In this document: piece after piece, positions 1 to 64,000 of the stretch | Position numbering within the stretch: the stretch's first letter is position 1 | Layout: every line of letters begins with the position of its first letter | Assembly: GCF_000092245.1 (NCBI RefSeq) | Contig: NC_014166.1 | Span: 2,356,001 to 2,420,000 of the forward strand | Source: Arcobacter nitrofigilis DSM 7299 | GTDB lineage: Bacteria; Campylobacterota; Campylobacteria; Campylobacterales; Arcobacteraceae | Length of the DNA: 64,000 bases | Direction of reading: 5' to 3' | Position numbers and translations under genes: made by a program | Notes under the pieces: generated by a model | The model's input: only the letters and a program-made list of their open reading frames with translations | Database searches by the model: none | Told to the model about the DNA's origin: nothing

Positions 1-196
1 TCAAGAGATAACACAAGCTGAATTTGGCTCAATTCCAGATTATAAAATTGAGGGTTCTTATGGACCAGATCATAAAAAAGAGTTCGAAGTATCTATTTGG
101 ATAAATAATCAATGTTATGGACAAGCCATAGGGAAAAGTAAAAAACTAGCACAACAAGCTGTTGCTAAAATTGCTTTAGATAAATTAAAAGGTTAA
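1..196 (+). CDS. rnc: Ribonuclease III, C-terminal fragment (dsRNA-binding domain)
   Basis: The reading frame enters from the left edge and stops with TAA at 194-196; only about the last 64 residues are visible. They carry a double-stranded RNA-binding domain: a GSIPDYKIEGSYGPDHKKEF strand region, then a conserved GQAIGKSKKLAQQAVAKIAL helix with the KSKK RNA-contact patch. This matches the C-terminus of RNase III, which processes rRNA precursors and structured mRNAs in the cytoplasm. The nuclease domain lies outside the window. aroC starts 7 bases after the stop, so the two are probably cotranscribed. Another dsRBD protein is possible but unlikely next to aroC in this lineage. Confidence 0.85.
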   Translation, partial: QEITQAEFGSIPDYKIEGSYGPDHKKEFEVSIWINNQCYGQAIGKSKKLAQQAVAKIALDKLKG

Positions 197-203
197 TAAA
201 GAG

Positions 204-1277
204 ATGAATAGTTTTGGGCAGAAATTTAGATTTTCAACATTTGGAGAAAGTCATGGAAATGCATTAGGTTGTATTGTTGATGGAGTTCCTGCTGGAATAA
301 AAATTGATGAAAAATTCATACAATCAGAGATGGATAGAAGAAGACCTGGTAAAAATGAATTTGCCACTGCTAGAAAAGAAGGTGATAAAGTAGAAATACT
401 TTCAGGAGTATTTGAAGGTACAACAACAGGTTCACCTATTGCAATGGTTATATTTAATGAAAACCAAAAAAGTAAAGATTATACAAATATAAAAGATCTT
501 TTTAGACCAGGACATGCAGACTTTACATATTTCCACAAATATGGAATAAGAGATTATAGAGGTGGAGGAAGAAGTAGTGCAAGGGAAACAGCAGCAAGAG
601 TTGCAGCTGGATCAATAGCAAAACTTCTTTTAGCAGAAGTTGGTGTTGAAATAAGAAGTGGAATATATGCAATTGATGGAGTTGAAGCTTCAAGTTTTGA
701 TTTTGATTATGCGAAATCTTCTGATATTTATTCACTTGATAAAAATAAAGAAGAGTTTCAAAAAGAAGCAATTTTAGCTGCTAAAAACTCTCATAATAGT
801 GTGGGTGGAGTAGCCCTTGTAAATGTAAAAAATGCACCAATTGGTTTAGGTGAACCATTATATTATAGATTAGATGCTCAAATAGCAGCTGCTATGATGG
901 GAATCAATGCAGTTAAAGCTGTAGAAATTGGTGATGGAATTGAGGCTAGTAGAGTAAAAGGTTATGATAACAATGACCAAATAGACAAGAATGGATTTAA
1001 AACAAATCATTCAGGTGGAATTTTAGGTGGGATATCAAATGGTGATGATATCAATGTAAAAGTATACTTCAAAGCAACTCCATCTGTATTTATAAAACAA
1101 GCTAGTATTGATATCCATAATAATGAAGTATCATGTGAGCTAAAAGGAAGACATGATCCTTGTGTTGCTGTTAGAGGTTCAATTGTTGCTGAATCGATGA
1201 TGTCAATAGTTATTGCTGATATGTTACTTTTAAACATGAGTAGTAACATAAATAGTATAAAAAAAGTTTACAGTTAA
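204..1277 (+). CDS. aroC: Chorismate synthase
   Basis: It converts 5-enolpyruvylshikimate-3-phosphate to chorismate, the last common step of aromatic amino acid and folate synthesis, using reduced FMN. The 357-residue length is normal. All family signatures are present: FGESHGNALGCIVDG near residue 12, RGGGRSSARETAARVAAG near 118, and GRHDPCVAVRGSIVAE near 315. The start is the ATG 7 bases after rnc. A strong intrinsic terminator follows at 1343-1369, so it probably closes the operon. Cytoplasmic. No unusual residues were seen. Confidence 0.97.
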   Translation: MNSFGQKFRFSTFGESHGNALGCIVDGVPAGIKIDEKFIQSEMDRRRPGKNEFATARKEGDKVEILSGVFEGTTTGSPIAMVIFNENQKSKDYTNIKDLFRPGHADFTYFHKYGIRDYRGGGRSSARETAARVAAGSIAKLLLAEVGVEIRSGIYAIDGVEASSFDFDYAKSSDIYSLDKNKEEFQKEAILAAKNSHNSVGGVALVNVKNAPIGLGEPLYYRLDAQIAAAMMGINAVKAVEIGDGIEASRVKGYDNNDQIDKNGFKTNHSGGILGGISNGDDINVKVYFKATPSVFIKQASIDIHNNEVSCELKGRHDPCVAVRGSIVAESMMSIVIADMLLLNMSSNINSIKKVYS

Positions 1278-1284
1278 AAGATAT

Positions 1285-1325
1285 CAAAGCAAAGATTATG
1301 TATTATTTATGTGATCTTTACTTTG
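1285..1325 (+). other. Imperfect hairpin in the aroC 3' untranslated region
   Basis: Two 12-base arms pair: CAAAG-C-AAAGAT (1285-1296) with ATCTTT-A-CTTTG (1314-1325), with one internal mismatch and a 17-base AT-rich loop. It sits between the aroC stop and the terminator at 1343, so it would be in the transcript. It could stabilise the 3' end or be processed by RNase III. No function can be assigned. Confidence 0.4.
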
Positions 1326-1342
1326 GTTAAGTTGAAAGATCG

Positions 1343-1369
1343 AAGCTGGATTATTCCAGCTTTTTTTTT
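1343..1369 (+). terminator. Rho-independent terminator after aroC
   Basis: A perfect 8-bp stem AAGCTGGA/TCCAGCTT with a TTAT loop is followed directly by a run of T residues. It lies 66 bases after the aroC stop and is the clearest intrinsic terminator in the window. Confidence 0.9.
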
Positions 1370-1399
1370 GATTTATTTTTATTGATTTTAATTTAAAAA

Positions 1400-1453
1400 A
1401 TTTTGTAAAAACCGAAAAAATTATAATATTTATTAAAATGGTTTTTACAAAAT
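1400..1453. repeat. 14-bp perfect inverted repeat
   Basis: ATTTTGTAAAAACC at 1400-1413 is the exact reverse complement of GGTTTTTACAAAAT at 1440-1453, with 26 bases between. It follows the aroC terminator and precedes the G9 tract. It could be a protein-binding site or a decayed mobile-element end. It has no U run typical of a terminator. Confidence 0.6.
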
Positions 1454-1484
1454 GAAGGGGCGCTTATTAGACTTATTCCTCGAA

Positions 1485-1493
1485 GGGGGGGGG
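1485..1493. repeat. Poly-G (G9) homopolymer tract
   Basis: Nine consecutive G are exceptional in such AT-rich DNA. The tract lies in the loop of a small hairpin: CTTATTC(C)TC on the left and GAGAATAAG on the right. In Campylobacter and Helicobacter, G runs of 8 or more are classic slipped-strand contingency sites. This one is intergenic, about 200 bases upstream of the DUF134 gene, so any effect would be on transcription. Confidence 0.7.
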
Positions 1494-1609
1494 AAGAGAA
1501 TAAGAATAATAATGTATGTTTTAAGTTAGATTTCAAATAGATAACAAAGGAGTAAAAGATTTTAAATACTGTAAAAATATTTAGATAAATTTTACTTTCT
1601 AACGTTAAT

Positions 1610-1654
1610 GAACATATGACAAGAATTATAACAGCATTTTGAACATATGTCAAG
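1610..1654. promoter_or_regulatory. Tandem operator-like boxes upstream of the DUF134 regulator
   Basis: GAACATATGACAAG (1610-1623) and GAACATATGTCAAG (1641-1654) differ at one position and are 31 bp apart, about three helical turns. Each is a near-palindrome around CATATG (TGAACATATGTCA). They lie 39-83 bases before the regulator start, with a possible -10 TAGAAT at 1665-1670. Autoregulation by the downstream DUF134 protein is the natural inference; nothing in the sequence proves which protein binds. Confidence 0.55.
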
Positions 1655-1692
1655 TATATTATGGTAGAATGTTAAATAAATTAAGGTAATCA

Positions 1693-2283
1693 ATGGCAAG
1701 AGACAAATTAAAACGGAAATTAGAACTTGTACCAGTATGTAAATACTTTGGTCCAAAAGATATTGAAGCAAAAGAAGACATCGTATTATTGCATGAAGAA
1801 CTAGAAGCTATACACTTAATGGATTCATTTTGTATGTACCAAGAAGATGCTGCGAAGAAGATGAATGTATCAAGAGCAACCTTTGCAAGAATTGTAAAAA
1901 GTGCCAGAAAAAAAATCTCCCTAGCCCTAGTTACAGGAAGTAATATTAAAGTTCATGAAATAAATAATGAGTTCCATTTAGCTGTTTGTTCTAATTCAAA
2001 TACGCAAATAGACTATGCAGATGAAAATGCTCAATATATCTGGATATACTTTATAAAAGACTATAAACTAAAATCACAAAATTGTATTATAAATCCTGTT
2101 TATAACAATGAAGATGAAATCGCATGTAATTTACTTCCTGAGCTTTTACATGACTTTGGAGTAAACTATTTTCTAATCAAGGATATTGATTATGATTTAA
2201 AAATTTCTCTTATTGCAAAAGGTGTTTATCCTATTTTACAAGATTGTGTTGATATAGATTCTATAGTAGGTATTTTCCAATAA
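1693..2283 (+). CDS. DUF134 (UPF0251) helix-turn-helix protein with NifX-like C-terminal domain
   Basis: The 196-residue protein has two parts. Residues 1-82 match DUF134/UPF0251: an LHEELEAIHLMD segment, then a sigma-region-4-like helix-turn-helix (QEDAAKKMNVSRATFARIVKSARKKI, about 50-75). Residues 95-196 resemble the dinitrogenase iron-molybdenum cofactor (NifX/NafY-like) fold, including an LLPELLHDFGVNYFLIKDID segment. It is probably a DNA-binding regulator with a small-molecule or metal-cluster sensing domain. No nitrogenase genes are nearby. The start ATG is preceded by AAGG. It converges on htpX with only 3 bases between the stops. Target genes are unknown. Confidence 0.75.
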   Translation: MARDKLKRKLELVPVCKYFGPKDIEAKEDIVLLHEELEAIHLMDSFCMYQEDAAKKMNVSRATFARIVKSARKKISLALVTGSNIKVHEINNEFHLAVCSNSNTQIDYADENAQYIWIYFIKDYKLKSQNCIINPVYNNEDEIACNLLPELLHDFGVNYFLIKDIDYDLKISLIAKGVYPILQDCVDIDSIVGIFQ

Positions 2284-2286
2284 AAT

Positions 2287-3141
2287 CTATTTTTTTAGTT
2301 CAAATTTTAACTCTTCCAATCTTGCAATTCTATCCTCTGTTGTGGGATGGGTTCTAAAAAGATTACCAAATTTTATATCTCTTCCTGAAAAAGGATTTAT
2401 GATAAACATATGAGCTGTCTCTTCCGTGGCATCTCGTATTTGCCCTCTTTTTGCATAAGATTCCAACTTTGATAAGGCACTTTGTAATCCAGCTGGATTA
2501 TTTGTAAGCCTTGCAGAGCCTTCATCTGCTAAAAACTCTCTGCTTCTACTTACTGTCATTTGTATAATAGATGCAGCTATTGGTAAAATAATAGCCATCA
2601 AAAGCATAACAGCAGGATGAACTCCTTGTCTATTGTTATTTCCACCAAATATAGATGAAAACTGCATAAAATTTGCAATCATAGCAATAGCCCCTGCAAA
2701 CACTGCTGCAATAGTACCTATTAATATATCGTAATGTCTTATATGAGATAATTCATGGGCAATAACTCCTTCTATCTCTTCATCATTTAACAAATCAACT
2801 AAACCTTGTGTAACAGCCACTGCTGAGTTTTCATAATTTCTACCTGTTGCAAAGGCATTTGGAACATTATCAGCTATTAAATACACCTTTGGCATAGGAA
2901 GATTTGCTTTATATGCAAGATTTTCAACTATTTTGTAAATATGATTTCTTCTATCTTCAATCAAAACTGCATTATAATGATTTAGCACTTGTTTATCAGA
3001 GTAATAGTATGCATAAAAATTCATCCCAGCAGCTATTAAAAATGCAAATAAAGCACCATTTGCTCCTCCAAATGAAAAACCAATAAAAACAAATAATACA
3101 GTTAGTAGTGTCAAAAAAAAGATTGTCTTTGCTTGTTCCAT
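2287..3141 (-). CDS. htpX: M48 family zinc metalloprotease HtpX
   Basis: A membrane protease for quality control of inner-membrane proteins. The 284 residues include two N-terminal membrane helices (about 7-45), the zinc motif HELSH at 129-133, and the third ligand Glu202 in SREFLADE. Two more hydrophobic segments (about 139-160 and 177-197) lie between, as in E. coli HtpX. The active site faces the cytoplasm in the family. The ATG has a strong AAGGAG site 8 bases upstream. It seems monocistronic and is convergent with the DUF134 gene. Confidence 0.93.
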
Positions 3142-3279
3142 ATTTTTCTCCTTGATAAATTATTAAGCGTATTCTATAACAATTTTTCAAATAAAAAATT
3201 TAAAAAATAAATTATTCATTTTATTTTCTTTCTAGGTAAATTTACTTAAAATAATTTACAAATTAATAATTGGATAAAA

Positions 3280-3759
3280 ATGAAAACACTTTATATAATG
3301 AGACATGCTCACAAAGATATACCTTTGAAAAATGAAGATGATTATGATATTAAATTATCTAAAGAAGGTATAGATGAAGCAAAAACAATTGGACAGAAAC
3401 TAAATCAATTAGATGTAAAACTAGATTTAATAACAGCTAGTCCATCTGAACGTACAAGACAAACAGCTGAAATAATCTCAGAAATTCTAAAATATAATAA
3501 AGCCATAATGTATAATGGTACTATTTACAATGCCTTTGTAAATGAGCTAGTAGAGATGTTATCTTATACTTATGATACAGCTGATAGTTTGTTACTAGTA
3601 GGCCATAATCCAGCTCTTACAGCACTTGGTATAACTTTAGGGGTATATAAAGAAAAAATCAAACCAGCAGAAATCTTAAAAGTAGAATTTGATACAAACT
3701 CTTGGTTAGATATAGGAAAAGAAAATGCAAGGTTTATCTGGATAGAAAAACCTTATTAA
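3280..3759 (+). CDS. sixA: SixA-like histidine phosphatase
   Basis: A small (159 aa) phosphoglycerate-mutase-fold phosphatase. The catalytic RHA motif is at residues 8-10 with phospho-accepting His9, and the second histidine lies in GHNPALT near residue 109. SixA enzymes remove phosphate from phosphohistidine on histidine-phosphotransfer domains, and the size and lack of extra domains fit that branch. The ATG follows an AT-rich leader without a strong ribosome site. Its stop is 1 base from the end of the convergent flavoprotein gene. The substrate in this organism is not deducible. Confidence 0.8.
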   Translation: MKTLYIMRHAHKDIPLKNEDDYDIKLSKEGIDEAKTIGQKLNQLDVKLDLITASPSERTRQTAEIISEILKYNKAIMYNGTIYNAFVNELVEMLSYTYDTADSLLLVGHNPALTALGITLGVYKEKIKPAEILKVEFDTNSWLDIGKENARFIWIEKPY

Positions 3760-3760
3760 A

Positions 3761-4999
3761 TCAAAAATCTAAAAGCTGACCAGCTAAATTTCCACTTGAA
3801 AAAGACCATTGGAGATTGTAACCTCCACAAGGTCCATCTAAATCTACAACTTCACCACAAAAATAAAGACCTTTTATAATCTTACTTTGCATAGTTTTTG
3901 GATTTATCTCTTTTAAACTTATTCCACCTCGTGTTATCATTGCTTGCTTAAATCCCACATGATCTATTATAGTCAAAGGCGTAGCAACAAGATATTTTAT
4001 AAGTTTGTCTCTATTTTGTCCATTTATATCTTTAAACTTTTTGCTTGTATCCACCTCACATAAAATACAAAGCTCATTTGCAACAGATTGGGGAACTAGT
4101 GAGCTAATATTTTCTAAAATAGTTGAATCAGGATTACTCTTAATCTCACTATTTATATGTGCCCTAACCTCTTCTTCATTTTTCCCTCTAATCATATTTA
4201 TTAAAATAGGAACTTCTCCATATTTTTCTAAATAAGGAGTTATCTCCCTTGAAAAATCCAAAACAACGGGACCCCTAACTCCCTTAGAAGTAAAAATCAA
4301 ATCACCTACAGCTTTTAGTTTTTTTGCCTTTGGTAAATCTATTCGCAATTCAGCTTTTGCAATAGTGTCAGCCTTACAAGAGGCTACCCATTTCTCTTTT
4401 GAAATAAGTGGCAACATTGCTGGATATAAATCAGTAACCTTGTGACCTAACTTTTTTGCAAAAGTAAAACCATCACCATTGGCTCCAAGCATGGGATACC
4501 CCAATCCTCCAGTTGCCACAACAACATTAGGACTTAAAAATTTCTCATCTAAAGTCTCAACACCAACAATAACTTCATCTTCATATAACAAAGTCTCAGC
4601 TTTTGTATTGCATCTAACTTCCACCCCTACACGAATGAGTTCATCTTCTAAAGCTTTTATAATAGTTGAAGAACTATGAGTAATAGGAAAAACCCTAAAA
4701 CCATCAGGAATATGAGTCTCAACACCTATTTCTTTAAAAAAATTCATCAAATCTTTATAATCAAAGGAATTAATAGCCTCCATCATAAAACGACCATTAC
4801 GACCAAAAGAGTTCATAAAATCAATATTATCAAGAGTATTTGTAAGATTACAACGTCCACCACCCGTAGCTTTTAGCTTAGGACCTAGCTTTTCTTGCTG
4901 TTCAAGTAATAAGACGCTCTTACCAGCTCTAGCAGCTTTTATACCAGCAATCATCCCAGCAGCACCAGAACCTATTACTATCAAATCATAAGTTTTCAT
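3761..4999 (-). CDS. BaiN/HI0933-family NAD(P)/FAD-dependent oxidoreductase
   Basis: The 412-residue flavoprotein begins with a Rossmann FAD site, DLIVIGSGAAGMIAG (residues 5-19), followed by a GGGRCNLTN motif near 46-54 that is diagnostic for the HI0933/YhiN (BaiN) family. A second nucleotide-binding stretch, IKGLYFCGEVVDLDGPCGGYNLQ, is at the C-terminus. No signal peptide. Some members reduce bile-acid intermediates, but the general substrate is unknown, so no reaction is claimed. It lies downstream of mnmE on the same strand, separated by a 160-base gap occupied by a large palindromic element. Confidence 0.88.
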   Translation of the reverse strand: MKTYDLIVIGSGAAGMIAGIKAARAGKSVLLLEQQEKLGPKLKATGGGRCNLTNTLDNIDFMNSFGRNGRFMMEAINSFDYKDLMNFFKEIGVETHIPDGFRVFPITHSSSTIIKALEDELIRVGVEVRCNTKAETLLYEDEVIVGVETLDEKFLSPNVVVATGGLGYPMLGANGDGFTFAKKLGHKVTDLYPAMLPLISKEKWVASCKADTIAKAELRIDLPKAKKLKAVGDLIFTSKGVRGPVVLDFSREITPYLEKYGEVPILINMIRGKNEEEVRAHINSEIKSNPDSTILENISSLVPQSVANELCILCEVDTSKKFKDINGQNRDKLIKYLVATPLTIIDHVGFKQAMITRGGISLKEINPKTMQSKIIKGLYFCGEVVDLDGPCGGYNLQWSFSSGNLAGQLLDF

Positions 5000-5024
5000 T
5001 TATTTCCTATTATCTTAACTATCC

Positions 5025-5168
5025 AAAATAGGCATAGAGGTATAGATTTTTAGTACAATTCAAGGCGGTATTTTGATTTTATGAAGGAGCTTACTAAAGT
5101 AAGTGAGTTTATAAAATCAAAATACCAACGAAGAAGTGTGCAAAAAGCTATGCCTTTATGGCTATTTT
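5025..5168. repeat. Nested palindromic element (copy A) between mnmE and the flavoprotein gene
   Basis: A 144-bp imperfect palindrome. The outer arms (5025-5051 and 5142-5168) share AAAATAG-n-CATA-n-AGG-n-ATAG and a T5 run. The inner arms are a perfect 16-bp pair (5067-5082 with 5111-5126). The tip is CTTACT-AA-AGTAAG. Conserved unpaired strands separate the stems: CAAGGC and AACGAAGAAG outside, GAAGGAG and TGAGTTT inside. The right outer arm includes the mnmE stop codon. There is no terminator U tract. A second copy with the same unpaired strands lies at 40289-40425. Confidence 0.75.
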
Positions 5169-6505
5169 CCGAGGCAGAAAGCTCCAAACATCACGTCCAA
5201 CATCTGGTCATTCTCATATGGTCTTGTTATTAATGAAATATTCTCAATAGCTTCATGTATATTGTGAGCAAAAAATTCTAATTCACCAGTCATCAAGGGA
5301 GTTTTTGCTTCTTGTACATGGTATAAAGTTTGCTCCACTGCTTCCACTTGTCTTTTTGAGATCAAAGTCATATCATCATCATGGGAATTGTTATCTAAAA
5401 TTGTTTCTATTTTTTTTACTAAAGTACTAATACTATTTTTTGTACTTAATTCTATATATTCATCTTTTAATTGTGTTTTATCAAATTTTGATTCTAAGTC
5501 AATTTTATTTAATACTATTATTTTTTCTTTATTTTCTATCTCATCTAAAATATTTAAAATCTTTTTATCTTCATCATCACAAACTTTTGAATTATCAAAT
5601 AGTGAGATAATTATATCTGCTTCATTTACAGCACTTAAAGACTTCTCTATTCCAATTCTCTCAATAGTATCACTAGCTTCTCTAATACCTGCTGTATCAA
5701 CTATTTTGATAATATGCGTACCAATTTTAACAGACTCTTCTATAGTATCTCTTGTGGTTCCTGCAATATCACTAATAATCGCCCTATCAAAATTTAAAAG
5801 TTTGTTTAAAAGTGAAGATTTCCCAACATTTGGTTTTCCTATAATTGCTACTTTGAAACCTTCGATTAGACCTTCTCTTCTTTTACTTGATTCTAACGTT
5901 TCAGATAATTTAACTACTATTTTTTCTATTTTCTTTTCTATTTGCTCAAAAATATCACTTGGTAAATCATCTTCAGCATAATCAATGCTAACTTCAGTAT
6001 ATGCAAGCATAAAAAGTAAATCTTCTCTAATATCATTTACAAAATTTGTAAGTTCACCTTTTAATTGTCGTGCTAATAATTTAACAGCATCTTCGCTTCT
6101 TGCTTCTATAAGTTTTGCTATTGCTTCTGCTTTTGAAAGGTCAATTTTATTATTTAAAAAGGCTCTTTTTGAAAATTCACCTGGATTTGCTAATCTTGCA
6201 CCTAATTTTATAAGTTCATTTAAAATTATATTTGAAATAGCTATTCCACCATGACATTGAAACTCAACAATATCTTCACCAGTAAAAGAGTTTGGATTTT
6301 TAAAATAAATTAAAAGTGCTTCATCTATAATTTCATTATCACTATTGTATATACTAGATAAGGTTGCTAATCTTGGATTTAAGTTAGTTCTTTTTGAAAG
6401 AGTTAAAGCAAGTGGCAAAGCATCTTTACCACTTAATCTTATAATTGAGATTGAGCCAATTCCATTGGCTGTTGCAATTGCAGCAATTGTATCAAATGAA
6501 TCCAT
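5162..6505 (-). CDS. mnmE: tRNA modification GTPase MnmE (TrmE/ThdF)
   Basis: With MnmG it installs the carboxymethylaminomethyl group on the wobble uridine of certain tRNAs. The 447 residues show the N-terminal formyl-THF-binding domain (1-118, with ALLIYFKNPNSFTGED), a helical domain, and an inserted G domain: P-loop GKPNVGKS at 223-230, GTTRD near 253, DTAGIRE near 272 and NKID near 337. The C-terminal catalytic cysteine is in FCLGK at the very end. It is the last gene of the rpmH-rnpA-yidD-yidC-jag-mnmE operon, 3 bases after jag. Confidence 0.97.
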   Translation of the reverse strand: MDSFDTIAAIATANGIGSISIIRLSGKDALPLALTLSKRTNLNPRLATLSSIYNSDNEIIDEALLIYFKNPNSFTGEDIVEFQCHGGIAISNIILNELIKLGARLANPGEFSKRAFLNNKIDLSKAEAIAKLIEARSEDAVKLLARQLKGELTNFVNDIREDLLFMLAYTEVSIDYAEDDLPSDIFEQIEKKIEKIVVKLSETLESSKRREGLIEGFKVAIIGKPNVGKSSLLNKLLNFDRAIISDIAGTTRDTIEESVKIGTHIIKIVDTAGIREASDTIERIGIEKSLSAVNEADIIISLFDNSKVCDDEDKKILNILDEIENKEKIIVLNKIDLESKFDKTQLKDEYIELSTKNSISTLVKKIETILDNNSHDDDMTLISKRQVEAVEQTLYHVQEAKTPLMTGELEFFAHNIHEAIENISLITRPYENDQMLDVMFGAFCLGK

Positions 6506-6508
6506 TAT

Positions 6509-7369
6509 TTACTGATTACTTCTGTACTCATTTACTAATACATATTTGTCGCCTCTTACATTTGTTTTAACAGCAACATATTTATTAGGGAACTCTTCTC
6601 TTAATCTTTTAAGAGCAATATGTACTAAAATACCATCTAATGGTTTAGTTTTATATGTACCAGTTTCTTTTATAGTTTCAATTACAGGAGCTAGATAATT
6701 ATAGATAGCTTCTTCTTGATTTTTCAAAAACTCTGCAACCTCTAATCTTAACATTAAACCATATTTTTCATTTATCCAATTAAATAAAATATAAGATAAG
6801 GCTTTATATCTATAACCCTCTTTACCTATTAATAAAGCTGAATCTTTTCCATTAAACTCTACATATAAAGTCTCTTCATCATAAAAAGCAACTTCAACTT
6901 CATCTATTTCATAACAAGTATTTTGAAATAAGTAATTAACATCATTTTTCACTTCTTCAATAATTTGTTCTTTGTCTTTTTTTATAACAATTTTAGATAT
7001 TTCGTCTTTTTGATTAGTTTCTGTATAAAAATTATTAAATATTTGTTCTTTTCCCTCTACATTAGGAACTTTAAAACTTGATTTTTTTTGTGTTTTTACT
7101 TCGCTTATATTACTATTAGCAATTTTTTGAGATACATCTTCAATATTTATATTATTTTTTCTGTATTTTGTTTCTCTATATTTTCTATTTTCTGTTTTTT
7201 GTTTTCTTTTTAATTGAGCTGTTATAATTGCTGTTTTTTTCCCAATGCCAAGGAAACCTTTACTTGGCTGTTGGGCTATTACTATCTCTAAATCTATTAT
7301 GGAACAATTAAATTCATTTGATGCTATTTCATATACTTCTTCTAATGTATTTGCTTCAAATTTTTTCAT
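6509..7369 (-). CDS. jag: Jag/KhpB RNA-binding protein
   Basis: The 286 residues contain an N-terminal Jag_N domain (about 1-50, KKFEANTLEEVYEIASNEF and the conserved KGFLGIGKK), a charged variable linker (about 60-140), a KH-like domain (about 145-215, including LLIGKEGYRYKALSYILFNWIN) and a C-terminal R3H-like domain (about 220-286) ending in a VAVKTNVRGDKYVLV strand. Jag proteins bind RNA and are nearly always encoded beside yidC, as here (9 bases downstream). The role in this phylum is not established. Confidence 0.93.
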   Translation of the reverse strand: MKKFEANTLEEVYEIASNEFNCSIIDLEIVIAQQPSKGFLGIGKKTAIITAQLKRKQKTENRKYRETKYRKNNINIEDVSQKIANSNISEVKTQKKSSFKVPNVEGKEQIFNNFYTETNQKDEISKIVIKKDKEQIIEEVKNDVNYLFQNTCYEIDEVEVAFYDEETLYVEFNGKDSALLIGKEGYRYKALSYILFNWINEKYGLMLRLEVAEFLKNQEEAIYNYLAPVIETIKETGTYKTKPLDGILVHIALKRLREEFPNKYVAVKTNVRGDKYVLVNEYRSNQ

Positions 7370-7378
7370 ATTTACTTC

Positions 7379-9025
7379 CTATTTTTTAGATGCTTTTTTC
7401 TCTTCTATTTCGATTAACTTTTTTTTCTCAAACATTTTATTGATAAATAATTGTTGAGAGATTGTAAATAAGTTATTTATAAACCAATAAAGAGTTAACC
7501 CTGCTGGGAACCACAAGAAGAAGAATGTAAACACTACTGGTAAAAATTGGAAAATTTTCTTTTGTGTTTCATCTTGCATTGTATTTGGTGTGATTCTTTG
7601 TTGTAAGAACATTGAAATACCCATTAAAATTGGTAATACATAATATGGATCCATTAAAGCTAAATCGTGAATCCAAAGAATCCATGGAGAACCTTTTAAC
7701 TCAATAGCATTTAAGATAACTCTATAAAGGGCAAAAAATACTGGAATTTGCATAATTAAAGGTAAACATCCACCCATTGGGTTTGCACCATGTTTCTTAT
7801 ATAATTCCATCATATGAGCTGATTGCTTTTGCTTATCGCCCTTATATTTCTCTTGAAGTTCTTTGATTTTTGGAGCTAAATCTTTTAACTTCTGCATAGA
7901 CATCATACCTTTGTATGATAAAGGGAAAAGAATAAGTTTGATTATAATTGTAGCAAATACAATTGTCCAACCCCAGTTACCTATATAACTTTGAAGGAAT
8001 TGTAAAAATAAGAACATAGGATTTGCAATAAATGTAAACCAACCATATTCAATAACACCAGTTAATTGAGGATTTAAAGCTTTAAGCGTTTTGTGCTCTT
8101 TTGGTCCCATATATCCACTAAAATCTATAAAAGAATTTTCAGAGTGAATAAAACCTTGAGGATCATTATTTTTATCTGGCATAATTGATACTTGAAAATT
8201 TTTCTTAAAGTTATAAGCAACTGTAGTATAGTATCTATCAAAGAAAGCTAAAAATTTAACAGCTTTATAAGTTTGAGTCTCTTTACTTTTTCCATCAACT
8301 GTTACATCTAATGTGTTATCAGCTAATTTTACAATTGCACCATGATCAGCATACATATCAGCTAATACATTTGGTCTATAACCTGGTGTTATAAAAAATT
8401 GTTTATTGTTAGTAGCTTTAACATCTAAATCATAATGACCATCAGCATAAATAGTTAAAGTTTTAGTTAAGACTGTCTCTTTTAATGTTTGAGTGATAAT
8501 AAGTGTTTGTGTTTGTTTTGTAGCATCAACAACTGGTGCACTAACAGTTACTTCTACATTAAAAGCTTCATTATTAATATTTTTATCTGCAAATCTAACT
8601 TCTAAAGGTCTTAATTGATTTGGTTCAAAAAGTTTAATATGAGAATTATCTTCATTTATATATTGTCTCTGTAAAAGAGTAACTTGTGCAATTCTACCTA
8701 ATTTATCAATTTGAATGATATTTTTACCAGTAGTAATCGTTGAAACAATATCACTTGGTGCAATTGTTTTTGATGAAATAGCATCAGCAACATTTGAAGG
8801 TGTTGACATATTTGAAACTGGAGCAGATGCAGGATTTGTACTATCTTGTGCCACTTGTGGAGCATTATTTGCTTTTACCATTTTTTCTTGTGCTATTTTA
8901 GCAGCTTGTGCCTCTTTTTGAGGCTTTAAAACCAAATATTCGTAAGCAACAAAAAATACAAAAACAATTAATGTCATGATTAACATTCGCTTTTGCATAC
9001 CCTGATTATTATTTAAATTATTCAT
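7379..9025 (-). CDS. yidC: Membrane protein insertase YidC
   Basis: It inserts and folds inner-membrane proteins, alone or with SecYEG. The 548 residues follow the Gram-negative plan: an N-terminal membrane helix (about 14-33), a large periplasmic beta domain (about 90-335), then the conserved five-helix insertase region starting near 345, with PLSYKGMMSMQKLKDLAPKIKELQEKYKGDKQKQ forming the coiled cytoplasmic loop and NPMGGCLPLIMQIPVFFALYRV. A basic lysine-rich tail ends the protein. A low-complexity Ala/Ser-rich linker follows TM1. The start overlaps the yidD stop by 8 bases. Confidence 0.97.
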   Translation of the reverse strand: MNNLNNNQGMQKRMLIMTLIVFVFFVAYEYLVLKPQKEAQAAKIAQEKMVKANNAPQVAQDSTNPASAPVSNMSTPSNVADAISSKTIAPSDIVSTITTGKNIIQIDKLGRIAQVTLLQRQYINEDNSHIKLFEPNQLRPLEVRFADKNINNEAFNVEVTVSAPVVDATKQTQTLIITQTLKETVLTKTLTIYADGHYDLDVKATNNKQFFITPGYRPNVLADMYADHGAIVKLADNTLDVTVDGKSKETQTYKAVKFLAFFDRYYTTVAYNFKKNFQVSIMPDKNNDPQGFIHSENSFIDFSGYMGPKEHKTLKALNPQLTGVIEYGWFTFIANPMFLFLQFLQSYIGNWGWTIVFATIIIKLILFPLSYKGMMSMQKLKDLAPKIKELQEKYKGDKQKQSAHMMELYKKHGANPMGGCLPLIMQIPVFFALYRVILNAIELKGSPWILWIHDLALMDPYYVLPILMGISMFLQQRITPNTMQDETQKKIFQFLPVVFTFFFLWFPAGLTLYWFINNLFTISQQLFINKMFEKKKLIEIEEKKASKK

Positions 9026-9350
9026 TATTCTTATTTCTCTCCCAATTCTTTACTACAAAGTATTTATTATCTTCAGTTGGTACAAACCAATATATTACTT
9101 TGATTTTTTTATATATAATACTTTTATTCGGGATTTTATTGACTATTGGATAGTCAATTCCACCTTTAAAAAGTTGATTACATTTTAATATCCGTGTTAT
9201 TGTAAAATAAATAGCCTTAAAAAAAGAGTTATTTTCCATTTGCCATACTCCATATTCGGAACAAGTTGGGTAAAATCTACAACTTGGAGAGGTATAACGA
9301 GAAATAAATTTTTGGTAAAACTTTATTAGATATTTAAATACAAAGTTCAT
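9018..9350 (-). CDS. yidD: YidD family membrane protein insertion factor
   Basis: The 110-residue protein matches UPF0161/YidD: an amphipathic N-terminus (FKYLIKFYQKFIS), then the hallmark SCRFYPTCSEYGVWQ with its two conserved cysteines, and the KCNQLFKGGIDYP motif. YidD assists YidC-dependent insertion at the membrane. The C-terminal 40 residues are longer and more charged than the minimal family. The ATG overlaps the rnpA stop (ATGA), consistent with translational coupling. Confidence 0.93.
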   Translation of the reverse strand: MNFVFKYLIKFYQKFISRYTSPSCRFYPTCSEYGVWQMENNSFFKAIYFTITRILKCNQLFKGGIDYPIVNKIPNKSIIYKKIKVIYWFVPTEDNKYFVVKNWERNKNNE

Positions 9351-9682
9351 TTGTATAAATTTAGTCGTTTAAATGCAAAATTAAAATCTTTTTGTAACTC
9401 AATATATGATTTATTAAATAACTCATCTTTTGCCACAAAAACATATTTACCAGTAATAATTATATTTTCATTTTCTAAAACTATAGCTCGTAATCTTCTT
9501 CTTGCTTTATTTCTAAAAACAGCATTTCCTACTTTTTTAGAAGTAACAAAACCTATTTCTAACTTTTCACTAGACCTAAAAAAAGCGACAAAAGATGGCG
9601 TATGCCATTTTTTGCCGCTTTGATAGATTTGTCTAAAATCTCTTGAGCTATTTAGTCTGTATTCTTTGCTTAAACAGCTAAT
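9347..9682 (-). CDS. rnpA: Ribonuclease P protein component, apparently with an ATT start
   Basis: The frame encodes about 111 residues with the RnpA signature: [22 protein letters not shown], then the RNA-binding [12 protein letters not shown] (RNR) motif and a [10 protein letters not shown] strand. The protein joins the RNase P RNA to mature tRNA 5' ends. An in-frame TAG lies just upstream, and between it and the conserved N-terminus there is no ATG, GTG or TTG. The best start is ATT at 9680-9682, with AAAAGG nine bases upstream, inside the last codons of rpmH (13-base overlap). The family assignment is strong; the start codon is inferred. Confidence 0.9.
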
Positions 9683-9804
9683 CTTTTTCTACCTTTTGCT
9701 CTTCTTCTTGCAATAACTTTTCTACCATTTTTTGTAGACATTCTAACTCTAAAACCGTGAGTTCTCTTTTTTGGCGTGTTATGCGGTTGGTATGTTCTTT
9801 TCAT
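9670..9804 (-). CDS. rpmH: 50S ribosomal protein L34
   Basis: A 44-residue basic protein beginning [19 protein letters not shown] and ending in [12 protein letters not shown], the universal L34 pattern. It is a structural protein of the large ribosomal subunit. It heads the operon, with an AAGGG ribosome site nine bases before the ATG and a candidate promoter -10 at 9838-9843. The last codons contain the ribosome-binding site and start of rnpA. Confidence 0.97.
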
Positions 9805-9837
9805 AGTGTCATTCCCTTTTTAAAATTCAAGTTGCGG

Positions 9838-9843
9838 ATTATA
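9838..9843 (-). promoter_or_regulatory. Candidate -10 of the rpmH operon promoter
   Basis: On the minus strand a consensus TATAAT occurs 34 bases before the rpmH start, in the only gap upstream of the operon. A good -35 is not visible, which is usual for housekeeping promoters in Campylobacterota, where the upstream region is instead periodic and AT-rich. Confidence 0.55.
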
Positions 9844-9898
9844 GTTAAAGTTAACTTAAAATTTCTTTATATTAAGCTAAGTTAAAACTTTCCAAAAA

Positions 9899-12472
9899 CT
9901 ATATTTTTGCGATTACCTCATCATTTTGCACATCAAAAACAACCTTACTTCCTGCACCAATTTTGTCTTCTAAAATCAAATCAGCAAGCTTATCTTCTAC
10001 TATTTCATAGATTGCTCTTTTTAGTGGTCTAGCACCATATACTGGGTCAAATCCAACTTTTGCAATAAACTCTTTTGCACTTTGAGTCAACTCAATTTGG
10101 ATATCTTTATCTTCAACTTTTTTCTTAATATCTTCAAATAATATTGAAACAATATTTGTAATTGAGTCTAATCCTAATTGTTCGAAAATAATTATATCAT
10201 CTAATCTATTTAAGAATTCTGGTTTAAAATAGTTTTTAATTTCTAAAAATACCTCTTCTCTTCTTTTATCTTTATCAGCTATTTCAATAATTTTACTGCT
10301 TCCAATATTTGAAGTTAATATGATAATTGTATTTTTAAAATCAATTGTAACACCTTTATTATCTGTTAGTCTTCCATCATCAAGTACTTGAAGTAAGATA
10401 TTAAATACATCAGGATGTGCTTTTTCAATCTCATCAAATAAAATCACACTATAAGGTTTTCTTCTAACCGCTTCTGTTAACTGCCCTCCTTCTTCATATC
10501 CAACATATCCAGGTGCTGCACCAATAAGTCTTGATACTGCATGTTTTTCCATATATTCACTCATATCAAATCTTATAAGTGATTTTTCATCATCAAATAA
10601 AAACTTCGCTAAGCTTTTTGCACTCTCGGTTTTACCAACACCTGTTGGTCCTAAGAACATAAATGAACCTATTGGTTTACTATCATCACTTAGCCCTGCT
10701 TTGTTTCTTTTAATTGCACGACTTATTGCTTTTAATGCTTCATCTTGACCTTTTACATCTTTTTTTAAAACACTTTCTATTTCTAAGATTTTTTGTTTAT
10801 CACTGTTTAACATTTTATTTACAGGAATTCCAGTCCATCTTGAAACAATACTTGCAATTGCATCTTCATCAACACTATTTCTCAATAATGTTCCTGCTTC
10901 TTGCATTTTGTCCCATTTTTCTTCATTTTCTTTTACTTGTTTTTCTAATTCTGGTATTTCTCCATACTCAATAGATGCTGCTTCTTCAAATCTTGATTCT
11001 CTTTTAGCCGCTAATGCTTTTGTTTTAAGTTCATCAATTCTTACTTTTAAAGTAGATGCTTTATTAAATGTCTCTTTTTCATTTAAAAATCTTGTTTCTA
11101 AAGCTCTTTGTTCTTCATTTAAATTGGCTAGTTCTTTTTCAATTGCTTCAATTCGCTCACTATTCTTTTTAGATTTTTCCATCTTTAAGGCTTCTTTTTC
11201 TACCATCAAAGTTTGAATTGCTCTTTTTACATTTGAAAGAACTATTGGTTCACTCTCTATTTGCATTTTAAGTTCAGCTGCTGCTTCATCTATAAGGTCA
11301 ATAGCTTTATCTGGCAAAAATCTATCAGAGATATATCTATCACTTAATTTTGCAGCTGCTACTAAGGCACTGTCATTGATATTTACACTATGGAAAGTTT
11401 CTAATTTCTCTTTTATACCTCGTAATATTTGTAAAGCTTCATTTACACTTGGTTCATCTACCGTAATTGGTTGAAATCTTCTTTGCATAGCAGTATCTTT
11501 TTCAAAATACTTTCTATACTCTTTTAGTGTAGTTGCACCAATAGTATGTAATTCACCCCTTGCAAGAGCTGGTTTTAAGATATTTGCAGCATCCATACTA
11601 CCTTCACTTGCACCTGCTCCTATTATTGTATGAATTTCATCAATAAATAAAATTACATTTCCAGCTTTTTTAACTTCATCTATAACTGATTTTAATCTAT
11701 CTTCAAACTCACCTCTATATTTTGCACCTGCAATTAAAGCACTCATATCAAGGGTTACAACTCTTTTATTTTGTAAAGATAGGGGAACATCCTTTGCAAC
11801 TATTCTTTGAGCTAGCCCTTCTGCAATAGCTGTTTTACCAGTCCCTGGTTCTCCTAGAAGTATTGGATTGTTTTTTGTTTTTCTTATAAGAATTTGCATC
11901 ATTCTCTGAATTTGCTCATCTCTTCCAATTACTGGGTCTAGTTTTCCTTCTATTGCTTGTTGGTTTAAGTCAATTCCATATTTTCCTAAGGCTTCTAAAT
12001 TTTCATCACCAGAAGCTGAGTCTATAACACTTCCACCTCTTATAGCTTCAAGTTCTTTTTTTGCCTCTCTTAAATCTATATATTTACCTAATACTTCTTT
12101 AAATACTTTATTATCAAAATTTGCTATTAACCATGAGTCAATAGCTATAAATTTATCTCCAAGGGTTGCCATCTGACCTTCTGCTTTTTGCAGTGAATCT
12201 ATAAAGCTCCTACTTAGTTTTATATTCTCTTTTGTAACTGTTGATACAGTTGGCAAAGATGAAGCGTGTGATTTTGCTTCTAATACTAAAGCTGTTTTGT
12301 CTATATTCATTTTATTTAATAATTGGTTTAGTACAGAATTTGTATTTGTTAATAATGCCCAAAGCATATGTATAACTTCAACTTCTTGGTTTTTATTATG
12401 TAATGCTAAAGCAACAGATGAATCTATGCTTTCTGCCATTTGGTTTGTTAGTTTTTCAAAAATTTTATTCAT
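9899..12472 (-). CDS. clpB: ATP-dependent chaperone ClpB
   Basis: It disaggregates heat-damaged proteins together with DnaK. The ATG at 12472 is preferred (857 aa), because it follows AAAGGAG by the right distance; an in-frame GTG three codons earlier lies inside that ribosome site. Domains in order: Clp-N double repeat (about 1-140), AAA1 with Walker A GEPGTGKT near 207 and Walker [11 protein letters not shown], the ClpB-specific coiled-coil middle domain (about 400-520), and AAA2 with GPTGVGKTE near 600. No ClpP-binding loop is expected. Single gene with its own heat-shock-type control region. Confidence 0.97.
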
Positions 12473-12474
12473 AA

Positions 12475-12501
12475 TTAGCACTCCTTTAATTTAACTGCTA
12501 A
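12475..12501 (-). promoter_or_regulatory. CIRCE operator (HrcA site) of clpB
   Basis: The minus strand reads TTAGCAGTT, nine bases, then GAGTGCTAA. The right half-site is a perfect match to CIRCE (TTAGCACTC-N9-GAGTGCTAA) and the left matches at 7 of 9 positions. It lies between the promoter and the start codon and overlaps the ribosome-binding site, the normal CIRCE position for HrcA repression. Confidence 0.85.
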
Positions 12502-12504
12502 TAA

Positions 12505-12534
12505 ATTATAGCACCTTGAGTGGACTTTTGTCAA
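12505..12534 (-). promoter_or_regulatory. Housekeeping promoter of clpB
   Basis: A consensus -35 TTGACA (12529-12534) and a consensus -10 TATAAT (12505-12510) are separated by 18 bases on the minus strand. The -35 is buried in the HAIR-like element and the -10 abuts CIRCE, so both repressors would block polymerase. Confidence 0.85.
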
Positions 12535-12535
12535 G
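12515..12535. promoter_or_regulatory. HAIR-like operator (HspR site) of clpB
   Basis: CTTGAGT, seven bases, TGTCAAG. The HspR consensus is CTTGAGT-N7-ACTCAAG, so one half-site is perfect and the other matches at 5 of 7 positions, with exact spacing. HspR controls chaperone genes including clpB in Campylobacter and Helicobacter. Together with CIRCE this suggests dual repression. Confidence 0.75.
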
Positions 12536-12596
12536 TAATATTTTTATTTTCTTTCAAATATATTACAATATAATTAGCAAAACAGAAAGGAAATAG

Positions 12597-13133
12597 ATGT
12601 TATGTGGTATAGATGAAGCTGGACGTGGACCTTTAGCTGGACCTTTATGTGTGGCAGGAGTTGTTTTAAAAAATCCAATAGAAGGACTAAATGATTCTAA
12701 AAAACTTAGTGAAAAAAGAAGAGAAAAACTATTTGACGAGATAATTTTAAACTCATATTATCATATTGTATTTACAAGTGCAAAGACTTTAGATGAACTT
12801 GGACTATCACTTTGTCTAAAAAACTCCATAGAAGAGATTATGCAAAATGTTAAAGCAAATGAATATTTGATGGATGGGAACACCTCTTTTGGAATAGAAG
12901 GCTTAAAACATGAGATAAAAGCAGATGCAAATTATGAAGAAGTTAGTGCTGCATCAATTTTAGCAAAAGTTAGTAGAGATAGGTATATGGTAGAGATTTC
13001 ACAAAAATATCCAAACTATTTGTTTGAAAAACACAAAGGTTATGGAACAAAAGCACATATTGATTTAATAAAAGAGTTTGGAAGAAGTGAAGAACATAGA
13101 TATAGTTTCAAAACAAAAGGTATTGATTATTAA
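12597..13133 (+). CDS. rnhB: Ribonuclease HII
   Basis: It removes ribonucleotides and RNA from RNA-DNA hybrids. The 178-residue protein is a compact family member. The metal ligands are visible: Asp6-Glu7 in GIDEAGRGPLAGP, Asp93 in LMDGN, and Asp110 before the EEVSAASILAKVSRD motif. The ATG has AAAGGAAA upstream. It is divergent from clpB across the heat-shock control region and is followed 39 bases later by an oxygenase gene on the same strand. Confidence 0.95.
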   Translation: MLCGIDEAGRGPLAGPLCVAGVVLKNPIEGLNDSKKLSEKRREKLFDEIILNSYYHIVFTSAKTLDELGLSLCLKNSIEEIMQNVKANEYLMDGNTSFGIEGLKHEIKADANYEEVSAASILAKVSRDRYMVEISQKYPNYLFEKHKGYGTKAHIDLIKEFGRSEEHRYSFKTKGIDY

Positions 13134-13172
13134 AAAAAGTGCTATAATTCCATAAAAATTTTAGTAGGAATT

Positions 13173-13925
13173 ATGACTGCACCTTTTGATATAAAACAAC
13201 TTGAACTAACACAATTTGGTAATAATGTTTTTTCGCCAAAACAATGGCTTGATACTATAGTTCCAGAGAGTATGAAAATACTTCCAAATCCTTATCATCA
13301 AGCCCCTTTTATATATGAGAATATCAACTTTGATTTTTCAGATATGAAGAGCTTTATTAAAAATCATGAAGATGAATCTAAAAAAATAGGAATCATCAGT
13401 ACTGATGATGGAGTTGTACTTCCTAAAAAAAATATAGATATACGAAATACTTACAATATCATTCCAAATGATACTTTTCTAAAAGAGTACAATATATTTT
13501 TTGAATCACAAAAAAGTAAAATAGAAGAATTTTTTAATGTTTCACTTATGCAATCAATTGATCCTCAAATACTTATTTATAAAAATGGCTGTTTTTATAA
13601 AAGACACTCTGATAACTGTAGTGAAATAGTTGATTTAAATAAAAATATTATTGAATATAAGCCCGTAGCTCCTGCTAGAATTATTACAACTGTTTTATTT
13701 ATCACAACACAAGTAAAAGATCCAAAAGATGAGTTTGAATTTAGTGGTGGTGAATTGGTTTTTGATTTTTTATATGATGATAAATTTAGAAAAATATCAA
13801 TCAAACCTAAAGAGGGAGATTTTGTCGCTTTTTTAAGTAATCCATACTTTTCTCATAGCGTGAAAAAAATAAAAGATGGAATGAGAGTATCTGTTGTGCA
13901 ATGGCATAACGCCATTGTGCACTAG
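13173..13925 (+). CDS. 2-oxoglutarate/Fe(II)-dependent oxygenase family protein
   Basis: The 250 residues show the iron and co-substrate ligands of a prolyl-4-hydroxylase-like (P4Hc) fold: His145 and Asp147 in YKRHSDNC, the FSGGELVF strand near 190, His228 in YFSHSV and Arg238 in DGMRVSVVQW. The N-terminal 100 residues have no recognised domain. No signal peptide, so cytoplasmic. The ribosome site is TAGGAATT. The substrate (protein side chain or small molecule) cannot be told from sequence. The stop overlaps by 4 bases the stop of a convergent small gene. Confidence 0.8.
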   Translation: MTAPFDIKQLELTQFGNNVFSPKQWLDTIVPESMKILPNPYHQAPFIYENINFDFSDMKSFIKNHEDESKKIGIISTDDGVVLPKKNIDIRNTYNIIPNDTFLKEYNIFFESQKSKIEEFFNVSLMQSIDPQILIYKNGCFYKRHSDNCSEIVDLNKNIIEYKPVAPARIITTVLFITTQVKDPKDEFEFSGGELVFDFLYDDKFRKISIKPKEGDFVAFLSNPYFSHSVKKIKDGMRVSVVQWHNAIVH

Positions 13926-14167
13926 TTAAAATCTTTAGGAAGTTTTTTCAGATTCTTTAAAAACTTATATTTATCAGATTCTGTGTAAAGAACTCTTAAT
14001 CCTTTTACATCTCTCTTTGAAGTTGATTCATACTCAATATAATACTCTCCATGGATACAAGTAAATATAACTGATGTTTTTGAAACTGGTGATTGAACAC
14101 ACTCTTGCAAATTTTGTTCAGCAAATAGTGAACTTACTAATAGCGCTAATACAATTAAATATTTCAT
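13922..14167 (-). CDS. Small secreted protein of unknown function
   Basis: The 81-residue protein begins with a clear signal peptide (MKYLIVLALLVSSLFAEQ, cleavage likely after Ala17). The roughly 64-residue mature part has two cysteines (23 and 37) that could form a disulfide, and ends in a lysine-rich helix (DKYKFLKNLKKLPKD). I do not recognise a family. Its ATG overlaps the stop of the upstream thiamine-binding-like gene by 4 bases, so the two are translationally coupled. Confidence 0.6.
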   Translation of the reverse strand: MKYLIVLALLVSSLFAEQNLQECVQSPVSKTSVIFTCIHGEYYIEYESTSKRDVKGLRVLYTESDKYKFLKNLKKLPKDFN

Positions 14168-14478
14168 TTTGATACTTCTCCTATTTGTTTTTCTATAGAT
14201 TCAACTTTCGTTTTTAATCTATTGCTATGACCTTTTCTAATGTCAAAGGTTAATGTAGCATAAACTCTATTACAATCAAGTGATTCTAAAACTTTATAAC
14301 AATCTTCTATAAGCTTCAAAGCTTGCCCTATCTCTTCTGTTTCAATAATAGTACACATAGATGTTAGTTGATAAGAGTATCCACTTTTTCTAATAGTATC
14401 AATCACTTTAGCAACATGTGCACTTTTACTTTCGCCATAATCAGTGGGGAACATCGCCATTTCTAATAATACTGACAT
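14164..14478 (-). CDS. MTH1187/YkoF-type thiamine-binding-like protein (DUF77)
   Basis: The 104-residue protein matches the MTH1187 (DUF77) family: LLEMAMFPTD at the start, then TIRKSGYSYQLTSMCTIIE, where the conserved strand forms the ferredoxin-like ligand pocket, and a final DIRKGHSNRLKTKVESIE helix. Members bind thiamine or its precursors as oligomers in the cytoplasm. No thiamine transport or synthesis gene and no TPP riboswitch is nearby, so the role here is open. Confidence 0.8.
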   Translation of the reverse strand: MSVLLEMAMFPTDYGESKSAHVAKVIDTIRKSGYSYQLTSMCTIIETEEIGQALKLIEDCYKVLESLDCNRVYATLTFDIRKGHSNRLKTKVESIEKQIGEVSK

Positions 14479-14487
14479 TTTATACTC

Positions 14488-15924
14488 CTAAACTTCTTTT
14501 TCTACTCTATTTTTACCACTATTTTTTACTTTATACAAAGTCTTATCTGCCCTTGAGATAATTTTTTCTATTGTATCATCTTCTTTAAATGTACTTACAC
14601 CAAAACTAGCTGTAATGCCCTCTTTTACTAGATTATTTAGTTCTATATCATTTTCAAAGCAATTTTTTAACTTTTGGGCTATATCAAAAGTTTGTTCCAA
14701 GTCTGAGTTATTTAGAAGAATCAAAAATTCTTCTCCACCCCATCTTGCTATATTATCACTATCTCTGATTTGTAATTTTAAAATAGCAGCAATTCTTTTT
14801 AAAACATCATCTCCAACTAAGTGTCCATAATTATCATTTACAAGTTTAAAATCATCCAAATCAAAAAATATTATTGATTTAGGTATTTTATCTCTTTTAA
14901 ATTGTTTTAAAGACTTCTCAAAAAAATCATTGAAGGTTCTTCTATTATGTAAGTTTGTTAAGCTATCATAAGAAGCTAAATTTTCTAGCTTTTTATTATA
15001 TATTTTTATTGTGTACAAAATTATGATTATAATAAGAATAGTTACAAATAAAGAGGTAAGAAGATTGAAAATAAAAGTTTTTCTAACTTCACCGGTAAAA
15101 GTATCAAGCTTAGCTTCGACAAATAAATATAAATTTAACTCTTTTACAAATTTACTATTTAAAATATATGTTTTCCCATCTTTCTTATACTCGAAAAGTT
15201 GTGGATTATCAAATACTAAATCTCTATTTGCTAAATTTAATTCTTTTATGTCCATTAATTTGTTAGGATTATTAAATTCATTTTCACTTAGAACAACATG
15301 CCCTTTTTTATCTGTAAAAAATACATTAAAATCATATCTAAGTCTAAAATGTTTTAACATTTCATTAATATATGAAATCTTTATTCCAATTCCTGTAGCT
15401 CCTAGATAATGGAATTTATCATCAAAAATTTTATAATTTATAAACATAATTAAGGAATCAGCTAATTTTTTATTAAAGTCTAAATTTATCTCATGATTTT
15501 CTGGAGTTTCTTTGAATTTAAAATACCAAGCATTTTCAGGATTAGATTTTTTAACTCTATCAATTAAACCTTTAGAAGTATAATAATTATTTGTTTTATC
15601 AGAGACTAAAAAAGTACTAAACATATTGTATCTATTTTTTATACTCTCCAAATATCTACTTATTTTTTCAGTTTGATTTTCTTCATGTATAAGCCAATCT
15701 TTTACAAAGGTATCATTTGCCATCATTGAAGATACCAAAGTAGGCTCTATAATATTTTTTTGAACTTCTGAATAGATATTATCAATAGATAAAGGAAGTG
15801 ATCTTTCTTTAAGATTTACTTCCATCTCTTTTAATGCTTTTTCATAATTTAATACAGAAGAACCTATAGTAAAAGTAAGTAACAACACTGTTACTATAAT
15901 TACTACATAATTTTTAATATTCAT
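14488..15924 (-). CDS. Cache-domain diguanylate cyclase
   Basis: A 478-residue membrane receptor that should make cyclic di-GMP. Order: TM1 (about 6-25), an extracytoplasmic double-Cache-like sensor (30-280), TM2 (about 283-306) and a GGEEF domain (about 315-478). The catalytic motif is intact (ARWGGEEF near 396) with an inhibitory I-site RDSD five residues before it, so product feedback is expected. DLDDFKLVNDNYGHLVGD is also canonical. It lies 21 bases downstream of a Cache-PAS kinase on the same strand and may be cotranscribed with it. The ligand is unknown. Confidence 0.9.
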   Translation of the reverse strand: MNIKNYVVIIVTVLLLTFTIGSSVLNYEKALKEMEVNLKERSLPLSIDNIYSEVQKNIIEPTLVSSMMANDTFVKDWLIHEENQTEKISRYLESIKNRYNMFSTFLVSDKTNNYYTSKGLIDRVKKSNPENAWYFKFKETPENHEINLDFNKKLADSLIMFINYKIFDDKFHYLGATGIGIKISYINEMLKHFRLRYDFNVFFTDKKGHVVLSENEFNNPNKLMDIKELNLANRDLVFDNPQLFEYKKDGKTYILNSKFVKELNLYLFVEAKLDTFTGEVRKTFIFNLLTSLFVTILIIIIILYTIKIYNKKLENLASYDSLTNLHNRRTFNDFFEKSLKQFKRDKIPKSIIFFDLDDFKLVNDNYGHLVGDDVLKRIAAILKLQIRDSDNIARWGGEEFLILLNNSDLEQTFDIAQKLKNCFENDIELNNLVKEGITASFGVSTFKEDDTIEKIISRADKTLYKVKNSGKNRVEKEV

Positions 15925-15945
15925 ATATTATTCCTATTCCTAATT

Positions 15946-18240
15946 CTATTTTTTTAATTCTTGAGGCAATGAAATTTTAAAACTTGCTCCTTTGTATATT
16001 ATTCCATCAATTTCATATTTTACATTTTCTACTTTAATGAAACCTTTTAAATGTTTGATAACTATTTCTTGTGTCATATAAAGTCCTATACCTGTACCTT
16101 GACTTTTATGTTTAGTAGTAAAATAAGGTTCAAATACTTTTTGAATAATATTATTATCTATTCCACCTGCATTATCTCTAATATCAATAATTATATTGTC
16201 ATATTTCTTAGAGATTTTTATAAGTATATATTTTTTATCTGTTTTATTTTTCACAAGTGCATCATGTGCATTATTGAAAATATTCATTAAACATTGCACT
16301 AACTCATTTTCTAAAGTATAAGTAAATAAATCTTCACACTCTTCATCTTTAATCTCAATGTTTAATGTATCAAATTTTGGTTTTAAAAGTTTTATTGTGT
16401 TTTTGTACACTTCTTTTATATTACATTTTGCTAAATTTTTATCTTTTACAAAATATTTTCTAAAATCATCAATTGTATTTGATAAATATTTAGTATTATC
16501 AAGAATATTAGTCAAAGTTTCTTCAATCTTGTTGTTATCTAAAACTTTATATTCGCTTTCAAGCTTAAGACCACTTGCACTTATAGAAATAGCTGAAAGC
16601 GGTTGTCTCCACTGATGGGCAATGTTTTCTATCATTTCTCCCATTGCTGCCATTTTTGATTGGTTAAATAATAGCTGAGATTGTTCTTCTATTTTTTTGT
16701 CTTTTTCATATTTTTCTGTAATATCTTGAAGAGTTCCTACTATTATCATTCCATTTTTTTCTACAAAAACTTCACATTGATTATTGACCCATTTTATTTT
16801 ATTATTTATTACAAGTCTATGTATAATCTCATAAGCTTTCTTTTCTTTAACAAGTCTATCAAGAAGTACATTTACTCTTCTTTTATCATCACTATGAACA
16901 AAAGATAAAAGATATTTTGAAGAGATTCTTCTTTTATCTTTTTCTATTCCAAAAAGCTCATAGGTCTCATCAGAAAGAATCAAATCTTCTGTTTCGTAAG
17001 AATAACTCCACGATCCAACTTTTGATATTTTTTGTGCTTTTTTTAAGTTTTCTTGACTTTTTATAAGTCTTACTTGATTATTATTTATTCTTCTTTGAAT
17101 TTTATAAAAAATAGTAGTTGATATAGAAATCATAACTAGACAAAAAATCAATCCCCAAATTAATGAATTTATTATTAATTCACTTAAATAACTATCTGTC
17201 TCATTTTTTAATTTGTCAATTTGTGCATCTAAATCTTCAAAATAAAATCCAGAGGTAATAATCCAATTCCATTGCTTATTCCAATAAAAATAGGCATATC
17301 TTTCTTTTTCGACATTTGAACCTGGTTTTTTAAACCAATATTTATAATAACACTCCCCATTTTTTCTTAAAAGTTTTAAGACATCTTTTCTATAGTAATT
17401 TCCTTTTTCATCTTTAATATCATCATCAAGTTTTTTTTCAAAATACTTTTCTTCATTATTACTTGCAATTAATTGAGCAAAGCCTTTACCACCTTTTATA
17501 TTGAAAACATTAAAAAGTAGTATATATTCTTTTAAGTCAGAGCTTAATTCGATTCTTTTTACTAAATCCTCTTTTTGCTCATTTAAAATTTCATTTGGGT
17601 ATACTAATGTTCCTATATAAATATCCAATGGTTTAAAATACATAACAGCAATTGCTTTTAAAAATACTTTATTTTTAATATTTGGTTTTTTGAAGTGATA
17701 TTGAGTAAATCCAATTTTTTCATTGTTTGATAAACTTTTTATTAGTTTTGAACCTATTTTTATATTATCTGTATCATAATAATCATTTAAATTCTTTCCT
17801 AATAAATCTTTTTCAGGATGGGCAAGGATATTTCCCTCTTTATCAAAAATAAAATAGTAGTTTTCATTTTTATTATATGTTAAAAAAGAAAGCCTATTTT
17901 TTAATACTTTTATTAAACTCTTTTTGGATAAATTTTTATTCTTTTTGTAGATATTTTTTGTAATTTTCAAAGCAGTTTCAATTTTCTCTTTTAATTGATT
18001 CTTTACTTTTGTATTAACTTTATTATTGTCCATTTTTATGAAGTTATTTATATTATGAACTTTGTTGTATATTAGGTTTTTCTTTTCTTGAAAAAATTCG
18101 GCTTTTTTATTTTTTATTTGATTTTCTAACTGTTTTTTAGTACTGTGAATATTAAAAATTGTGATACTTGTAATAAGAAAAATTATAATTATTATTGGTA
18201 AAAATATGATTTCAAATATATAATTATTTTGTTTTTCCAT
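15946..18240 (-). CDS. Cache-PAS sensor histidine kinase
   Basis: The 764 residues contain TM1 (about 12-30), a large extracytoplasmic Cache region (about 45-345, with NYYFIFDKEGNILAHPEK), TM2 (about 350-375), a PAS domain (about 400-505), then a HisKA-like dimerisation helix with phospho-accepting His in MIENIAHQWRQPLSAIS (near 545) and an ATPase domain with DNAGGIDNNIIQKVFEPYFTTK and GTGIGLYM. The HQWRQPL kinase box is common in Campylobacterota. No response regulator is adjacent. A diguanylate cyclase gene follows. Confidence 0.9.
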   Translation of the reverse strand: MEKQNNYIFEIIFLPIIIIIFLITSITIFNIHSTKKQLENQIKNKKAEFFQEKKNLIYNKVHNINNFIKMDNNKVNTKVKNQLKEKIETALKITKNIYKKNKNLSKKSLIKVLKNRLSFLTYNKNENYYFIFDKEGNILAHPEKDLLGKNLNDYYDTDNIKIGSKLIKSLSNNEKIGFTQYHFKKPNIKNKVFLKAIAVMYFKPLDIYIGTLVYPNEILNEQKEDLVKRIELSSDLKEYILLFNVFNIKGGKGFAQLIASNNEEKYFEKKLDDDIKDEKGNYYRKDVLKLLRKNGECYYKYWFKKPGSNVEKERYAYFYWNKQWNWIITSGFYFEDLDAQIDKLKNETDSYLSELIINSLIWGLIFCLVMISISTTIFYKIQRRINNNQVRLIKSQENLKKAQKISKVGSWSYSYETEDLILSDETYELFGIEKDKRRISSKYLLSFVHSDDKRRVNVLLDRLVKEKKAYEIIHRLVINNKIKWVNNQCEVFVEKNGMIIVGTLQDITEKYEKDKKIEEQSQLLFNQSKMAAMGEMIENIAHQWRQPLSAISISASGLKLESEYKVLDNNKIEETLTNILDNTKYLSNTIDDFRKYFVKDKNLAKCNIKEVYKNTIKLLKPKFDTLNIEIKDEECEDLFTYTLENELVQCLMNIFNNAHDALVKNKTDKKYILIKISKKYDNIIIDIRDNAGGIDNNIIQKVFEPYFTTKHKSQGTGIGLYMTQEIVIKHLKGFIKVENVKYEIDGIIYKGASFKISLPQELKK

Positions 18241-18392
18241 AATATCCCTTATCTAAGTGACAATATTACAAAAAATAATAGAAATAATAACTTAATTATA
18301 TATTATCTATTAAACAATAATCAAAAATATTAACCAATATTTCAATTCATTTTTGCTATATTTATTAACCAAAATATTAACAAAGGATTACT

Positions 18393-18734
18393 ATGCAAAT
18401 AGAAATGTCACCTGAAGTTGTTTTATCTCAACTGGGTTACTCAAAAAGCGAAAGTGCACTAAAGCAAGCAGAAATTATGATAAAAAATACAAAAGATTTT
18501 GAAAAATTTGCAAAGCATATTATAAGTCTAAATGACCATTTAAAAAAAATGAATGCTTATGTAGGATTTTCAAATAAAACTGAATACTTAAAAATCAAGT
18601 GTGATGAAAATGACTCAGATGAAATTCTAAAAGAATTTCATAACGAAGTTTCACATTGGGCAGACAAATATGGGGTAGAAGTCCAACAAATAAGTGAAAG
18701 ACCAATTTATTATATTTTAGGTGTAAATAACTAA
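18393..18734 (+). CDS. Conserved-looking protein of unknown function
   Basis: The 113-residue soluble protein has no signal peptide or membrane segment. It is rich in charged helices (SESALKQAEIMIKNTKDFEKFAKHIISLNDHLKKM), followed by alternating strands (YVGFSNKTEYLKIKC, GVEVQQISERPIYYILGV). I do not recognise a family. The upstream gap repeats ATTAACCA-type words three times, which may be a binding site. The stop overlaps the convergent msr gene by 4 bases. Confidence 0.55.
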   Translation: MQIEMSPEVVLSQLGYSKSESALKQAEIMIKNTKDFEKFAKHIISLNDHLKKMNAYVGFSNKTEYLKIKCDENDSDEILKEFHNEVSHWADKYGVEVQQISERPIYYILGVNN

Positions 18735-19582
18735 AATATTTTCTTATAAGTATGACAATATGGCACCTTTTGGTGTCTGTCATAATAGTTTTGATGATAC
18801 TCTTCTGCTTCATAAAAAGTTCCAGCTTCTCTTAAAGTAGTAGCTACTTTATATCCTTTACTTTCTAATTCATCTAATATTTCTAAAGCTTTATTTTTTT
18901 GTTCATCATTTTTATAAAATATTGCAGATAAATATTGACTACCTATGTCAGGACCTTGACCATTTTTTTGTGTAAAATCATGAATTTCAAAAAAATATTT
19001 AACTAACTCTTCAAAAGAGACTACTTTTTTATCATATTCTATTTTTACTGTTTCTAAATGCCCTGTTGTACCAGTACAAACACTGTGATAATCAGGATGA
19101 AGGGTATCTCCACCCATATATCCAGAAACTGCGCTATAAACACCTTTTAAGTGTTCAAAATGATACTCAACACCCCAAAAACAGCCAGCTGCAAAGTAGC
19201 ATATTGTTTGGTCTTCATTTGTTTTATTTATATAATCAAAATTTAATGAAATAGAATTTACACAATGTCTTGTATTTTTTGATGTAAATCCTTCACCTTC
19301 AAATACATGACCTAAGTGGGCACCACAATTTTCACAAACGATTTCTGTTCTTCTTCCATCACTATCTTGAACTCTTTTTACAGTTCCAAAATCATCATCA
19401 AAACTAGGCCATCCACAACTTGAATTAAATTTTGCATCAGAAGAGTATAATTTTGTATCACATTTTTTACATTTGTAAATACCATCTGAATAAAAATCAT
19501 TAAATTTACCAGAAAAAGGTCGCTCAGTACCTTTATTTTCTATTACTCTTATCTCTTCTTCAGTTAATTTATTAAAAGGCAT
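18731..19582 (-). CDS. Bifunctional methionine sulfoxide reductase MsrB-MsrA
   Basis: A 283-residue fusion that repairs both methionine-R-sulfoxide and methionine-S-sulfoxide. Residues 1-118 are MsrB: zinc cysteines 38, 41, 83 and 86, CGWPSF at 56-61, and catalytic Cys107 in NTRHCVNS. Residues 126-283 are MsrA, with the GCFWG motif at 133-137 (catalytic Cys134) and GHLETVKIEYD downstream. The B-A order is the reverse of the common A-B fusion. No signal peptide, so it should protect cytoplasmic proteins. It precedes other oxidative-defence genes. Confidence 0.93.
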   Translation of the reverse strand: MPFNKLTEEEIRVIENKGTERPFSGKFNDFYSDGIYKCKKCDTKLYSSDAKFNSSCGWPSFDDDFGTVKRVQDSDGRRTEIVCENCGAHLGHVFEGEGFTSKNTRHCVNSISLNFDYINKTNEDQTICYFAAGCFWGVEYHFEHLKGVYSAVSGYMGGDTLHPDYHSVCTGTTGHLETVKIEYDKKVVSFEELVKYFFEIHDFTQKNGQGPDIGSQYLSAIFYKNDEQKNKALEILDELESKGYKVATTLREAGTFYEAEEYHQNYYDRHQKVPYCHTYKKIF

Positions 19583-19690
19583 TTTAAATCCTATACTTTA
19601 TAATTTTTAGAATTCTATCCAAAGAAAAAAAGTTTTTTTATAAATTATAAATATAGTTTTTACTCTTAATAAAAATTAAACTTTCGAAGA

Positions 19691-20305
19691 TTATTTTACC
19701 TCAAATTTTACATTTAGTAACACTTCATCTTTATATAAAATTTTACCTTCGAAGATATCATTTACTTCAAATTTTCCCACACCACTTGGAGTTCCACTCA
19801 TAAGAATATCTCCATCTTCAAAAGATGAAAAAGTACATAAGTTTTTTATTATTTCACTTGGCTTATATATCATTATAGAAACATCACCTTTTTGTTTAAG
19901 TTCCCCATTAATATATAACTCAATACCAAGGTCTTCAATATCTCCATCAAAACTTACAAATTTTGAGAAAACAGCTGCTCCATCAAAACATTTAGCTCTC
20001 TCCCAAGGTAAACCTTTTTGTTTAAGTTTTGATTGAACTTCTCTTAATGTTAAATCTAAGCCAAAGCCTACAGCTGATATTTTATTTTCTTCCATTAAAA
20101 ATGATATCTCAGCTTCATAATGACAACTAGTATTTCCTTTTGGAAATACTAATTCACTACTTATTGCAGAGTTTGGTTTAAAGAAAAAAACTGGTTCTTC
20201 TGGTGTCTCATTATTTAACTCTTTTATATGTTCCACATAGTTTCTACCTATACATACTACTTTTGAAGGAAATATTTTTTTATTATCTATTAGTATCTTA
20301 TTCAT
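19691..20305 (-). CDS. Fumarylacetoacetate hydrolase (FAHD1-like) family protein
   Basis: The 204 residues have the FAH catalytic fold: VCIGRNYVEHIKEL near 18, the metal ligands in HYEAEISFLM (Glu-x-Glu), a later GLDLT aspartate, and the C-terminal MSGTPSGVGKF motif. Small single-domain members act as acylpyruvate hydrolases, oxaloacetate decarboxylases or aromatic-degradation isomerases. No aromatic catabolic genes are near, so a housekeeping acylpyruvase-like role is more likely. Cytoplasmic, apparently monocistronic. Confidence 0.85.
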   Translation of the reverse strand: MNKILIDNKKIFPSKVVCIGRNYVEHIKELNNETPEEPVFFFKPNSAISSELVFPKGNTSCHYEAEISFLMEENKISAVGFGLDLTLREVQSKLKQKGLPWERAKCFDGAAVFSKFVSFDGDIEDLGIELYINGELKQKGDVSIMIYKPSEIIKNLCTFSSFEDGDILMSGTPSGVGKFEVNDIFEGKILYKDEVLLNVKFEVK

Positions 20306-20380
20306 TTTTCTACTCTTTTAAATAAATTTTACACAGCTTCTAATTGAAGCTGTAATTGAAAAATTATATCAAAAATGAAC

Positions 20381-20401
20381 TGATTTTGATAATTTATATC
20401 T
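20381..20401. repeat. 21-bp direct repeat, left copy, flanking the ohrR-gpx pair
   Basis: A 21-bp word starting TGATTTTGATAATT is exactly repeated at 21730-21750, 1349 bp away. Each copy is preceded by ATCAAAA, so it is also part of a short inverted repeat. The two copies bracket exactly the ohrR-like and glutathione peroxidase genes. Confidence 0.7.
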
Positions 20402-20440
20402 TATAAATTTTGAAAGGTCTTCTTCAATGCCTTTTTTATT

Positions 20441-20902
20441 CTATTTAGCCTTATAATTTAGTTCACTAATTTTCCCCAATACCTTATACAATAATGTATA
20501 AAGATTTTTTACATCGTCTTTATCCATCTGCAAAGAACGTCCAAGCTCCTCTGGAACTTTAATGGCATCGTCTTTTAGCTTTTCACCTTCTAAAGTGAGT
20601 CGTACAACTAAATTTCTTTCATCTTCTTGTGCACGTGTCCTAGTAATATATCCCTTGACCTCTAGTTTTTTCAATAAAGGAGTTAATGTTCCAGAATCCA
20701 AATACAAATAGTTACCCAATAATTTGCTATTTATTTCTTTGTGTTCCCACATAACCATCATTGTAAGATATTGAGTATAGGTTAAATCAAGCTTGTCCAA
20801 AAAAGGCTTATAAATTCTTACAACTTCTTTTGAACAAGCATACAAAGGAAAACAGAGTTGATTTTCAAGTTTTAAAATTTCATCTTTGTTTTCTTCTAGC
20901 AT
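20441..20902 (-). CDS. ohrR: OhrR-like MarR family peroxide-sensing regulator
   Basis: The 153-residue winged-helix protein matches OhrR closely: the LENQLCFPLYACSKE segment carries the reactive cysteine at residue 17, followed by TYTQYLTMMVMWEH, the recognition helix LYLDSGTLTPLLKKLE and the wing RTRAQEDERNLVV. OhrR represses organic-peroxide defence until its cysteine is oxidised. The usual target ohr is absent here; the divergon-like partner is a glutathione peroxidase gene 68 bases upstream on the same strand. A TACA-N6-TGTA site (20930-20943) suggests autoregulation. Confidence 0.88.
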   Translation of the reverse strand: MLEENKDEILKLENQLCFPLYACSKEVVRIYKPFLDKLDLTYTQYLTMMVMWEHKEINSKLLGNYLYLDSGTLTPLLKKLEVKGYITRTRAQEDERNLVVRLTLEGEKLKDDAIKVPEELGRSLQMDKDDVKNLYTLLYKVLGKISELNYKAK

Positions 20903-20929
20903 ACAAATCCTTGTTTACAATATATTTTA

Positions 20930-20943
20930 TACAATGAAGTGTA
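20930..20943. promoter_or_regulatory. Candidate OhrR operator upstream of ohrR
   Basis: TACAATGAAGTGTA is a TACA-N6-TGTA dyad 28 bases before the ohrR start. OhrR sites are AT-rich dyads of the form TACAATT/AATTGTA, and a better match precedes the peroxidase gene. Assignment rests on this resemblance. Confidence 0.5.
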
Positions 20944-20970
20944 TCAAGATTTGCATTAATAAGACAAGAC

Positions 20971-21516
20971 TTATAGGAGTGCATTGATTTGTTCTTCAAT
21001 GACTTCAATGTCAACAGTTGGTTCGAATCGTGTTACAACATTTCCATTTTTGTCAATTAAAAACTTTGTAAAATTCCATTTGATAGATGGATCATTTTTA
21101 TAGTTAGGATCAACTTTAGCTAGCATTTCATCCAATCCCTTTGATAGGGGATGTTTTGCATCAAATCCTTCAAATCCTTTTTGCCCAACTAAGTATGAGA
21201 ATAGAGGTTCAGCATTATTACCATTAACATCAATTTTCCCAAAAATTGGAAATTGAATTCCAAATCTTGAATTACAAAAGCTTGCTATTTCTGCATTGGT
21301 TCCTGGCGCTTGATTACCAAACTGATTGCAAGGAAAATCAATTATTTCAAATTTTTCACCTTTTAATTTTTCATATAATAGTTGTAACCCTTCATATTGA
21401 GAAGTAAATCCGCACTCAGTTGCAGAATTAATAATTAACAAAACCTTCCCTTTATATTTATCTAAATTGACAATATTACCGTAAGCGTCTTTAACTTTAA
21501 AATCGTAAATTGACAT
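20971..21516 (-). CDS. Glutathione peroxidase-like thiol peroxidase
   Basis: The 181-residue protein belongs to the GPx family (cysteine type). Peroxidatic Cys35 is in SATECGFTSQYEGL, followed by the FPCNQFGNQAPG motif with catalytic Gln65 and the C-terminal KWNFTKFLID with the conserved Trp-Asn. No signal peptide. Such enzymes usually draw electrons from thioredoxin rather than glutathione in bacteria. Its promoter region holds the best OhrR-type dyad in the window, so it is probably derepressed by organic peroxides. SD: AAAGGA. Confidence 0.92.
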   Translation of the reverse strand: MSIYDFKVKDAYGNIVNLDKYKGKVLLIINSATECGFTSQYEGLQLLYEKLKGEKFEIIDFPCNQFGNQAPGTNAEIASFCNSRFGIQFPIFGKIDVNGNNAEPLFSYLVGQKGFEGFDAKHPLSKGLDEMLAKVDPNYKNDPSIKWNFTKFLIDKNGNVVTRFEPTVDIEVIEEQINALL

Positions 21517-21550
21517 GTAAATCCTTTGTTTATTTTTTTATTTTAATTGT

Positions 21551-21568
21551 ACACAATTAAATTGTATA
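21551..21568. promoter_or_regulatory. Candidate OhrR operator upstream of the glutathione peroxidase
   Basis: A perfect 13-bp dyad ACAATT-A-AATTGT (21553-21565), in a TACA...TGTA context, closely resembles the OhrR box. It lies 35 bases before the peroxidase start, among AT-rich -10-like sequence. Confidence 0.65.
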
Positions 21569-21729
21569 AAATTATATAAGATTTTATTTTTTTTGTCAAG
21601 ATATACAAGAACAAAGTTAATTTTTTACATGTAAATTTAAAGCATTTCTTTCATCACTTCGTCTTTACAATCTCCCACTATTTTGGAGTTTAATGAGAAA
21701 TTCTTGGGACAGAATTTTTATCAAAACGA

Positions 21730-21750
21730 TGATTTTGATAATTTATATCT
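21730..21750. repeat. 21-bp direct repeat, right copy, flanking the ohrR-gpx pair
   Basis: Exact copy of the word at 20381-20401, in the same orientation. It is preceded by TTATCAAAACGA, giving a small hairpin with the first part of the repeat, and ends 2 bases before the doxX-like stop codon. The left copy ends 39 bases before the ohrR stop. Confidence 0.7.
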
Positions 21751-21752
21751 AT

Positions 21753-22184
21753 TTATTTTTTAAATATAAAATTATCAAGTGAAATTTTCCCAGCTCCATG
21801 GGTAAGAAAAATTCCTAGGAATAATATATAATATAAAGGTATTTCAAATCCATTATCTCCAGCTCCAAATCCATTTCCTATATGTACCGTAAAGATGGCA
21901 ACAAGCATTACAACTATTAAAGGAATAGATATTAATCTAGTAAATAGTCCAAGAGTTAATAAAATCACTCCTACTATTTCTGTAGTTGCTGCTAAATACG
22001 CATTTACCATTGGAAAAGGTATCCCAATTGAGCCAAACCATTGGGCTATACTTCCAATATCTGCCCACTTTCTCATTGCAGGATCATAAAATCCATAAGC
22101 AAGCACCAATCTAGCCAAAAGCAAAAAGATAGATTGTAAATTCTCAAAAAGTCCAAAGACTTGATTGTAGATTTTTGTAAACAT
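21753..22184 (-). CDS. DoxX family membrane protein
   Basis: The 143-residue protein has four hydrophobic segments (about 14-34, 55-75, 80-100 and 115-133) and the DoxX pattern: LLARLVLAYGFYDPAMRKWAD, then GIPFPMVNAYLAATTEIVGVILLTLGLFTRLISIPLIVVM. DoxX proteins are inner-membrane components linked to redox or sulfur stress, without a firmly known reaction. It is upstream of the peroxidase-ohrR pair on the same strand but separated by 236 bases, so probably independently transcribed. Confidence 0.85.
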   Translation of the reverse strand: MFTKIYNQVFGLFENLQSIFLLLARLVLAYGFYDPAMRKWADIGSIAQWFGSIGIPFPMVNAYLAATTEIVGVILLTLGLFTRLISIPLIVVMLVAIFTVHIGNGFGAGDNGFEIPLYYILFLGIFLTHGAGKISLDNFIFKK

Positions 22185-22291
22185 GGTAAATCCTTTATTA
22201 TTTAGTTTATTATATTCTTTAAATATTTACTTTTTGTGTATTAATATTACACTATAATAAAAAATATCAAGATAAATAAAAAGGTTATAAA

Positions 22292-22636
22292 ATGTCTAAA
22301 TCAAATCTATTAATAGTATGGTCAAATGGTGATGAAGAAGTTGCAAATAAATTCCCTTTGCTTTACTCTTCTGTAATATTAGAAAGACAATATTGGGAAA
22401 AAGCTCATTTGATACTTTGGGGTCCTTCAATAAAACTTGCAAAAAAAGATAAAGAAATTCAAAAAAAACTAATTGAAATCCAAAAAACAGGTGTAAAAAT
22501 GAGTGCGTGCATCGTATGTGTTGAAGATTATAAAGCTATAAAAGAGTTGGAGAAACTAAATATAAAAATAAAACACACAGGAGAACTTTTAACAAAAGCT
22601 CTAAAAAGTGAGAAATGGGCAGTAATGACTATTTAG
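22292..22636 (+). CDS. DsrE family protein
   Basis: The 114-residue soluble protein has the DsrE/DsrF-like alpha-beta fold: LLIVWSNGDEEVANKFPLLYS, then a helix-strand ending in HLILWGPSIKLAKKD, and MSACIVCVEDYKAI with two cysteines about 68-71. Family members carry or sense sulfane sulfur through a conserved cysteine; here Cys68 or Cys71 would be the candidate. No dsr or tus genes are nearby. Divergent from the doxX-like gene. Confidence 0.75.
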   Translation: MSKSNLLIVWSNGDEEVANKFPLLYSSVILERQYWEKAHLILWGPSIKLAKKDKEIQKKLIEIQKTGVKMSACIVCVEDYKAIKELEKLNIKIKHTGELLTKALKSEKWAVMTI

Positions 22637-22640
22637 AAGA

Positions 22641-23297
22641 TTAGTATCTTCTTAATAGGTCATTTAAAATAACCGCTGTCAAACCCCAAATAACTTTTTT
22701 CTTGTACTTATAAACATATACTTTATGTTTTTTATTTCCCCAAGGTTTTTGATAAGCTTCAGGAAGTCCAAGTTCATCAACAGGGAAATAAACCTCTTTA
22801 TTACCATCTTCGTCTATATGATATGGTTTTACTTCTGTTCTTAGGTTATAAATTTCCGGTTCAATTTGTTTAAAATAATCCAAGGGAATCAAATAAGTAT
22901 TTTCAACTTCGTTTTTATCTATTTTCATATTTTTTATAGCTTTTTTCTTTATAAGCCCAATAAAAGGCTCAATAATAGTTCCAAAAGTAGCTACCATGGT
23001 ATCTAGTTGACCGATGATTTTTATATCTTTTCTAGAGATTCCCAACTCTTCTTCTGTCTCTCTTAGTGCTGTTTGTTTAAAATTTTTATCAATACCTTCT
23101 TCATATCCACCACCAGGAAAACAGATATCGCCACCTTGTTTTATTCCTTTAGCTCTTTTTTGAAAAAGAATAAAATATTCCCCTTTGATTTTTACAAAAG
23201 GTATCAAAACTGCACTATTAAAAAATCTATCTCTACCCATCACTCCAGGAATTTCAGGTAAATTTGTTATAAGTCTTTTAAATCCATTTTTATTCAT
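22641..23297 (-). CDS. Nudix hydrolase, probable CoA pyrophosphatase type
   Basis: The 218-residue protein carries a Nudix box at about 63-87 (GGYEEGIDKNFKQTALRETEEELGI) with the catalytic RETEEE core. The preceding GGDICFPGGG resembles the CoA-pyrophosphatase (NUDT7/YeaB) subfamily, as does the overall length, so hydrolysis of CoA or related diphosphates is the best guess. The C-terminus contains WGLTAVILNDLL, also typical of that group. Its start is 2 bases from the bioA stop, so the two form an operon. Confidence 0.82.
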   Translation of the reverse strand: MNKNGFKRLITNLPEIPGVMGRDRFFNSAVLIPFVKIKGEYFILFQKRAKGIKQGGDICFPGGGYEEGIDKNFKQTALRETEEELGISRKDIKIIGQLDTMVATFGTIIEPFIGLIKKKAIKNMKIDKNEVENTYLIPLDYFKQIEPEIYNLRTEVKPYHIDEDGNKEVYFPVDELGLPEAYQKPWGNKKHKVYVYKYKKKVIWGLTAVILNDLLRRY

Positions 23298-23298
23298 A

Positions 23299-24564
23299 TT
23301 ATCTCTTTATACTTCTTATTGCTTCAACCATAGTTTTAGCAACTTTTCTTAAATCATCTTCTTTTATTGTATAAGAAACTATAGAATAAATAAGTCTACC
23401 AAAAGGTCTTATCCAAACTCCATTTTTCACACAATAATCTTGTATCTCTTGGGCATAACTATCATCATGAAGTTCAATTATTCCAATTGCTCCTATATTT
23501 CTCACATCTTTTACTATAGATAACTCTTTTAACTCTTTTAATTCTTCTAAAAATATATCTTCAATATTTGAAACTCTTTTTTCCCAAGGTGTTTCTAAAA
23601 GTAAGTCAATAGATGCAATTGCAACACTACAAGCTAAAGGATTAGCCATAAAAGTTGGTCCATGCATAAGTACACCAATTTCGCTATTTGATATAGTATC
23701 ACTTACTTCTTTTGTTGTAAGCATTGCTGCCATTGTCATATAACCACCAGTCAAACCTTTTCCTAAAGTTATTATGTCTGGTTTGATATTTGCATGTTCA
23801 CATGCAAACATTTTTCCAGTATGTCCAAAGCCTGTAGCAATTTCATCAGCTATAAGTAAGATATCATATTTTGTGCATAATTCTCTTGCTTTTTGTAAAT
23901 AAGCAGGATTATATATTCTCATTCCACCTGCCCCTTGAACGATTGGTTCAAGTATAAATCCAGCAAGTTCATCATGGTGTTTTTCAAGTTTTTTTTCCAA
24001 TTGTTTCATAGAAGCTGTACAATCACTATCAAAGCCAAGTTCAGGCTCTTGAGTAAAAATATGTTGGGGTAAATATGAGCCATAAACAGTATGCATAGAA
24101 TTTTTTTGATCACAGACACTCATTGCACCTAAGGTATCACCATGATAAGCATTATTTAAAGCCAAAAATTTAAATTTCTCTTTACCTTTTGCTTTTTGAT
24201 AAAGTATTGCAGTTTTTAGGGCAACTTCAACAGAGACTGAACCACTGTCACATAAAAAAACAGAATTTAAACCTGTCAAATCGACCAATTGTTTTGAAAG
24301 AATTGCTGCATTTTCATGAGCAATTCCACCAAACATAACATGTGGCATAATATCAACTTGTTTTTTTATTGCATCATTTAATTTTGGGTGATTATATCCA
24401 TGAATAGCACTCCACCAAGAACTCATTCCATCTATTAATTTTGTACCATCATTTAAAAATATAAAAGTCTTATCAGTTCTTTTTACAGGTAAAAGTTTTG
24501 TTTTTGATGGAAGTGAATTATAAGGGTGCCAAACATGCTTTTCATCTATTTCTAACCAATTCAA
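23299..24564 (-). CDS. bioA: Adenosylmethionine-8-amino-7-oxononanoate aminotransferase
   Basis: A PLP enzyme of biotin synthesis that converts KAPA to DAPA using S-adenosylmethionine as amino donor. The 421 residues show the BioA-specific start HVWHPYNS, the substrate loop DGMSSWWSAIHGYNHP (45-60), SGSVSVEVALKTA near 107, the PLP aspartate ADEIATGFGHTG and the Schiff-base lysine Lys269 in TLGKGLTGGYM. The start codon appears to be TTG, with AGGAA upstream. No other bio gene is in the window. Confidence 0.95.
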   Translation of the reverse strand: MNWLEIDEKHVWHPYNSLPSKTKLLPVKRTDKTFIFLNDGTKLIDGMSSWWSAIHGYNHPKLNDAIKKQVDIMPHVMFGGIAHENAAILSKQLVDLTGLNSVFLCDSGSVSVEVALKTAILYQKAKGKEKFKFLALNNAYHGDTLGAMSVCDQKNSMHTVYGSYLPQHIFTQEPELGFDSDCTASMKQLEKKLEKHHDELAGFILEPIVQGAGGMRIYNPAYLQKARELCTKYDILLIADEIATGFGHTGKMFACEHANIKPDIITLGKGLTGGYMTMAAMLTTKEVSDTISNSEIGVLMHGPTFMANPLACSVAIASIDLLLETPWEKRVSNIEDIFLEELKELKELSIVKDVRNIGAIGIIELHDDSYAQEIQDYCVKNGVWIRPFGRLIYSIVSYTIKEDDLRKVAKTMVEAIRSIKR

Positions 24565-24610
24565 TATAATTCCTCATTTAATTTATTAAAAGATTATATC
24601 AAAATAAAAA

Positions 24611-27202
24611 TTATTCATCATAAAAAGTAATTGTAAATAAGGCCCCCTTAAATTCTTCATTTTTGTATTGATATGTAGTATTTGATACTTCTATTTGTCC
24701 ATTCATATGCTTTGAGATGATTTGATGACTCATATATAAGCCAATACCCGTACCTTGACTTTTGTGTTTTGTTGTAAAATATGGATCAAATATATTATCA
24801 ATAATTGAAGGCTTAATTCCCCCTGCATTATCTTTTATTTTTATGGTGATTTTTGTTTTTGTTTTTATTATATCTACAAAAATAAATTTTTTATCTACTT
24901 TAGCCTCACAAAAAGCATCTTTTGCATTATTTAAAATATTTATAAATACATGTACCAATTCTGACTCATATCCTACTATTTCTGCTTTTTTAATATTTTT
25001 AATTATCTGTATATTTTCACTGCCAAATTTTAAATTTAAGACGTTTAGACTTTTTTCAAAACAAGCATCTAATGAGAATTTATTTTTACCTTTACTAGGT
25101 TTGAAAAAATACTTAAAATCATCAATTGTTTGTGATAAAAAAGAAGATGACTTTAGTATTGAGTCTAAAGTTGTAAACATAAATTTATCATCTAAAACAT
25201 CTAACTCTTTTTTTAGTTTAATTCCACTTGCACCCATACTTATTACAGATAGAGGTTGTCTCCATTGATGGGCAATATTTTCTAACATTTCTCCCATAGA
25301 AGCCAATTTTGTTTGTCTTTGTAAAAGATGGTCTTTTCTAAGATTTTCTTCAACTTCAGCTTTTATTCTCTCTTCAAGTTCTTTATTAATTTGTACTAAC
25401 TCTTCTGTTTTTGAATTTACTATATCATTTAATGACTTATTCATCTGTTTTAAGATTTTATGCCTATACATTAAAGCTAAAAAGATTAACCCTGCTATAA
25501 AAAGTGTTATCCAAAGATATGTAAAATCAGTACTTTTTTTGTACTCAATTGTTACCCATGATTTAATAAGTGCATCTATTCTTGCACCATCAATATCATT
25601 AACTGCCTTATTTATAATATCAAAAAGAATTTTATCATCCTTTCTGATTGCAATACCTAAATCTGAATCAATGCCAAGTTTATTTGAAATCTTCAATTTT
25701 GAATTATCATTATCATAGAGTTTATATAAAGTAGTATATAACAAATCAAGGTGACCATCAATTTTATTATTTAAAACTTTTTCAATACCTTCATCTAAAT
25801 TTTCTACGCCCACAAATTGCACATTAGAATATTTTGCTTTGATTCGTTTACTTATGTTATAACTACTATTTATTCCTATCTTTTTATTTTTTAATCCACT
25901 TAAACTATCCACAAAAGGAAAGTCTTGTTTTGTAATTAGCACAAAAGGAATATTCACATATGGTTTTGTAAAATTTGCATAAGTTTCTCTCTCTTTTGTT
26001 TTTTCCAAAGAAGCAAAGATATCGCATTTTTTATTTTTGAATAAATTAACATAGTTTTTAAACTTATCATCTTTTATTACTTCAATTTCTATACCTGTTC
26101 TTTCTTTTATTATCTTAAAATAATCTGCAATAAAACCTTTGAATTCATTCTTTTCAAAATAACTATAGGGCTTAATATTTGGAATAATACACATTTTAAA
26201 TTTATTATTTTCTTTTAAATATGCACTTTCTTCTTTAGTCAAAAATATCTTTTTACTATCTTGTGTGTAATAAACGAATTTTTTTGTATCGATTTTATTT
26301 GGTATTAATCCCATCACATTATACAAATCATAAATTCTTTGTACTTTGTCTTCTTTAATTTTACCTAATTTTTCTACCCCATGATATGAAAGTTTTTTTA
26401 ATTCTTCACCTTCAAATATTAAAGCTTTTTTTGTAAGGTGCTGTGAATTATATTTGTGAGATATTAAAGTTGCTGTTTCTTCTATATGAGAATATGCATA
26501 TTTCCAACCTTCTAAAGAAGCTTTTTTAAAAGCTATTACTGTGGCAAAATGATTATTTATCATATTTTCACTAGTAAATAAAAAATCACTATACATATCA
26601 AACCCGTAATCTTTTGGATCAAATATTTTGTATTGAATTCCTCTTTCATTAAGCTCAAATGGTGATTTTGAAATATATGCTGAGATAATATCTGTTTTTT
26701 TATTGATTAAATCATTTATGTTATGTGTATGTTTTAAAAAATGCAGCTGACTCATTTTCACTTTTTTTGAGCTAATCATAGCTTTGATAGAGACTTCACT
26801 AGAATCATCATCTGTAGTCATAATCTTTTTATTTACAAAATCTTCTATTTTGTTTATATTTTTATTTGTAGTTATTAAAATTAAAGGTGTAGATTGAAAT
26901 AAAGCATAAAGAGCAACTATCTTTTTGCCTTCTGCTCTATCTAATATTAAAGTTTCTCTTCCAATTCCAAAGTCAGCTCTACCCTCATCTACTTCATTGG
27001 GAGCATGAATTCCAAAATTGAAGGGTTTGATTTCTACATCCAAACCTAAGTTTTTATAGTAGCCTTTTTCTTTTGCAATATAATATCCTGCAAACTGAAA
27101 TTGGTCAAACCATGATAACTGTAAGCTTACTTTATTTAATTCTTTAGCACTTAAAGATTCAAAAGAAATAATTAATACTATAATTAGCAATAGTAATTTC
27201 AA
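24611..27202 (-). CDS. Sensor histidine kinase with NMT1-type and family-3 solute-binding domains
   Basis: The 863-residue receptor has a signal peptide (1-19), a THI5/NMT1-like binding domain (about 22-300, with LSWFDQFQFAGYYIAKEKGYY), and a family-3 solute-binding domain (about 335-550, FKMCIIPNIKPYSYFE...GFIADYFKIIKERTGIEIEVI). One membrane helix (about 558-575), a coiled coil (about 590-640), HisKA with His in MLENIAHQWRQPLSVIS, and an ATPase domain (DNAGGIKPSIIDNIFDPYFTTK, GTGIGLYM) follow. It should sense two classes of small molecule, perhaps pyrimidine- or sulfonate-like and amino-acid-like. Start codon TTG after AAGGAG. No adjacent response regulator. Confidence 0.9.
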   Translation of the reverse strand: MKLLLLIIVLIISFESLSAKELNKVSLQLSWFDQFQFAGYYIAKEKGYYKNLGLDVEIKPFNFGIHAPNEVDEGRADFGIGRETLILDRAEGKKIVALYALFQSTPLILITTNKNINKIEDFVNKKIMTTDDDSSEVSIKAMISSKKVKMSQLHFLKHTHNINDLINKKTDIISAYISKSPFELNERGIQYKIFDPKDYGFDMYSDFLFTSENMINNHFATVIAFKKASLEGWKYAYSHIEETATLISHKYNSQHLTKKALIFEGEELKKLSYHGVEKLGKIKEDKVQRIYDLYNVMGLIPNKIDTKKFVYYTQDSKKIFLTKEESAYLKENNKFKMCIIPNIKPYSYFEKNEFKGFIADYFKIIKERTGIEIEVIKDDKFKNYVNLFKNKKCDIFASLEKTKERETYANFTKPYVNIPFVLITKQDFPFVDSLSGLKNKKIGINSSYNISKRIKAKYSNVQFVGVENLDEGIEKVLNNKIDGHLDLLYTTLYKLYDNDNSKLKISNKLGIDSDLGIAIRKDDKILFDIINKAVNDIDGARIDALIKSWVTIEYKKSTDFTYLWITLFIAGLIFLALMYRHKILKQMNKSLNDIVNSKTEELVQINKELEERIKAEVEENLRKDHLLQRQTKLASMGEMLENIAHQWRQPLSVISMGASGIKLKKELDVLDDKFMFTTLDSILKSSSFLSQTIDDFKYFFKPSKGKNKFSLDACFEKSLNVLNLKFGSENIQIIKNIKKAEIVGYESELVHVFINILNNAKDAFCEAKVDKKFIFVDIIKTKTKITIKIKDNAGGIKPSIIDNIFDPYFTTKHKSQGTGIGLYMSHQIISKHMNGQIEVSNTTYQYKNEEFKGALFTITFYDE

Positions 27203-27263
27203 TACAACTCCTTGACAGTGCTAAAATTATATCCAAATTACATAAAAGTAAATCTAAAGTATT

Positions 27264-28520
27264 CTAAACTACTTTTTGTTGTTCATCAACCCAATCTTGA
27301 TCTTGTCTTGGGTCAATCTCTGGCATAACAGAACTTGAAGTAAGTGGTACATTTACGAAAACACTCATATCATCATCAGCTACTCGTTTTTTAGATAATG
27401 AATAAAGTGATAAATAAACTCCTAAAACTGCAAATATTATAAATAATGTTTGATATCCAAAATAATTAAATCCAAGTCCTATAATAATTGGTGCAATAAA
27501 AGATCCTGTTCCATATGCAAAAAGTAAAGCTCTAGAAATCTCTACAATATCTTTATTTTCATCAATAACATCATTAGCACGAGATAGACTTAAAGGATAA
27601 ATACAAAAGATACTAGCGCCTAACAAAACCCCTAAAAAGTATATTAATATATCATTTGAAGGCAATACAATAAATAATACCGAAACAATAGCTGTGAAAA
27701 ATCCAGTCGCTGAGATAAGTTTTCGTCTACCATAAATATCTGATAATCTCCCTATTGGCCATTGTGAAATCAATCCACCTAAAATAGTAAATGCCATAAA
27801 AAAAGATAAAACTTCTTTTGATTCAAAGATTTTTATAACATATAAAGGAATCATTGTAAAAAATCCACCAACAAGAAAACCACTTATAAAACTCCCTGTT
27901 AAAGCTAAAGGAACTACATTATAAAGTTTTGGGAAACTATATCTTTCAAATGGTTTAAGAATAGGCTCTTTAATCTTTGTCATTGCTATAAAAACAACAG
28001 AAAAAAGTACCAAAACTGCACCTATTGAAAAAATTATATGATCTAAGTCTTCATCAATATTTAATAACAATTGACCAATAGCATTTGAAAGATAAAAAAC
28101 AGTCGTATAGATAGCTAATATTTGTCCTCTTTGTTCATTAGAACTTTTTTCATTTAACCAACTTTCCAAGATAATCAATAAACCATAATATGCAAATCCA
28201 CATATAAGTCGAAGAAGAGCCCAAAAGAACTCATTTAAAAACATAGAATGAAGTAAAAAAGTAATAACCATAATAGATGCAAAAGTTACGAAACTTCTTA
28301 TATGCCCAATATTTGTAATAATTTTTTGACTGAAAATAGAAGATGCCATAGCACCTAAGAAAAATGCAGCATTAATTAAACCAATAACCATATCAGAGGT
28401 TCCATGTTCTTTCAGGAAAAGACCTATAAAAGTCATAATCATCCCATATCCAATGGCTAAAAATCCAATTGAAAAGAATAAGGAAGATATAGCTATAAAA
28501 ACTGATTTTGTTGCTTGCAT
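27264..28520 (-). CDS. MFS transporter (YcaD-like)
   Basis: A 418-residue inner-membrane carrier with twelve predicted helices. The MFS loop motif appears as GRLSDIYGRRKLI between helices 8 and 9, the inter-domain equivalent in this subgroup. The N-terminal sequence FIAISSLFFSIGFLAIGYGMIMTFIGLFLKE and ARLI-like pattern LRLICGFAYYGLLIILESWLNE resemble the YcaD family, for which no substrate is agreed. The 40-residue C-terminal tail is hydrophilic. It lies alone between a kinase and a chemoreceptor gene on the same strand. Confidence 0.88.
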   Translation of the reverse strand: MQATKSVFIAISSLFFSIGFLAIGYGMIMTFIGLFLKEHGTSDMVIGLINAAFFLGAMASSIFSQKIITNIGHIRSFVTFASIMVITFLLHSMFLNEFFWALLRLICGFAYYGLLIILESWLNEKSSNEQRGQILAIYTTVFYLSNAIGQLLLNIDEDLDHIIFSIGAVLVLFSVVFIAMTKIKEPILKPFERYSFPKLYNVVPLALTGSFISGFLVGGFFTMIPLYVIKIFESKEVLSFFMAFTILGGLISQWPIGRLSDIYGRRKLISATGFFTAIVSVLFIVLPSNDILIYFLGVLLGASIFCIYPLSLSRANDVIDENKDIVEISRALLFAYGTGSFIAPIIIGLGFNYFGYQTLFIIFAVLGVYLSLYSLSKKRVADDDMSVFVNVPLTSSSVMPEIDPRQDQDWVDEQQKVV

Positions 28521-28569
28521 TTCACCTCTTTTGTTTATTTTTCGTGATAATAGTAGATATAAGATTAGA

Positions 28570-28607
28570 AAGTAATAAAAATGTAAACTTAATCCACTTT
28601 ATTACTT
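28570..28607. other. Inverted repeat between the MCP and MFS genes
   Basis: AAGTAATAAA (28570-28579) pairs with TTTATTACTT (28598-28607) across an 18-base loop. It follows the MCP gene in transcription direction and could act as a weak terminator for it; the U-rich tail is poor. Confidence 0.35.
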
Positions 28608-28648
28608 CCTATTAATTGTTCTACTTATACAAGTCCTATACTAATGTA

Positions 28649-30841
28649 TTAGTCAGTTTTTACTTTTGTTTCATCTTTTCCTGTAAACTCTTTTGAATTT
28701 GTATCATTTACTATAAGTTTAGCAAGATTATCAGTCTCTCTTGCTATATCATGCGTTTCAGAGGCTATCATCGCATTTTGTTGGGTTTGATGATCTAAAG
28801 AATTAACTGCATCATTAATCTGTTCAATTCCCGCAAGTTGTTCTTTAGAGGCCATTTCTACATTTTTAATTAATTGTATTGTTTTAGAAATATTATCTTT
28901 AAGTGTTATATAACCACTTATCATATCTTCTGATATTTTTTTCCCATCATTGGCTTTTTCTGTTGCTTTTAAAACAAGGTTTTTAATCTCTTTTGCAGCA
29001 TCCGCACTTCTAGTTGCAAGATTTCGTACTTCAGCAGCAACAACTGCAAAACCTTTTCCAGCTTCTCCTGCCGTTGCTGATTCAACAGCAGCATTAAGAC
29101 TAAGAATATTAGTTTGAAATGCGATTTGATCAATAACAGTTATAGCCTCATTAATGGCATTTACTTCTAAATCTATTTCATTCATAGCTTTTGTTGTGAT
29201 AGAAGCCAACTCTTCACCTTTTGAAGCAGAAGTTGTAACACTTGAAGCCAGATTTGACATTTCAATAATATTATTAGTATTACTTGAAATATTTCCTGTA
29301 ATCTCTTCTAAAGCGGCAGCTGTTTCTTCTAAAGCTGAAGCTGCTTCATTTGAGTTTTGATTTAGAGTATTAACATTTTTAATCAATTTATGAGAACTTT
29401 GCTCTAAAACTAAACCATTTGATTTATTTTCAACTAATATTTGGCTAATTATATCTGCAAGATTATTTATTCCTTTAGAAATAGCCCCTTCATCATTTTC
29501 TACTCTTGCTCTAAAATCTAGTTTTTCAAAACTTTCAAAAACTACATTAATCTTATTAATATCTTCACAAACATTTTTGCTTGTAACATCAAGCATATTA
29601 TTGAAAATATCTTTAAGCTCAGTTAGATTTTCATCTTTTGTTGATTTTTCTATTCTTTGATTTAATTTCCCTTGTCCAACCAAAGAGACAACTCTCTTAA
29701 CATCTTCAATTAATTTGGCATCTTCTTCCATAAGTGTTTTAGTATTTTCAATATTTTGATTTACAACTTTTGTCATAACCCCAATTTCATCATTTGTATT
29801 TATATTAATTAACTGTGAACTTTTTGTCTCTTTATTAAGAAATCTAAAAAATTCTAATAAACCTTGTTGAAAATCATTTAAAGGGTTTAAAACGACTTTT
29901 TTCAAACTTGTTAAAATCGTAGTTGTTAAGATTAAAATCAATAATACGATTATCAATAAAGCTATATTAATAATACTTGAAGTATCATCAATAATATTAT
30001 CAACAACTTTTTTATCTTCACTTATAAGGGTAATTCCAATATTTTTACCTTCAAAATCTTTGATAGTTTTAAATGTATAAAAATATTTATCATCTAAAAT
30101 ATAACCCTCTTTTAAAAGCGTTGAAAAATCTATTTTTCGAGCTGCACTTAGAAAATCTTTATCATATTTAGACTGACTTAATACATAATTAGCTATTCTA
30201 ACTTTGTTTTTCATCAATTTTGCAGTTGATTCAAATTTATCATCCAACAATACTAAAATGTTTTCTTTATCTTTTTTAAATTGATTAATAATAATATTAA
30301 AACGTTGTAAAATTTCCAAAGAACCAAAGTATGTGCCATTTTCTATTACAGGAGTAATTGCTACTAAAAATATTCCTATATTACCAATTTCAATGGTTGT
30401 AAGTGATTTTTTTGTCTCTTTCACTTTACTAATTGTATGTCTAAAACCACTTAAATCATCACCAAATTTTTTTGGTTTCCAAGCTCTTAGAAAAGATTTT
30501 ATATCTGCTGTATGAATATGAATTTTAAGTTGTTTAAAATTTGCTTCAGTACTAAACTTATTATCTATTCCCTTTAATTCACTAATAGCCAAATTTCTAT
30601 TGTTGGTCTTTAATGCTTCAATAATATTTTTATCATTTGCAAAGGCAATAGCATTTGTAATCCCAACTTCTAATCGTCCAGCTATTTTATCATCCATCTT
30701 TGTTATTAGATTAGCTTTAGTATTTTCATATACATTATTTTTTATCCCTGACTTATAATAATTTAATACAATAAAACTTATTACTAAAGCAATCAATGAA
30801 ATACTTATTATTAAAATTGATAATCTTTTCCCTAAATTCAT
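28649..30841 (-). CDS. Methyl-accepting chemotaxis protein
   Basis: A 730-residue transmembrane chemoreceptor: TM1 (about 9-28), an extracytoplasmic Cache-type sensor (about 35-285), TM2 (about 290-312), a HAMP-containing linker (315-450), then the long signalling hairpin. The kinase-contact tip is present as [36 protein letters not shown]. The four-helix bundle sequence [19 protein letters not shown] is also typical. The C-terminus lacks a CheR-docking pentapeptide. Ligand unknown. No che genes are near. Confidence 0.95.
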
Positions 30842-31128
30842 AATTTCCCTTTATGTTATAAGATAATTATTTATTATATACCCCAAAGACATAAATTTAA
30901 ATAAAATAATTAATTTTAAATTATAATTATAGTTTAAAGTAAAAAATAATTTCAATTTCTATTTATCTTAATATTTAAACTTTTTACATAAATTATTAAA
31001 AAAATATTTTTACTAATATTTTTAAACAAAATACCTATATATAGACATTTTAAAATGTCAAATAATTTTATCTATATTTAATATTCATAAGAGTAATATA
31101 ACATATTCTTATATTATGGATTACAAAA
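30842..31128. other. AT-rich divergent promoter region between the MCP and SQR-like genes
   Basis: 287 bases without a gene, extremely AT-rich. Visible structure: a perfect 16-bp palindrome GACATTTTAAAATGTC at 31044-31059, 70 bases before the SQR-like start, and a looser dyad around CATAAGAGTAATAT/ATATTCTTATATTATG (about 31087-31118). Either could be an operator. Both genes must be transcribed from this region. Confidence 0.5.
31044..31059. promoter_or_regulatory. 16-bp perfect palindrome upstream of the SQR-like gene
   Basis: GACATTTT/AAAATGTC is a perfect dyad in the divergent promoter region, 70 bases before the flavoprotein start. It is a plausible repressor-binding site, but no regulator gene is adjacent. 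Confidence 0.45.
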
Positions 31129-32310
31129 ATGAAAAAAATTCTTATACTTGGAGGTGGTTTTGCAGGTGTAGATGCTGCAACTCACCTTAGAAAATTGAAT
31201 TATGATGTTACTTTAGTAAGCAATAGAGATTATTTCTATATCTATCCAACTTCTATTTGGATTCCAACCCATGAAATTGGATTTAAAGATACTTGCATTG
31301 ATTTAAATGAATTGCAAAAAGCACATGGCTTTAATCTTATTATTGATGGCGTAAATAAAATATCTAAAGAGAACAATAGTGTTACACTGCAAAGTGGAAA
31401 AATTATCAATGATTATGATTATCTAATTATTGCAATTGGAGCTTCAAAGATGAAACCAAAGGGAGTAGAAAATACTTTTTCTATTTGTGGGGCGCCAGAG
31501 CAATCACTAGCTATTAGAGATGCCTTAGATGATCTTGTAAAAAAAGGAAGTGGTAAAATAGCAATGGGCTTTGGAGGTAATCCAAAAGATACATCTGCTG
31601 TACGGGGAGGACCAGGGTTTGAGCTACTCTTTAATGTACACAATATGCTTAAGAAGAAAGGAATACGAGACAAATTTGAACTAACATTTTTCGCACCCAT
31701 GGCAGAACCTGGAAAACGTATGGGTCCAAATGCACTTAAAATGATGGCTACTATGTTTAGTAAACTAAAAATCAAACAACACTTTGGCAAAAAAATTACC
31801 CATTTTGAAAAAGATGGTGTAGTATTTGAAGATGAAAGTAAACTTGATGCCGATTTAGTAATGTTTATACCAGCAGGTGATGGTCATGAGATTATTAAAG
31901 AATCTGATCTTTCTACAAATGATGCTGGATTTATCAAAACAGATGATTACTCTTGTGTTTTAAATGAAGATGGAAGTTTAAGTAATATTTATGCCATTGG
32001 TGATGTAGCTTCCCTAGAAGGTTATGATTGGAGAGCAAAACAAGGCCATGTAGCAGAAGTCATGGCAAAAAATGCTGCACATAATATACACCAAAGAGAA
32101 CAAAATAAAACTAACTTTAAAGGTTACAATGAACACTTAAATATACTTTGTGTAATGGATACAGGAAATGGAGCGGCTTTTGTTTATAGAGATGAAAAAA
32201 AAGCATTTATGCTTCCTATGCCTATATTTGGTCACTGGCTTAAAAAAGCTTGGGGAGTATATTGTCGAAATACTAAGCTTGGTAAAATACCTAGAATACC
32301 TGGAATGTAA
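31129..32310 (+). CDS. Sulfide:quinone oxidoreductase-like flavoprotein
   Basis: The 393-residue protein belongs to the SQR/NDH-2 flavoprotein group. FAD motif ILILGGGFAGVDAATHL is at 4-20; the second FAD site is NIYAIGDVASL (286-296). SQR-like cysteines occur at 120 (FSICGAPEQ) and 341 (ILCVMDTGNGAAFV). The middle cysteine of classical SQR is not visible: the matching region is GGNPKDTSAVRGGPGFE (149-165). A C-terminal amphipathic helix (PIFGHWLKKAWGVY) suggests monotopic membrane binding. It may oxidise sulfide or another donor into the quinone pool; NADH is less likely. Confidence 0.75.
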   Translation: MKKILILGGGFAGVDAATHLRKLNYDVTLVSNRDYFYIYPTSIWIPTHEIGFKDTCIDLNELQKAHGFNLIIDGVNKISKENNSVTLQSGKIINDYDYLIIAIGASKMKPKGVENTFSICGAPEQSLAIRDALDDLVKKGSGKIAMGFGGNPKDTSAVRGGPGFELLFNVHNMLKKKGIRDKFELTFFAPMAEPGKRMGPNALKMMATMFSKLKIKQHFGKKITHFEKDGVVFEDESKLDADLVMFIPAGDGHEIIKESDLSTNDAGFIKTDDYSCVLNEDGSLSNIYAIGDVASLEGYDWRAKQGHVAEVMAKNAAHNIHQREQNKTNFKGYNEHLNILCVMDTGNGAAFVYRDEKKAFMLPMPIFGHWLKKAWGVYCRNTKLGKIPRIPGM

Positions 32311-32336
32311 AAAGTTCAAGCATGCCTTGAACTTTT
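32310..32336. terminator. Bidirectional-looking terminator after the SQR-like gene
   Basis: An 11-bp perfect stem AAAAGTTCAAG/CTTGAACTTTT with a CATGC loop begins at the last base of the SQR-like stop codon. The tail after the stem is short, so most of the U run is in the stem. Confidence 0.7.
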
Positions 32337-32340
32337 ATGA

Positions 32341-32371
32341 AAAAATATAGCCAAATAAGCTATACTTTTTT
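32341..32371 (+). terminator. Second hairpin with U tract, just before the lipoprotein start
   Basis: TATAGC/GCTATA with a CAAATAA loop, flanked by an A tract on the left and a T6 tract on the right, is a good intrinsic-terminator shape. It ends 1 base before the likely lipoprotein start codon, so it either backs up the preceding terminator or controls the lipoprotein mRNA. Confidence 0.6.
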
Positions 32372-32372
32372 C

Positions 32373-32891
32373 ATGAAATATATAATTACTATACTCTTAG
32401 CCATCTTATTTATAGGTTGTAGTGTATCTAATACTCAAGTTGAGAAAAAACTAACTAAAGATAACTTATCTGTTTTATTATCCTCTTTAAGTAATAAAGT
32501 AAATAAAAAAGAAGCTAAAATCCTCTCTTCTGAAATGTTTAAACAATCACTATTTTTAAAAGAATCATACGATTTAGTAAGCCCTCCTTTATTTCAAAAC
32601 TTTTTAGTAAATATCGGAATAAAAGATAAAGGATTATGCTGGCAATTTGCATATGACATGCTAAAACATGCGAAAAGTTTAGATTTAAAAAGCTTTGATT
32701 ATTATATAGGTGGAGCAAATATTGGTGACTATTGGAGAGAACACACCACTTTGGTAGTTACCTGCAAAGATTGTAACTTTGGTGATGGAATAGTTCTTGA
32801 CCCATGGAGAAATTCAGGAGAATTATTTTATTCAAAAGTGAAAAAAGATACTCAATATATTTGGTCTCAAAGGGGTGAAAAAAGGAATTGA
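32373..32891 (+). CDS. Putative lipoprotein with a Cys-His-Asp arrangement
   Basis: The ATG at 32373 is preferred over 32337, because it begins a proper lipoprotein signal (KYIITILLAILFIGC, lipid-modified Cys16); the longer version would start inside the terminator stem. The mature region has Cys89 in KGLCWQFAYDMLKHA, His124 in REHTTLVV and Asp143 in GIVLDPWRNSGELFY, the order and spacing of a papain- or transglutaminase-like triad. Two further cysteines (131, 134) form CKDC. I know no named family for it. A cell-envelope hydrolase or transpeptidase is possible. No strong ribosome site. Confidence 0.6.
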   Translation: MKYIITILLAILFIGCSVSNTQVEKKLTKDNLSVLLSSLSNKVNKKEAKILSSEMFKQSLFLKESYDLVSPPLFQNFLVNIGIKDKGLCWQFAYDMLKHAKSLDLKSFDYYIGGANIGDYWREHTTLVVTCKDCNFGDGIVLDPWRNSGELFYSKVKKDTQYIWSQRGEKRN

Positions 32892-32988
32892 TAAAATAGA
32901 TATACAAATTACTGATCTGTGTAAATTTCCCCATTTTAGCGATATCATAAATAGATAAGATATAATGCATTTTTTATAAAGGAGAATA

Positions 32989-34986
32989 ATGAAAAATGAA
33001 AAAAACTCAACTATTTTAAAACCAGTATTTTATCCCTCGGTTGCTATTATTGCAATACTTGTGATATTTGCAATGACAATGCCTCAAGTAGCAGGTGAAA
33101 CTTTTAATGGAGTGAAACATTTCATAGCAGATAAATTTGGTTGGCTTTATATGCTAAGTGTTGGAATTTTTGCTATATTTGTAATCTTTCTTGCAATATC
33201 TCCTTTTGGAAGATTTAAATTAGGACCTGACCAATCAAAACCTGCCTATAGTCATATTTCATGGTTTGCTATGCTTTTTAGTGCAGGTATGGGAATTGGA
33301 TTGATGTTTTGGGGTGTAGCAGAACCTGTTATGCACTATGGAGCACCTCCTGTTGGTGACAAAGAGACAATTGAAGCTGCTAAACAAGCTATGCGAATCA
33401 CTTTTTTTCACTGGGGATTACATGCTTGGGCAATATATGCTGTTGTTGGTTTAGTACTAGCGTATTTTTCTTTTAGACATGGATTACCTCTATCTATTAG
33501 ATCAGCTCTTTATCCATTGATAGGAGAGAAAATTTATGGGAAAATAGGACATACAGTTGATACAATTGCAATACTTGGAACTGTTTTTGGGGTTGCTACC
33601 TCATTAGGACTAGGAGTACTACAAGTCAATGCTGGACTTAATTATATTTTCGGTATTCCTGTTGGACTTACAACACAAATTATTTTAATTGCTATTATTA
33701 CAACTATGGCAACAGTTTCTGTTGTTTTGGGACTTGATGGAGGGATTAAACGATTATCTGAATTAAACCTTTACCTTGCATTAGCACTTGTTTTATTTGT
33801 ATTTTTAGCAGGTCCAAGCTTCTTTTTACTTGGAGCATTAGTTCAAAATATAGGAAATTATTTATCTCATATTGTACAAATGACTTTCAACCAATACATT
33901 TATCTAGATACAAAATGGATGGGATCTTGGACATTCTTTTATTGGGCTTGGTGGATTGCATGGGCACCTTTTGTTGGGATGTTTATTGCACGAGTTTCAA
34001 GAGGTAGAACTATAAGAGAGTTTGTTCTTGGTGTTTTATTTGTTCCTGTTGGATTTACTTTAGTTTGGATGACAGTTTTTGGTAATAGTGCATTGCATTC
34101 AATTATGAAAGAAGGATTTACTAGTCTAAGTTCAGCTGTATCAGCAGATGTTGCAACTGCCTTATTTAAATTTTTAGAGCACTTCCCTTTTTCTAGTGTT
34201 ATTTCAATCCTTGCTATTATCTTAGTTATTACTTTCTTTGTAACTTCTTCAGATTCAGGTTCATTGGTAGTTGATACTATTTCAAGTGGAGGAAGAGAAA
34301 ATAATCCTGTATGGCAAAGAATATTTTGGGCAGTACTTGAAGGTGTTGTTGCAGCAGCATTATTAATAGCTGGTGGATTAGGAGCTTTACAAGCAGCTTC
34401 TATTGTTATTGCTTTACCATTTGCTATTATTATGCTTATTGCATGTTGGGGACTTTATAAAGCCTTACATTTAGAATCTATTCGGTACGACTCACTTCAA
34501 CATCATATGAATGCAGGAAGACATGGAGAAGTATCTGGAACTTGGCAAAATAGACTTTCAAGACTTATTGAATTTCCAACGCCAGATGAAACACGAAGAT
34601 ATATCAATGAAGATGTAATTACTGCCATGAAAAATGTAGAAGAAGAGCTTGAAAGACATGGTTGGAATGTAGAAGTTACCAATAATAAAGAGAAAAGTGT
34701 TTCTATTTTAACGGTAGAACACAATGGTGATTTAGACTTTACTTATGAAGTAAGATTTAGTAGATATGATACACCAACATATGCATTTCCTGAAATACTT
34801 AATCCAAATCATGAACAAAAGAAATACGCTAGAGCAGAAGTTTACTTACAAGATGGGAATAAAGCTTATGATATTTATGGATATGAGATGGATGTAGTTG
34901 CAAGTGATATTATTGATCAGTTTGAAAAACACAGACACTTTTTACATATTACTGCTGGATTAAATCCTGTTATACCTATAGATTAA
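32989..34986 (+). CDS. BCCT family betaine/choline/carnitine transporter
   Basis: A 665-residue secondary transporter with about twelve membrane helices (residues 10-500) and a long soluble C-terminal domain (about 510-665). BCCT hallmarks: FSAGMGIGLMFWGVAEPVMHY (a Gly-rich helix), FFHWGLHAWAIYAVVGL, and the aromatic substrate box GSWTFFYWAWWIAWAPFVGMFIARVSRGRTIREF. It imports compatible solutes with Na+ or H+. The C-terminal extension resembles those that sense osmotic state. AAAGGAG ribosome site. A hairpin terminator follows. Confidence 0.94.
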   Translation: MKNEKNSTILKPVFYPSVAIIAILVIFAMTMPQVAGETFNGVKHFIADKFGWLYMLSVGIFAIFVIFLAISPFGRFKLGPDQSKPAYSHISWFAMLFSAGMGIGLMFWGVAEPVMHYGAPPVGDKETIEAAKQAMRITFFHWGLHAWAIYAVVGLVLAYFSFRHGLPLSIRSALYPLIGEKIYGKIGHTVDTIAILGTVFGVATSLGLGVLQVNAGLNYIFGIPVGLTTQIILIAIITTMATVSVVLGLDGGIKRLSELNLYLALALVLFVFLAGPSFFLLGALVQNIGNYLSHIVQMTFNQYIYLDTKWMGSWTFFYWAWWIAWAPFVGMFIARVSRGRTIREFVLGVLFVPVGFTLVWMTVFGNSALHSIMKEGFTSLSSAVSADVATALFKFLEHFPFSSVISILAIILVITFFVTSSDSGSLVVDTISSGGRENNPVWQRIFWAVLEGVVAAALLIAGGLGALQAASIVIALPFAIIMLIACWGLYKALHLESIRYDSLQHHMNAGRHGEVSGTWQNRLSRLIEFPTPDETRRYINEDVITAMKNVEEELERHGWNVEVTNNKEKSVSILTVEHNGDLDFTYEVRFSRYDTPTYAFPEILNPNHEQKKYARAEVYLQDGNKAYDIYGYEMDVVASDIIDQFEKHRHFLHITAGLNPVIPID

Positions 34987-34993
34987 AAAATTT

Positions 34994-35022
34994 AAGCCAA
35001 TAGCTTTTAAGGCTGTTGGTTT
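34994..35022. terminator. Terminator between the BCCT and elaA genes
   Basis: A 13-14 bp stem with three G-T wobbles (AAGCCAATAGC paired with GGCTGTTGGTT) and a very short loop lies between two convergent genes, so it can serve both. T residues follow on the plus strand. Confidence 0.65.
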
Positions 35023-35035
35023 ATTAAAACTTTCA

Positions 35036-35494
35036 TTATATTTTTGCTGATGGTCTAATCATATCTATATGAGGAATCCCATCTTCATCGTATGGTTCAG
35101 TTATAACTTCAAATCCCAGTGATTCATAAAAGTTTTTCAAGTAAACTTGAGCGCCAATTTTAATACCCATTTGTGGAAATTGTTCTTCTGTGAAGCGAAT
35201 TGCTTCATTCATTAATGCCCGTCCAATTTTCAAATTTCTAAATTTTTCTAAAGTCATAACACGACCAATAGAGGGTTGTACATATTTAACCCCAGGATCA
35301 ACAACTCGAACATATGCAGCTAATTCACCATTTAAAAAAACAGAAAGATGCCATGAATGAAGATCCATATCATCTGTTTCTTGGTAAGGACATTGTTGTT
35401 CTACAACAAATACTGATTCACGTGCTTTGATTATTTCAAATAATTCCAAAGCACTTAAAGACTCTAGTCGTGACCATTTAAAATCCAATTTCAT
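35036..35494 (-). CDS. elaA: ElaA-like GNAT N-acetyltransferase
   Basis: The 152-residue protein fits ElaA: the N-terminal FELIKARESVFVVEQQCPYQETDDMDLHSWHL pattern (here EIIKARESVFVVEQ), the acetyl-CoA-binding stretch RVMTLEKFRNLKIGRALMNEAI, and the C-terminal FYESLGFEVITEPYDEDGIPHIDM. It should transfer an acetyl group to an unknown acceptor in the cytoplasm. Convergent with the BCCT transporter; upstream is a gene-free stretch of about 310 bases. Confidence 0.88.
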   Translation of the reverse strand: MKLDFKWSRLESLSALELFEIIKARESVFVVEQQCPYQETDDMDLHSWHLSVFLNGELAAYVRVVDPGVKYVQPSIGRVMTLEKFRNLKIGRALMNEAIRFTEEQFPQMGIKIGAQVYLKNFYESLGFEVITEPYDEDGIPHIDMIRPSAKI

Positions 35495-35636
35495 TAATTA
35501 TTATCTCCTATTAATACTTTTAATTACTAGTTATAAATATCGATAAGTTTAGCAACTATAGACTATAAATACCCTTATTGATACACAATATTGATTAGTA
35601 TCTTGTTCACAGATTTATATTTTATTTTTACTCTAC

Positions 35637-35757
35637 TCTCTTGAAGAACAAGTTCTCCTATTCTGTTATTTTTACCTTTCAGTATTTAGTCACTTCGTTC
35701 CGATATGTATTGACGAAAAGTAAGCAAAAACAAGAAGATTTAGGTGTTTATGAGAGT
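35637..35757. repeat. Short copy of the gntP-flanking repeat family
   Basis: Its left end CTCTTGAAGA, an internal 27-bp word (35707-35733, containing GACGAAAAGTAAGC) and its right end TTTAGGTGTTTATGAGA are all shared, in the same order and orientation, with the large element at 37297-37887. The 27-bp word is identical in both (37336-37362). It looks like an internally deleted copy. Confidence 0.7.
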
Positions 35758-35762
35758 ACTTG

Positions 35763-35788
35763 ATATAGGTACTTAAAAGTACCTATAT
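35763..35788. terminator. Palindrome at the 3' end of the GntP-type permease gene
   Basis: A perfect 12-bp stem ATATAGGTACTT/AAGTACCTATAT separated by AA lies 18 bases after the permease stop in its transcription direction. No long U tract follows on the minus strand, so termination efficiency is uncertain. Confidence 0.5.
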
Positions 35789-35805
35789 TTTAGAGAAGTT
35801 ATAAA

Positions 35806-37146
35806 TTAAAGTAAAATCCCAGCTAATAAATAAACAATAGCAATAGTTACAAGACCTTGAAGTAAAGTAGCTGTAGTATATGCTTTATATGCAGTTGCTA
35901 CATCCATTTGACTAAATCTTGATACAACCCAAAAGAAACTATCATTTGCATGACTTACAGTCATTGCTCCTGCCCCAATTGCCATTACTGTTAATACTTT
36001 TCCAAGTTCACTATCTAAACCTAGACTTGCAAGTAAAGGATAAATTATAGTAGAAGTTACAACTAATGCGGTTGTTGATGAACCTTGAGCTGATTTTAAA
36101 GCGGCTGCAATAATAAAAGGAACAAGAATACCTAAACTTAGGGTTTGAAGAACATCACCTAAATATGCTCCTATCCCACTTGCTTTTAACACAGCCCCTA
36201 AAGCTCCACCTGCACCTGTGATAATTAAAATCTCACCTGCATTTTTAACCCCTTCACCTATCCAACCTGACAATCTCTCTTCATCAAATTTTGGTAAAAG
36301 CATCGTAGCAAATAGTAAACCAATAAATAAAGCATTTGTAGGATTTCCTAAAAATATAAATAATTTATAAATAGAAGTTTCACTCATATCTTTAAAAACA
36401 AGTTTTATTATACTAGCTAATGCCATTAAAAGAATTGGAATAAAAATAGGTGCAAAAGATTTAAAAGCACTTGGTAATTCTCCATATTTTTCAATAACTT
36501 CACTATCTTTTTCCAAATCCACAAGAGTATCTTCTCCACTTTTATAGATTTTTCCAGAACGCAAAGCCCAAAAATAACCTGCAAGCATTGTTATGATAGA
36601 TATAAAAATACCAAAGATAATTACAAGTCCTAAGTTATCAACCATCAAATTACCTGCTGCTGCAATAGGACCAGGTGTTGGAGGAACTAAAGTATGAGTT
36701 GCGAAAAGTCCAGTTGCCAAAGCGACACTCATAGCAACACCAGAAACTTTTAATTGCTTAACCATAGAGCGTTTTAAAGCATTTAAGATTACAAATCCAC
36801 TATCACAAAAAACAGGAATAGAAACAATATATCCAATTACTGACATGGCTAATACAGGTCTTTTCTTACCAACAATTTTTAAAATAACATTTGCCATCGT
36901 AATAGCAGCACCACTTTTTTCAAGTATTACTCCAATAATAGTTCCAAGAACAATCACAATACCAATATAAGCTAATATTCCACCAAAGCCTTTGGTCATA
37001 GTACTTGCAATTTCATTGTAGCCCATACCAACACTGATTGCGATACCATACGCTGCAATTAATAAAGCAATAAATGGATGTAATTTCCACTTGCTTGTAG
37101 CAAGAACAATAAAAATAACGGCAAGTAATAAAATAACTACTAACAT
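35806..37146 (-). CDS. GntP family permease (gluconate/organic acid:H+ symporter)
   Basis: The ATG at 37146 is preferred (446 aa): it has AAAAGGA upstream and begins MLVVILLLAV, whereas the longer frame adds 19 AT-rich residues without a ribosome site. Around twelve membrane helices. GntP features include GYNEIASTMTKGFGGILAYIGIVIVLGTIIGVILEKSGAA, IPVFCDSGFVILN, HTLVPPTPGPIAAAG and MTVSHANDSFFWVVS. Substrates in the family are gluconate, D-serine or other hydroxy acids; no kinase or dehydrogenase gene is adjacent to decide. The gene is bracketed by two copies of a non-coding repeat. Confidence 0.92.
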   Translation of the reverse strand: MLVVILLLAVIFIVLATSKWKLHPFIALLIAAYGIAISVGMGYNEIASTMTKGFGGILAYIGIVIVLGTIIGVILEKSGAAITMANVILKIVGKKRPVLAMSVIGYIVSIPVFCDSGFVILNALKRSMVKQLKVSGVAMSVALATGLFATHTLVPPTPGPIAAAGNLMVDNLGLVIIFGIFISIITMLAGYFWALRSGKIYKSGEDTLVDLEKDSEVIEKYGELPSAFKSFAPIFIPILLMALASIIKLVFKDMSETSIYKLFIFLGNPTNALFIGLLFATMLLPKFDEERLSGWIGEGVKNAGEILIITGAGGALGAVLKASGIGAYLGDVLQTLSLGILVPFIIAAALKSAQGSSTTALVVTSTIIYPLLASLGLDSELGKVLTVMAIGAGAMTVSHANDSFFWVVSRFSQMDVATAYKAYTTATLLQGLVTIAIVYLLAGILL

Positions 37147-37203
37147 AAAAATTCCTTTTATTTTTTTGATTTTAAAAATTAATATTAGAATAAAGTATAT
37201 CAA

Positions 37204-38009
37204 AAAAAATGAATATTTAATACTTTTTTTTACTCTAAAAACTTCCGATAAATTTTTAATATCCTCTGTTTTATCTGCATAATATTTTTTACTTTATTCT
37301 CTTGAAGACTTGCCGTCTCCGCTTTTCTTACTTTTGTATTGACGAAAAGTAAGCAAAAACAACTACGGCTGCGAAGCCAAAGGTTCCCTCACTTATTATT
37401 TTTATCTTTTCTGATTGGTAAAACTCGTTTATTAAAACTTCCATTTAGGAACTTTTAAACACTCAGACAGTTACCAATCTTGTTTAGAAAAGAGAAAGAT
37501 AAACGTTCGGCTTCTGTAGATGTAGTAATATCTTTTGGTGTCTTTTTAATAATAATTTGAACAATCTTTTAGTAATTGAGAATACAAGAAATCAAGAATC
37601 TAAACAATCAAAAATGCAAATGTCCTTATCCCACCTTTATTCCAACATTTGCAAAAGCCGAATGTTTATTTCTCTTTTAGGAAAAGATTTGTAACTGTTT
37701 GAACATAATAAATATGCTAATAGCATGTTTTTATGTGAGTTTTACAAGTCAGAAAAGATAAATAACAAGTGAGGGAACCCGAAGGGCTTTGATACGGTTG
37801 GTGGTTTTCTCAAAGAGAGTGCAAGCACAAGGCTTACTTTGTCCACACAAAGTAAGAGAAGCGAATACCTTTAGGTGTTCATGAGAAGCATTTTCATATC
37901 TTATTAATTAAATAAGTATCCTCGTATCTGCATGATATAATAAAACATTCCCAAAATATAGACAGAAATTCATTCTGTTAATTTATAAATAATAGAAAAA
38001 AAATTAATT
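37204..38009. other. 806-bp gene-free region filled by a large imperfect inverted repeat
   Basis: No gene was seen in any frame. Positions 37297-37887 form one long imperfect palindrome (separate entry). The left 90 bases hold the permease promoter; the right 120 bases are plain AT-rich sequence after the AraC-type gene stop. Confidence 0.7.
37297..37887. repeat. 591-bp imperfect inverted-repeat element
   Basis: The two halves pair over most of their length, about a centre near 37590. Best arms: 37382-37426 with 37737-37779 (start GGTTCCCTCACTT, about 85-90 percent complementary); 37461-37515 with about 37653-37706 (around AGCCGAA-n-GTTTAT); and 37320-37354 with 37832-37863 (CGCTT-n-TCTTACTTT). 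The outer ends are TTCTCnTGAA and its complement. No open frame spans it. A short relative with the same ends lies at 35637-35757, on the other side of the permease gene. Confidence 0.8.
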
Positions 38010-39038
38010 TTAGAGATTTTTTTCTTTCCACTGAGTAGGAGTTATTCCATACCATTTTTTAAAAGCTCTAAAAAATATACTTATATCAAGATAACCAATG
38101 TTTAAAGATATTGTTAACAAATCTATATTTCTTGAAAGATAATAAATAGATAATTTTTTTCTAACTTCTAATAAAATTTTACTAAAACTGGTGCCTTCTT
38201 CTTTTAACTTTTTTTGTAATACTCTAGGAGTTAATCCAGCTTTTAAAGAAATACTTTTAAGTGATATATCTAATTGTGTTGAAGATATTAAAATTAGTCC
38301 TGAAATTTTTTCTTTTAATCCACCCTCATTTAATTTTAAATTTAGTGCATCTTCTGCTTCTTTTTCAAATACTTTTAATAAATATTCGTTTGCTGATATA
38401 GTTTCAATTTTTATACAATTTTTACTAAAATGAATTGAATTTTCTTCTTGACAAAAAAATGTTTTTATCCCAACTACTTTTTTATCTTCTAGGGGAAAAG
38501 TTGGTTCTTCTTGTATAAATTTCATATATGATGGTTCGATACTTTTAGGAATAATATAATTAATTAAATGAATAATATTAAAAAAATGTATCATTACAAG
38601 ATAATTTTCCAAGTCAACTAAAATACCATTTTCATCATGGAAATACAACACTATTTTGTAGCCATCTTCATCATCAGTAAAAACTAACTTCATTTTTTTA
38701 CCAATTAAAGCATAATATTTGCAAAACTTGCTCAAAGCTTCATGTACATCTTTTGAGTGAATCATTAAATAACCCAATATCCCTAGATTATTTGGAGTGG
38801 AGTGTTTTGCTAGATTATATAAAATTGTATAATCTTTCTTTTCATCTAAAACACTTAAAATTGGATCTTTTAAAAATGACATGCCAACTGTAAAATCATC
38901 TTGTGCAATTATTTTAGAAGTTATTCCTTTTCTTTCTAAAAATTTTTTTAAATTAAAATTAGATTCTTTTTCTAAAATACCTAATATCATCAATGCAATT
39001 TTTAATGGTAGCTGAGCTTCACTGTTTTTATACGCCAA
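38010..39038 (-). CDS. AraC family transcriptional regulator
   Basis: The 342 residues have an N-terminal sensor domain (about 10-220) of the kind found in OruR/ArgR-like AraC regulators (GILGYLMIHSKDVHEALSKFCKYYALIG near 85) and a C-terminal double helix-turn-helix: SLKSISLKAGLTPRVLQKKLKEEGTSFSKILLEVRKKL, then LTISLNIGYLDISIFFRAFKKWYGITPTQWKE. It is divergent from the HemJ-like/DUF3817/rhodanese cluster (82 bases to that start), which is the natural target. The inducer is unknown. Confidence 0.9.
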   Translation of the reverse strand: MAYKNSEAQLPLKIALMILGILEKESNFNLKKFLERKGITSKIIAQDDFTVGMSFLKDPILSVLDEKKDYTILYNLAKHSTPNNLGILGYLMIHSKDVHEALSKFCKYYALIGKKMKLVFTDDEDGYKIVLYFHDENGILVDLENYLVMIHFFNIIHLINYIIPKSIEPSYMKFIQEEPTFPLEDKKVVGIKTFFCQEENSIHFSKNCIKIETISANEYLLKVFEKEAEDALNLKLNEGGLKEKISGLILISSTQLDISLKSISLKAGLTPRVLQKKLKEEGTSFSKILLEVRKKLSIYYLSRNIDLLTISLNIGYLDISIFFRAFKKWYGITPTQWKEKNL

Positions 39039-39120
39039 TTGTAACCTCTGGTTCGTAAAATATCATAAGATAATCTGGTCACTATTGTATCATCTTTTAA
39101 ATAAACATACAGGAGGACTT

Positions 39121-39540
39121 ATGAATTTTTATTATCTATTATTATCATTTCATCTTATTTCAGTAATTACATGGATTTCAACTATAGTTTACATTGGTAG
39201 GCTTATTTTTCTACAACTTGGCAACAAAAATACCATTCTTCAAGAAGAAGCCTATTTAATTTATAAAAAAATCTCAATGCCTGCTTTCATTGCTACTATT
39301 TTTTTTGGGATTATTTTACTTTTTTTAAATAAATCACTTTTAGAAACAGGTTTTTGGATTTATATTAAATTCTTTTTAATTTCACTAATCATTATAGTTC
39401 ATCATTTATGTAAAATTTATTTAAATCAAATTGAAAAAGATGAATTAAAAAAGAGTAATCACTATTTAAAATATTTGAGTTTATCACCTCTTTTTTTTAC
39501 TGCTTTAATTATTATTTTAACAATAAATAAACCTTTTTAG
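39121..39540 (+). CDS. HemJ/CopD-like four-helix membrane protein
   Basis: The start is the ATG at 39121 right after AGGAGG (139 aa); an upstream in-frame start at 39085 has no ribosome site. Four hydrophobic helices (about 2-30, 50-68, 75-97 and 115-135). The first contains SFHLISVITWISTIVYIGRL and the third WIYIKFFLISLIIIVHH, close to the His/Arg and Trp-Lys/His pattern of HemJ, which oxidises protoporphyrinogen IX. It may be a HemJ paralog or a CopD-like protein rather than the heme enzyme itself. First gene of a three-gene cluster. Confidence 0.65.
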   Translation: MNFYYLLLSFHLISVITWISTIVYIGRLIFLQLGNKNTILQEEAYLIYKKISMPAFIATIFFGIILLFLNKSLLETGFWIYIKFFLISLIIIVHHLCKIYLNQIEKDELKKSNHYLKYLSLSPLFFTALIIILTINKPF

Positions 39541-39548
39541 GAGAAGTA

Positions 39549-39851
39549 ATGTTTAAGAATCAATTTTCTAACTTCAGACTTATTTCATACATCGAAGGTA
39601 TATCTTATATTATTTTAGTTTTTATTGCTATGCCACTAAAATATTTAGAAGAAAATATAGTTCTAATGAAAATAATGGGAATGGGACATGGTCTTTTGTT
39701 TATGCTTTTTTGTATTTTTTTATTTAGCTATTCAAAAACGCATAATATAAATAAAGAAACTGTACGGAATTATTTTATATATTCTCTCAGTCCTTTTGGA
39801 TTTTTACTAATTGAAAATAGTTTAAAAAAAAAGTGTAATGAATGGTATTAA
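39549..39851 (+). CDS. DUF3817 membrane protein
   Basis: The 100-residue protein matches DUF3817: FRLISYIEGISYIILVFIAMPLKYL, then MGMGHGLLFMLFCIFLFSY and a third helix near the C-terminus (YFIYSLSPFGFLLIENSLKK). Three membrane helices; the conserved Glu15 of EGISY and His52 of GHGLLF are present. Function unknown in the family. The ATG follows AGGAGAAGTA, 8 bases after the HemJ-like stop; the rhodanese gene starts 12 bases after its own. Confidence 0.8.
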   Translation: MFKNQFSNFRLISYIEGISYIILVFIAMPLKYLEENIVLMKIMGMGHGLLFMLFCIFLFSYSKTHNINKETVRNYFIYSLSPFGFLLIENSLKKKCNEWY

Positions 39852-39863
39852 AAAGGTGTAAAA

Positions 39864-40229
39864 ATGAAAATAATTGGAATTGTAGTCTTAACTTTAATAG
39901 TGATATTCTTAATATATAAATATATTCAAGTTTCAAATATAGATAAAAATAGTAATCTAATCTCTACTGCAAAAGGTATAATTTTAGATGTTAGACCAAA
40001 TAAAGCATATGAAAGTAATCATATTAAAGGTGCAATAAATATCAGTATGAATGATATATTTGAAGGTGCATATAAAAGTTTGGATAAAAAGCAAACCTAT
40101 TATATTTATTGTTATCTGGGACTAATGTCAATTAAGGTGAGTACTTTTTTAAAAGAAAAAGGTTTTGAGAATATTATTAATTGTGGACCAATGAGTGAAG
40201 TAAATAAATATATAAATTGTGTAAAATAA
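39864..40229 (+). CDS. Membrane-anchored rhodanese-like protein
   Basis: The 121 residues begin with a membrane anchor (about 2-20). A compact rhodanese domain follows: ILDVRPNKAYESNHIKGAINI (40-60) and the active-site loop YIYCYLGLMS with Cys83. The loop differs from the classical CxxGxR (it lacks the arginine), so the sulfur acceptor may differ. The domain probably faces the periplasm. Last gene of the HemJ-like/DUF3817 cluster, and likely under the divergent AraC regulator. Confidence 0.78.
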   Translation: MKIIGIVVLTLIVIFLIYKYIQVSNIDKNSNLISTAKGIILDVRPNKAYESNHIKGAINISMNDIFEGAYKSLDKKQTYYIYCYLGLMSIKVSTFLKEKGFENIINCGPMSEVNKYINCVK

Positions 40230-40288
40230 ATTATAATAAAAAGGGTATAGTAACTAGAATTAAAAAATAGAAATTAAACTAATATACC

Positions 40289-40425
40289 AAAGATTGTTTT
40301 TAGAAGTGATATTTCAAAATAAATTAAGGCATGAATAAAAAAGTACTAAGGATTTTACTTGTAGTAAATGAGTTTGTACTTTTTTATTCGTAACGCAGAG
40401 TTATGAAGAAAGATTGCTTTTAGAA
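40289..40425. repeat. Nested palindromic element (copy B) between the rhodanese and purH genes
   Basis: A perfect 14-bp stem (GAATAAAAAAGTAC at 40333-40346 with 40376-40389) encloses TAAGGA, a TTTACT-TGT-AGTAAA tip and TGAGTTT. The flanks are AAGGC on the left and AACGCAGAG on the right. These unpaired strands match copy A at 5025-5168, while the stems differ. The 17-bp words AAAGATTGYTTTTAGAA at 40289-40305 and 40409-40425 flank it as direct repeats differing at one base. Confidence 0.7.
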
Positions 40426-40436
40426 TCAATCTTTCT
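40407..40436 (-). terminator. Hairpin at the 3' end of purH
   Basis: A 10-bp perfect stem AGAAAGATTG/CAATCTTTCT with a 10-base loop overlaps the purH stop codon. Only a short pyrimidine-rich tail follows, so it may be a terminator or an RNA 3'-end stabiliser. It shares sequence with the right flank of palindromic element B. Confidence 0.5.
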
Positions 40437-41967
40437 AATGTAAGAAATGTCTCTTACCACTGAAATAAAGAGACATACCATACTCATCTGCTGCCTCTAT
40501 AATCTCATCATCTCTAATACTTCCACCTGGTTCAATTACACATTTTACACCGGCTTTATTTGCTTCATCGATACTATCTCTAAAGGGAAAGAATGCTTCA
40601 GATGCTAAAACTGAACCTGTTACATCGATACCTAAATCTTCTGCTTTTCTAAGAGCTGCTTTTGCTGCATCTACTCTACTTGTCATACCCATACCAACTG
40701 CTACCATAGCTGAGTTTTTCACGTATACTACACAGTTTGATTTTGTTAAACTAGCTACTTTGTATGCGATTTCCATATCTTTTACTTCTTGTTCGCTTGC
40801 TTCTCTTTTTGATTTTAGTTCTGAGTTTCTTACCTCATCATCTTCTACTTTATCAGCATCTTGATAAACAAATCCACCATCAACTATTTTGAAGTTGAAA
40901 GCATCGTTTGCCATTTCAAGTTTAGATGTTCCTTGTTTGAATAGTTTGATTCTTTTTTTCTTGTTTAACTCAACTTCAGCTTCAGGAGTAAAGTCAGCTG
41001 CAAATACTACTTCTAGGAAAATTTCATTCATCTTAACAGCTAAGTCTAAATCAACTACACCATTTACTGCTACAACTCCACCAAATGCTGAGATTGGGTC
41101 ACATTTAAGAGCTTCAGTATAGCTTTCTAAAAGTGTATCTTTGATAGCAAATCCACATGGATTTCCGTGTTTTACAATACATACTGCATTGTCATCACCA
41201 AATGCTGATGCTATTTTAGCAGCTCCACTTATATCTCCCATGTTGTTAAAAGATGCTTCACCTTTTAAAGTAATAAATTTATTTGATAGGTGTTTATCAA
41301 ACTCATATAAGGCACCTTTTTGGTGTGGGTTTTCTCCATATCTTGTATCAAATACTTTTTCACCTACGATGAATTGTTTTGCACCCATTCCATTATTGAA
41401 TCTTTTGTTCATGTAGTTTGCAATCATCGCATCATAGGCAGCTGTATGCTCATATGCTTTTATCATCATATCTCTTCTGAACTCTTGAGTATTTGTGTCA
41501 TTTTTTAGATTATTTAATACTAAGTCATAATCAACAACATCAGTTACAATAATAACAGAATCATGGTTTTTAGCAGCACTTCGCACCATAGCAGGACCAC
41601 CGATATCAATGTTTTCGATAATCTCTTCAAAGTCATCAGTTTTTTCAATAGTTGCTTTAAATGGATACAGGTTTACACATACTAAATCAATACCTTCAAC
41701 ACCTAACTCTTTTGCTTGATCTAAGTGAGATTGTTTGTCTCTTCTATGTAAAATTCCACCATGAATATATGGGTTTAAAGTTTTTACTCTTCCTTCAAAA
41801 CACTCTGGGAATTTTGTAACTTCGTTTGCTTCAATTACTGCTATTCCTGCATTTTGTAAAGCTTTATAAGTACCACCTGTACTAATTATCTCGTAACCTA
41901 ATTTTACTAACTCTTTTGCAAAATTCTCAACACCACTTTTATCGCTAACACTGATTAATGCTCTCAA
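40435..41967 (-). CDS. purH: Bifunctional AICAR formyltransferase/IMP cyclohydrolase
   Basis: It performs the last two steps of IMP synthesis. The 510 residues show the N-terminal cyclohydrolase ([60 protein letters not shown]) and the C-terminal transformylase with catalytic Lys-His in [13 protein letters not shown] (about residue 265) and [12 protein letters not shown]-like [14 protein letters not shown]. The start codon appears to be TTG with GAGGAA upstream. Standard length, complete. Apparently monocistronic. Confidence 0.97.
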
Positions 41968-42125
41968 ATTAATTCCTCTGTTATTTATAATTTTCGCAGA
42001 TTATACAAAAAAAGTAATTAGTAGTTGCTTTTAAAAAAACTGTATAATTTATATACAAATTTTACACTTACTAATCTTTGTTTTTTGATACTATTTTTCT
42101 CATATGTTACATTAGGAAGTTACTT

Positions 42126-43943
42126 ATGAACAATATGGATTTATTATGGATTTTACTTTGCGGATTTTTAGTATTTATGATGCAACTTGGCTTTGCACTT
42201 GTTGAAACGGGAACGGTAAGAACTAAAAATACTATCAATGTAGCCATGAAAAATCTTATTGATACTGTATTTAGTATAATTTTCTTTTGGATTATTGGCT
42301 TTGGAATAATGTTTGGAACTGATAATTTCGGACTTATTGGACATAATAAATTTCTAATTGATGGATTAGACTTGGAAGAAAATGCTATATTCTTCTTCCA
42401 AGCGATGTTTGCAGCAACTGCCATAACAATCATTTCAGGGGCAGTTGCGGAGAGAATAAAATTTACAAGTTACATTGTAGTTTCTATAATAGTATCTGCG
42501 ATTATCTATCCAATATTTGGACATTGGGCATGGAATGATACTGGTTGGTTAAAAGAGCTTGGATTTATCGATTTTGCAGGTTCAACTGTTGTACACTCAC
42601 TTGGAGCTTGGATTGGATTAGCAGGAACAATCGTTTTAGGTCCAAGACTTGGTAAATTTAAAAAGAATGGAAAAATAAAATATTTTGCTCCTAGTAACCA
42701 CAACTTTATCGTATTTGGTGTATTTATTCTATTTTTTGCTTGGTTTGGCTTCAATGCAGGAAGTCTTTTAAAATTTAACTTTTCTGTAACTTCTATATTG
42801 TTAAATACACTTTTATCAGCTGTTTTTGGTGGATTTGGTGCTTGGACTATAACTTTATATAATAAAGAGAAAGTAGATGTTGAATTATTTAGTTTTGGTA
42901 TTATTGCCGGACTAGTAGGGATTACAGCTGGATGTTATGAATTAACTATTGCACAATCTGCATTTGTAGGTTTTGTATCTGCTTATGTGATGCACTATGG
43001 TGACCAATTTTTAGTAAAAAAACTTAAAATAGACGATCCTCTAAGCGTCGTTAGTATACATGGTTTTGCAGGAGTTTGGGGGACAATTGCTGTTGGGATA
43101 TTAGGGAAACTTCCAGAAAACTTCACTAGAGTTCACTTTATTTATGTACAAACCTTAGGTGTAGTAGTTGCTTTTGTTTTTGCATTTAGTTTAGGTCTTA
43201 TTTTATTTTACTTTTTGTTTAGAATAAACCTTTTAAGAGTTAGTAAAAAACATGAAGTTTTAGGATTAAATAGAAGTGAACATAATGCAAAACTTCCTTG
43301 GGTTGATACCATTGAAAGTATTGTAAATATAATGAAAACTGGAAATCTTCAGAAAAAGATTCATGAAGAAAGAGATACAGAAGTAGGAATTGTAGCTAAG
43401 TTTTTTAATCACCTTTTAGTGATTTTAAGGGATAAAAATGCAAAACTTACTACTTCAAATAACAACTTAAGAACAAAAGCTTATTATGATGCCTTAACAG
43501 GTATTCATAATAGAAGAGGACTATATGAAAGAATTAAAGACAAAATTTTAAATCCTAATTATTGTCTTGCTATATTAGATATAGACAAATTTAAATTAGT
43601 AAATGATACTTATGGACATGATGTTGGAGATGAGATTTTAAAAGAGTTAGCAAATTCTGTTTCAAAAAAAATAAGACAAAATGATATTTTTGCAAGATGG
43701 GGTGGTGAAGAGTTTATATTATTACTAAAAACAAAAGATTTACAAGTTGCTGAAAATATTGCAGAGAAGCTTAGAATTGATATATCAAAAACTGAATTTC
43801 CTACTGTAAAACATATAACTGCATCTTTTGGAATAAGTAGTTTCAAAAACTCAGAACAAAGCTTCGAGGAAGTATTCAAAAACGCAGATAAAGCTCTATA
43901 CCAAGCAAAAGAAAATGGAAGGAATAGAGTATTTACCTTTTAA
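42126..43943 (+). CDS. Ammonium transporter-diguanylate cyclase fusion (Amt-GGEEF)
   Basis: The ATG at 42126 (605 aa) has AGGAAG upstream; a longer frame from 42078 has none. Residues 1-395 are an Amt channel with eleven helices: LGFALVETGTVRTKNT near 21, and both pore histidines, His157 in STVVHSLGAW and His312 in VVSIHGFAGVWG. A linker (about 400-460) resembles a HAMP or coiled coil. Residues 465-605 are a GGEEF domain with intact ARWGGEEF (near 526) and I-site RQND five residues before. It is probably an ammonium sensor that sets cyclic di-GMP. No glnK is adjacent. Confidence 0.93.
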   Translation: MNNMDLLWILLCGFLVFMMQLGFALVETGTVRTKNTINVAMKNLIDTVFSIIFFWIIGFGIMFGTDNFGLIGHNKFLIDGLDLEENAIFFFQAMFAATAITIISGAVAERIKFTSYIVVSIIVSAIIYPIFGHWAWNDTGWLKELGFIDFAGSTVVHSLGAWIGLAGTIVLGPRLGKFKKNGKIKYFAPSNHNFIVFGVFILFFAWFGFNAGSLLKFNFSVTSILLNTLLSAVFGGFGAWTITLYNKEKVDVELFSFGIIAGLVGITAGCYELTIAQSAFVGFVSAYVMHYGDQFLVKKLKIDDPLSVVSIHGFAGVWGTIAVGILGKLPENFTRVHFIYVQTLGVVVAFVFAFSLGLILFYFLFRINLLRVSKKHEVLGLNRSEHNAKLPWVDTIESIVNIMKTGNLQKKIHEERDTEVGIVAKFFNHLLVILRDKNAKLTTSNNNLRTKAYYDALTGIHNRRGLYERIKDKILNPNYCLAILDIDKFKLVNDTYGHDVGDEILKELANSVSKKIRQNDIFARWGGEEFILLLKTKDLQVAENIAEKLRIDISKTEFPTVKHITASFGISSFKNSEQSFEEVFKNADKALYQAKENGRNRVFTF

Positions 43944-44126
43944 ATTAAGCTTAAAAAATCTGATATCATATTAATCGTATTTATGCTATACTAACAACTA
44001 CTAGCACAAATTTACTACTTAAAAAACAACTATTTATTAGCTGTAATATTCATTCAAAATGGTATTTACTACCAATATTACCCTAAGCAAAAGTTTTAAA
44101 TTACTGAAAACAAAAGGGAAAAACAC

Positions 44127-45119
44127 GTGAAAATTGAGATTATAACTGCTGAAAATGAAAAGCTAAAAGAGAATGGCTTTGGTTCTTTAGCTGTTTGCAC
44201 AAATATATTAAATACTTTGAAAGTTACATATGATAATACAAGAATGAATATCTGCAAAAGTGAAGAAGACTTAGAAAAAGTACTAAAAAGAAGACCTGAC
44301 TTAGTTATTTTGGCAGTTAAATATATTGAACTAAGAAATAAATCCAATATTTTGTTGTGTGATTATTTTAAAAAGCATAATATAAACTACACAGGATGTG
44401 AAAAAGATGTATTAAAATATGATTCTAATAAAGTTCTTGCAAAATCATTCTTAAGAAGAAAAGGCATAAATACAGCAGACTATTTTATAGCTATGCCTAA
44501 AGAGTACAAAGAAAAAGAGTTTCCCTTAGAATTTCCAGTTTTTTTAAAGCCTGTAAATACTTCAAATAGTTATGGAATAGATGAGTTTTCATTGGCTAAT
44601 AATTTTAAAGAATATGAAAGCAAAATATTATCTTTATATACTCAATTTAAAGAACCAATTTTAGTAGAAAAGTATCTTGATGGAAGAGAATTTACAGTTG
44701 CTATTATAAAAAAAGATGAAAAGGAACTATTAGTAAGTGCAATAGAAATATTAGCTCCCCTTTCAAATTCTGGAAACAATATTTTAAGTGAAAAAGTAAA
44801 AAGAGAAAATAGTGAAAAACTCTTAATTATTGAAGATACTCTTCTTAAAAATAAAATCGAAAAAATAGCCCAAGACTCTTTTATGTATTTAGATATAAGG
44901 GATTATGGAAGAATTGATATTAAAATGAATAAAGTTGGTGAATGTTTTTTTCTCGAAGCTAATTTAATCCCTGGAATGAATGAAAGAACTGATTATTTTC
45001 CAAGAGCATTTAAACTAACCCAAGATTTAAATTATGATAATATACTAGAGATGATGGTTGAAAGTGCTATCCAAAGAGTTTCTGTAATAAATACTAATAA
45101 TATTGATACTGTTAATTAA
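44127..45119 (+). CDS. D-alanine-D-alanine ligase-like ATP-grasp protein
   Basis: The 330 residues carry an ATP-grasp ligase: DSNKVLAKSFLRRKGINTADYF (about 93-114), the phosphate-binding FPVFLKPVNTSNSYGIDEFS, the VEKYLDGREFTVAII strand and the Mg site RIDIKMNKVGECFFLEANLIPGM. These match the Ddl C-terminal domain. The N-terminal part is divergent and lacks the HG(x)xGEDG motif of true Ddl, so this is probably a paralog joining other amino acids or peptides. It stands alone, convergent with a membrane-protein gene. Confidence 0.78.
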   Translation: MKIEIITAENEKLKENGFGSLAVCTNILNTLKVTYDNTRMNICKSEEDLEKVLKRRPDLVILAVKYIELRNKSNILLCDYFKKHNINYTGCEKDVLKYDSNKVLAKSFLRRKGINTADYFIAMPKEYKEKEFPLEFPVFLKPVNTSNSYGIDEFSLANNFKEYESKILSLYTQFKEPILVEKYLDGREFTVAIIKKDEKELLVSAIEILAPLSNSGNNILSEKVKRENSEKLLIIEDTLLKNKIEKIAQDSFMYLDIRDYGRIDIKMNKVGECFFLEANLIPGMNERTDYFPRAFKLTQDLNYDNILEMMVESAIQRVSVINTNNIDTVN

Positions 45120-45125
45120 AGAGTA

Positions 45126-45836
45126 TTAAGAATGTCTATTAAAAGTTGATTTATTAGGATCACTTAAAAATTCATAACCATTATACATTGTATAAATACC
45201 AAATATAATTACTAAAATTGCAGCTATACTAATAAAAAGATTTCTTAGGGCTATTTGTTTAAAAATTCCTACAAAAAACCCTAATGAAAACATTGCAGGG
45301 ATTGTACTTAAACCAAAAATAAACATAACAAAAGCACCCCATAAAGCACTTCCTGTACTAGCAGCTGTTATTGCAAAAACATAAACAAAACCACAAGGTA
45401 GAAGCCCATTTAACATACCCAATAAATAAAAACTGATAAAACTATTTGAACCTAATAATTTACGAAAAGTTTGTTGATAAATTTTTGATTTTGAAACTGA
45501 GTGCTCTATGCTTGTTAGAAATTTTAATTTACCACTTAAAGATAATCCAACTAAAATCATCAGAAAACCAGTAAATAAAAGTAATATACCATTTGTAGTA
45601 TGATTAAAAGTTACAACACTACCAAAATATCCAAAAATAAAACCCAATATTGTATAAGTTGAAACTCTTCCAAGAACATATAAGATATGAGATAAAGATT
45701 GTTTTACTTTACTCCAAGAGTTATCTATCTTTGTACTTGAATATGCGATAACTATTCCTCCACACATTCCAACACAGTGTCCAAATGAACCCAAAAAGGC
45801 AATTGCTATTATAGTTATTATGCTTATATTTTCCAT
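45126..45836 (-). CDS. DsbD/TauE-like membrane protein (GHCxGMCGG family)
   Basis: The 236-residue protein has six to seven helices and begins with LGSFGHCVGMCGGIVIAYS, the cysteine motif of the sulfite-exporter TauE/SafE-like (DsbD_2, CcoH/CcdA-related) family. The second half has the matching LLGMLNGLLPCGFVYVFAITAASTGSALWGAFVMFIFGLSTIPAMF repeat. In Campylobacterota such proteins often accompany cbb3 oxidase assembly and are thought to handle copper or thiol electrons. No oxidase genes are in the window, so the role is open. Cys20 and Cys24 are the candidate active cysteines. Confidence 0.82.
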   Translation of the reverse strand: MENISIITIIAIAFLGSFGHCVGMCGGIVIAYSSTKIDNSWSKVKQSLSHILYVLGRVSTYTILGFIFGYFGSVVTFNHTTNGILLLFTGFLMILVGLSLSGKLKFLTSIEHSVSKSKIYQQTFRKLLGSNSFISFYLLGMLNGLLPCGFVYVFAITAASTGSALWGAFVMFIFGLSTIPAMFSLGFFVGIFKQIALRNLFISIAAILVIIFGIYTMYNGYEFLSDPNKSTFNRHS

Positions 45837-45867
45837 TGAGTTCCTAATTGTATTAGATTAGTAGTTT

Positions 45868-45891
45868 AAAAAAAGGCAAAAAGCCTTTTTT
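45868..45891 (-). terminator. Rho-independent terminator of purL
   Basis: On the minus strand AAAAAGGC and GCCTTTTT pair around a TTTTT loop and are followed by further T residues. It begins 2 bases after the purL stop codon. Confidence 0.85.
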
Positions 45892-45892
45892 A

Positions 45893-48103
45893 TTATAAGT
45901 CTTGTTCGATTACTTTTTTAAATTTATTAAAATAAATATCTTTTGCATTTTCTAAAGAGATTGTAACATCATTGATAGAGATTGTATCTCCTCCAACTGT
46001 TCCAATTTTTGTATAAGAGATACCTTTTTCACTTGCTATTTTTGTAAATGCTTCAATATTTTCTTCTTTTACTTCCACAACTGCTCTACTTAAAGATTCA
46101 CAAAAAATATCTTTTGAGTCATTTAATTCAACAGATACATTTACACCTTTGTTTCCAACAACTGCCATTTTAGCAATTGCAACTGCCAATCCTCCAACAT
46201 TTACATCTTTAGCACTTGCTAAAAGTGATGAAGTATTTGCATCAATAACTGTATCCCAAAGTGCTAACTCTTTTTTGAAATCAACTTCTGGGTGAACACC
46301 TGCAACTTTATCATACATTTTTTTCATATATAAAGAAGCTCCAAACTCACCTTTTGTATCACCTAAAAGAAAAAGTGTATTTCCATTTTCTTGTAATCTT
46401 GAAGGTAAAACTCTATTTGCATCTTCATTTACCCCAACCATTGCAATTGAAGGTGTTGGGAAAACTCCAACTCCATTTGTTTCATTATATAAAGATACAT
46501 TTCCACCAATAACTGGAGTTGATAATGCTTTACAAGCTGATTTTATACCTTCACAAGCCATTTTGAACTGCCACATAACTTCTGGATTTTGTGGGTTTCC
46601 AAAGTTAAGACAATCTGTGATTGCTTTTGGTCTTGCTCCACTCATAGCCACATTTCTTCCAGATTCCATAACAGCTGCTGCTGCTCCTAATTCTGGATTG
46701 ATGAAACACAGTCTTGTATTACAATCAGCACTCATAGCAAGAGCTTTACCAGTCTCTTTGATTCTAATTGATGAACCATCTAAACTTCCAGGTCCTTCGA
46801 TTGTATTTGTTTGAACCATAGAATCATATTGAGAATAAACCCAAGATTTATCTACAACTTCCATATCGCTAAACATAGTATCAAAAGCTTCTTGGTTAGA
46901 AATATTTTTATCAAGTTTTATATTCGCAATATCTTTTAAGTATTCAGGTTCTTTTACTGGTCTATCTAATATAGGAGCCTCTTCAGATACTGGTTGAACA
47001 GGAACTTCAGCAACTTTATCTCCATGCCAAAATAATTCCATATTTCCAGTTCCTGTTACTTCTCCAATAACTGCAACATCTAATTCCCATTTTTCAAAGA
47101 TATCAATAATTGCTTGTTCGCAACCTTTTTTAGCACAAATAAGCATTCTCTCTTGTGATTCACTTAACATAAAATCATAAGGAGTCATACCCTCTTCACG
47201 TGCAGGTACTTTATCTAAGTGCATAATCATACCTGAACCACTTCTTCCTGCCATCTCAAATGATGATGAAGTAAGCCCTGCTGCACCCATATCTTGAATA
47301 CCTATGATTAAATCAGTTTTAAATAGCTCTAAACAAGCTTCTAAAAGTAGTTTTTCAGTAAAAGGATCTCCAACTTGTACAGTTGGTCTTTTTGATTCTG
47401 AGTCTTCTGTAAATGAAGCTGATGACATAACTGCTCCACCAAGACCATCTCTTCCAGTTTTACTTCCTACATACATAACAGGATTTCCTAAACCTTCAGC
47501 TTTTCCATAAAAAATTTCATCAGCTTTCGCTAACCCTAAAGTAAAGGCATTTACAAGGTTATTTCCAGCATAACACTCTTCAAAAGTAGTCTCTCCACCA
47601 ATAGTTGGAACTCCCATACAGTTACCATATCCACCAATACCAGCAACTACACCTCTAAGTAAAAATCTATGTTTAGCAGCCGTTTCGCTATCGCCTTCAA
47701 TAGAAGCAAATCTAATAGAATTCATGTTTGCAATTGGTCTTGCTCCCATTGTAAAGACATCTCTTAAAATACCACCAACACCAGTGGCAGCACCTTGATA
47801 AGGCTCAATAAAGCTTGGATGATTGTGTGATTCCATTTTAAAAACAGCTGCATATCCATCACCAATATCAATAACTCCAGCATTTTCTCCTGGACCTTGA
47901 ATAACCCATGGTGCTTTTGTTGGAAAGCCATTTAAATATTTTTTACTAGATTTATACGAACAGTGTTCACTCCACATAGCAGAGAAAACACCAATTTCAA
48001 CGTAGTTTGGTTCTCTTTTTAAAATAGATCTTATGTTTTCTAACTCTTCAAGTGTTAAAGAGTGGGCAAGTGCCAGCTCTTCAGTTGTCATCTCTTTTTG
48101 CAT
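45893..48103 (-). CDS. purL: Phosphoribosylformylglycinamidine synthase subunit PurL
   Basis: The 736-residue protein is the small (Bacillus-type) PurL, which works with PurS and PurQ to make FGAM from FGAR. Signatures: [13 protein letters not shown] near 44, the ATP/substrate site [58 protein letters not shown] near 270 and a second half with [17 protein letters not shown]. Standard length and complete. Neither purS nor purQ is next to it. Terminator at 45868-45891. Confidence 0.97.
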
Positions 48104-48164
48104 TATTAACCTTAAGTTGTTTTATTAATGCGTGATTATAACTAAAGAAGATTTAATAAAAGTT

Positions 48165-49139
48165 TTAACCCTCAGAAAGGATTGAAATTTTCCCCTCTTC
48201 TAGTTGAATATAAAGTTCTTTTATTCCATCATATTGGTAAGAATTTGTTTTATAATGCTCGTCCATAACTATTTTAAACATTTTTTTATTAAATGAGTTT
48301 GGATAAGGCATTATATTTATATTTGAAAATTTAATTGTTTTATCTTCTTTTCTTGAAAAAATATACTCTTTATGTTTTTTAAAAGCATCAAAATTTTGTC
48401 CGTTTGCTCTTTTAAAATCCTTAGAGTAATAAGATAAATATGTATTTGTATCAGATACTCTCCAAGCATCAGTCCAAGAAAAAATAAAAGCTAATACTTC
48501 GCTCATCTCTTTTTTAGTTGTTGGTTCAATATCTTTTTCTGAAATTAATAAAACAGATTCATCATAATTTATACTTTTGTCTAAAGCCACTAAACTTTCA
48601 TTATCAAGGGCAATACAACCTTTTGTATAATCTGATCTACTCTCTTCATATGGCATACCATGAATCCAAATTCCATGACCTTCTTTATTTAAAGACTTAT
48701 CAAAAGTATTAGGATAATTTGTTACTAAGGCTAAAGGACCATAAAATTGATCAAGTTTGGTTAGTTTTCTAGTTAATTTATAAGCTCCAATAGGAGTCTT
48801 TAAATCTCCTTCTAGGAATTTATCACCATCTTTTTCTCCACTAATCATTGTTTGCGTAAGAATTTTTAAAAATTTTTTATCTTCTCTTTTAAAAAGTTCA
48901 AACTTTTTTGATAGTTTATCAGCTACTAAAACATACTTTTTTGACTCATAATATCCATATCTTACATCAATATTTTCTAAATATTTACTCCAATATTTTT
49001 CACTTTTAAGCTGCTTGTCTAACTCTTTTTGTACTTCATCTATTCCCATTGTTCTATATATTGTTACAAAATCAGCCAAAAGATATGTATTAAATAACAC
49101 TAAAACTAAAAACGCAATTTTCTTCAAAAACTTCTCCAA
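48165..49139 (-). CDS. Csd6/Pgp2-like L,D-carboxypeptidase (YkuD fold)
   Basis: The 324-residue periplasmic protein has a signal peptide (about 1-22), an N-terminal helical region, a YkuD catalytic domain (about 65-205) with GHGIWIHGMPYEESRSDYTKGCIAL (His160, Cys175), and a C-terminal NTF2-like domain (about 210-324, FIFSWTDAWRVSDTNTYLSYYS). This three-part plan is that of Helicobacter Csd6 and Campylobacter Pgp2, which trim the peptide stem of peptidoglycan and control helical cell shape. It is divergent from an M23 endopeptidase gene of the same pathway. Confidence 0.87.
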   Translation of the reverse strand: MEKFLKKIAFLVLVLFNTYLLADFVTIYRTMGIDEVQKELDKQLKSEKYWSKYLENIDVRYGYYESKKYVLVADKLSKKFELFKREDKKFLKILTQTMISGEKDGDKFLEGDLKTPIGAYKLTRKLTKLDQFYGPLALVTNYPNTFDKSLNKEGHGIWIHGMPYEESRSDYTKGCIALDNESLVALDKSINYDESVLLISEKDIEPTTKKEMSEVLAFIFSWTDAWRVSDTNTYLSYYSKDFKRANGQNFDAFKKHKEYIFSRKEDKTIKFSNINIMPYPNSFNKKMFKIVMDEHYKTNSYQYDGIKELYIQLEEGKISILSEG

Positions 49140-49203
49140 AATTATATTTAAGGTTGCAATTGTATAATAATACTCTTGATTTTATAATAAAAAGAGAAAC
49201 GAT

Positions 49204-50373
49204 TTGAAGTATTTAATATGCATTTTATTAATAGTGAGTTCACTATTTAGTTTAGAAGTAAAAAAACTGTCTTGGCCAAAGGGTGATACCTTTCTAACAT
49301 TTCTACAAGAAAACAACATAGATAACAAACTTTATTTCAATTTAGAAAGAGAAGACAAAGAATTATGTTCAGAAATTAGAGCCGGTGCTACGTACTATGA
49401 AACAAAAAACGATAAAGGTGAGCTTGTACAAGCTTTAATTGAAGTATCAGAAGAGATACAATTGCAAATTTATAAAGATGGAGATGGTTATAAGTTTTCT
49501 ACTCTTCCAATTATTTTTGATGAAGTTGTTGAAACTGTAACTATTCCTATTACTTCATCACCTTATCAAGATATATTAAATACAACATCAAATAGTGAAT
49601 TAGCAAATGAATTCATTCGAGCATATAGTGGAAGTGTAAACTTTAAATATATGAGGAAAAATGACACTATTACAATAAAATATAGACAAAGAATAAGACT
49701 AGGTCAATATCATGGTACACCAGATATTATATCGGCAGTTGTAAAAATAAGAAATAAAGAATATTTTATATTTAAAAATGAAGATGATGGGAAGTATTAT
49801 AATGAAGCTGGTAAAAGTTTAACCAGCTACTTTTTTAAAATACCACTAACTTATACTCGTATTTCAAGCCCTTTTACAAGAAAAAGATGGCATCCAATAT
49901 TAAAAAGATATAGAGCTCACTTAGGTATTGATTATGCAGCACCAAGAGGAAGAGCTATTCATTCGGCAGCTGATGGAAGAATTGTTTTTAGAGGAAGAAA
50001 AGGTGGATATGGAAATGTTATTGAAATAGTCCATAAAAATGGCTATAAAACTCTTTATGCACACCAAAGTAGATTTAAACCAGGACTTAGAGTAGGAAGT
50101 AGAGTTAGACAAGGACAAACAATAGGTTATGTTGGTACAACAGGTGTTAGTACTGGTCCACATTTACATTTTGGTTTATATAAAAATGGAAGAGCAATAA
50201 ATCCAGCTAAAATGGTAAGAGTAACAAAATCAATATTAAGTGGAAATGCAAAGAAAAAATTCCTTAAATATACAAAAGTATTAGCAAAAGAGCTTGAGGA
50301 AGAAAGAAAAAATCCAACACAAAAAGTTTTGGACTTAAAAGAGATACCAAATAAAAGTTTACTGAAAGTATAA
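49204..50373 (+). CDS. Csd3/Pgp3-like M23 peptidoglycan endopeptidase
   Basis: The 389 residues start at TTG and have a signal peptide (about 1-16), an N-terminal regulatory region (20-210) and an M23 zinc peptidase domain (about 222-345): His239 and Asp243 in RAHLGIDYAAP, His287 in LYAHQS, and HLHFG at 320-324. Csd3/HdpA and Pgp3 of Helicobacter and Campylobacter are D,D-endopeptidase/carboxypeptidases needed for helical shape. The terminal 50 residues are a charged tail. mgtE starts 2 bases downstream. Confidence 0.87.
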   Translation: MKYLICILLIVSSLFSLEVKKLSWPKGDTFLTFLQENNIDNKLYFNLEREDKELCSEIRAGATYYETKNDKGELVQALIEVSEEIQLQIYKDGDGYKFSTLPIIFDEVVETVTIPITSSPYQDILNTTSNSELANEFIRAYSGSVNFKYMRKNDTITIKYRQRIRLGQYHGTPDIISAVVKIRNKEYFIFKNEDDGKYYNEAGKSLTSYFFKIPLTYTRISSPFTRKRWHPILKRYRAHLGIDYAAPRGRAIHSAADGRIVFRGRKGGYGNVIEIVHKNGYKTLYAHQSRFKPGLRVGSRVRQGQTIGYVGTTGVSTGPHLHFGLYKNGRAINPAKMVRVTKSILSGNAKKKFLKYTKVLAKELEEERKNPTQKVLDLKEIPNKSLLKV

Positions 50374-50375
50374 AT

Positions 50376-51731
50376 TTGAAAATAAATGAAAAATCTATAG
50401 AAAAAAATCCAACTGAACTTTTAAAAAAATTAGATAAGCTACATCCAAGTGATATAGCTCATTCTTTAAAAAAAATAAAAAAAAGTAATCCAGATGATTT
50501 TATCTTTGTATTAAAAAACTTACCCGAAGATGTACTTGGGGATGTAATTTTAGAACTTCCAGAGAAACTAAGAGAATATGCTTATAACGAACTAACTATT
50601 GAAAAACTTACAGATGCTGTTGATGAATTAGAATCTGATGACCAAACAGATATTTTACAAGAAATTGAAGAACTAAATGTTGATAAAGCAAAAGAGATTT
50701 TTGATGGTCTTGAAGTTGATGATCAAGAAGAGATTAATTGGCTAAAAAGATATGAGGCAGGAGAAGCTGGTGCATATATGCAAACAGAGCTTTTCAGTGC
50801 AAACTTAAATGAAACAATTAGTAACTCAATAGAAAAACTTAGAATCGCAAAAGAAGAAAAAGAGCTTGAAAATATTCACCAAGTTTATATAGTAGATGAT
50901 AATAAAATTTTAGTAGCTTCTATTTTGTTAGAAGATTTAATTATTTTTGATTATAAAAAAACCTATAAAGAAATAATTGAAGAGCATGGAGAGAAAAGAT
51001 TTAAGCCATATAAAGTAAATGATGATGAACTTATAAAAGATGTTGCAAAACAGTTTGAAAAATACGACCTTAGTGTTGTAGCAGTTGTAGGTTATCAAAA
51101 TATGTTAATAGGAAGAATTACATCAGATGATATTTTAGATGTAATTGAAGATAGTGCAACAGAGCAAATGTATCAATTAGCTGGAGTTCATGATGATTTT
51201 GAACATGATAGTTTTATATTCACAGCTAAAAAAAGAGCAATGTGGCTTTTTATAAATCTAGGTACTGCAATTTTAGCTTCGATGGTTATTGGCTTTTTTG
51301 ATCAAACTATCCAAGCTTTTGTTGCTTTAGCTGTACTTATGCCAATAGTTGCCTCAATGGGTGGAAATGCTGGAACACAAACATTAGCTGTAATGGTTAG
51401 ACGAATGGCCTTAGGTGAAATTGATTTTGAAAACTCAAAAGATGCGATTATGAAAGAGATTTTAGTGTCCCTACTCAATGGTATACTTTTTGCCTTTGTT
51501 GTTGGTATAATTACTTACTTTTGGTTTAATACAGTTCTCTTAGGTTTAGTAATAGCTCTTTCTATGATAATTAATCTATTTAGTGCTGGTTTTTTTGGAG
51601 CGACTATACCACTTTTTTTAAAAAAATATAATATTGATCCAGCAGTTGGAAGTACTGTTTTACTTACAACAGTAACTGATATTGTTGGTTTTTTTAGTTT
51701 TTTGATGTTAGCAAAATTAATTTTGCTCTAA
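50376..51731 (+). CDS. mgtE: Magnesium transporter MgtE
   Basis: The 451 residues follow MgtE: a cytoplasmic N domain (about 1-130, HPSDIAHSLKKI and LPEDVLGDVILELPEKLR), paired CBS domains (about 135-260) that gate the channel by Mg2+ level, a connecting helix, and five membrane helices (about 285-450) with PIVASMGGNAGTQTLAVMVRRMALGEI. The start is TTG, 2 bases after the peptidase stop, so translation is probably coupled. Its C-terminus overlaps a convergent small gene by 15 bases. Confidence 0.95.
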   Translation: MKINEKSIEKNPTELLKKLDKLHPSDIAHSLKKIKKSNPDDFIFVLKNLPEDVLGDVILELPEKLREYAYNELTIEKLTDAVDELESDDQTDILQEIEELNVDKAKEIFDGLEVDDQEEINWLKRYEAGEAGAYMQTELFSANLNETISNSIEKLRIAKEEKELENIHQVYIVDDNKILVASILLEDLIIFDYKKTYKEIIEEHGEKRFKPYKVNDDELIKDVAKQFEKYDLSVVAVVGYQNMLIGRITSDDILDVIEDSATEQMYQLAGVHDDFEHDSFIFTAKKRAMWLFINLGTAILASMVIGFFDQTIQAFVALAVLMPIVASMGGNAGTQTLAVMVRRMALGEIDFENSKDAIMKEILVSLLNGILFAFVVGIITYFWFNTVLLGLVIALSMIINLFSAGFFGATIPLFLKKYNIDPAVGSTVLLTTVTDIVGFFSFLMLAKLILL

Positions 51732-52040
51732 ATTTAACTCTAAATAATCTTTAGCAAAATCAACTTTATAGCTTAAATTATTGCCATTTTTTATTAATTT
51801 TGTATATTCAGTACTATTGGCAAAATAATTTGTTCTAAAAAAGAGTTCATTTTCTTGGATTTTTAAATACAAATAAACTTCTCCATTTGCACTTAAATTA
51901 GTAACTTTACAATACATATAACATTTTAACTCATTGTTTTTAAATTCTATACTATCTTCAATCATCTCAAATGGATAAACATATCCATTTGAGTCAAAAT
52001 ATGAGAATTTGATTTTTTTGATTTGCTCTAAATTAAGCAC
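51717..52040 (-). CDS. Small protein of unknown function
   Basis: The 107-residue soluble protein has alternating strands with many aromatic and Asn residues (IKFSYFDSNGYVYPFEMIEDSIEFKNNELKCYMYCKV). This looks like a beta-sandwich, but no family is recognised. No signal peptide. It begins 6 bases after the folE stop and is probably in the folE operon. Its last 15 bases overlap the end of the convergent mgtE. Confidence 0.6.
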   Translation of the reverse strand: MLNLEQIKKIKFSYFDSNGYVYPFEMIEDSIEFKNNELKCYMYCKVTNLSANGEVYLYLKIQENELFFRTNYFANSTEYTKLIKNGNNLSYKVDFAKDYLELNLEQN

Positions 52041-52046
52041 GAAGTA

Positions 52047-52619
52047 TTATTTATGTAAAGATTGAGCTACTATTGATAGAAACTCATCTTTTGTTTTTTT
52101 CTCTTTTTTAAAGAGTCCTCTAAGCGCTGAAGTAACAGTAGTAGAACAAATCTTTTCTACTCCTCTCATCTCCATACACATATGTCTTGCATCTATCATA
52201 ACAGCCACACCTTTTGGATTTAGGGCTTCATGTAAAGCATCACAGATTTGTTCTGTCATTTGTTCTTGAATTTGTAATCTTCTTGCAAATACATCAACAA
52301 CTCTTGGAATCTTTGAAAGTCCTACTACTTTTCCATTTGGGATATATGCCACATGTGCTTTTCCAATAATTGGCAACATATGATGTTCACACATAGAATA
52401 AAATTCTATATCTTTTATAACAACCATTTCATCATTTGAACTTGTAAAAAGTGCTGAATTAATTATCTCTTTTGGGTCTTGTTTATATCCACTACACATA
52501 AAGTCAAAAGCTTTTCTCACACGACTTGGAGTTTTTTCTAAGCCTTCTCTAGTTACATCTTCCCCTACATATTCAAGTACACTTTTTATTGCATCTTCAA
52601 ATTTTTTTTCATCTTTCAT
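52047..52619 (-). CDS. folE: GTP cyclohydrolase I
   Basis: It makes dihydroneopterin triphosphate from GTP, the first step of tetrahydrofolate synthesis. The 190 residues carry the zinc ligands Cys77 and His80 ([20 protein letters not shown]) and Cys148 ([11 protein letters not shown]). The [26 protein letters not shown] helix and [11 protein letters not shown] complete the active site. This is the zinc-dependent type IA. It follows the pseudopilus operon by 9 bases and may be cotranscribed. Confidence 0.97.
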
Positions 52620-52628
52620 ATATTACCT

Positions 52629-53825
52629 TTAGATATTTAACATCTCACTCATATTCCATATGGGAGTAAAAATTGCAAGCATAATCCATAATATTAGTGA
52701 TGAAATAAGTATAAAAAAGATTGGTTCGATAAGAGAAGTTAAAGACTTAATCTTTTTATCAAACTTTTTTTCATACAAAACTTGTAATCTCTCTACACAT
52801 ATATCCAAAGAATTACTAGCTTCACCACTTCTTATTAAACTAATAACCAACTCATCAAATAACTCTGTTGAGTTAAATGCATATGAAATTGATTCGCCAT
52901 TTTTAAGATGTTCATTAATAGACGATATTCTAGCCAAAAGGTATTTATTTTTTATTAAAATTAATGAATTTCCCATACTTAAGTGAAATTCATATTTTGA
53001 TTGTAATAAAATATTTAGTGCTACAAAAAAATTATATAGTTCATATGTTTTATTTAAACTTCCTACTATGGGGAGATATTTTATAATAATTTTATCTTTA
53101 TAATAAGAGAATTTCTCTGATTTACTAATAAAATATTTTATAGCAAAATAAATGAAAATAAAAAAGAGTAAAAGATATAAAGAGTACTCTAAAAAGAAAT
53201 TCTTTAAAGTAAGTAACAAAATAGTAGAAATAGGAAGTTGCATATGATACTGCAAAAATATATTTTCAAATTTTGGTACTACAAAAATAAAAATCATACT
53301 AAGAGCTAAAATAAAAGTAACCATGACAATAATAGGATATCTTAGAGAGTTTTTTAAATCTTTTTTATTTTTAAGTCTTATTTTTAAAAGTGTGGATAAA
53401 GCAGCAATCACGGCTTTTATATTTCCATTTTTTTCAAATATTTTGAAAAAAGGAATTATGATTGGATTCAAATCTTTTTCGTATTTTTCTAAAGCTTTAT
53501 AAATAGCTCTTCCATTTTGTAAAGCAGATTCCATGGAGTTTAAAATATCTGATAGATGACTATTTTTGATACTTTTCTGTAGAATTTTTATGGCATCTAT
53601 TAATAAAATATTAGAATCTAGCATTATGCTAAGTTGAATAAAAAGCTCAATTATCTGCTCTTCACTTGCTTTATTCATTATTTTGATATTTTTAAACTCA
53701 AGCTTTTTTATCTTTTTTATTTTTACAATATTTTTAGGTAATTTTTCTTTTTCTAAATCATCACTTATTATGATTTTTGATTTGATTTTTTGGTTTTCTT
53801 GATAATGAATTTTATACTTATTCAA
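52629..53825 (-). CDS. GspF/PilC-like inner-membrane platform protein
   Basis: The 398-residue protein has two GspF cytoplasmic domains (about 70-160 and 265-360) and three membrane helices (about 165-190, 215-240 and 365-385). ALQNGRAIYKALEKYEKDLNPIIIPFFKIFEKNGN and LVISLIRSGEASNSLDICVERL are the GspF repeats. It anchors the pilus or pseudopilus at the inner membrane. Start codon TTG overlapping the GspE-like stop by 4 bases. It is comparable to Campylobacter CtsF, needed for DNA uptake. Confidence 0.86.
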   Translation of the reverse strand: MNKYKIHYQENQKIKSKIIISDDLEKEKLPKNIVKIKKIKKLEFKNIKIMNKASEEQIIELFIQLSIMLDSNILLIDAIKILQKSIKNSHLSDILNSMESALQNGRAIYKALEKYEKDLNPIIIPFFKIFEKNGNIKAVIAALSTLLKIRLKNKKDLKNSLRYPIIVMVTFILALSMIFIFVVPKFENIFLQYHMQLPISTILLLTLKNFFLEYSLYLLLFFIFIYFAIKYFISKSEKFSYYKDKIIIKYLPIVGSLNKTYELYNFFVALNILLQSKYEFHLSMGNSLILIKNKYLLARISSINEHLKNGESISYAFNSTELFDELVISLIRSGEASNSLDICVERLQVLYEKKFDKKIKSLTSLIEPIFFILISSLILWIMLAIFTPIWNMSEMLNI

Positions 53826-55174
53826 AATAATACTTTATTTACTTCATCTTTAGTTGTGAGATTTTTTTCAATCTTCTCTTTTGCATCATCAAACAGTGAT
53901 TTAAATCCAATACTTTTAACATAGTGCATAATCTTGTTTTTATCAAAATCATTTGCAACAAGAGAAGAAATATTTTCATCAAACTCTAAAAACTCAAATA
54001 ATGATAATCTTCCATCAAAACCAGTATAATTGCACTTACTACAACCATCTTCACAAAAGATACAAAGTTTAAGAACTAATCTTTGAGCAATCACAGCTCT
54101 TAGTGTGGAAGCTACTAAATATGGCTTTGCATTTAAGTCAAATAACCTAGATAGAGTTGAAATAGAATCATTTGTATGTAAAGTACTAAAAACTAAATGA
54201 CCTGTAAGAGAAGCCTGAATAGCTATACTCAAAGACTCTTCATCTCTTATTTCTCCTATCATTATTATATCAGGGTCTTGTCTTAGGATGTTTTTTAAAA
54301 CATCATTAAAACTTAATCCTATAGCATTATTTATTGCAACTTGTTGTATGCCTTTTATTTGATACTCTACAGGATCTTCAATAGTAATAATCTTTTTTGA
54401 ATTATCATTTAGTTCATTTAAAATAGAGTATAAAGTAGTAGTTTTACCACTTCCTGTTGGACCTGTAACTAGTATCAAACCATTTGATTTCAAAATTGAT
54501 TTTTTTACTTTTTTTAATGTTATTTCATCAAAGCCAATATTATTTAAATCTTTTTTATTAACACCATTATCTAATATCCTTAAAACAATTGATTCACCTG
54601 TAATAGTAGGCATAGTTGATACTCGGAAATCAATTTTTTCTTTATTTAAAACTTGTTTTTCAAATCTAGCATTTTGTGGTTTTCTTTTTTGCGTGATGTC
54701 CATATTTGATATAAGTTTGATGTATGAACTAAGGACTAAATAAAAACTAATTTCAAAGCTAAAAAATGTTTTTAAAATACCATCTATTCTAAGTCTTATA
54801 ATTAAACACTCACTTAAAGTCTCAATATGAATATCACTACACTTTTTTTCAAGAGAAAAATTCAATAACAAATCAAAAAACTCTTGTACAGCTTTTTCTT
54901 GGTTTTGTTGTATTGAATTTTTATAATTAATATAAATCTGATGCTTTTTTTCAAAATCATCCAAACAAAATAAAATCTCATTTTTACTAGATTTTATCTC
55001 TTTTATTACTAAGTTAGTCTCAACTAACTGCAAATTTGAACTCTCTTCACAAACTATTACTGTAATAAAATATTCATCTTTTTTAATTGGTAAAAATAGA
55101 TTATCTCTTAAATAATTTATTTCATAGTTTCTAATAAGTTCATAATCACATCTATAATTATCTAGTATATTCAT
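53822..55174 (-). CDS. GspE/PilB-like assembly ATPase
   Basis: The 450-residue cytoplasmic ATPase powers pseudopilus assembly. Walker A GPTGSGKTT is at 238-246, the Asp box ITIEDPVEYQI and Walker B-region IIMIGEIRDEESLSIAIQASLTGH follow, and a tetracysteine zinc knuckle (CIFCEDGCSKCNYTGF) is present. The N-terminal domain is short, as in Campylobacter CtsE. The 5' end overlaps the GspC-like gene by 17 bases, and the 3' end overlaps gspF by 4, a coupled operon. Confidence 0.88.
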   Translation of the reverse strand: MNILDNYRCDYELIRNYEINYLRDNLFLPIKKDEYFITVIVCEESSNLQLVETNLVIKEIKSSKNEILFCLDDFEKKHQIYINYKNSIQQNQEKAVQEFFDLLLNFSLEKKCSDIHIETLSECLIIRLRIDGILKTFFSFEISFYLVLSSYIKLISNMDITQKRKPQNARFEKQVLNKEKIDFRVSTMPTITGESIVLRILDNGVNKKDLNNIGFDEITLKKVKKSILKSNGLILVTGPTGSGKTTTLYSILNELNDNSKKIITIEDPVEYQIKGIQQVAINNAIGLSFNDVLKNILRQDPDIIMIGEIRDEESLSIAIQASLTGHLVFSTLHTNDSISTLSRLFDLNAKPYLVASTLRAVIAQRLVLKLCIFCEDGCSKCNYTGFDGRLSLFEFLEFDENISSLVANDFDKNKIMHYVKSIGFKSLFDDAKEKIEKNLTTKDEVNKVLF

Positions 55175-55859
55175 TTTGATATATCCATATTTTAGTTTTG
55201 TGATTATTTTTTTCTAACTCGATAAAATCCCTTTTTATTGAAATCAACTTTTCATCGTTTATTTTTTCTCCTATTTTGTACCATTTATCATCTACTAAAA
55301 CAGTATTATTAATAATTGCATCGATTTTTATAGTTTCCTCTTCATCTTTAAGAAGAGGTATTTTTAAATTATTTTCAACTTTCTTTTGGTATAAAACTTT
55401 ATTTTTAACCTCTTTTGGTCTTAATTTTTTATAAAAAATATCTTTTTTATTTAACTCTATTTCAATATATAAATCTATTTTATTGTCATTGAGAACTTTA
55501 AAGCTTAACTTTTTTACGACTACTTTTGAACTAAATTTTTCTATAAAATCAATAATTTTCAAACTCTTTAAAAAGTCATCCTCAATTTGTAAAATAACTT
55601 TTTTAGGTGTTATTTTTATATTCTTTAAATTAAGATTTTTATTCTTTATCTCTTCTTCTAAATTAAACATAAAATCAAATAATTTTAATGATTTCTCTTT
55701 TTTGATTCTTTTTGGTTTTTCTATACTTTTAGATTCAACTATTCCATTTAAACTATAAAAATAATAAGTAACACACCCAATAATTAACAAAGGAAGTAAA
55801 TAAAATAAACTTCTATATTTATCATTAAAAAACAAATGATGCACTAATTTCATATCCAT
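55158..55859 (-). CDS. Putative GspC/PilP-like pseudopilus subunit
   Basis: The 233 residues have one membrane helix (about 18-36), a lysine-rich coiled middle and a C-terminal strand module (IDAIINNTVLVDDKWYKIGEKINDEKLISIKRDFIELEKNNHKTKIWI) that resembles the GspC/PilP homology region, which docks to the secretin. Similarity is weak and structural rather than motif-based. It lies directly before the GspE-like gene (17-base overlap). It may match a Cts protein such as CtsR, but I cannot confirm. Confidence 0.6.
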   Translation of the reverse strand: MDMKLVHHLFFNDKYRSLFYLLPLLIIGCVTYYFYSLNGIVESKSIEKPKRIKKEKSLKLFDFMFNLEEEIKNKNLNLKNIKITPKKVILQIEDDFLKSLKIIDFIEKFSSKVVVKKLSFKVLNDNKIDLYIEIELNKKDIFYKKLRPKEVKNKVLYQKKVENNLKIPLLKDEEETIKIDAIINNTVLVDDKWYKIGEKINDEKLISIKRDFIELEKNNHKTKIWIYQNEYTR

Positions 55860-56700
55860 CCTTTGTTTTTGAAATTGAATTTATTTTTTTATTTCTATAG
55901 TTTTGAATAAAAGCATAAAAATCATCTCTATTCTTAGCTATAAGTGTTACAAATAGACTATTTCCACTAAAGTCAAACTTTGATATTTTTAGATTATGCT
56001 TTTCTAAATTGGCAAATAAAGTGCTTATTTTAAAATATAAGCTTTGTCTTTTAGGAATTAGAATTTTATTCTTAGATTTATTATCTATTCTTAGAAGTTC
56101 TTCTTTAGTAGACTCTTTTTTATAATAATCAAAAACAATAAGTGATAAAGAAATAATGAGTAGTGTAAATAAATAATAGTAATAAATTTTTAATTTATTG
56201 CTATCGTAAATATAAGCTAGACTTGAAGAGATTTTATCTTTACCTTTAAAATGTTCCAAATCAGCAATTTGTATATCTATTTCTTCCTCATAATCAAACA
56301 AAAACCTCTTTTTGATATAAACTTCCATATCTTGATTTAAAAGTTCTTTTTCTATTTTTTGGAAATAATACAAAGAAGAGTTTTCAAATAATAAAAAATA
56401 AGTATCATAATATACTAATACTCTTTTTTTATCTAATTTTTTCAATTTGATATATTCACTTATCAAATCTATTATGAGTATTGCACTCTTTTTGTTTTCA
56501 TAGGAACAGACAAAATACTCTTTTGAATATTTCAAATAAGTATAAAAAGTTTTATGATTTTTTTGAAAAGTAGCTTTTTCTTCTAAATTATGAAAAATAA
56601 ATTTGGCAAGATTTTTATCTAAAATCTTTTCAGAAACTTTAAATAAATTTGTATAAATACAATCAAGATTTATTATATTTTTTCCATTTAAGTAATCCAT
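55825..56700 (-). CDS. Putative PilM/N- or GspL-like pseudopilus protein
   Basis: The 291-residue protein has a cytoplasmic N-terminus (1-170), a single membrane helix (about 172-190) and a periplasmic C-terminus with a ferredoxin-like pattern (KISTLFANLEKHNLKISKFDFSGNSLFVTLIAKNRDDFYAFIQNYRN). The topology matches GspL or PilN fused to a cytoplasmic domain. It is the first gene of the operon and overlaps the next by 35 bases. No residues identify it firmly. No secretin gene is in the window. Confidence 0.55.
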   Translation of the reverse strand: MDYLNGKNIINLDCIYTNLFKVSEKILDKNLAKFIFHNLEEKATFQKNHKTFYTYLKYSKEYFVCSYENKKSAILIIDLISEYIKLKKLDKKRVLVYYDTYFLLFENSSLYYFQKIEKELLNQDMEVYIKKRFLFDYEEEIDIQIADLEHFKGKDKISSSLAYIYDSNKLKIYYYYLFTLLIISLSLIVFDYYKKESTKEELLRIDNKSKNKILIPKRQSLYFKISTLFANLEKHNLKISKFDFSGNSLFVTLIAKNRDDFYAFIQNYRNKKINSISKTKDGYEISASFVF

Positions 56701-56742
56701 AATAAATTATATTATTATGAAACTTAAAAATAATAAAATAAA

Positions 56743-56776
56743 TTCATATTAATCACAAAAAAGCAATTAATATGAA
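56743..56776 (-). terminator. Inverted repeat between era and the pseudopilus operon
   Basis: TTCATATTAAT (56743-56753) pairs perfectly with ATTAATATGAA (56766-56776). On the minus strand a T-rich tail follows, so it could terminate the era transcript. It might instead be an operator of the pseudopilus operon, whose start is 43 bases away. Confidence 0.5.
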
Positions 56777-56784
56777 ATATTTAA

Positions 56785-57666
56785 TTAATCTATATCGTAC
56801 CCTAACTCTTTTAAACCTTCTCTATTTTTTGTCCAACCTTTTTTGATAGAAACAAATAGCTCTAAGAAACATTTTTTGCCAGTTAATTTTTCTATTTTAA
56901 CTCTAGCATCTTTTCCTATTCTTTTAATAGCAGTTGCACCTTTGCCAATAATCATACCTTTTTGAGTAGATTTTTGCACGATTATTGTAGCTTTTATTAC
57001 ATCAACATTCTTTTTCTCTTCAACTTTATTTATTAAAACATCTGTTTCATAAGGTATTTCATCAGAAATATTTTCGAAAATTGACTCTCTAATAAACTCT
57101 TTAAAAATATCTCTTAAGTGCTCAGTTGTCAAAATCTCTGGATCAAATAAATAAGGATGTTCTGGAAGATATTTTACAACTACATCTAAAATATCTGCAT
57201 GGGTTGTTGCCTTTTTTATTGACACTGGTATGATTGATTCATATTTATCAGAAAATTTTTCATACTCTTTCATTTTTGCTAAAACTTCTTCATTTGAGAC
57301 AAAATCTATTTTTGTAAGAAGTAAGATGTGTTTTGTATTTTTTTTATTTTTTAGTAAAAATTCTTCATAATATTTAACTTGATCTGTAACTGGTGCTAAA
57401 AATAAAATTAAATCACAATCACCCATCGCTTTTAGTGCTTCATCAAGCATAAATTGATTTAATAGTTTTTCCGTTTCATGAATTCCTGGAGTATCTACAA
57501 ATATAACTTGGTCATCTTCATGCATAACTATTATATTTGATCGTTTTCTTGTAGCATTTGCTTTATGAGAAACCATCGCAATCTTTTCACCAACTAACCA
57601 ATTTAGTAGTGAACTTTTTCCTGCATTTGGTCTTCCTACTACTGATACATATCCGCATTTTGTCAT
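56785..57666 (-). CDS. era: GTPase Era
   Basis: A 293-residue ribosome-assembly GTPase that binds the 3' end of 16S rRNA. G1 GRPNAGKSS is at 11-19, G3 DTPGIHE near 59, and G4 TKID near 122. A KH domain with the GxxG motif MIIGKGATAIKRIGKDAR fills the C-terminal third. It ends with the usual WTKNREGLKELGYD motif. A small hairpin (57686-57704) precedes its ribosome site. It lies 68 bases after comM on the same strand. Confidence 0.96.
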   Translation of the reverse strand: MTKCGYVSVVGRPNAGKSSLLNWLVGEKIAMVSHKANATRKRSNIIVMHEDDQVIFVDTPGIHETEKLLNQFMLDEALKAMGDCDLILFLAPVTDQVKYYEEFLLKNKKNTKHILLLTKIDFVSNEEVLAKMKEYEKFSDKYESIIPVSIKKATTHADILDVVVKYLPEHPYLFDPEILTTEHLRDIFKEFIRESIFENISDEIPYETDVLINKVEEKKNVDVIKATIIVQKSTQKGMIIGKGATAIKRIGKDARVKIEKLTGKKCFLELFVSIKKGWTKNREGLKELGYDID

Positions 57667-57734
57667 TTTATACCTTTGTAATCAATACGAAGTTCTCCTT
57701 CGTAAAATCTAATTTTTCGCATTATACAATAATT

Positions 57735-59243
57735 TTATCTTTTTCTGAAACTAAGTGCTTCAAATATATGCTCTTTTTTTATATTTTCACTAGCTTCTAA
57801 GTCTGCAATTGTTCTTGCTACTTTTAAAACTTTGTTTATACTTCTAAAAGATAATGAATAATTTGTTGTAGCTAAATTTAATATATTTTCACAAGTAGAA
57901 TCCAATAGACAATACTTACTAATATCTTCATCTTTTAATTTTCCATTTAAATCACTCTGCCCTCTTTTTATTTGTACCCTAAAGGCATTTAAAACCATTT
58001 TATACATTTCTTTAGAACTTATATCTGCTTTATCTTCATAATTAACTTCATTCATAGTAACAAATAAATCAATCCTATCACAAAAAGGATCTGATAGTTT
58101 TGCCTTATATCTTGTTATTTCTAAATCATTGCATCTACACTCTTTTGTAGAGCTAAGTAAATTCCCACAAGGGCAAGGGTTCATGGCACAAGCAAATAAA
58201 AATTTAGTTTCATAATTTGTCTTTGAATTTACTCTTGATATTAATATTTTATTATCTTCTAAAGGCTCTCTCATAGATTCAAGTATTGCTTTTGGGAAAT
58301 GGGGAAGCTCATCAAAAAAGAGTATCCCATTATTTGATAAAGCGATTTCCCCTATTTTAGAATTTATGGTTCCACCACCAAATATTGAAGCTCTGGTAGA
58401 AGTGTGATGTGGAGACCTAAAAACTGTTCTTCCATCAAAATTTGGCTCGATTAAATTTAAAGAATCTAATTTTGCCTTTTCTAGTATTTGCTCAACTGTT
58501 TGAGGTGGCATGATATATTGTAATCTTTTTATAATCATAGATTTACCACAGCCAGGACTTCCTTCAAATATAATATTATGGTTACCACTTGCTGCAATTA
58601 AAGCAGCTCTTTTTGCCACCTTTTGTCCTTTTACATCTTTAAAATCCAATTCATACTTTTTATTGTAATAAAACTGTTTACCATCTACAAGTATAGTATC
58701 ACATGGCATTTTATATTGTGCTACCTTGTATTTATCTTTTTCCTTAGAATTAAAAAACATAATTGCTTCATTTAGGTTTTTTACACTATAAACATCTATA
58801 TTTGGAATCATTGCAATTTTATCTTCAATAGACTTTGGTACTAAAACGGAAAGCTTACCTATCTTTTTTGCCAAAGATAATATTAAAGGAAAAATAGAAC
58901 TGTTATCTTTTAGTGTTCCATCAAGAGCTAATTCTGCAAATACATAGAAATCATCAAACTTAACTTTTGTATCATATAAAGCTACTAATAAAGCAATAGA
59001 TAAATCAAAATGGGTACCATTTTTATTTATATCTGAAGGTGAAAGATTGATTGTGATTTTTTTTGGAGGAAATTTAAAATCATTTGTTAAAAGTGCAGAT
59101 TTTACCCTATCTTTTGACTCTTGAATAGCTGAACTAGCAAGACCTACTATGGAAAAACTGGGAAGCCCTTTAGTAAAGGTAGCTTCAACATCCACACAAA
59201 TTGCATCTAATGACTCTAAAGTAGCACTTTTAATAATCTTCAT
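57735..59243 (-). CDS. comM: YifB/ComM family magnesium-chelatase-like AAA+ ATPase
   Basis: The 502-residue protein begins with the ChlI/Lon-S5-like domain (1-165, KGLPSFSIVGLASSAIQESKDRVKSALLTNDFKFPPKKITINLSPSD), followed by a Walker A GSPGCGKS at 228-235, the GGGTI...G-x-ALSNNGILFFDELPHF Walker B region, and a C-terminal Mg-chelatase domain with two CxxC-type pairs (CPCGN...CRCND). ComM is a helicase that extends branch migration during natural transformation. Next to the pseudopilus operon this supports DNA uptake. Confidence 0.93.
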   Translation of the reverse strand: MKIIKSATLESLDAICVDVEATFTKGLPSFSIVGLASSAIQESKDRVKSALLTNDFKFPPKKITINLSPSDINKNGTHFDLSIALLVALYDTKVKFDDFYVFAELALDGTLKDNSSIFPLILSLAKKIGKLSVLVPKSIEDKIAMIPNIDVYSVKNLNEAIMFFNSKEKDKYKVAQYKMPCDTILVDGKQFYYNKKYELDFKDVKGQKVAKRAALIAASGNHNIIFEGSPGCGKSMIIKRLQYIMPPQTVEQILEKAKLDSLNLIEPNFDGRTVFRSPHHTSTRASIFGGGTINSKIGEIALSNNGILFFDELPHFPKAILESMREPLEDNKILISRVNSKTNYETKFLFACAMNPCPCGNLLSSTKECRCNDLEITRYKAKLSDPFCDRIDLFVTMNEVNYEDKADISSKEMYKMVLNAFRVQIKRGQSDLNGKLKDEDISKYCLLDSTCENILNLATTNYSLSFRSINKVLKVARTIADLEASENIKKEHIFEALSFRKR

Positions 59244-59304
59244 AAAAATCCATATAATTACTTTTATATAATTATATGTAATTTTTTATTAATTTATATG
59301 TAAT

Positions 59305-59817
59305 TTACTTACTCTTTTGGGATTTTTTGTACTCTTTTTCAAATTTCTTTCTTTTCATTAAAGAAAGTTTTTCAATAAAAAGATGACCTTCAAGATGGTC
59401 CATTTCATGTTGCCATGCAACAGCTAAAAAGTCTTCTGTTTCCATTTTTTGGTTATTTCCAAATCTATCTTGGTACTCTACAATTATGTGTTGAGCCCTT
59501 TTAACATCTTCATTAAATCCAGGAACACTTAAACAACCTTCAGTAAAAACTTGTATACCATCTTTATGAGTTATTTTTGGATTTATTGCTTCAATTAAAG
59601 AGTCTTTTGCTTGGATATCATTTTCATCTGGAATCAGAATAATAAGAACATTAAGTGGAACTGCAACTTGAATTGCAGCTAGTCCTACACCACTTTGAGC
59701 AATCATAGTTTCATACATATCATCTAAAAGAGTGTGAAGTTCATCATCAAACTTCACAACATCTTTTGATTTTTCTCTAAGTAGCTTATTTGGATAAGTT
59801 ATTACTTCTCTTACCAT
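59305..59817 (-). CDS. def: Peptide deformylase
   Basis: It removes the formyl group from nascent proteins. The 170 residues have all three motifs: GVGLAAIQV (44-52), EGCLSVPG (93-100, Cys95) and QHEMDHLEG (136-144, His137 and His141 as iron ligands, Glu138 as catalyst). It starts 8 bases after the clpP stop and is part of the tig-clpP-def cluster. Confidence 0.97.
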   Translation of the reverse strand: MVREVITYPNKLLREKSKDVVKFDDELHTLLDDMYETMIAQSGVGLAAIQVAVPLNVLIILIPDENDIQAKDSLIEAINPKITHKDGIQVFTEGCLSVPGFNEDVKRAQHIIVEYQDRFGNNQKMETEDFLAVAWQHEMDHLEGHLFIEKLSLMKRKKFEKEYKKSQKSK

Positions 59818-59825
59818 TATTTCTC

Positions 59826-60410
59826 TTACTTGTGATTTGTAATTACTTCGTCAATTAGCCCATATTTACAAGCTTCTTCTGCACTCATAAAATTATCTCT
59901 ATCTGTATCTTTTTCAATTACTTTTATTGGTTGACCAGTTTGTTCAGCAATCATTTTGTTAAGAGTATCTTTCATTCTTTGAATCTCTTTTGCTTGAATT
60001 TGGATATCAGTAGATTGACCTTGTGCCCCACCTGATGGTTGGTGAATCATAACTCTAGAGTTAGGTAAAGAATATCTTTTCCCTTTTACTCCAGAACTTA
60101 ATAAAAATGCACCCATTGAAGCAGCTTGTCCAATACAAATAGTACAAACATCAGGTTTGATATAGTTCATAGTATCATATATAGACATTCCACTTGTGAT
60201 AACTCCACCCGGAGAGTTTATGTATAAATAGATATCTTTATCTGGATCTTCAGCTTCTAAGAAAAGTAACTGTGCAACTATAGTAGAAGCAACAGGATCA
60301 TTTATCTCTCCACTTAACATAATAATTCTATCTTTAAGAAGTCTTGAATAAATATCATAACTTCTTTCACCTCTACCAGATTTTTCTACAACGTATGGAA
60401 TATAACTCAT
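59826..60410 (-). CDS. clpP: ATP-dependent Clp protease proteolytic subunit
   Basis: The 194-residue serine peptidase has the complete triad: Ser98 in [14 protein letters not shown], His123 in [10 protein letters not shown] and Asp172 in [12 protein letters not shown]. It forms a tetradecameric barrel fed by ClpX or ClpA, which are not in this window. The N-terminal [23 protein letters not shown] is the usual propeptide-less form. It lies between tig (21 bases upstream) and def (8 bases downstream). Confidence 0.97.
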
Positions 60411-60431
60411 ATAATTTTCCTATTTATTAAT

Positions 60432-61733
60432 TTATTTACCTAGTTTTTCATCAAATAATTTATTTAAAACTTTGTCTTCAATCATTGACATTTTAATAGC
60501 TGGCATATAACCTGCATCTTGGTATTGTTTTAAAACATCTTGAGGATTTTGTCCGTTTTGCATTGCTTCATAATAAATTACTTGAGTAACTTCTTGATCA
60601 TTTACTTCAACACCTTCAGCAGCAGCTAAAGCATCAACAATAAATGTAGCTTTTACTGAAGTTTCAGCATCTGCTTTTAATTCATCTCTAATAGCTTCTA
60701 CTTTTTCAGCATTTTCTTGAAGTTCTTTGATCTCTTCTTCTGTCATTGTTCTTACTTTGTTATTTAAAGCATAATTAACTTCTTGTTCAACAACACTTGT
60801 TGGTAAAGCAAAGTTAATTTTTTCTACTAATTTGTCTAAATATTCAGGTTTTAATTCTTCTCTATAATAAGAGAACATTAATTCAGTTTTCATTTGCTCT
60901 TCAATTTTTGCTTTTAATGTATCAATTGTAGCATCTTCTTCATTTGGTAACATTTTTTTAGCAAATTCATCATCTAATTCAGCAGCAACTTTTTCTTGAA
61001 TTTCATGTAAAGTTACTTTAAATGTAGCTTCTTTTCCAGCTAAATTTTTAGCTTGATAAGTTTCTGGGAAAGTTACAACGATATCTTTTTGCTCGTCATA
61101 TTTCATTCCTAAAACTTGTTCTTCAAATCCTGGAATAAATGAATTTGAACCAACTTCTAATGCGTATTTTTCAGCTTTACCACCTTCAAAAGCAACACCA
61201 TCAACAAAACCTTCAAAATCGATAACAGCGAAGTCACCCTCTTTTACCATTCTTTTTCTTTTGATTTTTTCTAAAGGAGCTGAACCTTTTGCAAGATTTT
61301 CTAATCTTTCAGTAAGATCTTTTTTAGCAACTTTTTTCTCTTTAACAGCTGGGATTAATGATTTGTAATCACCTAAATCAAATTTTGGTTTAGAAGATAC
61401 TTTAACTTCAACATCAATATCACCATTATCTTTTTTGTCAAATTTACTAACACCTGGTTCACCAATTAATTCATCATTCGCAATTTCTAATTTAGCTAAT
61501 CCTTCTTGTAATAAATCTCTTAACACTTCATTAGCTGCATCTTCAGACAATTTTTCACCATATCTAGCTTTAACAACATTTACAGGAACTTTACCTTTTC
61601 TAAACCCTTGTATATTCATTGTTTTTGCAGCTTCTTTAGCTATTTTGTCCATTTTTGCGTCGATTGTAGCTTTACTCATAGTCGCAGTTATTTCTGCATT
61701 AGCTTCATCAACTCTTTTTGCGTTAAATTCCAT
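60432..61733 (-). CDS. tig: Trigger factor
   Basis: The 433-residue chaperone binds the ribosome exit tunnel. Domains in order: ribosome-binding (1-115, with the tail signature GFRKGKVPVNVVKARYG near 42), peptidyl-prolyl isomerase (FKBP type, about 160-245, GDFAVIDFEGFVDGVAFEGGKAEKYALEVGSNSFIPGFEEQVLGM) and a long helical substrate-binding C-terminus (250-433). Normal length. Transcribed into clpP and def. Confidence 0.96.
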   Translation of the reverse strand: MEFNAKRVDEANAEITATMSKATIDAKMDKIAKEAAKTMNIQGFRKGKVPVNVVKARYGEKLSEDAANEVLRDLLQEGLAKLEIANDELIGEPGVSKFDKKDNGDIDVEVKVSSKPKFDLGDYKSLIPAVKEKKVAKKDLTERLENLAKGSAPLEKIKRKRMVKEGDFAVIDFEGFVDGVAFEGGKAEKYALEVGSNSFIPGFEEQVLGMKYDEQKDIVVTFPETYQAKNLAGKEATFKVTLHEIQEKVAAELDDEFAKKMLPNEEDATIDTLKAKIEEQMKTELMFSYYREELKPEYLDKLVEKINFALPTSVVEQEVNYALNNKVRTMTEEEIKELQENAEKVEAIRDELKADAETSVKATFIVDALAAAEGVEVNDQEVTQVIYYEAMQNGQNPQDVLKQYQDAGYMPAIKMSMIEDKVLNKLFDEKLGK

Positions 61734-61833
61734 TAACTTTTCTCCATTATAATTATTTTGAGCGATTTTATCTAAATTTTACTAAGGCTTTACTAAAATT
61801 GCTTCTTATACAAATCTACACAAAAGAGTGTTT

Positions 61834-63612
61834 ATGCAATTTTTATACCCTAATGTACTTCTAATGATGTTAATTCCCTCATTAGTACTATTTTTTTTAA
61901 TCATTACACAAAAAAGTAAATTTGAAAAAGTATTTAACCAAGATGTTTTAAATAGGCTTACAATTCCAAACTCAAACTTGACAAAAAAAAGTAGAAATAT
62001 TTTACTTTTTTTTGCACTTATCTCTATGGTAATTGCCCTTGCTAGACCTGTTACAAATGAAAAAGAACAAAGTATAAATCAAGAAGTAATTCCTGTAGTT
62101 GTAGCAATAGATGCATCAAAATCAATGTTAGCGCAAGATGTATTTCCAAGTAGATTAAAAATGGCTAAAAAAAAGGTATTAGACCTTATCAAAGCACCAA
62201 ATCAACTCTCAGTGGGAGTAATAATTTTTGGTCAATCATCATTTATCTTATCACCACTTACAAATGATTTTACCTCTTTAGATTTTTTACTTCAAAATTT
62301 TGATTATAATCTAAATATAAATAATGGTTCAAATATATTTTCTGCCCTTGAAGCTTCAAATAAATTATTAAAAAACTATAAATCAAAAAATATAATTTTT
62401 TTAACTGATGGGGGAAATGAAGGTGATTATAAAAAAGAGATTGAATATGCAAATAAAAATAATCTAAATATCTATATCATAACAATTGCTACAAATAAGC
62501 CTACTCCAATACCATCAAAAGATGGCTATATAAATGATAAAGATGGCAATATTGCAATGGTAAAATTAAATGAAAGTATAAAAAAACTCAGTCTAAATAC
62601 AAATGGTGGATATACTAAATATACATTAAATGATGATGATATTAACTCAATCATAAGTGATATTACAAAAAAAGCAAATAAAATAAATATGCAAATAAAA
62701 AAACAAAAAACTTATACTGAACTATTTTATTACCCTTTATGTTTAGCTTTAATTTTACTCTTGATTGCATTTTCATCACTACCAAATATCAAATCAGTTT
62801 TAAGATTATCTATACTTTTATTACTCTCACAAAATATAAATTTGCAAGCTTCTTTATTGGATTTTAATACTATAAAAGATGCGACCAAAGCTTATAATGA
62901 AAAAGATTATAAAACTGCTTCTAATAAATTTAAAGACTTCATAAGTACAAATGAAGGTAAATATGATTTTGCAAACTCTTTATACAAAGAAAAAAAATAC
63001 AAAAGTGCCTTAGATATGTATAAAGACATAACAACAAGTGACGAAAAGTTGGAGTTCAAAAAACTTCATAATATGGGTAACACTTACGTTAAATTAAATG
63101 ATTTAGAAAATGCAAAAAAAATGTATGAAAGAGCTTTAAAAATAAAAAAAGATAAGAAAACAGAAGAAAACTTAGAAATTGTAAAAAATGCAATGAAAAA
63201 TAAAGATAATAAAGATAACAAAAATAATAAGGAAAACAACAAAGAAAACAACAAAGAAAATAATAAAGAAAATAATAAAAATGATAAAAATGATAAAGAC
63301 AGTAAAGGAAACAAACAAAAAAACAGTGATAAAAATAAGCAAGAAAATCAAAATAAGAATAATGAAAACAATAAACAAAATGATGAGAAGAATAAACAAA
63401 AAAAAGAGAATAAAGGTGATAAGAATAAGCAAGGAAATAAAAATACACAGGATAAAAGTAAAACAAACCAAGCTAATATAAAAGAGGATTTATTATCAAA
63501 TAAAGAAGAAAAAAAGTGGCTAGATTTACTTAAGAATCAAAAAACACCAATCTTATTAAAAAAAGTTGAGACAAAGAATAATTCTGAAAATAGTTCTTTG
63601 TCTCCTTGGTAA
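61834..63612 (+). CDS. BatA/BatC-like VWA and TPR membrane protein
   Basis: The ATG at 61834 (592 aa) is chosen over a GTG two codons earlier. Layout: an N-terminal BatA helix (about 8-25) and FFALISMVIALARPV (59-73), then a von Willebrand A domain with MIDAS DASKS (93-97) and FLTDGGNEG, a helix pair (about 302-325), a BatC-like TPR stretch (about 350-455) and a tail of almost only Lys, Asn, Asp, Glu and Gln (about 455-560). It combines BatA/BatB and BatC functions of the aerotolerance operon. No moxR gene is visible, but the operon may continue outside this region. Confidence 0.82.
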   Translation: MQFLYPNVLLMMLIPSLVLFFLIITQKSKFEKVFNQDVLNRLTIPNSNLTKKSRNILLFFALISMVIALARPVTNEKEQSINQEVIPVVVAIDASKSMLAQDVFPSRLKMAKKKVLDLIKAPNQLSVGVIIFGQSSFILSPLTNDFTSLDFLLQNFDYNLNINNGSNIFSALEASNKLLKNYKSKNIIFLTDGGNEGDYKKEIEYANKNNLNIYIITIATNKPTPIPSKDGYINDKDGNIAMVKLNESIKKLSLNTNGGYTKYTLNDDDINSIISDITKKANKINMQIKKQKTYTELFYYPLCLALILLLIAFSSLPNIKSVLRLSILLLLSQNINLQASLLDFNTIKDATKAYNEKDYKTASNKFKDFISTNEGKYDFANSLYKEKKYKSALDMYKDITTSDEKLEFKKLHNMGNTYVKLNDLENAKKMYERALKIKKDKKTEENLEIVKNAMKNKDNKDNKNNKENNKENNKENNKENNKNDKNDKDSKGNKQKNSDKNKQENQNKNNENNKQNDEKNKQKKENKGDKNKQGNKNTQDKSKTNQANIKEDLLSNKEEKKWLDLLKNQKTPILLKKVETKNNSENSSLSPW

Positions 63613-63614
63613 GA

Positions 63615-64000
63615 TTAGTAATTAGCTGATTTTCTCATTTGCATCAACTCTCTTTGAACAGAGATGTTGATTTTATCATTTGCTTCAAAATTTAAAGCAT
63701 AATTTTTGCCATCATAATCTACAGAATTTAGTATGATTTTCATAGCTTCAATTCTTGATAAAAACTTATCATCACTTCTTACAATATGCCATGGTGCACT
63801 TCTTGAATTAGTTCGTCTAAGCATTTCATATTTTTTTTCAGAAAACTCACCCCATAAATCTTGAGCTTGCATATCTACTTCTGAGAATTTCCATTGTCGA
63901 AGAGGATCTTCAATTCTTCTATCAAATCTTCTTTTTTGTTCATCTTTAGAAACAGAAAAATACAGCTTGATTAAAATCATTCCTTGTCTTACTAAATCTT
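63615..64000 (-). CDS. ppk2: Polyphosphate kinase 2, C-terminal part (partial)
   Basis: The minus-strand frame runs off the right edge; about 127 residues are visible. They match the PPK2 C-terminus: LVRQGMILIKLYFSVSKDEQKRRFDRRIEDPLRQWKFSEVDMQAQDLW, then TNSRSAPWHIVRSDDKFLSRIEAMKIILN. PPK2 makes or uses polyphosphate to phosphorylate nucleotides in the cytoplasm. The Walker motifs are beyond the window. The stop codon is 2 bases from the convergent BatA-like gene. A subclass cannot be assigned. Confidence 0.9.
   Translation of the reverse strand, partial: DLVRQGMILIKLYFSVSKDEQKRRFDRRIEDPLRQWKFSEVDMQAQDLWGEFSEKKYEMLRRTNSRSAPWHIVRSDDKFLSRIEAMKIILNSVDYDGKNYALNFEANDKINISVQRELMQMRKSANY

Follow-up and report, generated by a model that had tools for sequence, protein, structure and literature searches.

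The clpB promoter of Arcobacter nitrofigilis carries two operators, a HAIR-type dyad and a CIRCE element, and this two-operator promoter is real and conserved. The sequences make it very probable that a sigma-70 promoter is held off at this locus by two repressors, HspR and HrcA. HspR on the HAIR dyad would block the -35, HrcA on CIRCE would block the start region of clpB, and heat would inactivate one or both repressors, thereby freeing a promoter whose hexamers are perfect. There might even be some cooperation between HspR and HrcA at clpB.

The clpB promoter and its candidate regulators

The locus lies in a window of 64,000 nucleotides, the whole stretch of DNA that we analysed (Table 1). 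The product of clpB scores 1158.8 bits with its best family, below the cut-off of 1232.1. As start codon we preferred the ATG at 12472, the point from which the protein is conserved (N-terminus match across relatives), to the GTG at 12481 of the list of open reading frames, which lies within CIRCE. The gene shares a 124-bp intergenic region with the divergent rnhB-like gene. In the sense of clpB, one reads successively CTTGACAAAAGTCCACTCAAG (HAIR-type, 12535-12515), the -10, TTAGCAGTTAAATTAAAGGAGTGCTAA (CIRCE, 12501-12475), two bases, and the ATG. The promoter, on the minus strand, is of the sigma-70 type and matches the consensus at 12 of 12 positions (TTGACA-18-TATAAT). Its -35 is covered by the HAIR dyad, and CIRCE, which ends 2 bp before the ATG, covers the ribosome site and the transcript start, which the position of the -10 would place near 12498. 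The preliminary description of this DNA had proposed this layout, with a HAIR-like dyad over the -35 of a consensus promoter, a CIRCE over the transcribed leader and ribosome site, and one perfect half-site with the right spacing in each operator; all of this is borne out.

Table 1. Coordinates of the features around the clpB promoter (positions in the window).
Feature	Position	Strand	Remark
clpB, ATP-dependent disaggregase	9899..12472	-	NCBIfam ClpB TIGR03346 best family
CIRCE, putative HrcA operator	12475..12501	.	clpB sense TTAGCAGTT-N9-GAGTGCTAA
Shine-Dalgarno AAGGAG	12481..12486	-	within CIRCE
-10 hexamer TATAAT	12505..12510	-	
HAIR, putative HspR operator	12515..12535	.	clpB sense CTTGACA-N7-ACTCAAG
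-35 hexamer TTGACA	12529..12534	-	embedded in upstream HAIR half-site
divergent gene, ribonuclease HII-like (rnhB-like)	12597..13133	+	protein named by eye

Each of the two motifs was compared with chance. On the plus strand the CIRCE reads TTAGCACTC-N9-AACTGCTAA, with arms matching at 9/9 and 7/9 positions; compared with the consensus TTAGCACTC-N9-GAGTGCTAA, 16 of 18 positions agree (2 mismatches) and the spacing is exact. It is the only site of the window with ≤3 mismatches, where 0.03 are expected and 3 of 100 shuffles had one. At the same threshold the whole genome (3,192,235 bp) has eight places, and the reversed control pattern has none. Seven of the eight lie upstream of groES, htpG, hrcA (two), hsp20 (two), and clpB, and the eighth (226469) is inside an open frame. 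The HAIR-like site reads CTTGAGT-N7-TGTCAAG on the plus strand, with halves matching at 7/7 and 5/7; it agrees with the consensus CTTGAGT-N7-ACTCAAG at 12 of 14 positions (2 mismatches), again with exact spacing. No other site in the window has ≤2 mismatches, for an expectation of 0.22, and one or more such sites turned up in 19 of 100 shuffles. HAIR by itself is a weak motif: with ≤3 mismatches there are 122 places in the genome and 95 for the control. Six places have ≤2 mismatches. Four of these are inside open frames of ≥150 codons and were dismissed as operators, which leaves only the sites of clpB and of cbpA-hspR (1 mismatch) outside long open frames. The 150 bp upstream of clpB were put through 5,000 simple shuffles, of which two gave a HAIR as good, none a CIRCE as good, and none both. 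These shuffles and the conservation described below rule out a chance origin of the clpB operators.

Both regulator genes, whose absence the preliminary description had named as the refuting case, were found in the genome. HspR (C1:1925788-1926165) scores 121.9 bits against a curated cut-off of 105. HrcA (C1:2920637-2921455) is encoded before grpE- and dnaK-like frames; it reaches 237 bits with NCBIfam PRK03911, just below the cut-off of 248, and 85.5 bits with TIGR00331, below the cut-off of 197.2. The Pfam model PF01628 does not match this protein. We rejected an absence of hrcA since the NCBIfam models match where PF01628 does not; the miss is a limit of the model, and calls of hrcA presence based on PF01628 would overlook this HrcA. 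HtpG, Hsp20, HspR, HrcA, the CbpA-type DnaJ protein, and ClpB were checked with family models, and groES, groEL, grpE, and dnaK were identified by eye.

Conservation of the operators and loss of hspR in Arcobacteraceae

We examined the upstream stretches of all 97 clpB matches found among 104 Arcobacteraceae genomes, leaving out the seven genomes with no match at the threshold. CIRCE is present with ≤4 mismatches in 95 of them (it is missing in G036 and G037), and 84 have both operators. In all 84, the distance from HAIR start to CIRCE start is 33-35 bp; the centres are 36-38 bp apart, a spacing that is conserved in the family. The columns of the second HAIR half have 1.08-2.0 bits each in these 84 promoters, and the N7 and the 30 bp upstream are far more variable (mean 0.56 bits per column); the alignment was anchored on TTGACA and on promoters passing the HAIR threshold, which makes the first half invariant by construction. 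Where CIRCE and the ribosome site overlap (75 promoters), parts of the N9 are also conserved, because the ribosome site falls there.

The loss of hspR in some lineages provides what amounts, at the level of sequence, to a natural knock-out test of HAIR, and these genomes are ready-made controls. The gene was not found in 14 of the 104 genomes. A second search of 13 of them with the curated HspR model again returned none (G018, 54% complete, was left out). Genomes without hspR number 13 in the genera g5, g7, and g8, and 11 of these have an hrcA match. The hspR-less genomes contribute 12 of the 97 clpB promoters (3 from g5, 7 from g7, 2 from g8), and since these come from only three genera, the independent losses are few.

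This contrast bears on whether HrcA might be the only repressor working at clpB, the 'HAIR' being no more than a strong -35 (TTGACA) with a chance match beside it. The first HAIR half is identical to the -35, and the weakness of HAIR in the genome-wide counts would fit such a view. However, the second half is no part of the promoter, and it follows the presence of hspR: ACTCAAG or ACTAAAG, scored with ≤1 mismatch, is found in 84 of the 85 promoters from genomes with hspR and in none of the 12 from genomes lacking it, where composition predicts 0.4% (Fisher 1.8e-14, a value that ignores kinship and, since the genomes are related, overstates the evidence). The TTGACA itself is at the -35 in 85/85 and 9/12 promoters, respectively, so that promoter and operator can be told apart. 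We thus regard the action of HrcA alone as very unlikely. The one exception among genomes with an hspR match, G042, has no HAIR at clpB and comes from an assembly that is 7% contaminated.

The opposite possibility is that only HspR works at clpB and that CIRCE is a relic. This is how Campylobacter jejuni is described, with HspR alone given as repressor of clpB and cbpA (PMC7464140), and the two mismatches of the upstream CIRCE arm could be read in the same way. Yet CIRCE is retained in 95 of the 97 promoters. Of the 75 in which it overlaps the ribosome site, 71 have an intact downstream arm, and all nine hspR-less promoters of g7 and g8 have 0 or 1 mismatch in CIRCE. A relic with this pattern seems highly improbable to us. 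Joint control by HspR and HrcA, as claimed in the preliminary description, is instead supported by the conservation in the family and by the contrast upon hspR loss. Two genomes have clpB and no hrcA that we could find: G037 lacks CIRCE, and G073, whose assembly is 85% complete, keeps it, but these are two genomes only. G036 has hrcA and lacks CIRCE at clpB.

The promoter of hrcA in A. nitrofigilis has both operators, like that of clpB. We collected hrcA promoters from 60 relatives, out of 99 that had a match, and added that of the window's own genome (61 in total). The second HAIR half is present with ≤2 mismatches in 46 of the 50 promoters from genomes with hspR against 1 of the 11 from those without, and with ≤1 mismatch in 31/50 against 1/11. 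The contrast is less clean than at clpB: at the looser threshold, four of the 50 lack the half, and one hspR-less genome (G051) keeps it. A second CIRCE-like site lies 67 bp 5' of the core one upstream of hrcA in A. nitrofigilis; it is present in some relatives and was not found in others.

The imperfect half-sites

The imperfect half-sites at clpB are, judging from their conservation, not drift. The first HAIR half is CTTGACA in all 85 promoters of genomes with hspR, and its two departures from CTTGAGT thereby make the consensus -35 hexamer. A weak-looking half-site can thus be explained by overlap with a -35. At position 7 of the upstream CIRCE arm, all 75 clpB promoters with a CIRCE overlapping the ribosome site have G or A, and all 20 with a separate CIRCE have C. 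The suggestion in the preliminary description that degenerate half-sites may tune the strength of repression left out two points, namely that the HAIR half-site doubles as the -35 hexamer and that the degenerate CIRCE half-site is conserved too.

Why the CIRCE arm stays imperfect is a separate question. It may be that the mismatches keep the mRNA palindrome from burying the ribosome site, an explanation that we find possible and rather doubtful. The split at position 7 speaks for it. Natural CIRCE elements fold with a mean of -4.7 kcal/mol when overlapping and of -10.6 kcal/mol when apart, with the ribosome site unpaired on average at 70% (75 leaders) and 78% (19 leaders scored out of 20), respectively. 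Moreover, five genomes have G at position 7 in hrcA and C in a displaced clpB CIRCE. Against it, clade and overlap are confounded at clpB, and the hrcA operators have G7 in 45 of the 61 genomes; in 44 of these, more than 3 bases separate the operator from the nearest plausible start codon. The rule is also broken by two hrcA operators, those of G036 and G038, which have C7 and adjoin the ATG. Because G7 operators of hrcA are mostly away from the start codon, burial cannot account for the imperfect arm in general; as a rule it finds no support across the 61 hrcA promoters, and we retain it as an alternative for clpB only.

Other chaperone promoters and the history of the clpB operators

The pair of repressors is known from relatives in which it is deployed differently. 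C. jejuni is described as having both repressors on groESL and hrcA, where HspR binds far upstream and CIRCE lies over the start site (Pgro, Phrc); HspR is placed on the core promoter only where it acts alone (Pclp, Pcbp), and the HrcA footprints of section 3.4 concern Pgro and Phrc only (PMC7464140). Another report states in its results that clpB is regulated by HspR solely, and is less strict in its introduction, where HspR and HrcA jointly repress DnaK, ClpB, and GroESL (PMC12131804). The clpB promoter of A. nitrofigilis resembles Pgro and Phrc in having two predicted repressors with HAIR-like and CIRCE-like operators, the latter over the start site. In contrast with them, both its operators are on the core promoter: the arrangement with the HspR operator upstream of the core and only HrcA on it does not hold, since HAIR covers the -35.

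The division of targets seems to differ at clpB as well. Whereas C. jejuni is described as having clpB under HspR only and groESL under both, A. nitrofigilis has both operators at clpB and hrcA. At groES it has a perfect CIRCE and a HAIR-like match that is only marginal, with 4 mismatches (shuffle p 0.04), and that lies upstream of the core promoter, where the HspR sites of C. jejuni are also found. The same division as in C. jejuni is therefore unsupported at clpB. The contrast with Campylobacter is sharper than in the preliminary description, which named groESL and hrcA-grpE-dnaK as the usual targets of dual repression in Helicobacter and Campylobacter. This suggests that the choice of chaperone operon with both repressors is not fixed among the relatives of Campylobacter.

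As in Helicobacter pylori, the same HspR/HrcA pair would exert negative control on chaperone operons (PMC7464140). According to the same source, the two repressors show cooperation in C. jejuni but none in H. pylori, and the HrcA regulon of H. pylori is given as enclosed in that of HspR. This nesting is unsupported in A. nitrofigilis, where htpG, hsp20, and groES have CIRCE and best HAIR matches with 5 (shuffle p 0.35), 4 (shuffle p 0.04), and 4 mismatches. In Bifidobacterium, HspR is reported to target clpB and dnaK, and HrcA to target groEL, groES, and hrcA (PMC9004370); the HspR operator at clpB is shared with A. nitrofigilis, but CIRCE is listed in that source at the three HrcA targets and not at clpB. 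Arcobacter, HspR, and HrcA are all named in PMC12343642, and a search of titles and abstract openings found no description of dual clpB control in Arcobacteraceae.

Two of these promoters have further peculiarities. The CIRCE of htpG ends ~133 bp before the start codon, which implies a long leader. There are two CIRCE-like sites in tandem upstream of hsp20, and its leader has a perfect inverted repeat, CTTGATA-N7-TATCAAG, which is arranged 7-7-7 as HAIR is and has 4 mismatches to it.

We then considered clpB promoters in the rest of the order, using a sample of 61 genomes out of 203 matches, which we hand-picked so as to represent 19 families. A separate clpB scan of genome contigs gave mostly distant phyla and was left out of the analysis. 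HAIR is in the -35 register of clpB in 49 of the 61, and CIRCE is present with ≤3 mismatches in three and with 4 mismatches in two more. hspR was found in 59 and hrcA of the PRK03911 type in 36, so that clpB promoters without CIRCE are not simply due to a lack of hrcA. Eleven of the 59 genomes with hspR have no HAIR at clpB, and one of the two without hspR (G175) keeps it; so close a link of the operator to its gene is therefore peculiar to the family sample, and the looser link elsewhere slightly tempers both the dual-repression reading and the historical one given next.

From these distributions, control of clpB by HspR appears to be old within the order, and control by HrcA appears to have been added in Arcobacteraceae. 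We tentatively propose, as a scenario with somewhat less than even chances, that an old clpB promoter under HspR only gained CIRCE in this family, and that HspR, no longer needed once HrcA could suffice, then disappeared from some lineages. If so, the gain of CIRCE at a fixed centre distance of 36-38 bp would have produced the two-repressor core promoter, and HrcA alone would now hold clpB in genomes without hspR, where the HAIR half-sites would have decayed and CIRCE would have become perfect or nearly so. The family would then show the steps by which one repressor replaces another, and it offers the chance to trace, genome by genome, how HspR might have given way to HrcA.

Two genomes of other families have a CIRCE at clpB in unusual contexts. 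In G109 it has 1 mismatch and there is no HAIR; hspR was not found in this genome, nor was hrcA with PRK03911. In G111 a CIRCE with 2 mismatches lies directly upstream of the -35 and HAIR of clpB, a layout that may be an independent gain.

Follow-up and report, generated by a model that had tools for sequence, protein, structure and literature searches.

Dispersed palindromes in bacteria are mostly accounted for by small REPs with their RAYT transposases. The sequences known as REP, BIME and REPIN consist of palindromic units in inverted pairs, lie between genes and are mosaic (PMC3733652, PMC8266576); REP dimers are preferentially heterodimers, and large hairpins of this kind are thought to stall replication (PMC3733652). 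The REPs of E. coli moreover have a conserved bulge in the stem. Two other classes share traits with the element described here: MITEs, which are short and non-coding, carry terminal inverted repeats and exist in many copies, and integron attC sites, which are imperfect hairpins with conserved unpaired bases and have accessory, defence and toxin-antitoxin genes nearby. An intergenic survey that analysed Arcobacter sp. L mentions motifs that are seemingly structured DNA (PMC6429828); intergenic, structured and from a related genome, these resemble the present element by description, and Rfam gave no match. A literature search by motif and description, partial in its coverage, returned no account of the element.

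The window, that is, the whole 64,000-nucleotide stretch of Arcobacter nitrofigilis DSM 7299 analysed here, contains at 37297-37887 a copy of a non-coding hairpin repeat that is scattered over the chromosome in this lineage and is built of two inverted units. In the way it works the element resembles a giant REPIN or BIME, but size, tag and transposase place it outside that group. The fold-back proposed for this interval in the original prediction is real, as an independent search recovered the arms 37401-37426/37737-37762 (92% complementary) and a second pair at 37382-37408/37753-37779 (85% complementary). Folded as RNA the interval reaches -212 kcal/mol versus -117.6 (sd 5.7) for dinucleotide shuffles (z -16.65), and folded as DNA -113.4 versus -53.3 (sd 5.1) (z -11.8), with none of the shuffles matching its folding energy. 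The proposed lack of coding capacity holds as well, no open reading frame of at least 80 aa crossing the interval, and the ends had been placed accurately, in that similarity to the other genomic copies starts at TTCTCTTGAAGA on the left and ceases at TTCATGAGAA on the right. The description as an inverted repeat stands, but not as a single simple one: each of the two inverted units is itself a long imperfect hairpin. On one side of the copy an AraC-type gene (38010-39038, minus strand) ends, and its other side faces the start of a GntP-type transporter gene (35806-37203, minus strand).

The extent of the dimeric element (37297-37887, taken without strand) is given by the fold z-score, by ends common to the copies and by unrelated flanks. 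Its left unit, of type A (37298-37540, plus strand), shares 91-95% identity with most of the genome's other A units, and its inverted right unit (37603-37886, minus strand) was assigned to type C by typing against reference units; the orthologous site of another species is also A|C (78-85%). Pattern search located a conserved core with an invariant bulge and covarying stems in both units, running from ACTGTCTGAG through the apex hairpin to GAGTTTTA at 37419-37471 (minus strand) in the left unit and from ACTGTTTGAA through the apex hairpin to GAGTTTTA at 37694-37744 (plus strand) in the right. The left terminal repeat TTCTCTTGAAGA with its small end hairpin (37298-37316, plus strand) is common to the copies, the hairpin stem varying in pairs, and the right terminal repeat (complement TTCTCATGAA), again with a small end hairpin (37869-37887, minus strand), was placed by copy alignment. 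Two outer hairpins were identified in the sequence, CTTACTTTT...AAAAGTAAG in the left unit (37327-37353, plus strand), a module found also in the Variovorax and Ilyobacter copies discussed below, and the terminator-like CTTACTTTG...CAAAGTAAG in the right unit (37833-37856, minus strand). Nested within the right unit is a 21-nt mini repeat, CAAAGAGAGTGCAAGCACAAG (37811-37831, plus strand), which forms two tiny hairpins and has 7 exact copies in the genome, the others being at 6438-6458, 84541-84561, 796040-796060, 983649-983669, 2055371-2055391 and 3007419-3007439 of the single contig (C1). This mini repeat occurs inside several hairpin elements and elsewhere, and other genera and families of the order have it in identical or almost identical form, with a reversed-pattern control of 0. 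Element positions 39-66, which belong to the left outer hairpin, recur by themselves as a 28-nt stretch of 100% identity at 35706-35733 (plus strand), 72 bp past the stop codon of the GntP-type gene.

A search of the whole genome (3.19 Mb, one contig), which the original prediction had suggested as a check, gave 64 matches in approximately 25 places with unrelated flanks, a count that is approximate because the places were taken from the searches; many copies with common ends identify a dispersed repeat. The genome holds 15 dimers plus single units, with about 31 conserved cores. Upon alignment, the 15 dimeric copies have the common ends TTCTC(T/A)TGAAGA with a small end hairpin, beyond which the flanks are unrelated. 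Each dimer combines two inverted units of 230-290 nt that belong to three sequence types, A, B and C, and its composition is AB in 10 cases, BC in 3 and AC in 2; the absence of homodimers among the 15 (random pairing, p = 0.0013) agrees with the heterodimer preference of REP dimers (PMC3733652). The core pattern was counted 31 times in this genome, 12 and 15 times in two congeneric species and 12 times in one other genus of the family, with a count of 0 in most relatives and reversed-pattern controls at or near zero. Of the 27 element ends in this genome that face a stop codon, 15 are no more than 18 bp from it, all start-facing ends are at least 40 bp away from the start codon, and the genes at element sites are convergent in 8 cases, co-directional in 11 and divergent in 1.

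Fold alignment of 29 units, including both units of the window, revealed with RNAalifold 27 base pairs, 19 of them doubly changed, with 95.8% of the cells paired. Doubly changed cells numbered 119 versus 35.3 ± 5.3 in shuffled alignments, and the covariation score was 0.419 versus 0.138 after shuffling and at most 0.108 with slid partners. The core motif reads ACTGTYTGA...GAGTTTT; its AACT/AGTT pairs are invariant in the 29 units, and the sole variation in the bulge GTYTGA is T or C at one position. The fold of the unit has been preserved through compensatory change around an invariant unpaired motif, and selection probably acts on the single-strand fold together with this motif close to its tip. 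Some matched changes could arise without selection, through templated repair of quasi-palindromes, but such repair would tend to remove the conserved bulge; the tip motif is probably recognised by something. That compensatory change maintains the fold, and that no transposase remnant is found nearby, contradicts the suggestion that two inverted mobile elements have decayed here. Accidental symmetry of AT-rich sequence, or an insertion-sequence pair in decay, has a negligible probability considering the fold z of -16.65, the family of copies and the covariation, with no evidence found in its favour.

The core extends far beyond the lineage. An exact scan of genome contigs for AACTGTTTGAGCG...CGAGTTTTG found at least 118 stretches, compared with about 1 match expected by chance in the collection as estimated from pattern length, and among the scan matches listed are records named Campylobacterales, Proteobacteria, Thermodesulfobacteriota, Bacillota, Bacteroidetes and Magasanikbacteria, as well as others. 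The motif is at the tip of long hairpins in Campylobacterota, Pseudomonadota, Thermodesulfobacteriota, Bacillota, Bacteroidota and Fusobacteriota. Fold z-scores, used in place of an arm-swapping control that related copies contaminated, had a median of -3.7 for the non-redundant cores versus -0.7 for random stretches, and fell below -4 in 24 of 53 cores versus 2 of 51 random stretches; because just 24 of the 53 pass this value, some cores lie outside long hairpins. The copy on a Variovorax megaplasmid measures 804 nt, shares the outer hairpin and contains two inverted cores; the copy in Ilyobacter (Fusobacteriota) carries the outer hairpin. The Variovorax paradoxus copy (L181, 1909-2712) is an intergenic mega-palindrome near a HigB-type toxin gene, with a predicted folding energy of -652.6 kcal/mol. 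Queried with the 34-nt core, E. coli yielded no matches and plasmids yielded few, and the window element was not found in phage and plasmid records. Between divergent genes lie 12 of 49 cross-phylum cores, and because such sites are common in this set, a terminator role is not general.

Orthologous sites in two congeneric species are mostly occupied, often with one arm different (B|A vs C|A, A|C vs B|C, B|C vs A|C, A|B vs B|C), so that one arm has been replaced while the site and the other arm stayed. In three species the window site, bounded by a BCCT-type transporter gene and purH, has the compositions A|C, A|C and B|C, and the adjoining genes differ in each of the three. In one relative, an AAA ATPase gene and a second gene, a pair that by eye is putatively PARIS-like, stand beside purH at this site, and the element is separated from the GntP gene by a gene pair resembling a ParE-type toxin-antitoxin module (for the site, L185, 280-2581; L038, 1948-2992). 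Flanks 250-350 bp from the elements were found less often in two relatives than pieces of the window (17/33 vs 28/31, p = 0.0009; 12/33 vs 26/31, p = 0.0001), which suggests, against a background of one syntenic block, that the neighboring genes vary above background. Some neighbors are candidate defence genes by their matches to defence models. No clean empty site of the whole element was seen, element-less sites also differing in their neighboring genes. The tree of A arms was mostly without resolution and was used for one supported pair only, in which the A arm at one site of this genome has its nearest counterpart in an A arm from a different site of genome G001.

No gene recurs beside the cross-phylum copies, the candidates being only spurious element translations and unrelated housekeeping genes. 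Y1 (RAYT) transposases gave one weak match in this genome, are absent from genomes G001 and G010, which have 12 cores each, and are weakly enriched in positive genomes (p = 0.03); a search for Y2/IS91 transposases found no match, its controls being likewise silent. Integron integrases show no association with the element (4 of 13 positive vs 15 of 77 other genomes, p = 0.46), with none in this genome, and in contrast to attC sites the element is dispersed singly rather than in cassette arrays and measures 500-600 nt. About 1 in 6 genomes of the order sample has an integrase scoring above the curated cut-off, for example at G001:C24:35791-36705, G010:C1:375435-376376 and G020:C16:15815-16759. 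Terminal inverted repeats, TTCTC(T/A)TGAA, are present at both ends, and target duplication was not detected (mean shared flank length 2.0 vs 2.46 shuffled).

As to whether the fold acts as DNA or as RNA, all 37 three-base apex gaps end in AG, fitting GNA loops, and several four-base gaps fit GNNA and not GNRA; GNA and GNNA loops are exceptionally stable in DNA. Stem mismatches comprise 50 G.T and 30 A.C, where a far larger G.T excess would be anticipated for a structured RNA, and the core strand is the same as that of co-directional genes in 16 of 28 cases and opposite in 12 of 28. The weak strand bias and the GNA/GNNA apex loops favor a DNA fold over a strand-specific RNA, without deciding the matter, and DNA would be the functional form. 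Of the long structured transcript that had been offered as one option, the strong structure stands and the strand bias is weak. We consider it unlikely that the element is a functional RNA, with the transcript structure serving as terminator, mRNA stabiliser or protein-binding 3' UTR: element ends that abut stop codons with terminator-like hairpins, and the strong covariation, would suit such a role, but the strand bias is small, cross-phylum cores sit between divergent genes and no Rfam family fits, the window having no match at gathering score and only sub-threshold chance matches at E up to 5. A strict MITE, or a RAYT-driven REPIN of a known transposase family, is very improbable. The terminal inverted repeats, the inverted dimer, the dispersal between genes, the heterodimer preference, as for REP dimers (PMC3733652), and the weak Y1 enrichment are consistent with it; however, no GTAG or CGTC tag is conserved in the 29-unit alignment, the units are several times too long (230-290 nt vs 20-50 in REPs), the core motif is near the tip, and the two carrier genomes G001 and G010 lack a RAYT gene. 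The large MITE that had also been suggested is borne out as a dispersed non-coding repeat with many copies and common ends, but not as a MITE in the strict sense, with no target duplication found and, among the genes beside the copies, no parent transposon; unlike a MITE, nearly the entire element folds, and compensatory change conserves the fold.

A passive repeat without a dedicated enzyme, in which horizontal transfer of neighboring genes spreads old intergenic hairpins and homologous recombination or gene conversion homogenises the copies, is somewhat doubtful as an explanation. Arms replaced at fixed sites, the A arm that is closest to one at a different site in G001, the variable neighboring genes and the absent target duplication are all consistent with it, but it leaves unexplained both an invariant unpaired motif common to several phyla and about 31 cores in one genome versus none in most relatives. 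Because two carrier genomes lack Y1 transposases, integrase is not associated, and neither a recurrent gene nor target duplication was found, we propose, at about even odds, that the element is a non-autonomous hairpin repeat which a trans-acting activity recognises in its folded single-stranded DNA form. The units would be recognised, for example, when DNA is taken up or at a replication fork, and copied or recombined by a trans-acting enzyme, with the result that units spread among intergenic sites and an arm from another place can take over from a resident one; terminator-like outer hairpins and a position just behind stop codons may explain why the host tolerates them. Of this account, spread and arm exchange are what was observed, along with the defined ends, the conserved fold, the core common to several phyla and the rule of heterodimers, and we infer the trans-acting enzyme and DNA as the form that acts. 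More tentatively, the elements may represent a cross-phylum class of giant paired-hairpin DNA repeats with the tip motif AACTGTTTGAGCG-GNA/GNNA loop-CGAGTTTTG, whose spread in the form of folded single-stranded DNA would depend on an enzyme or host process distinct from RAYT, DDE and integron systems. Compared with the small REPs, this is a much larger paired hairpin, in several phyla, with arms exchanged in place and no known enzyme, for the finding of which the folded core is a concrete bait.

The elements border regions where accessory genes, including those for defence and toxin-antitoxin systems, come and go. At one locus, single inverted units (L028, 1964-2231 and 7531-7769) enclose a complete type I restriction-modification system (HsdM, HsdS, HsdR), and the pair of units around this system is also kept in a second species (L052).
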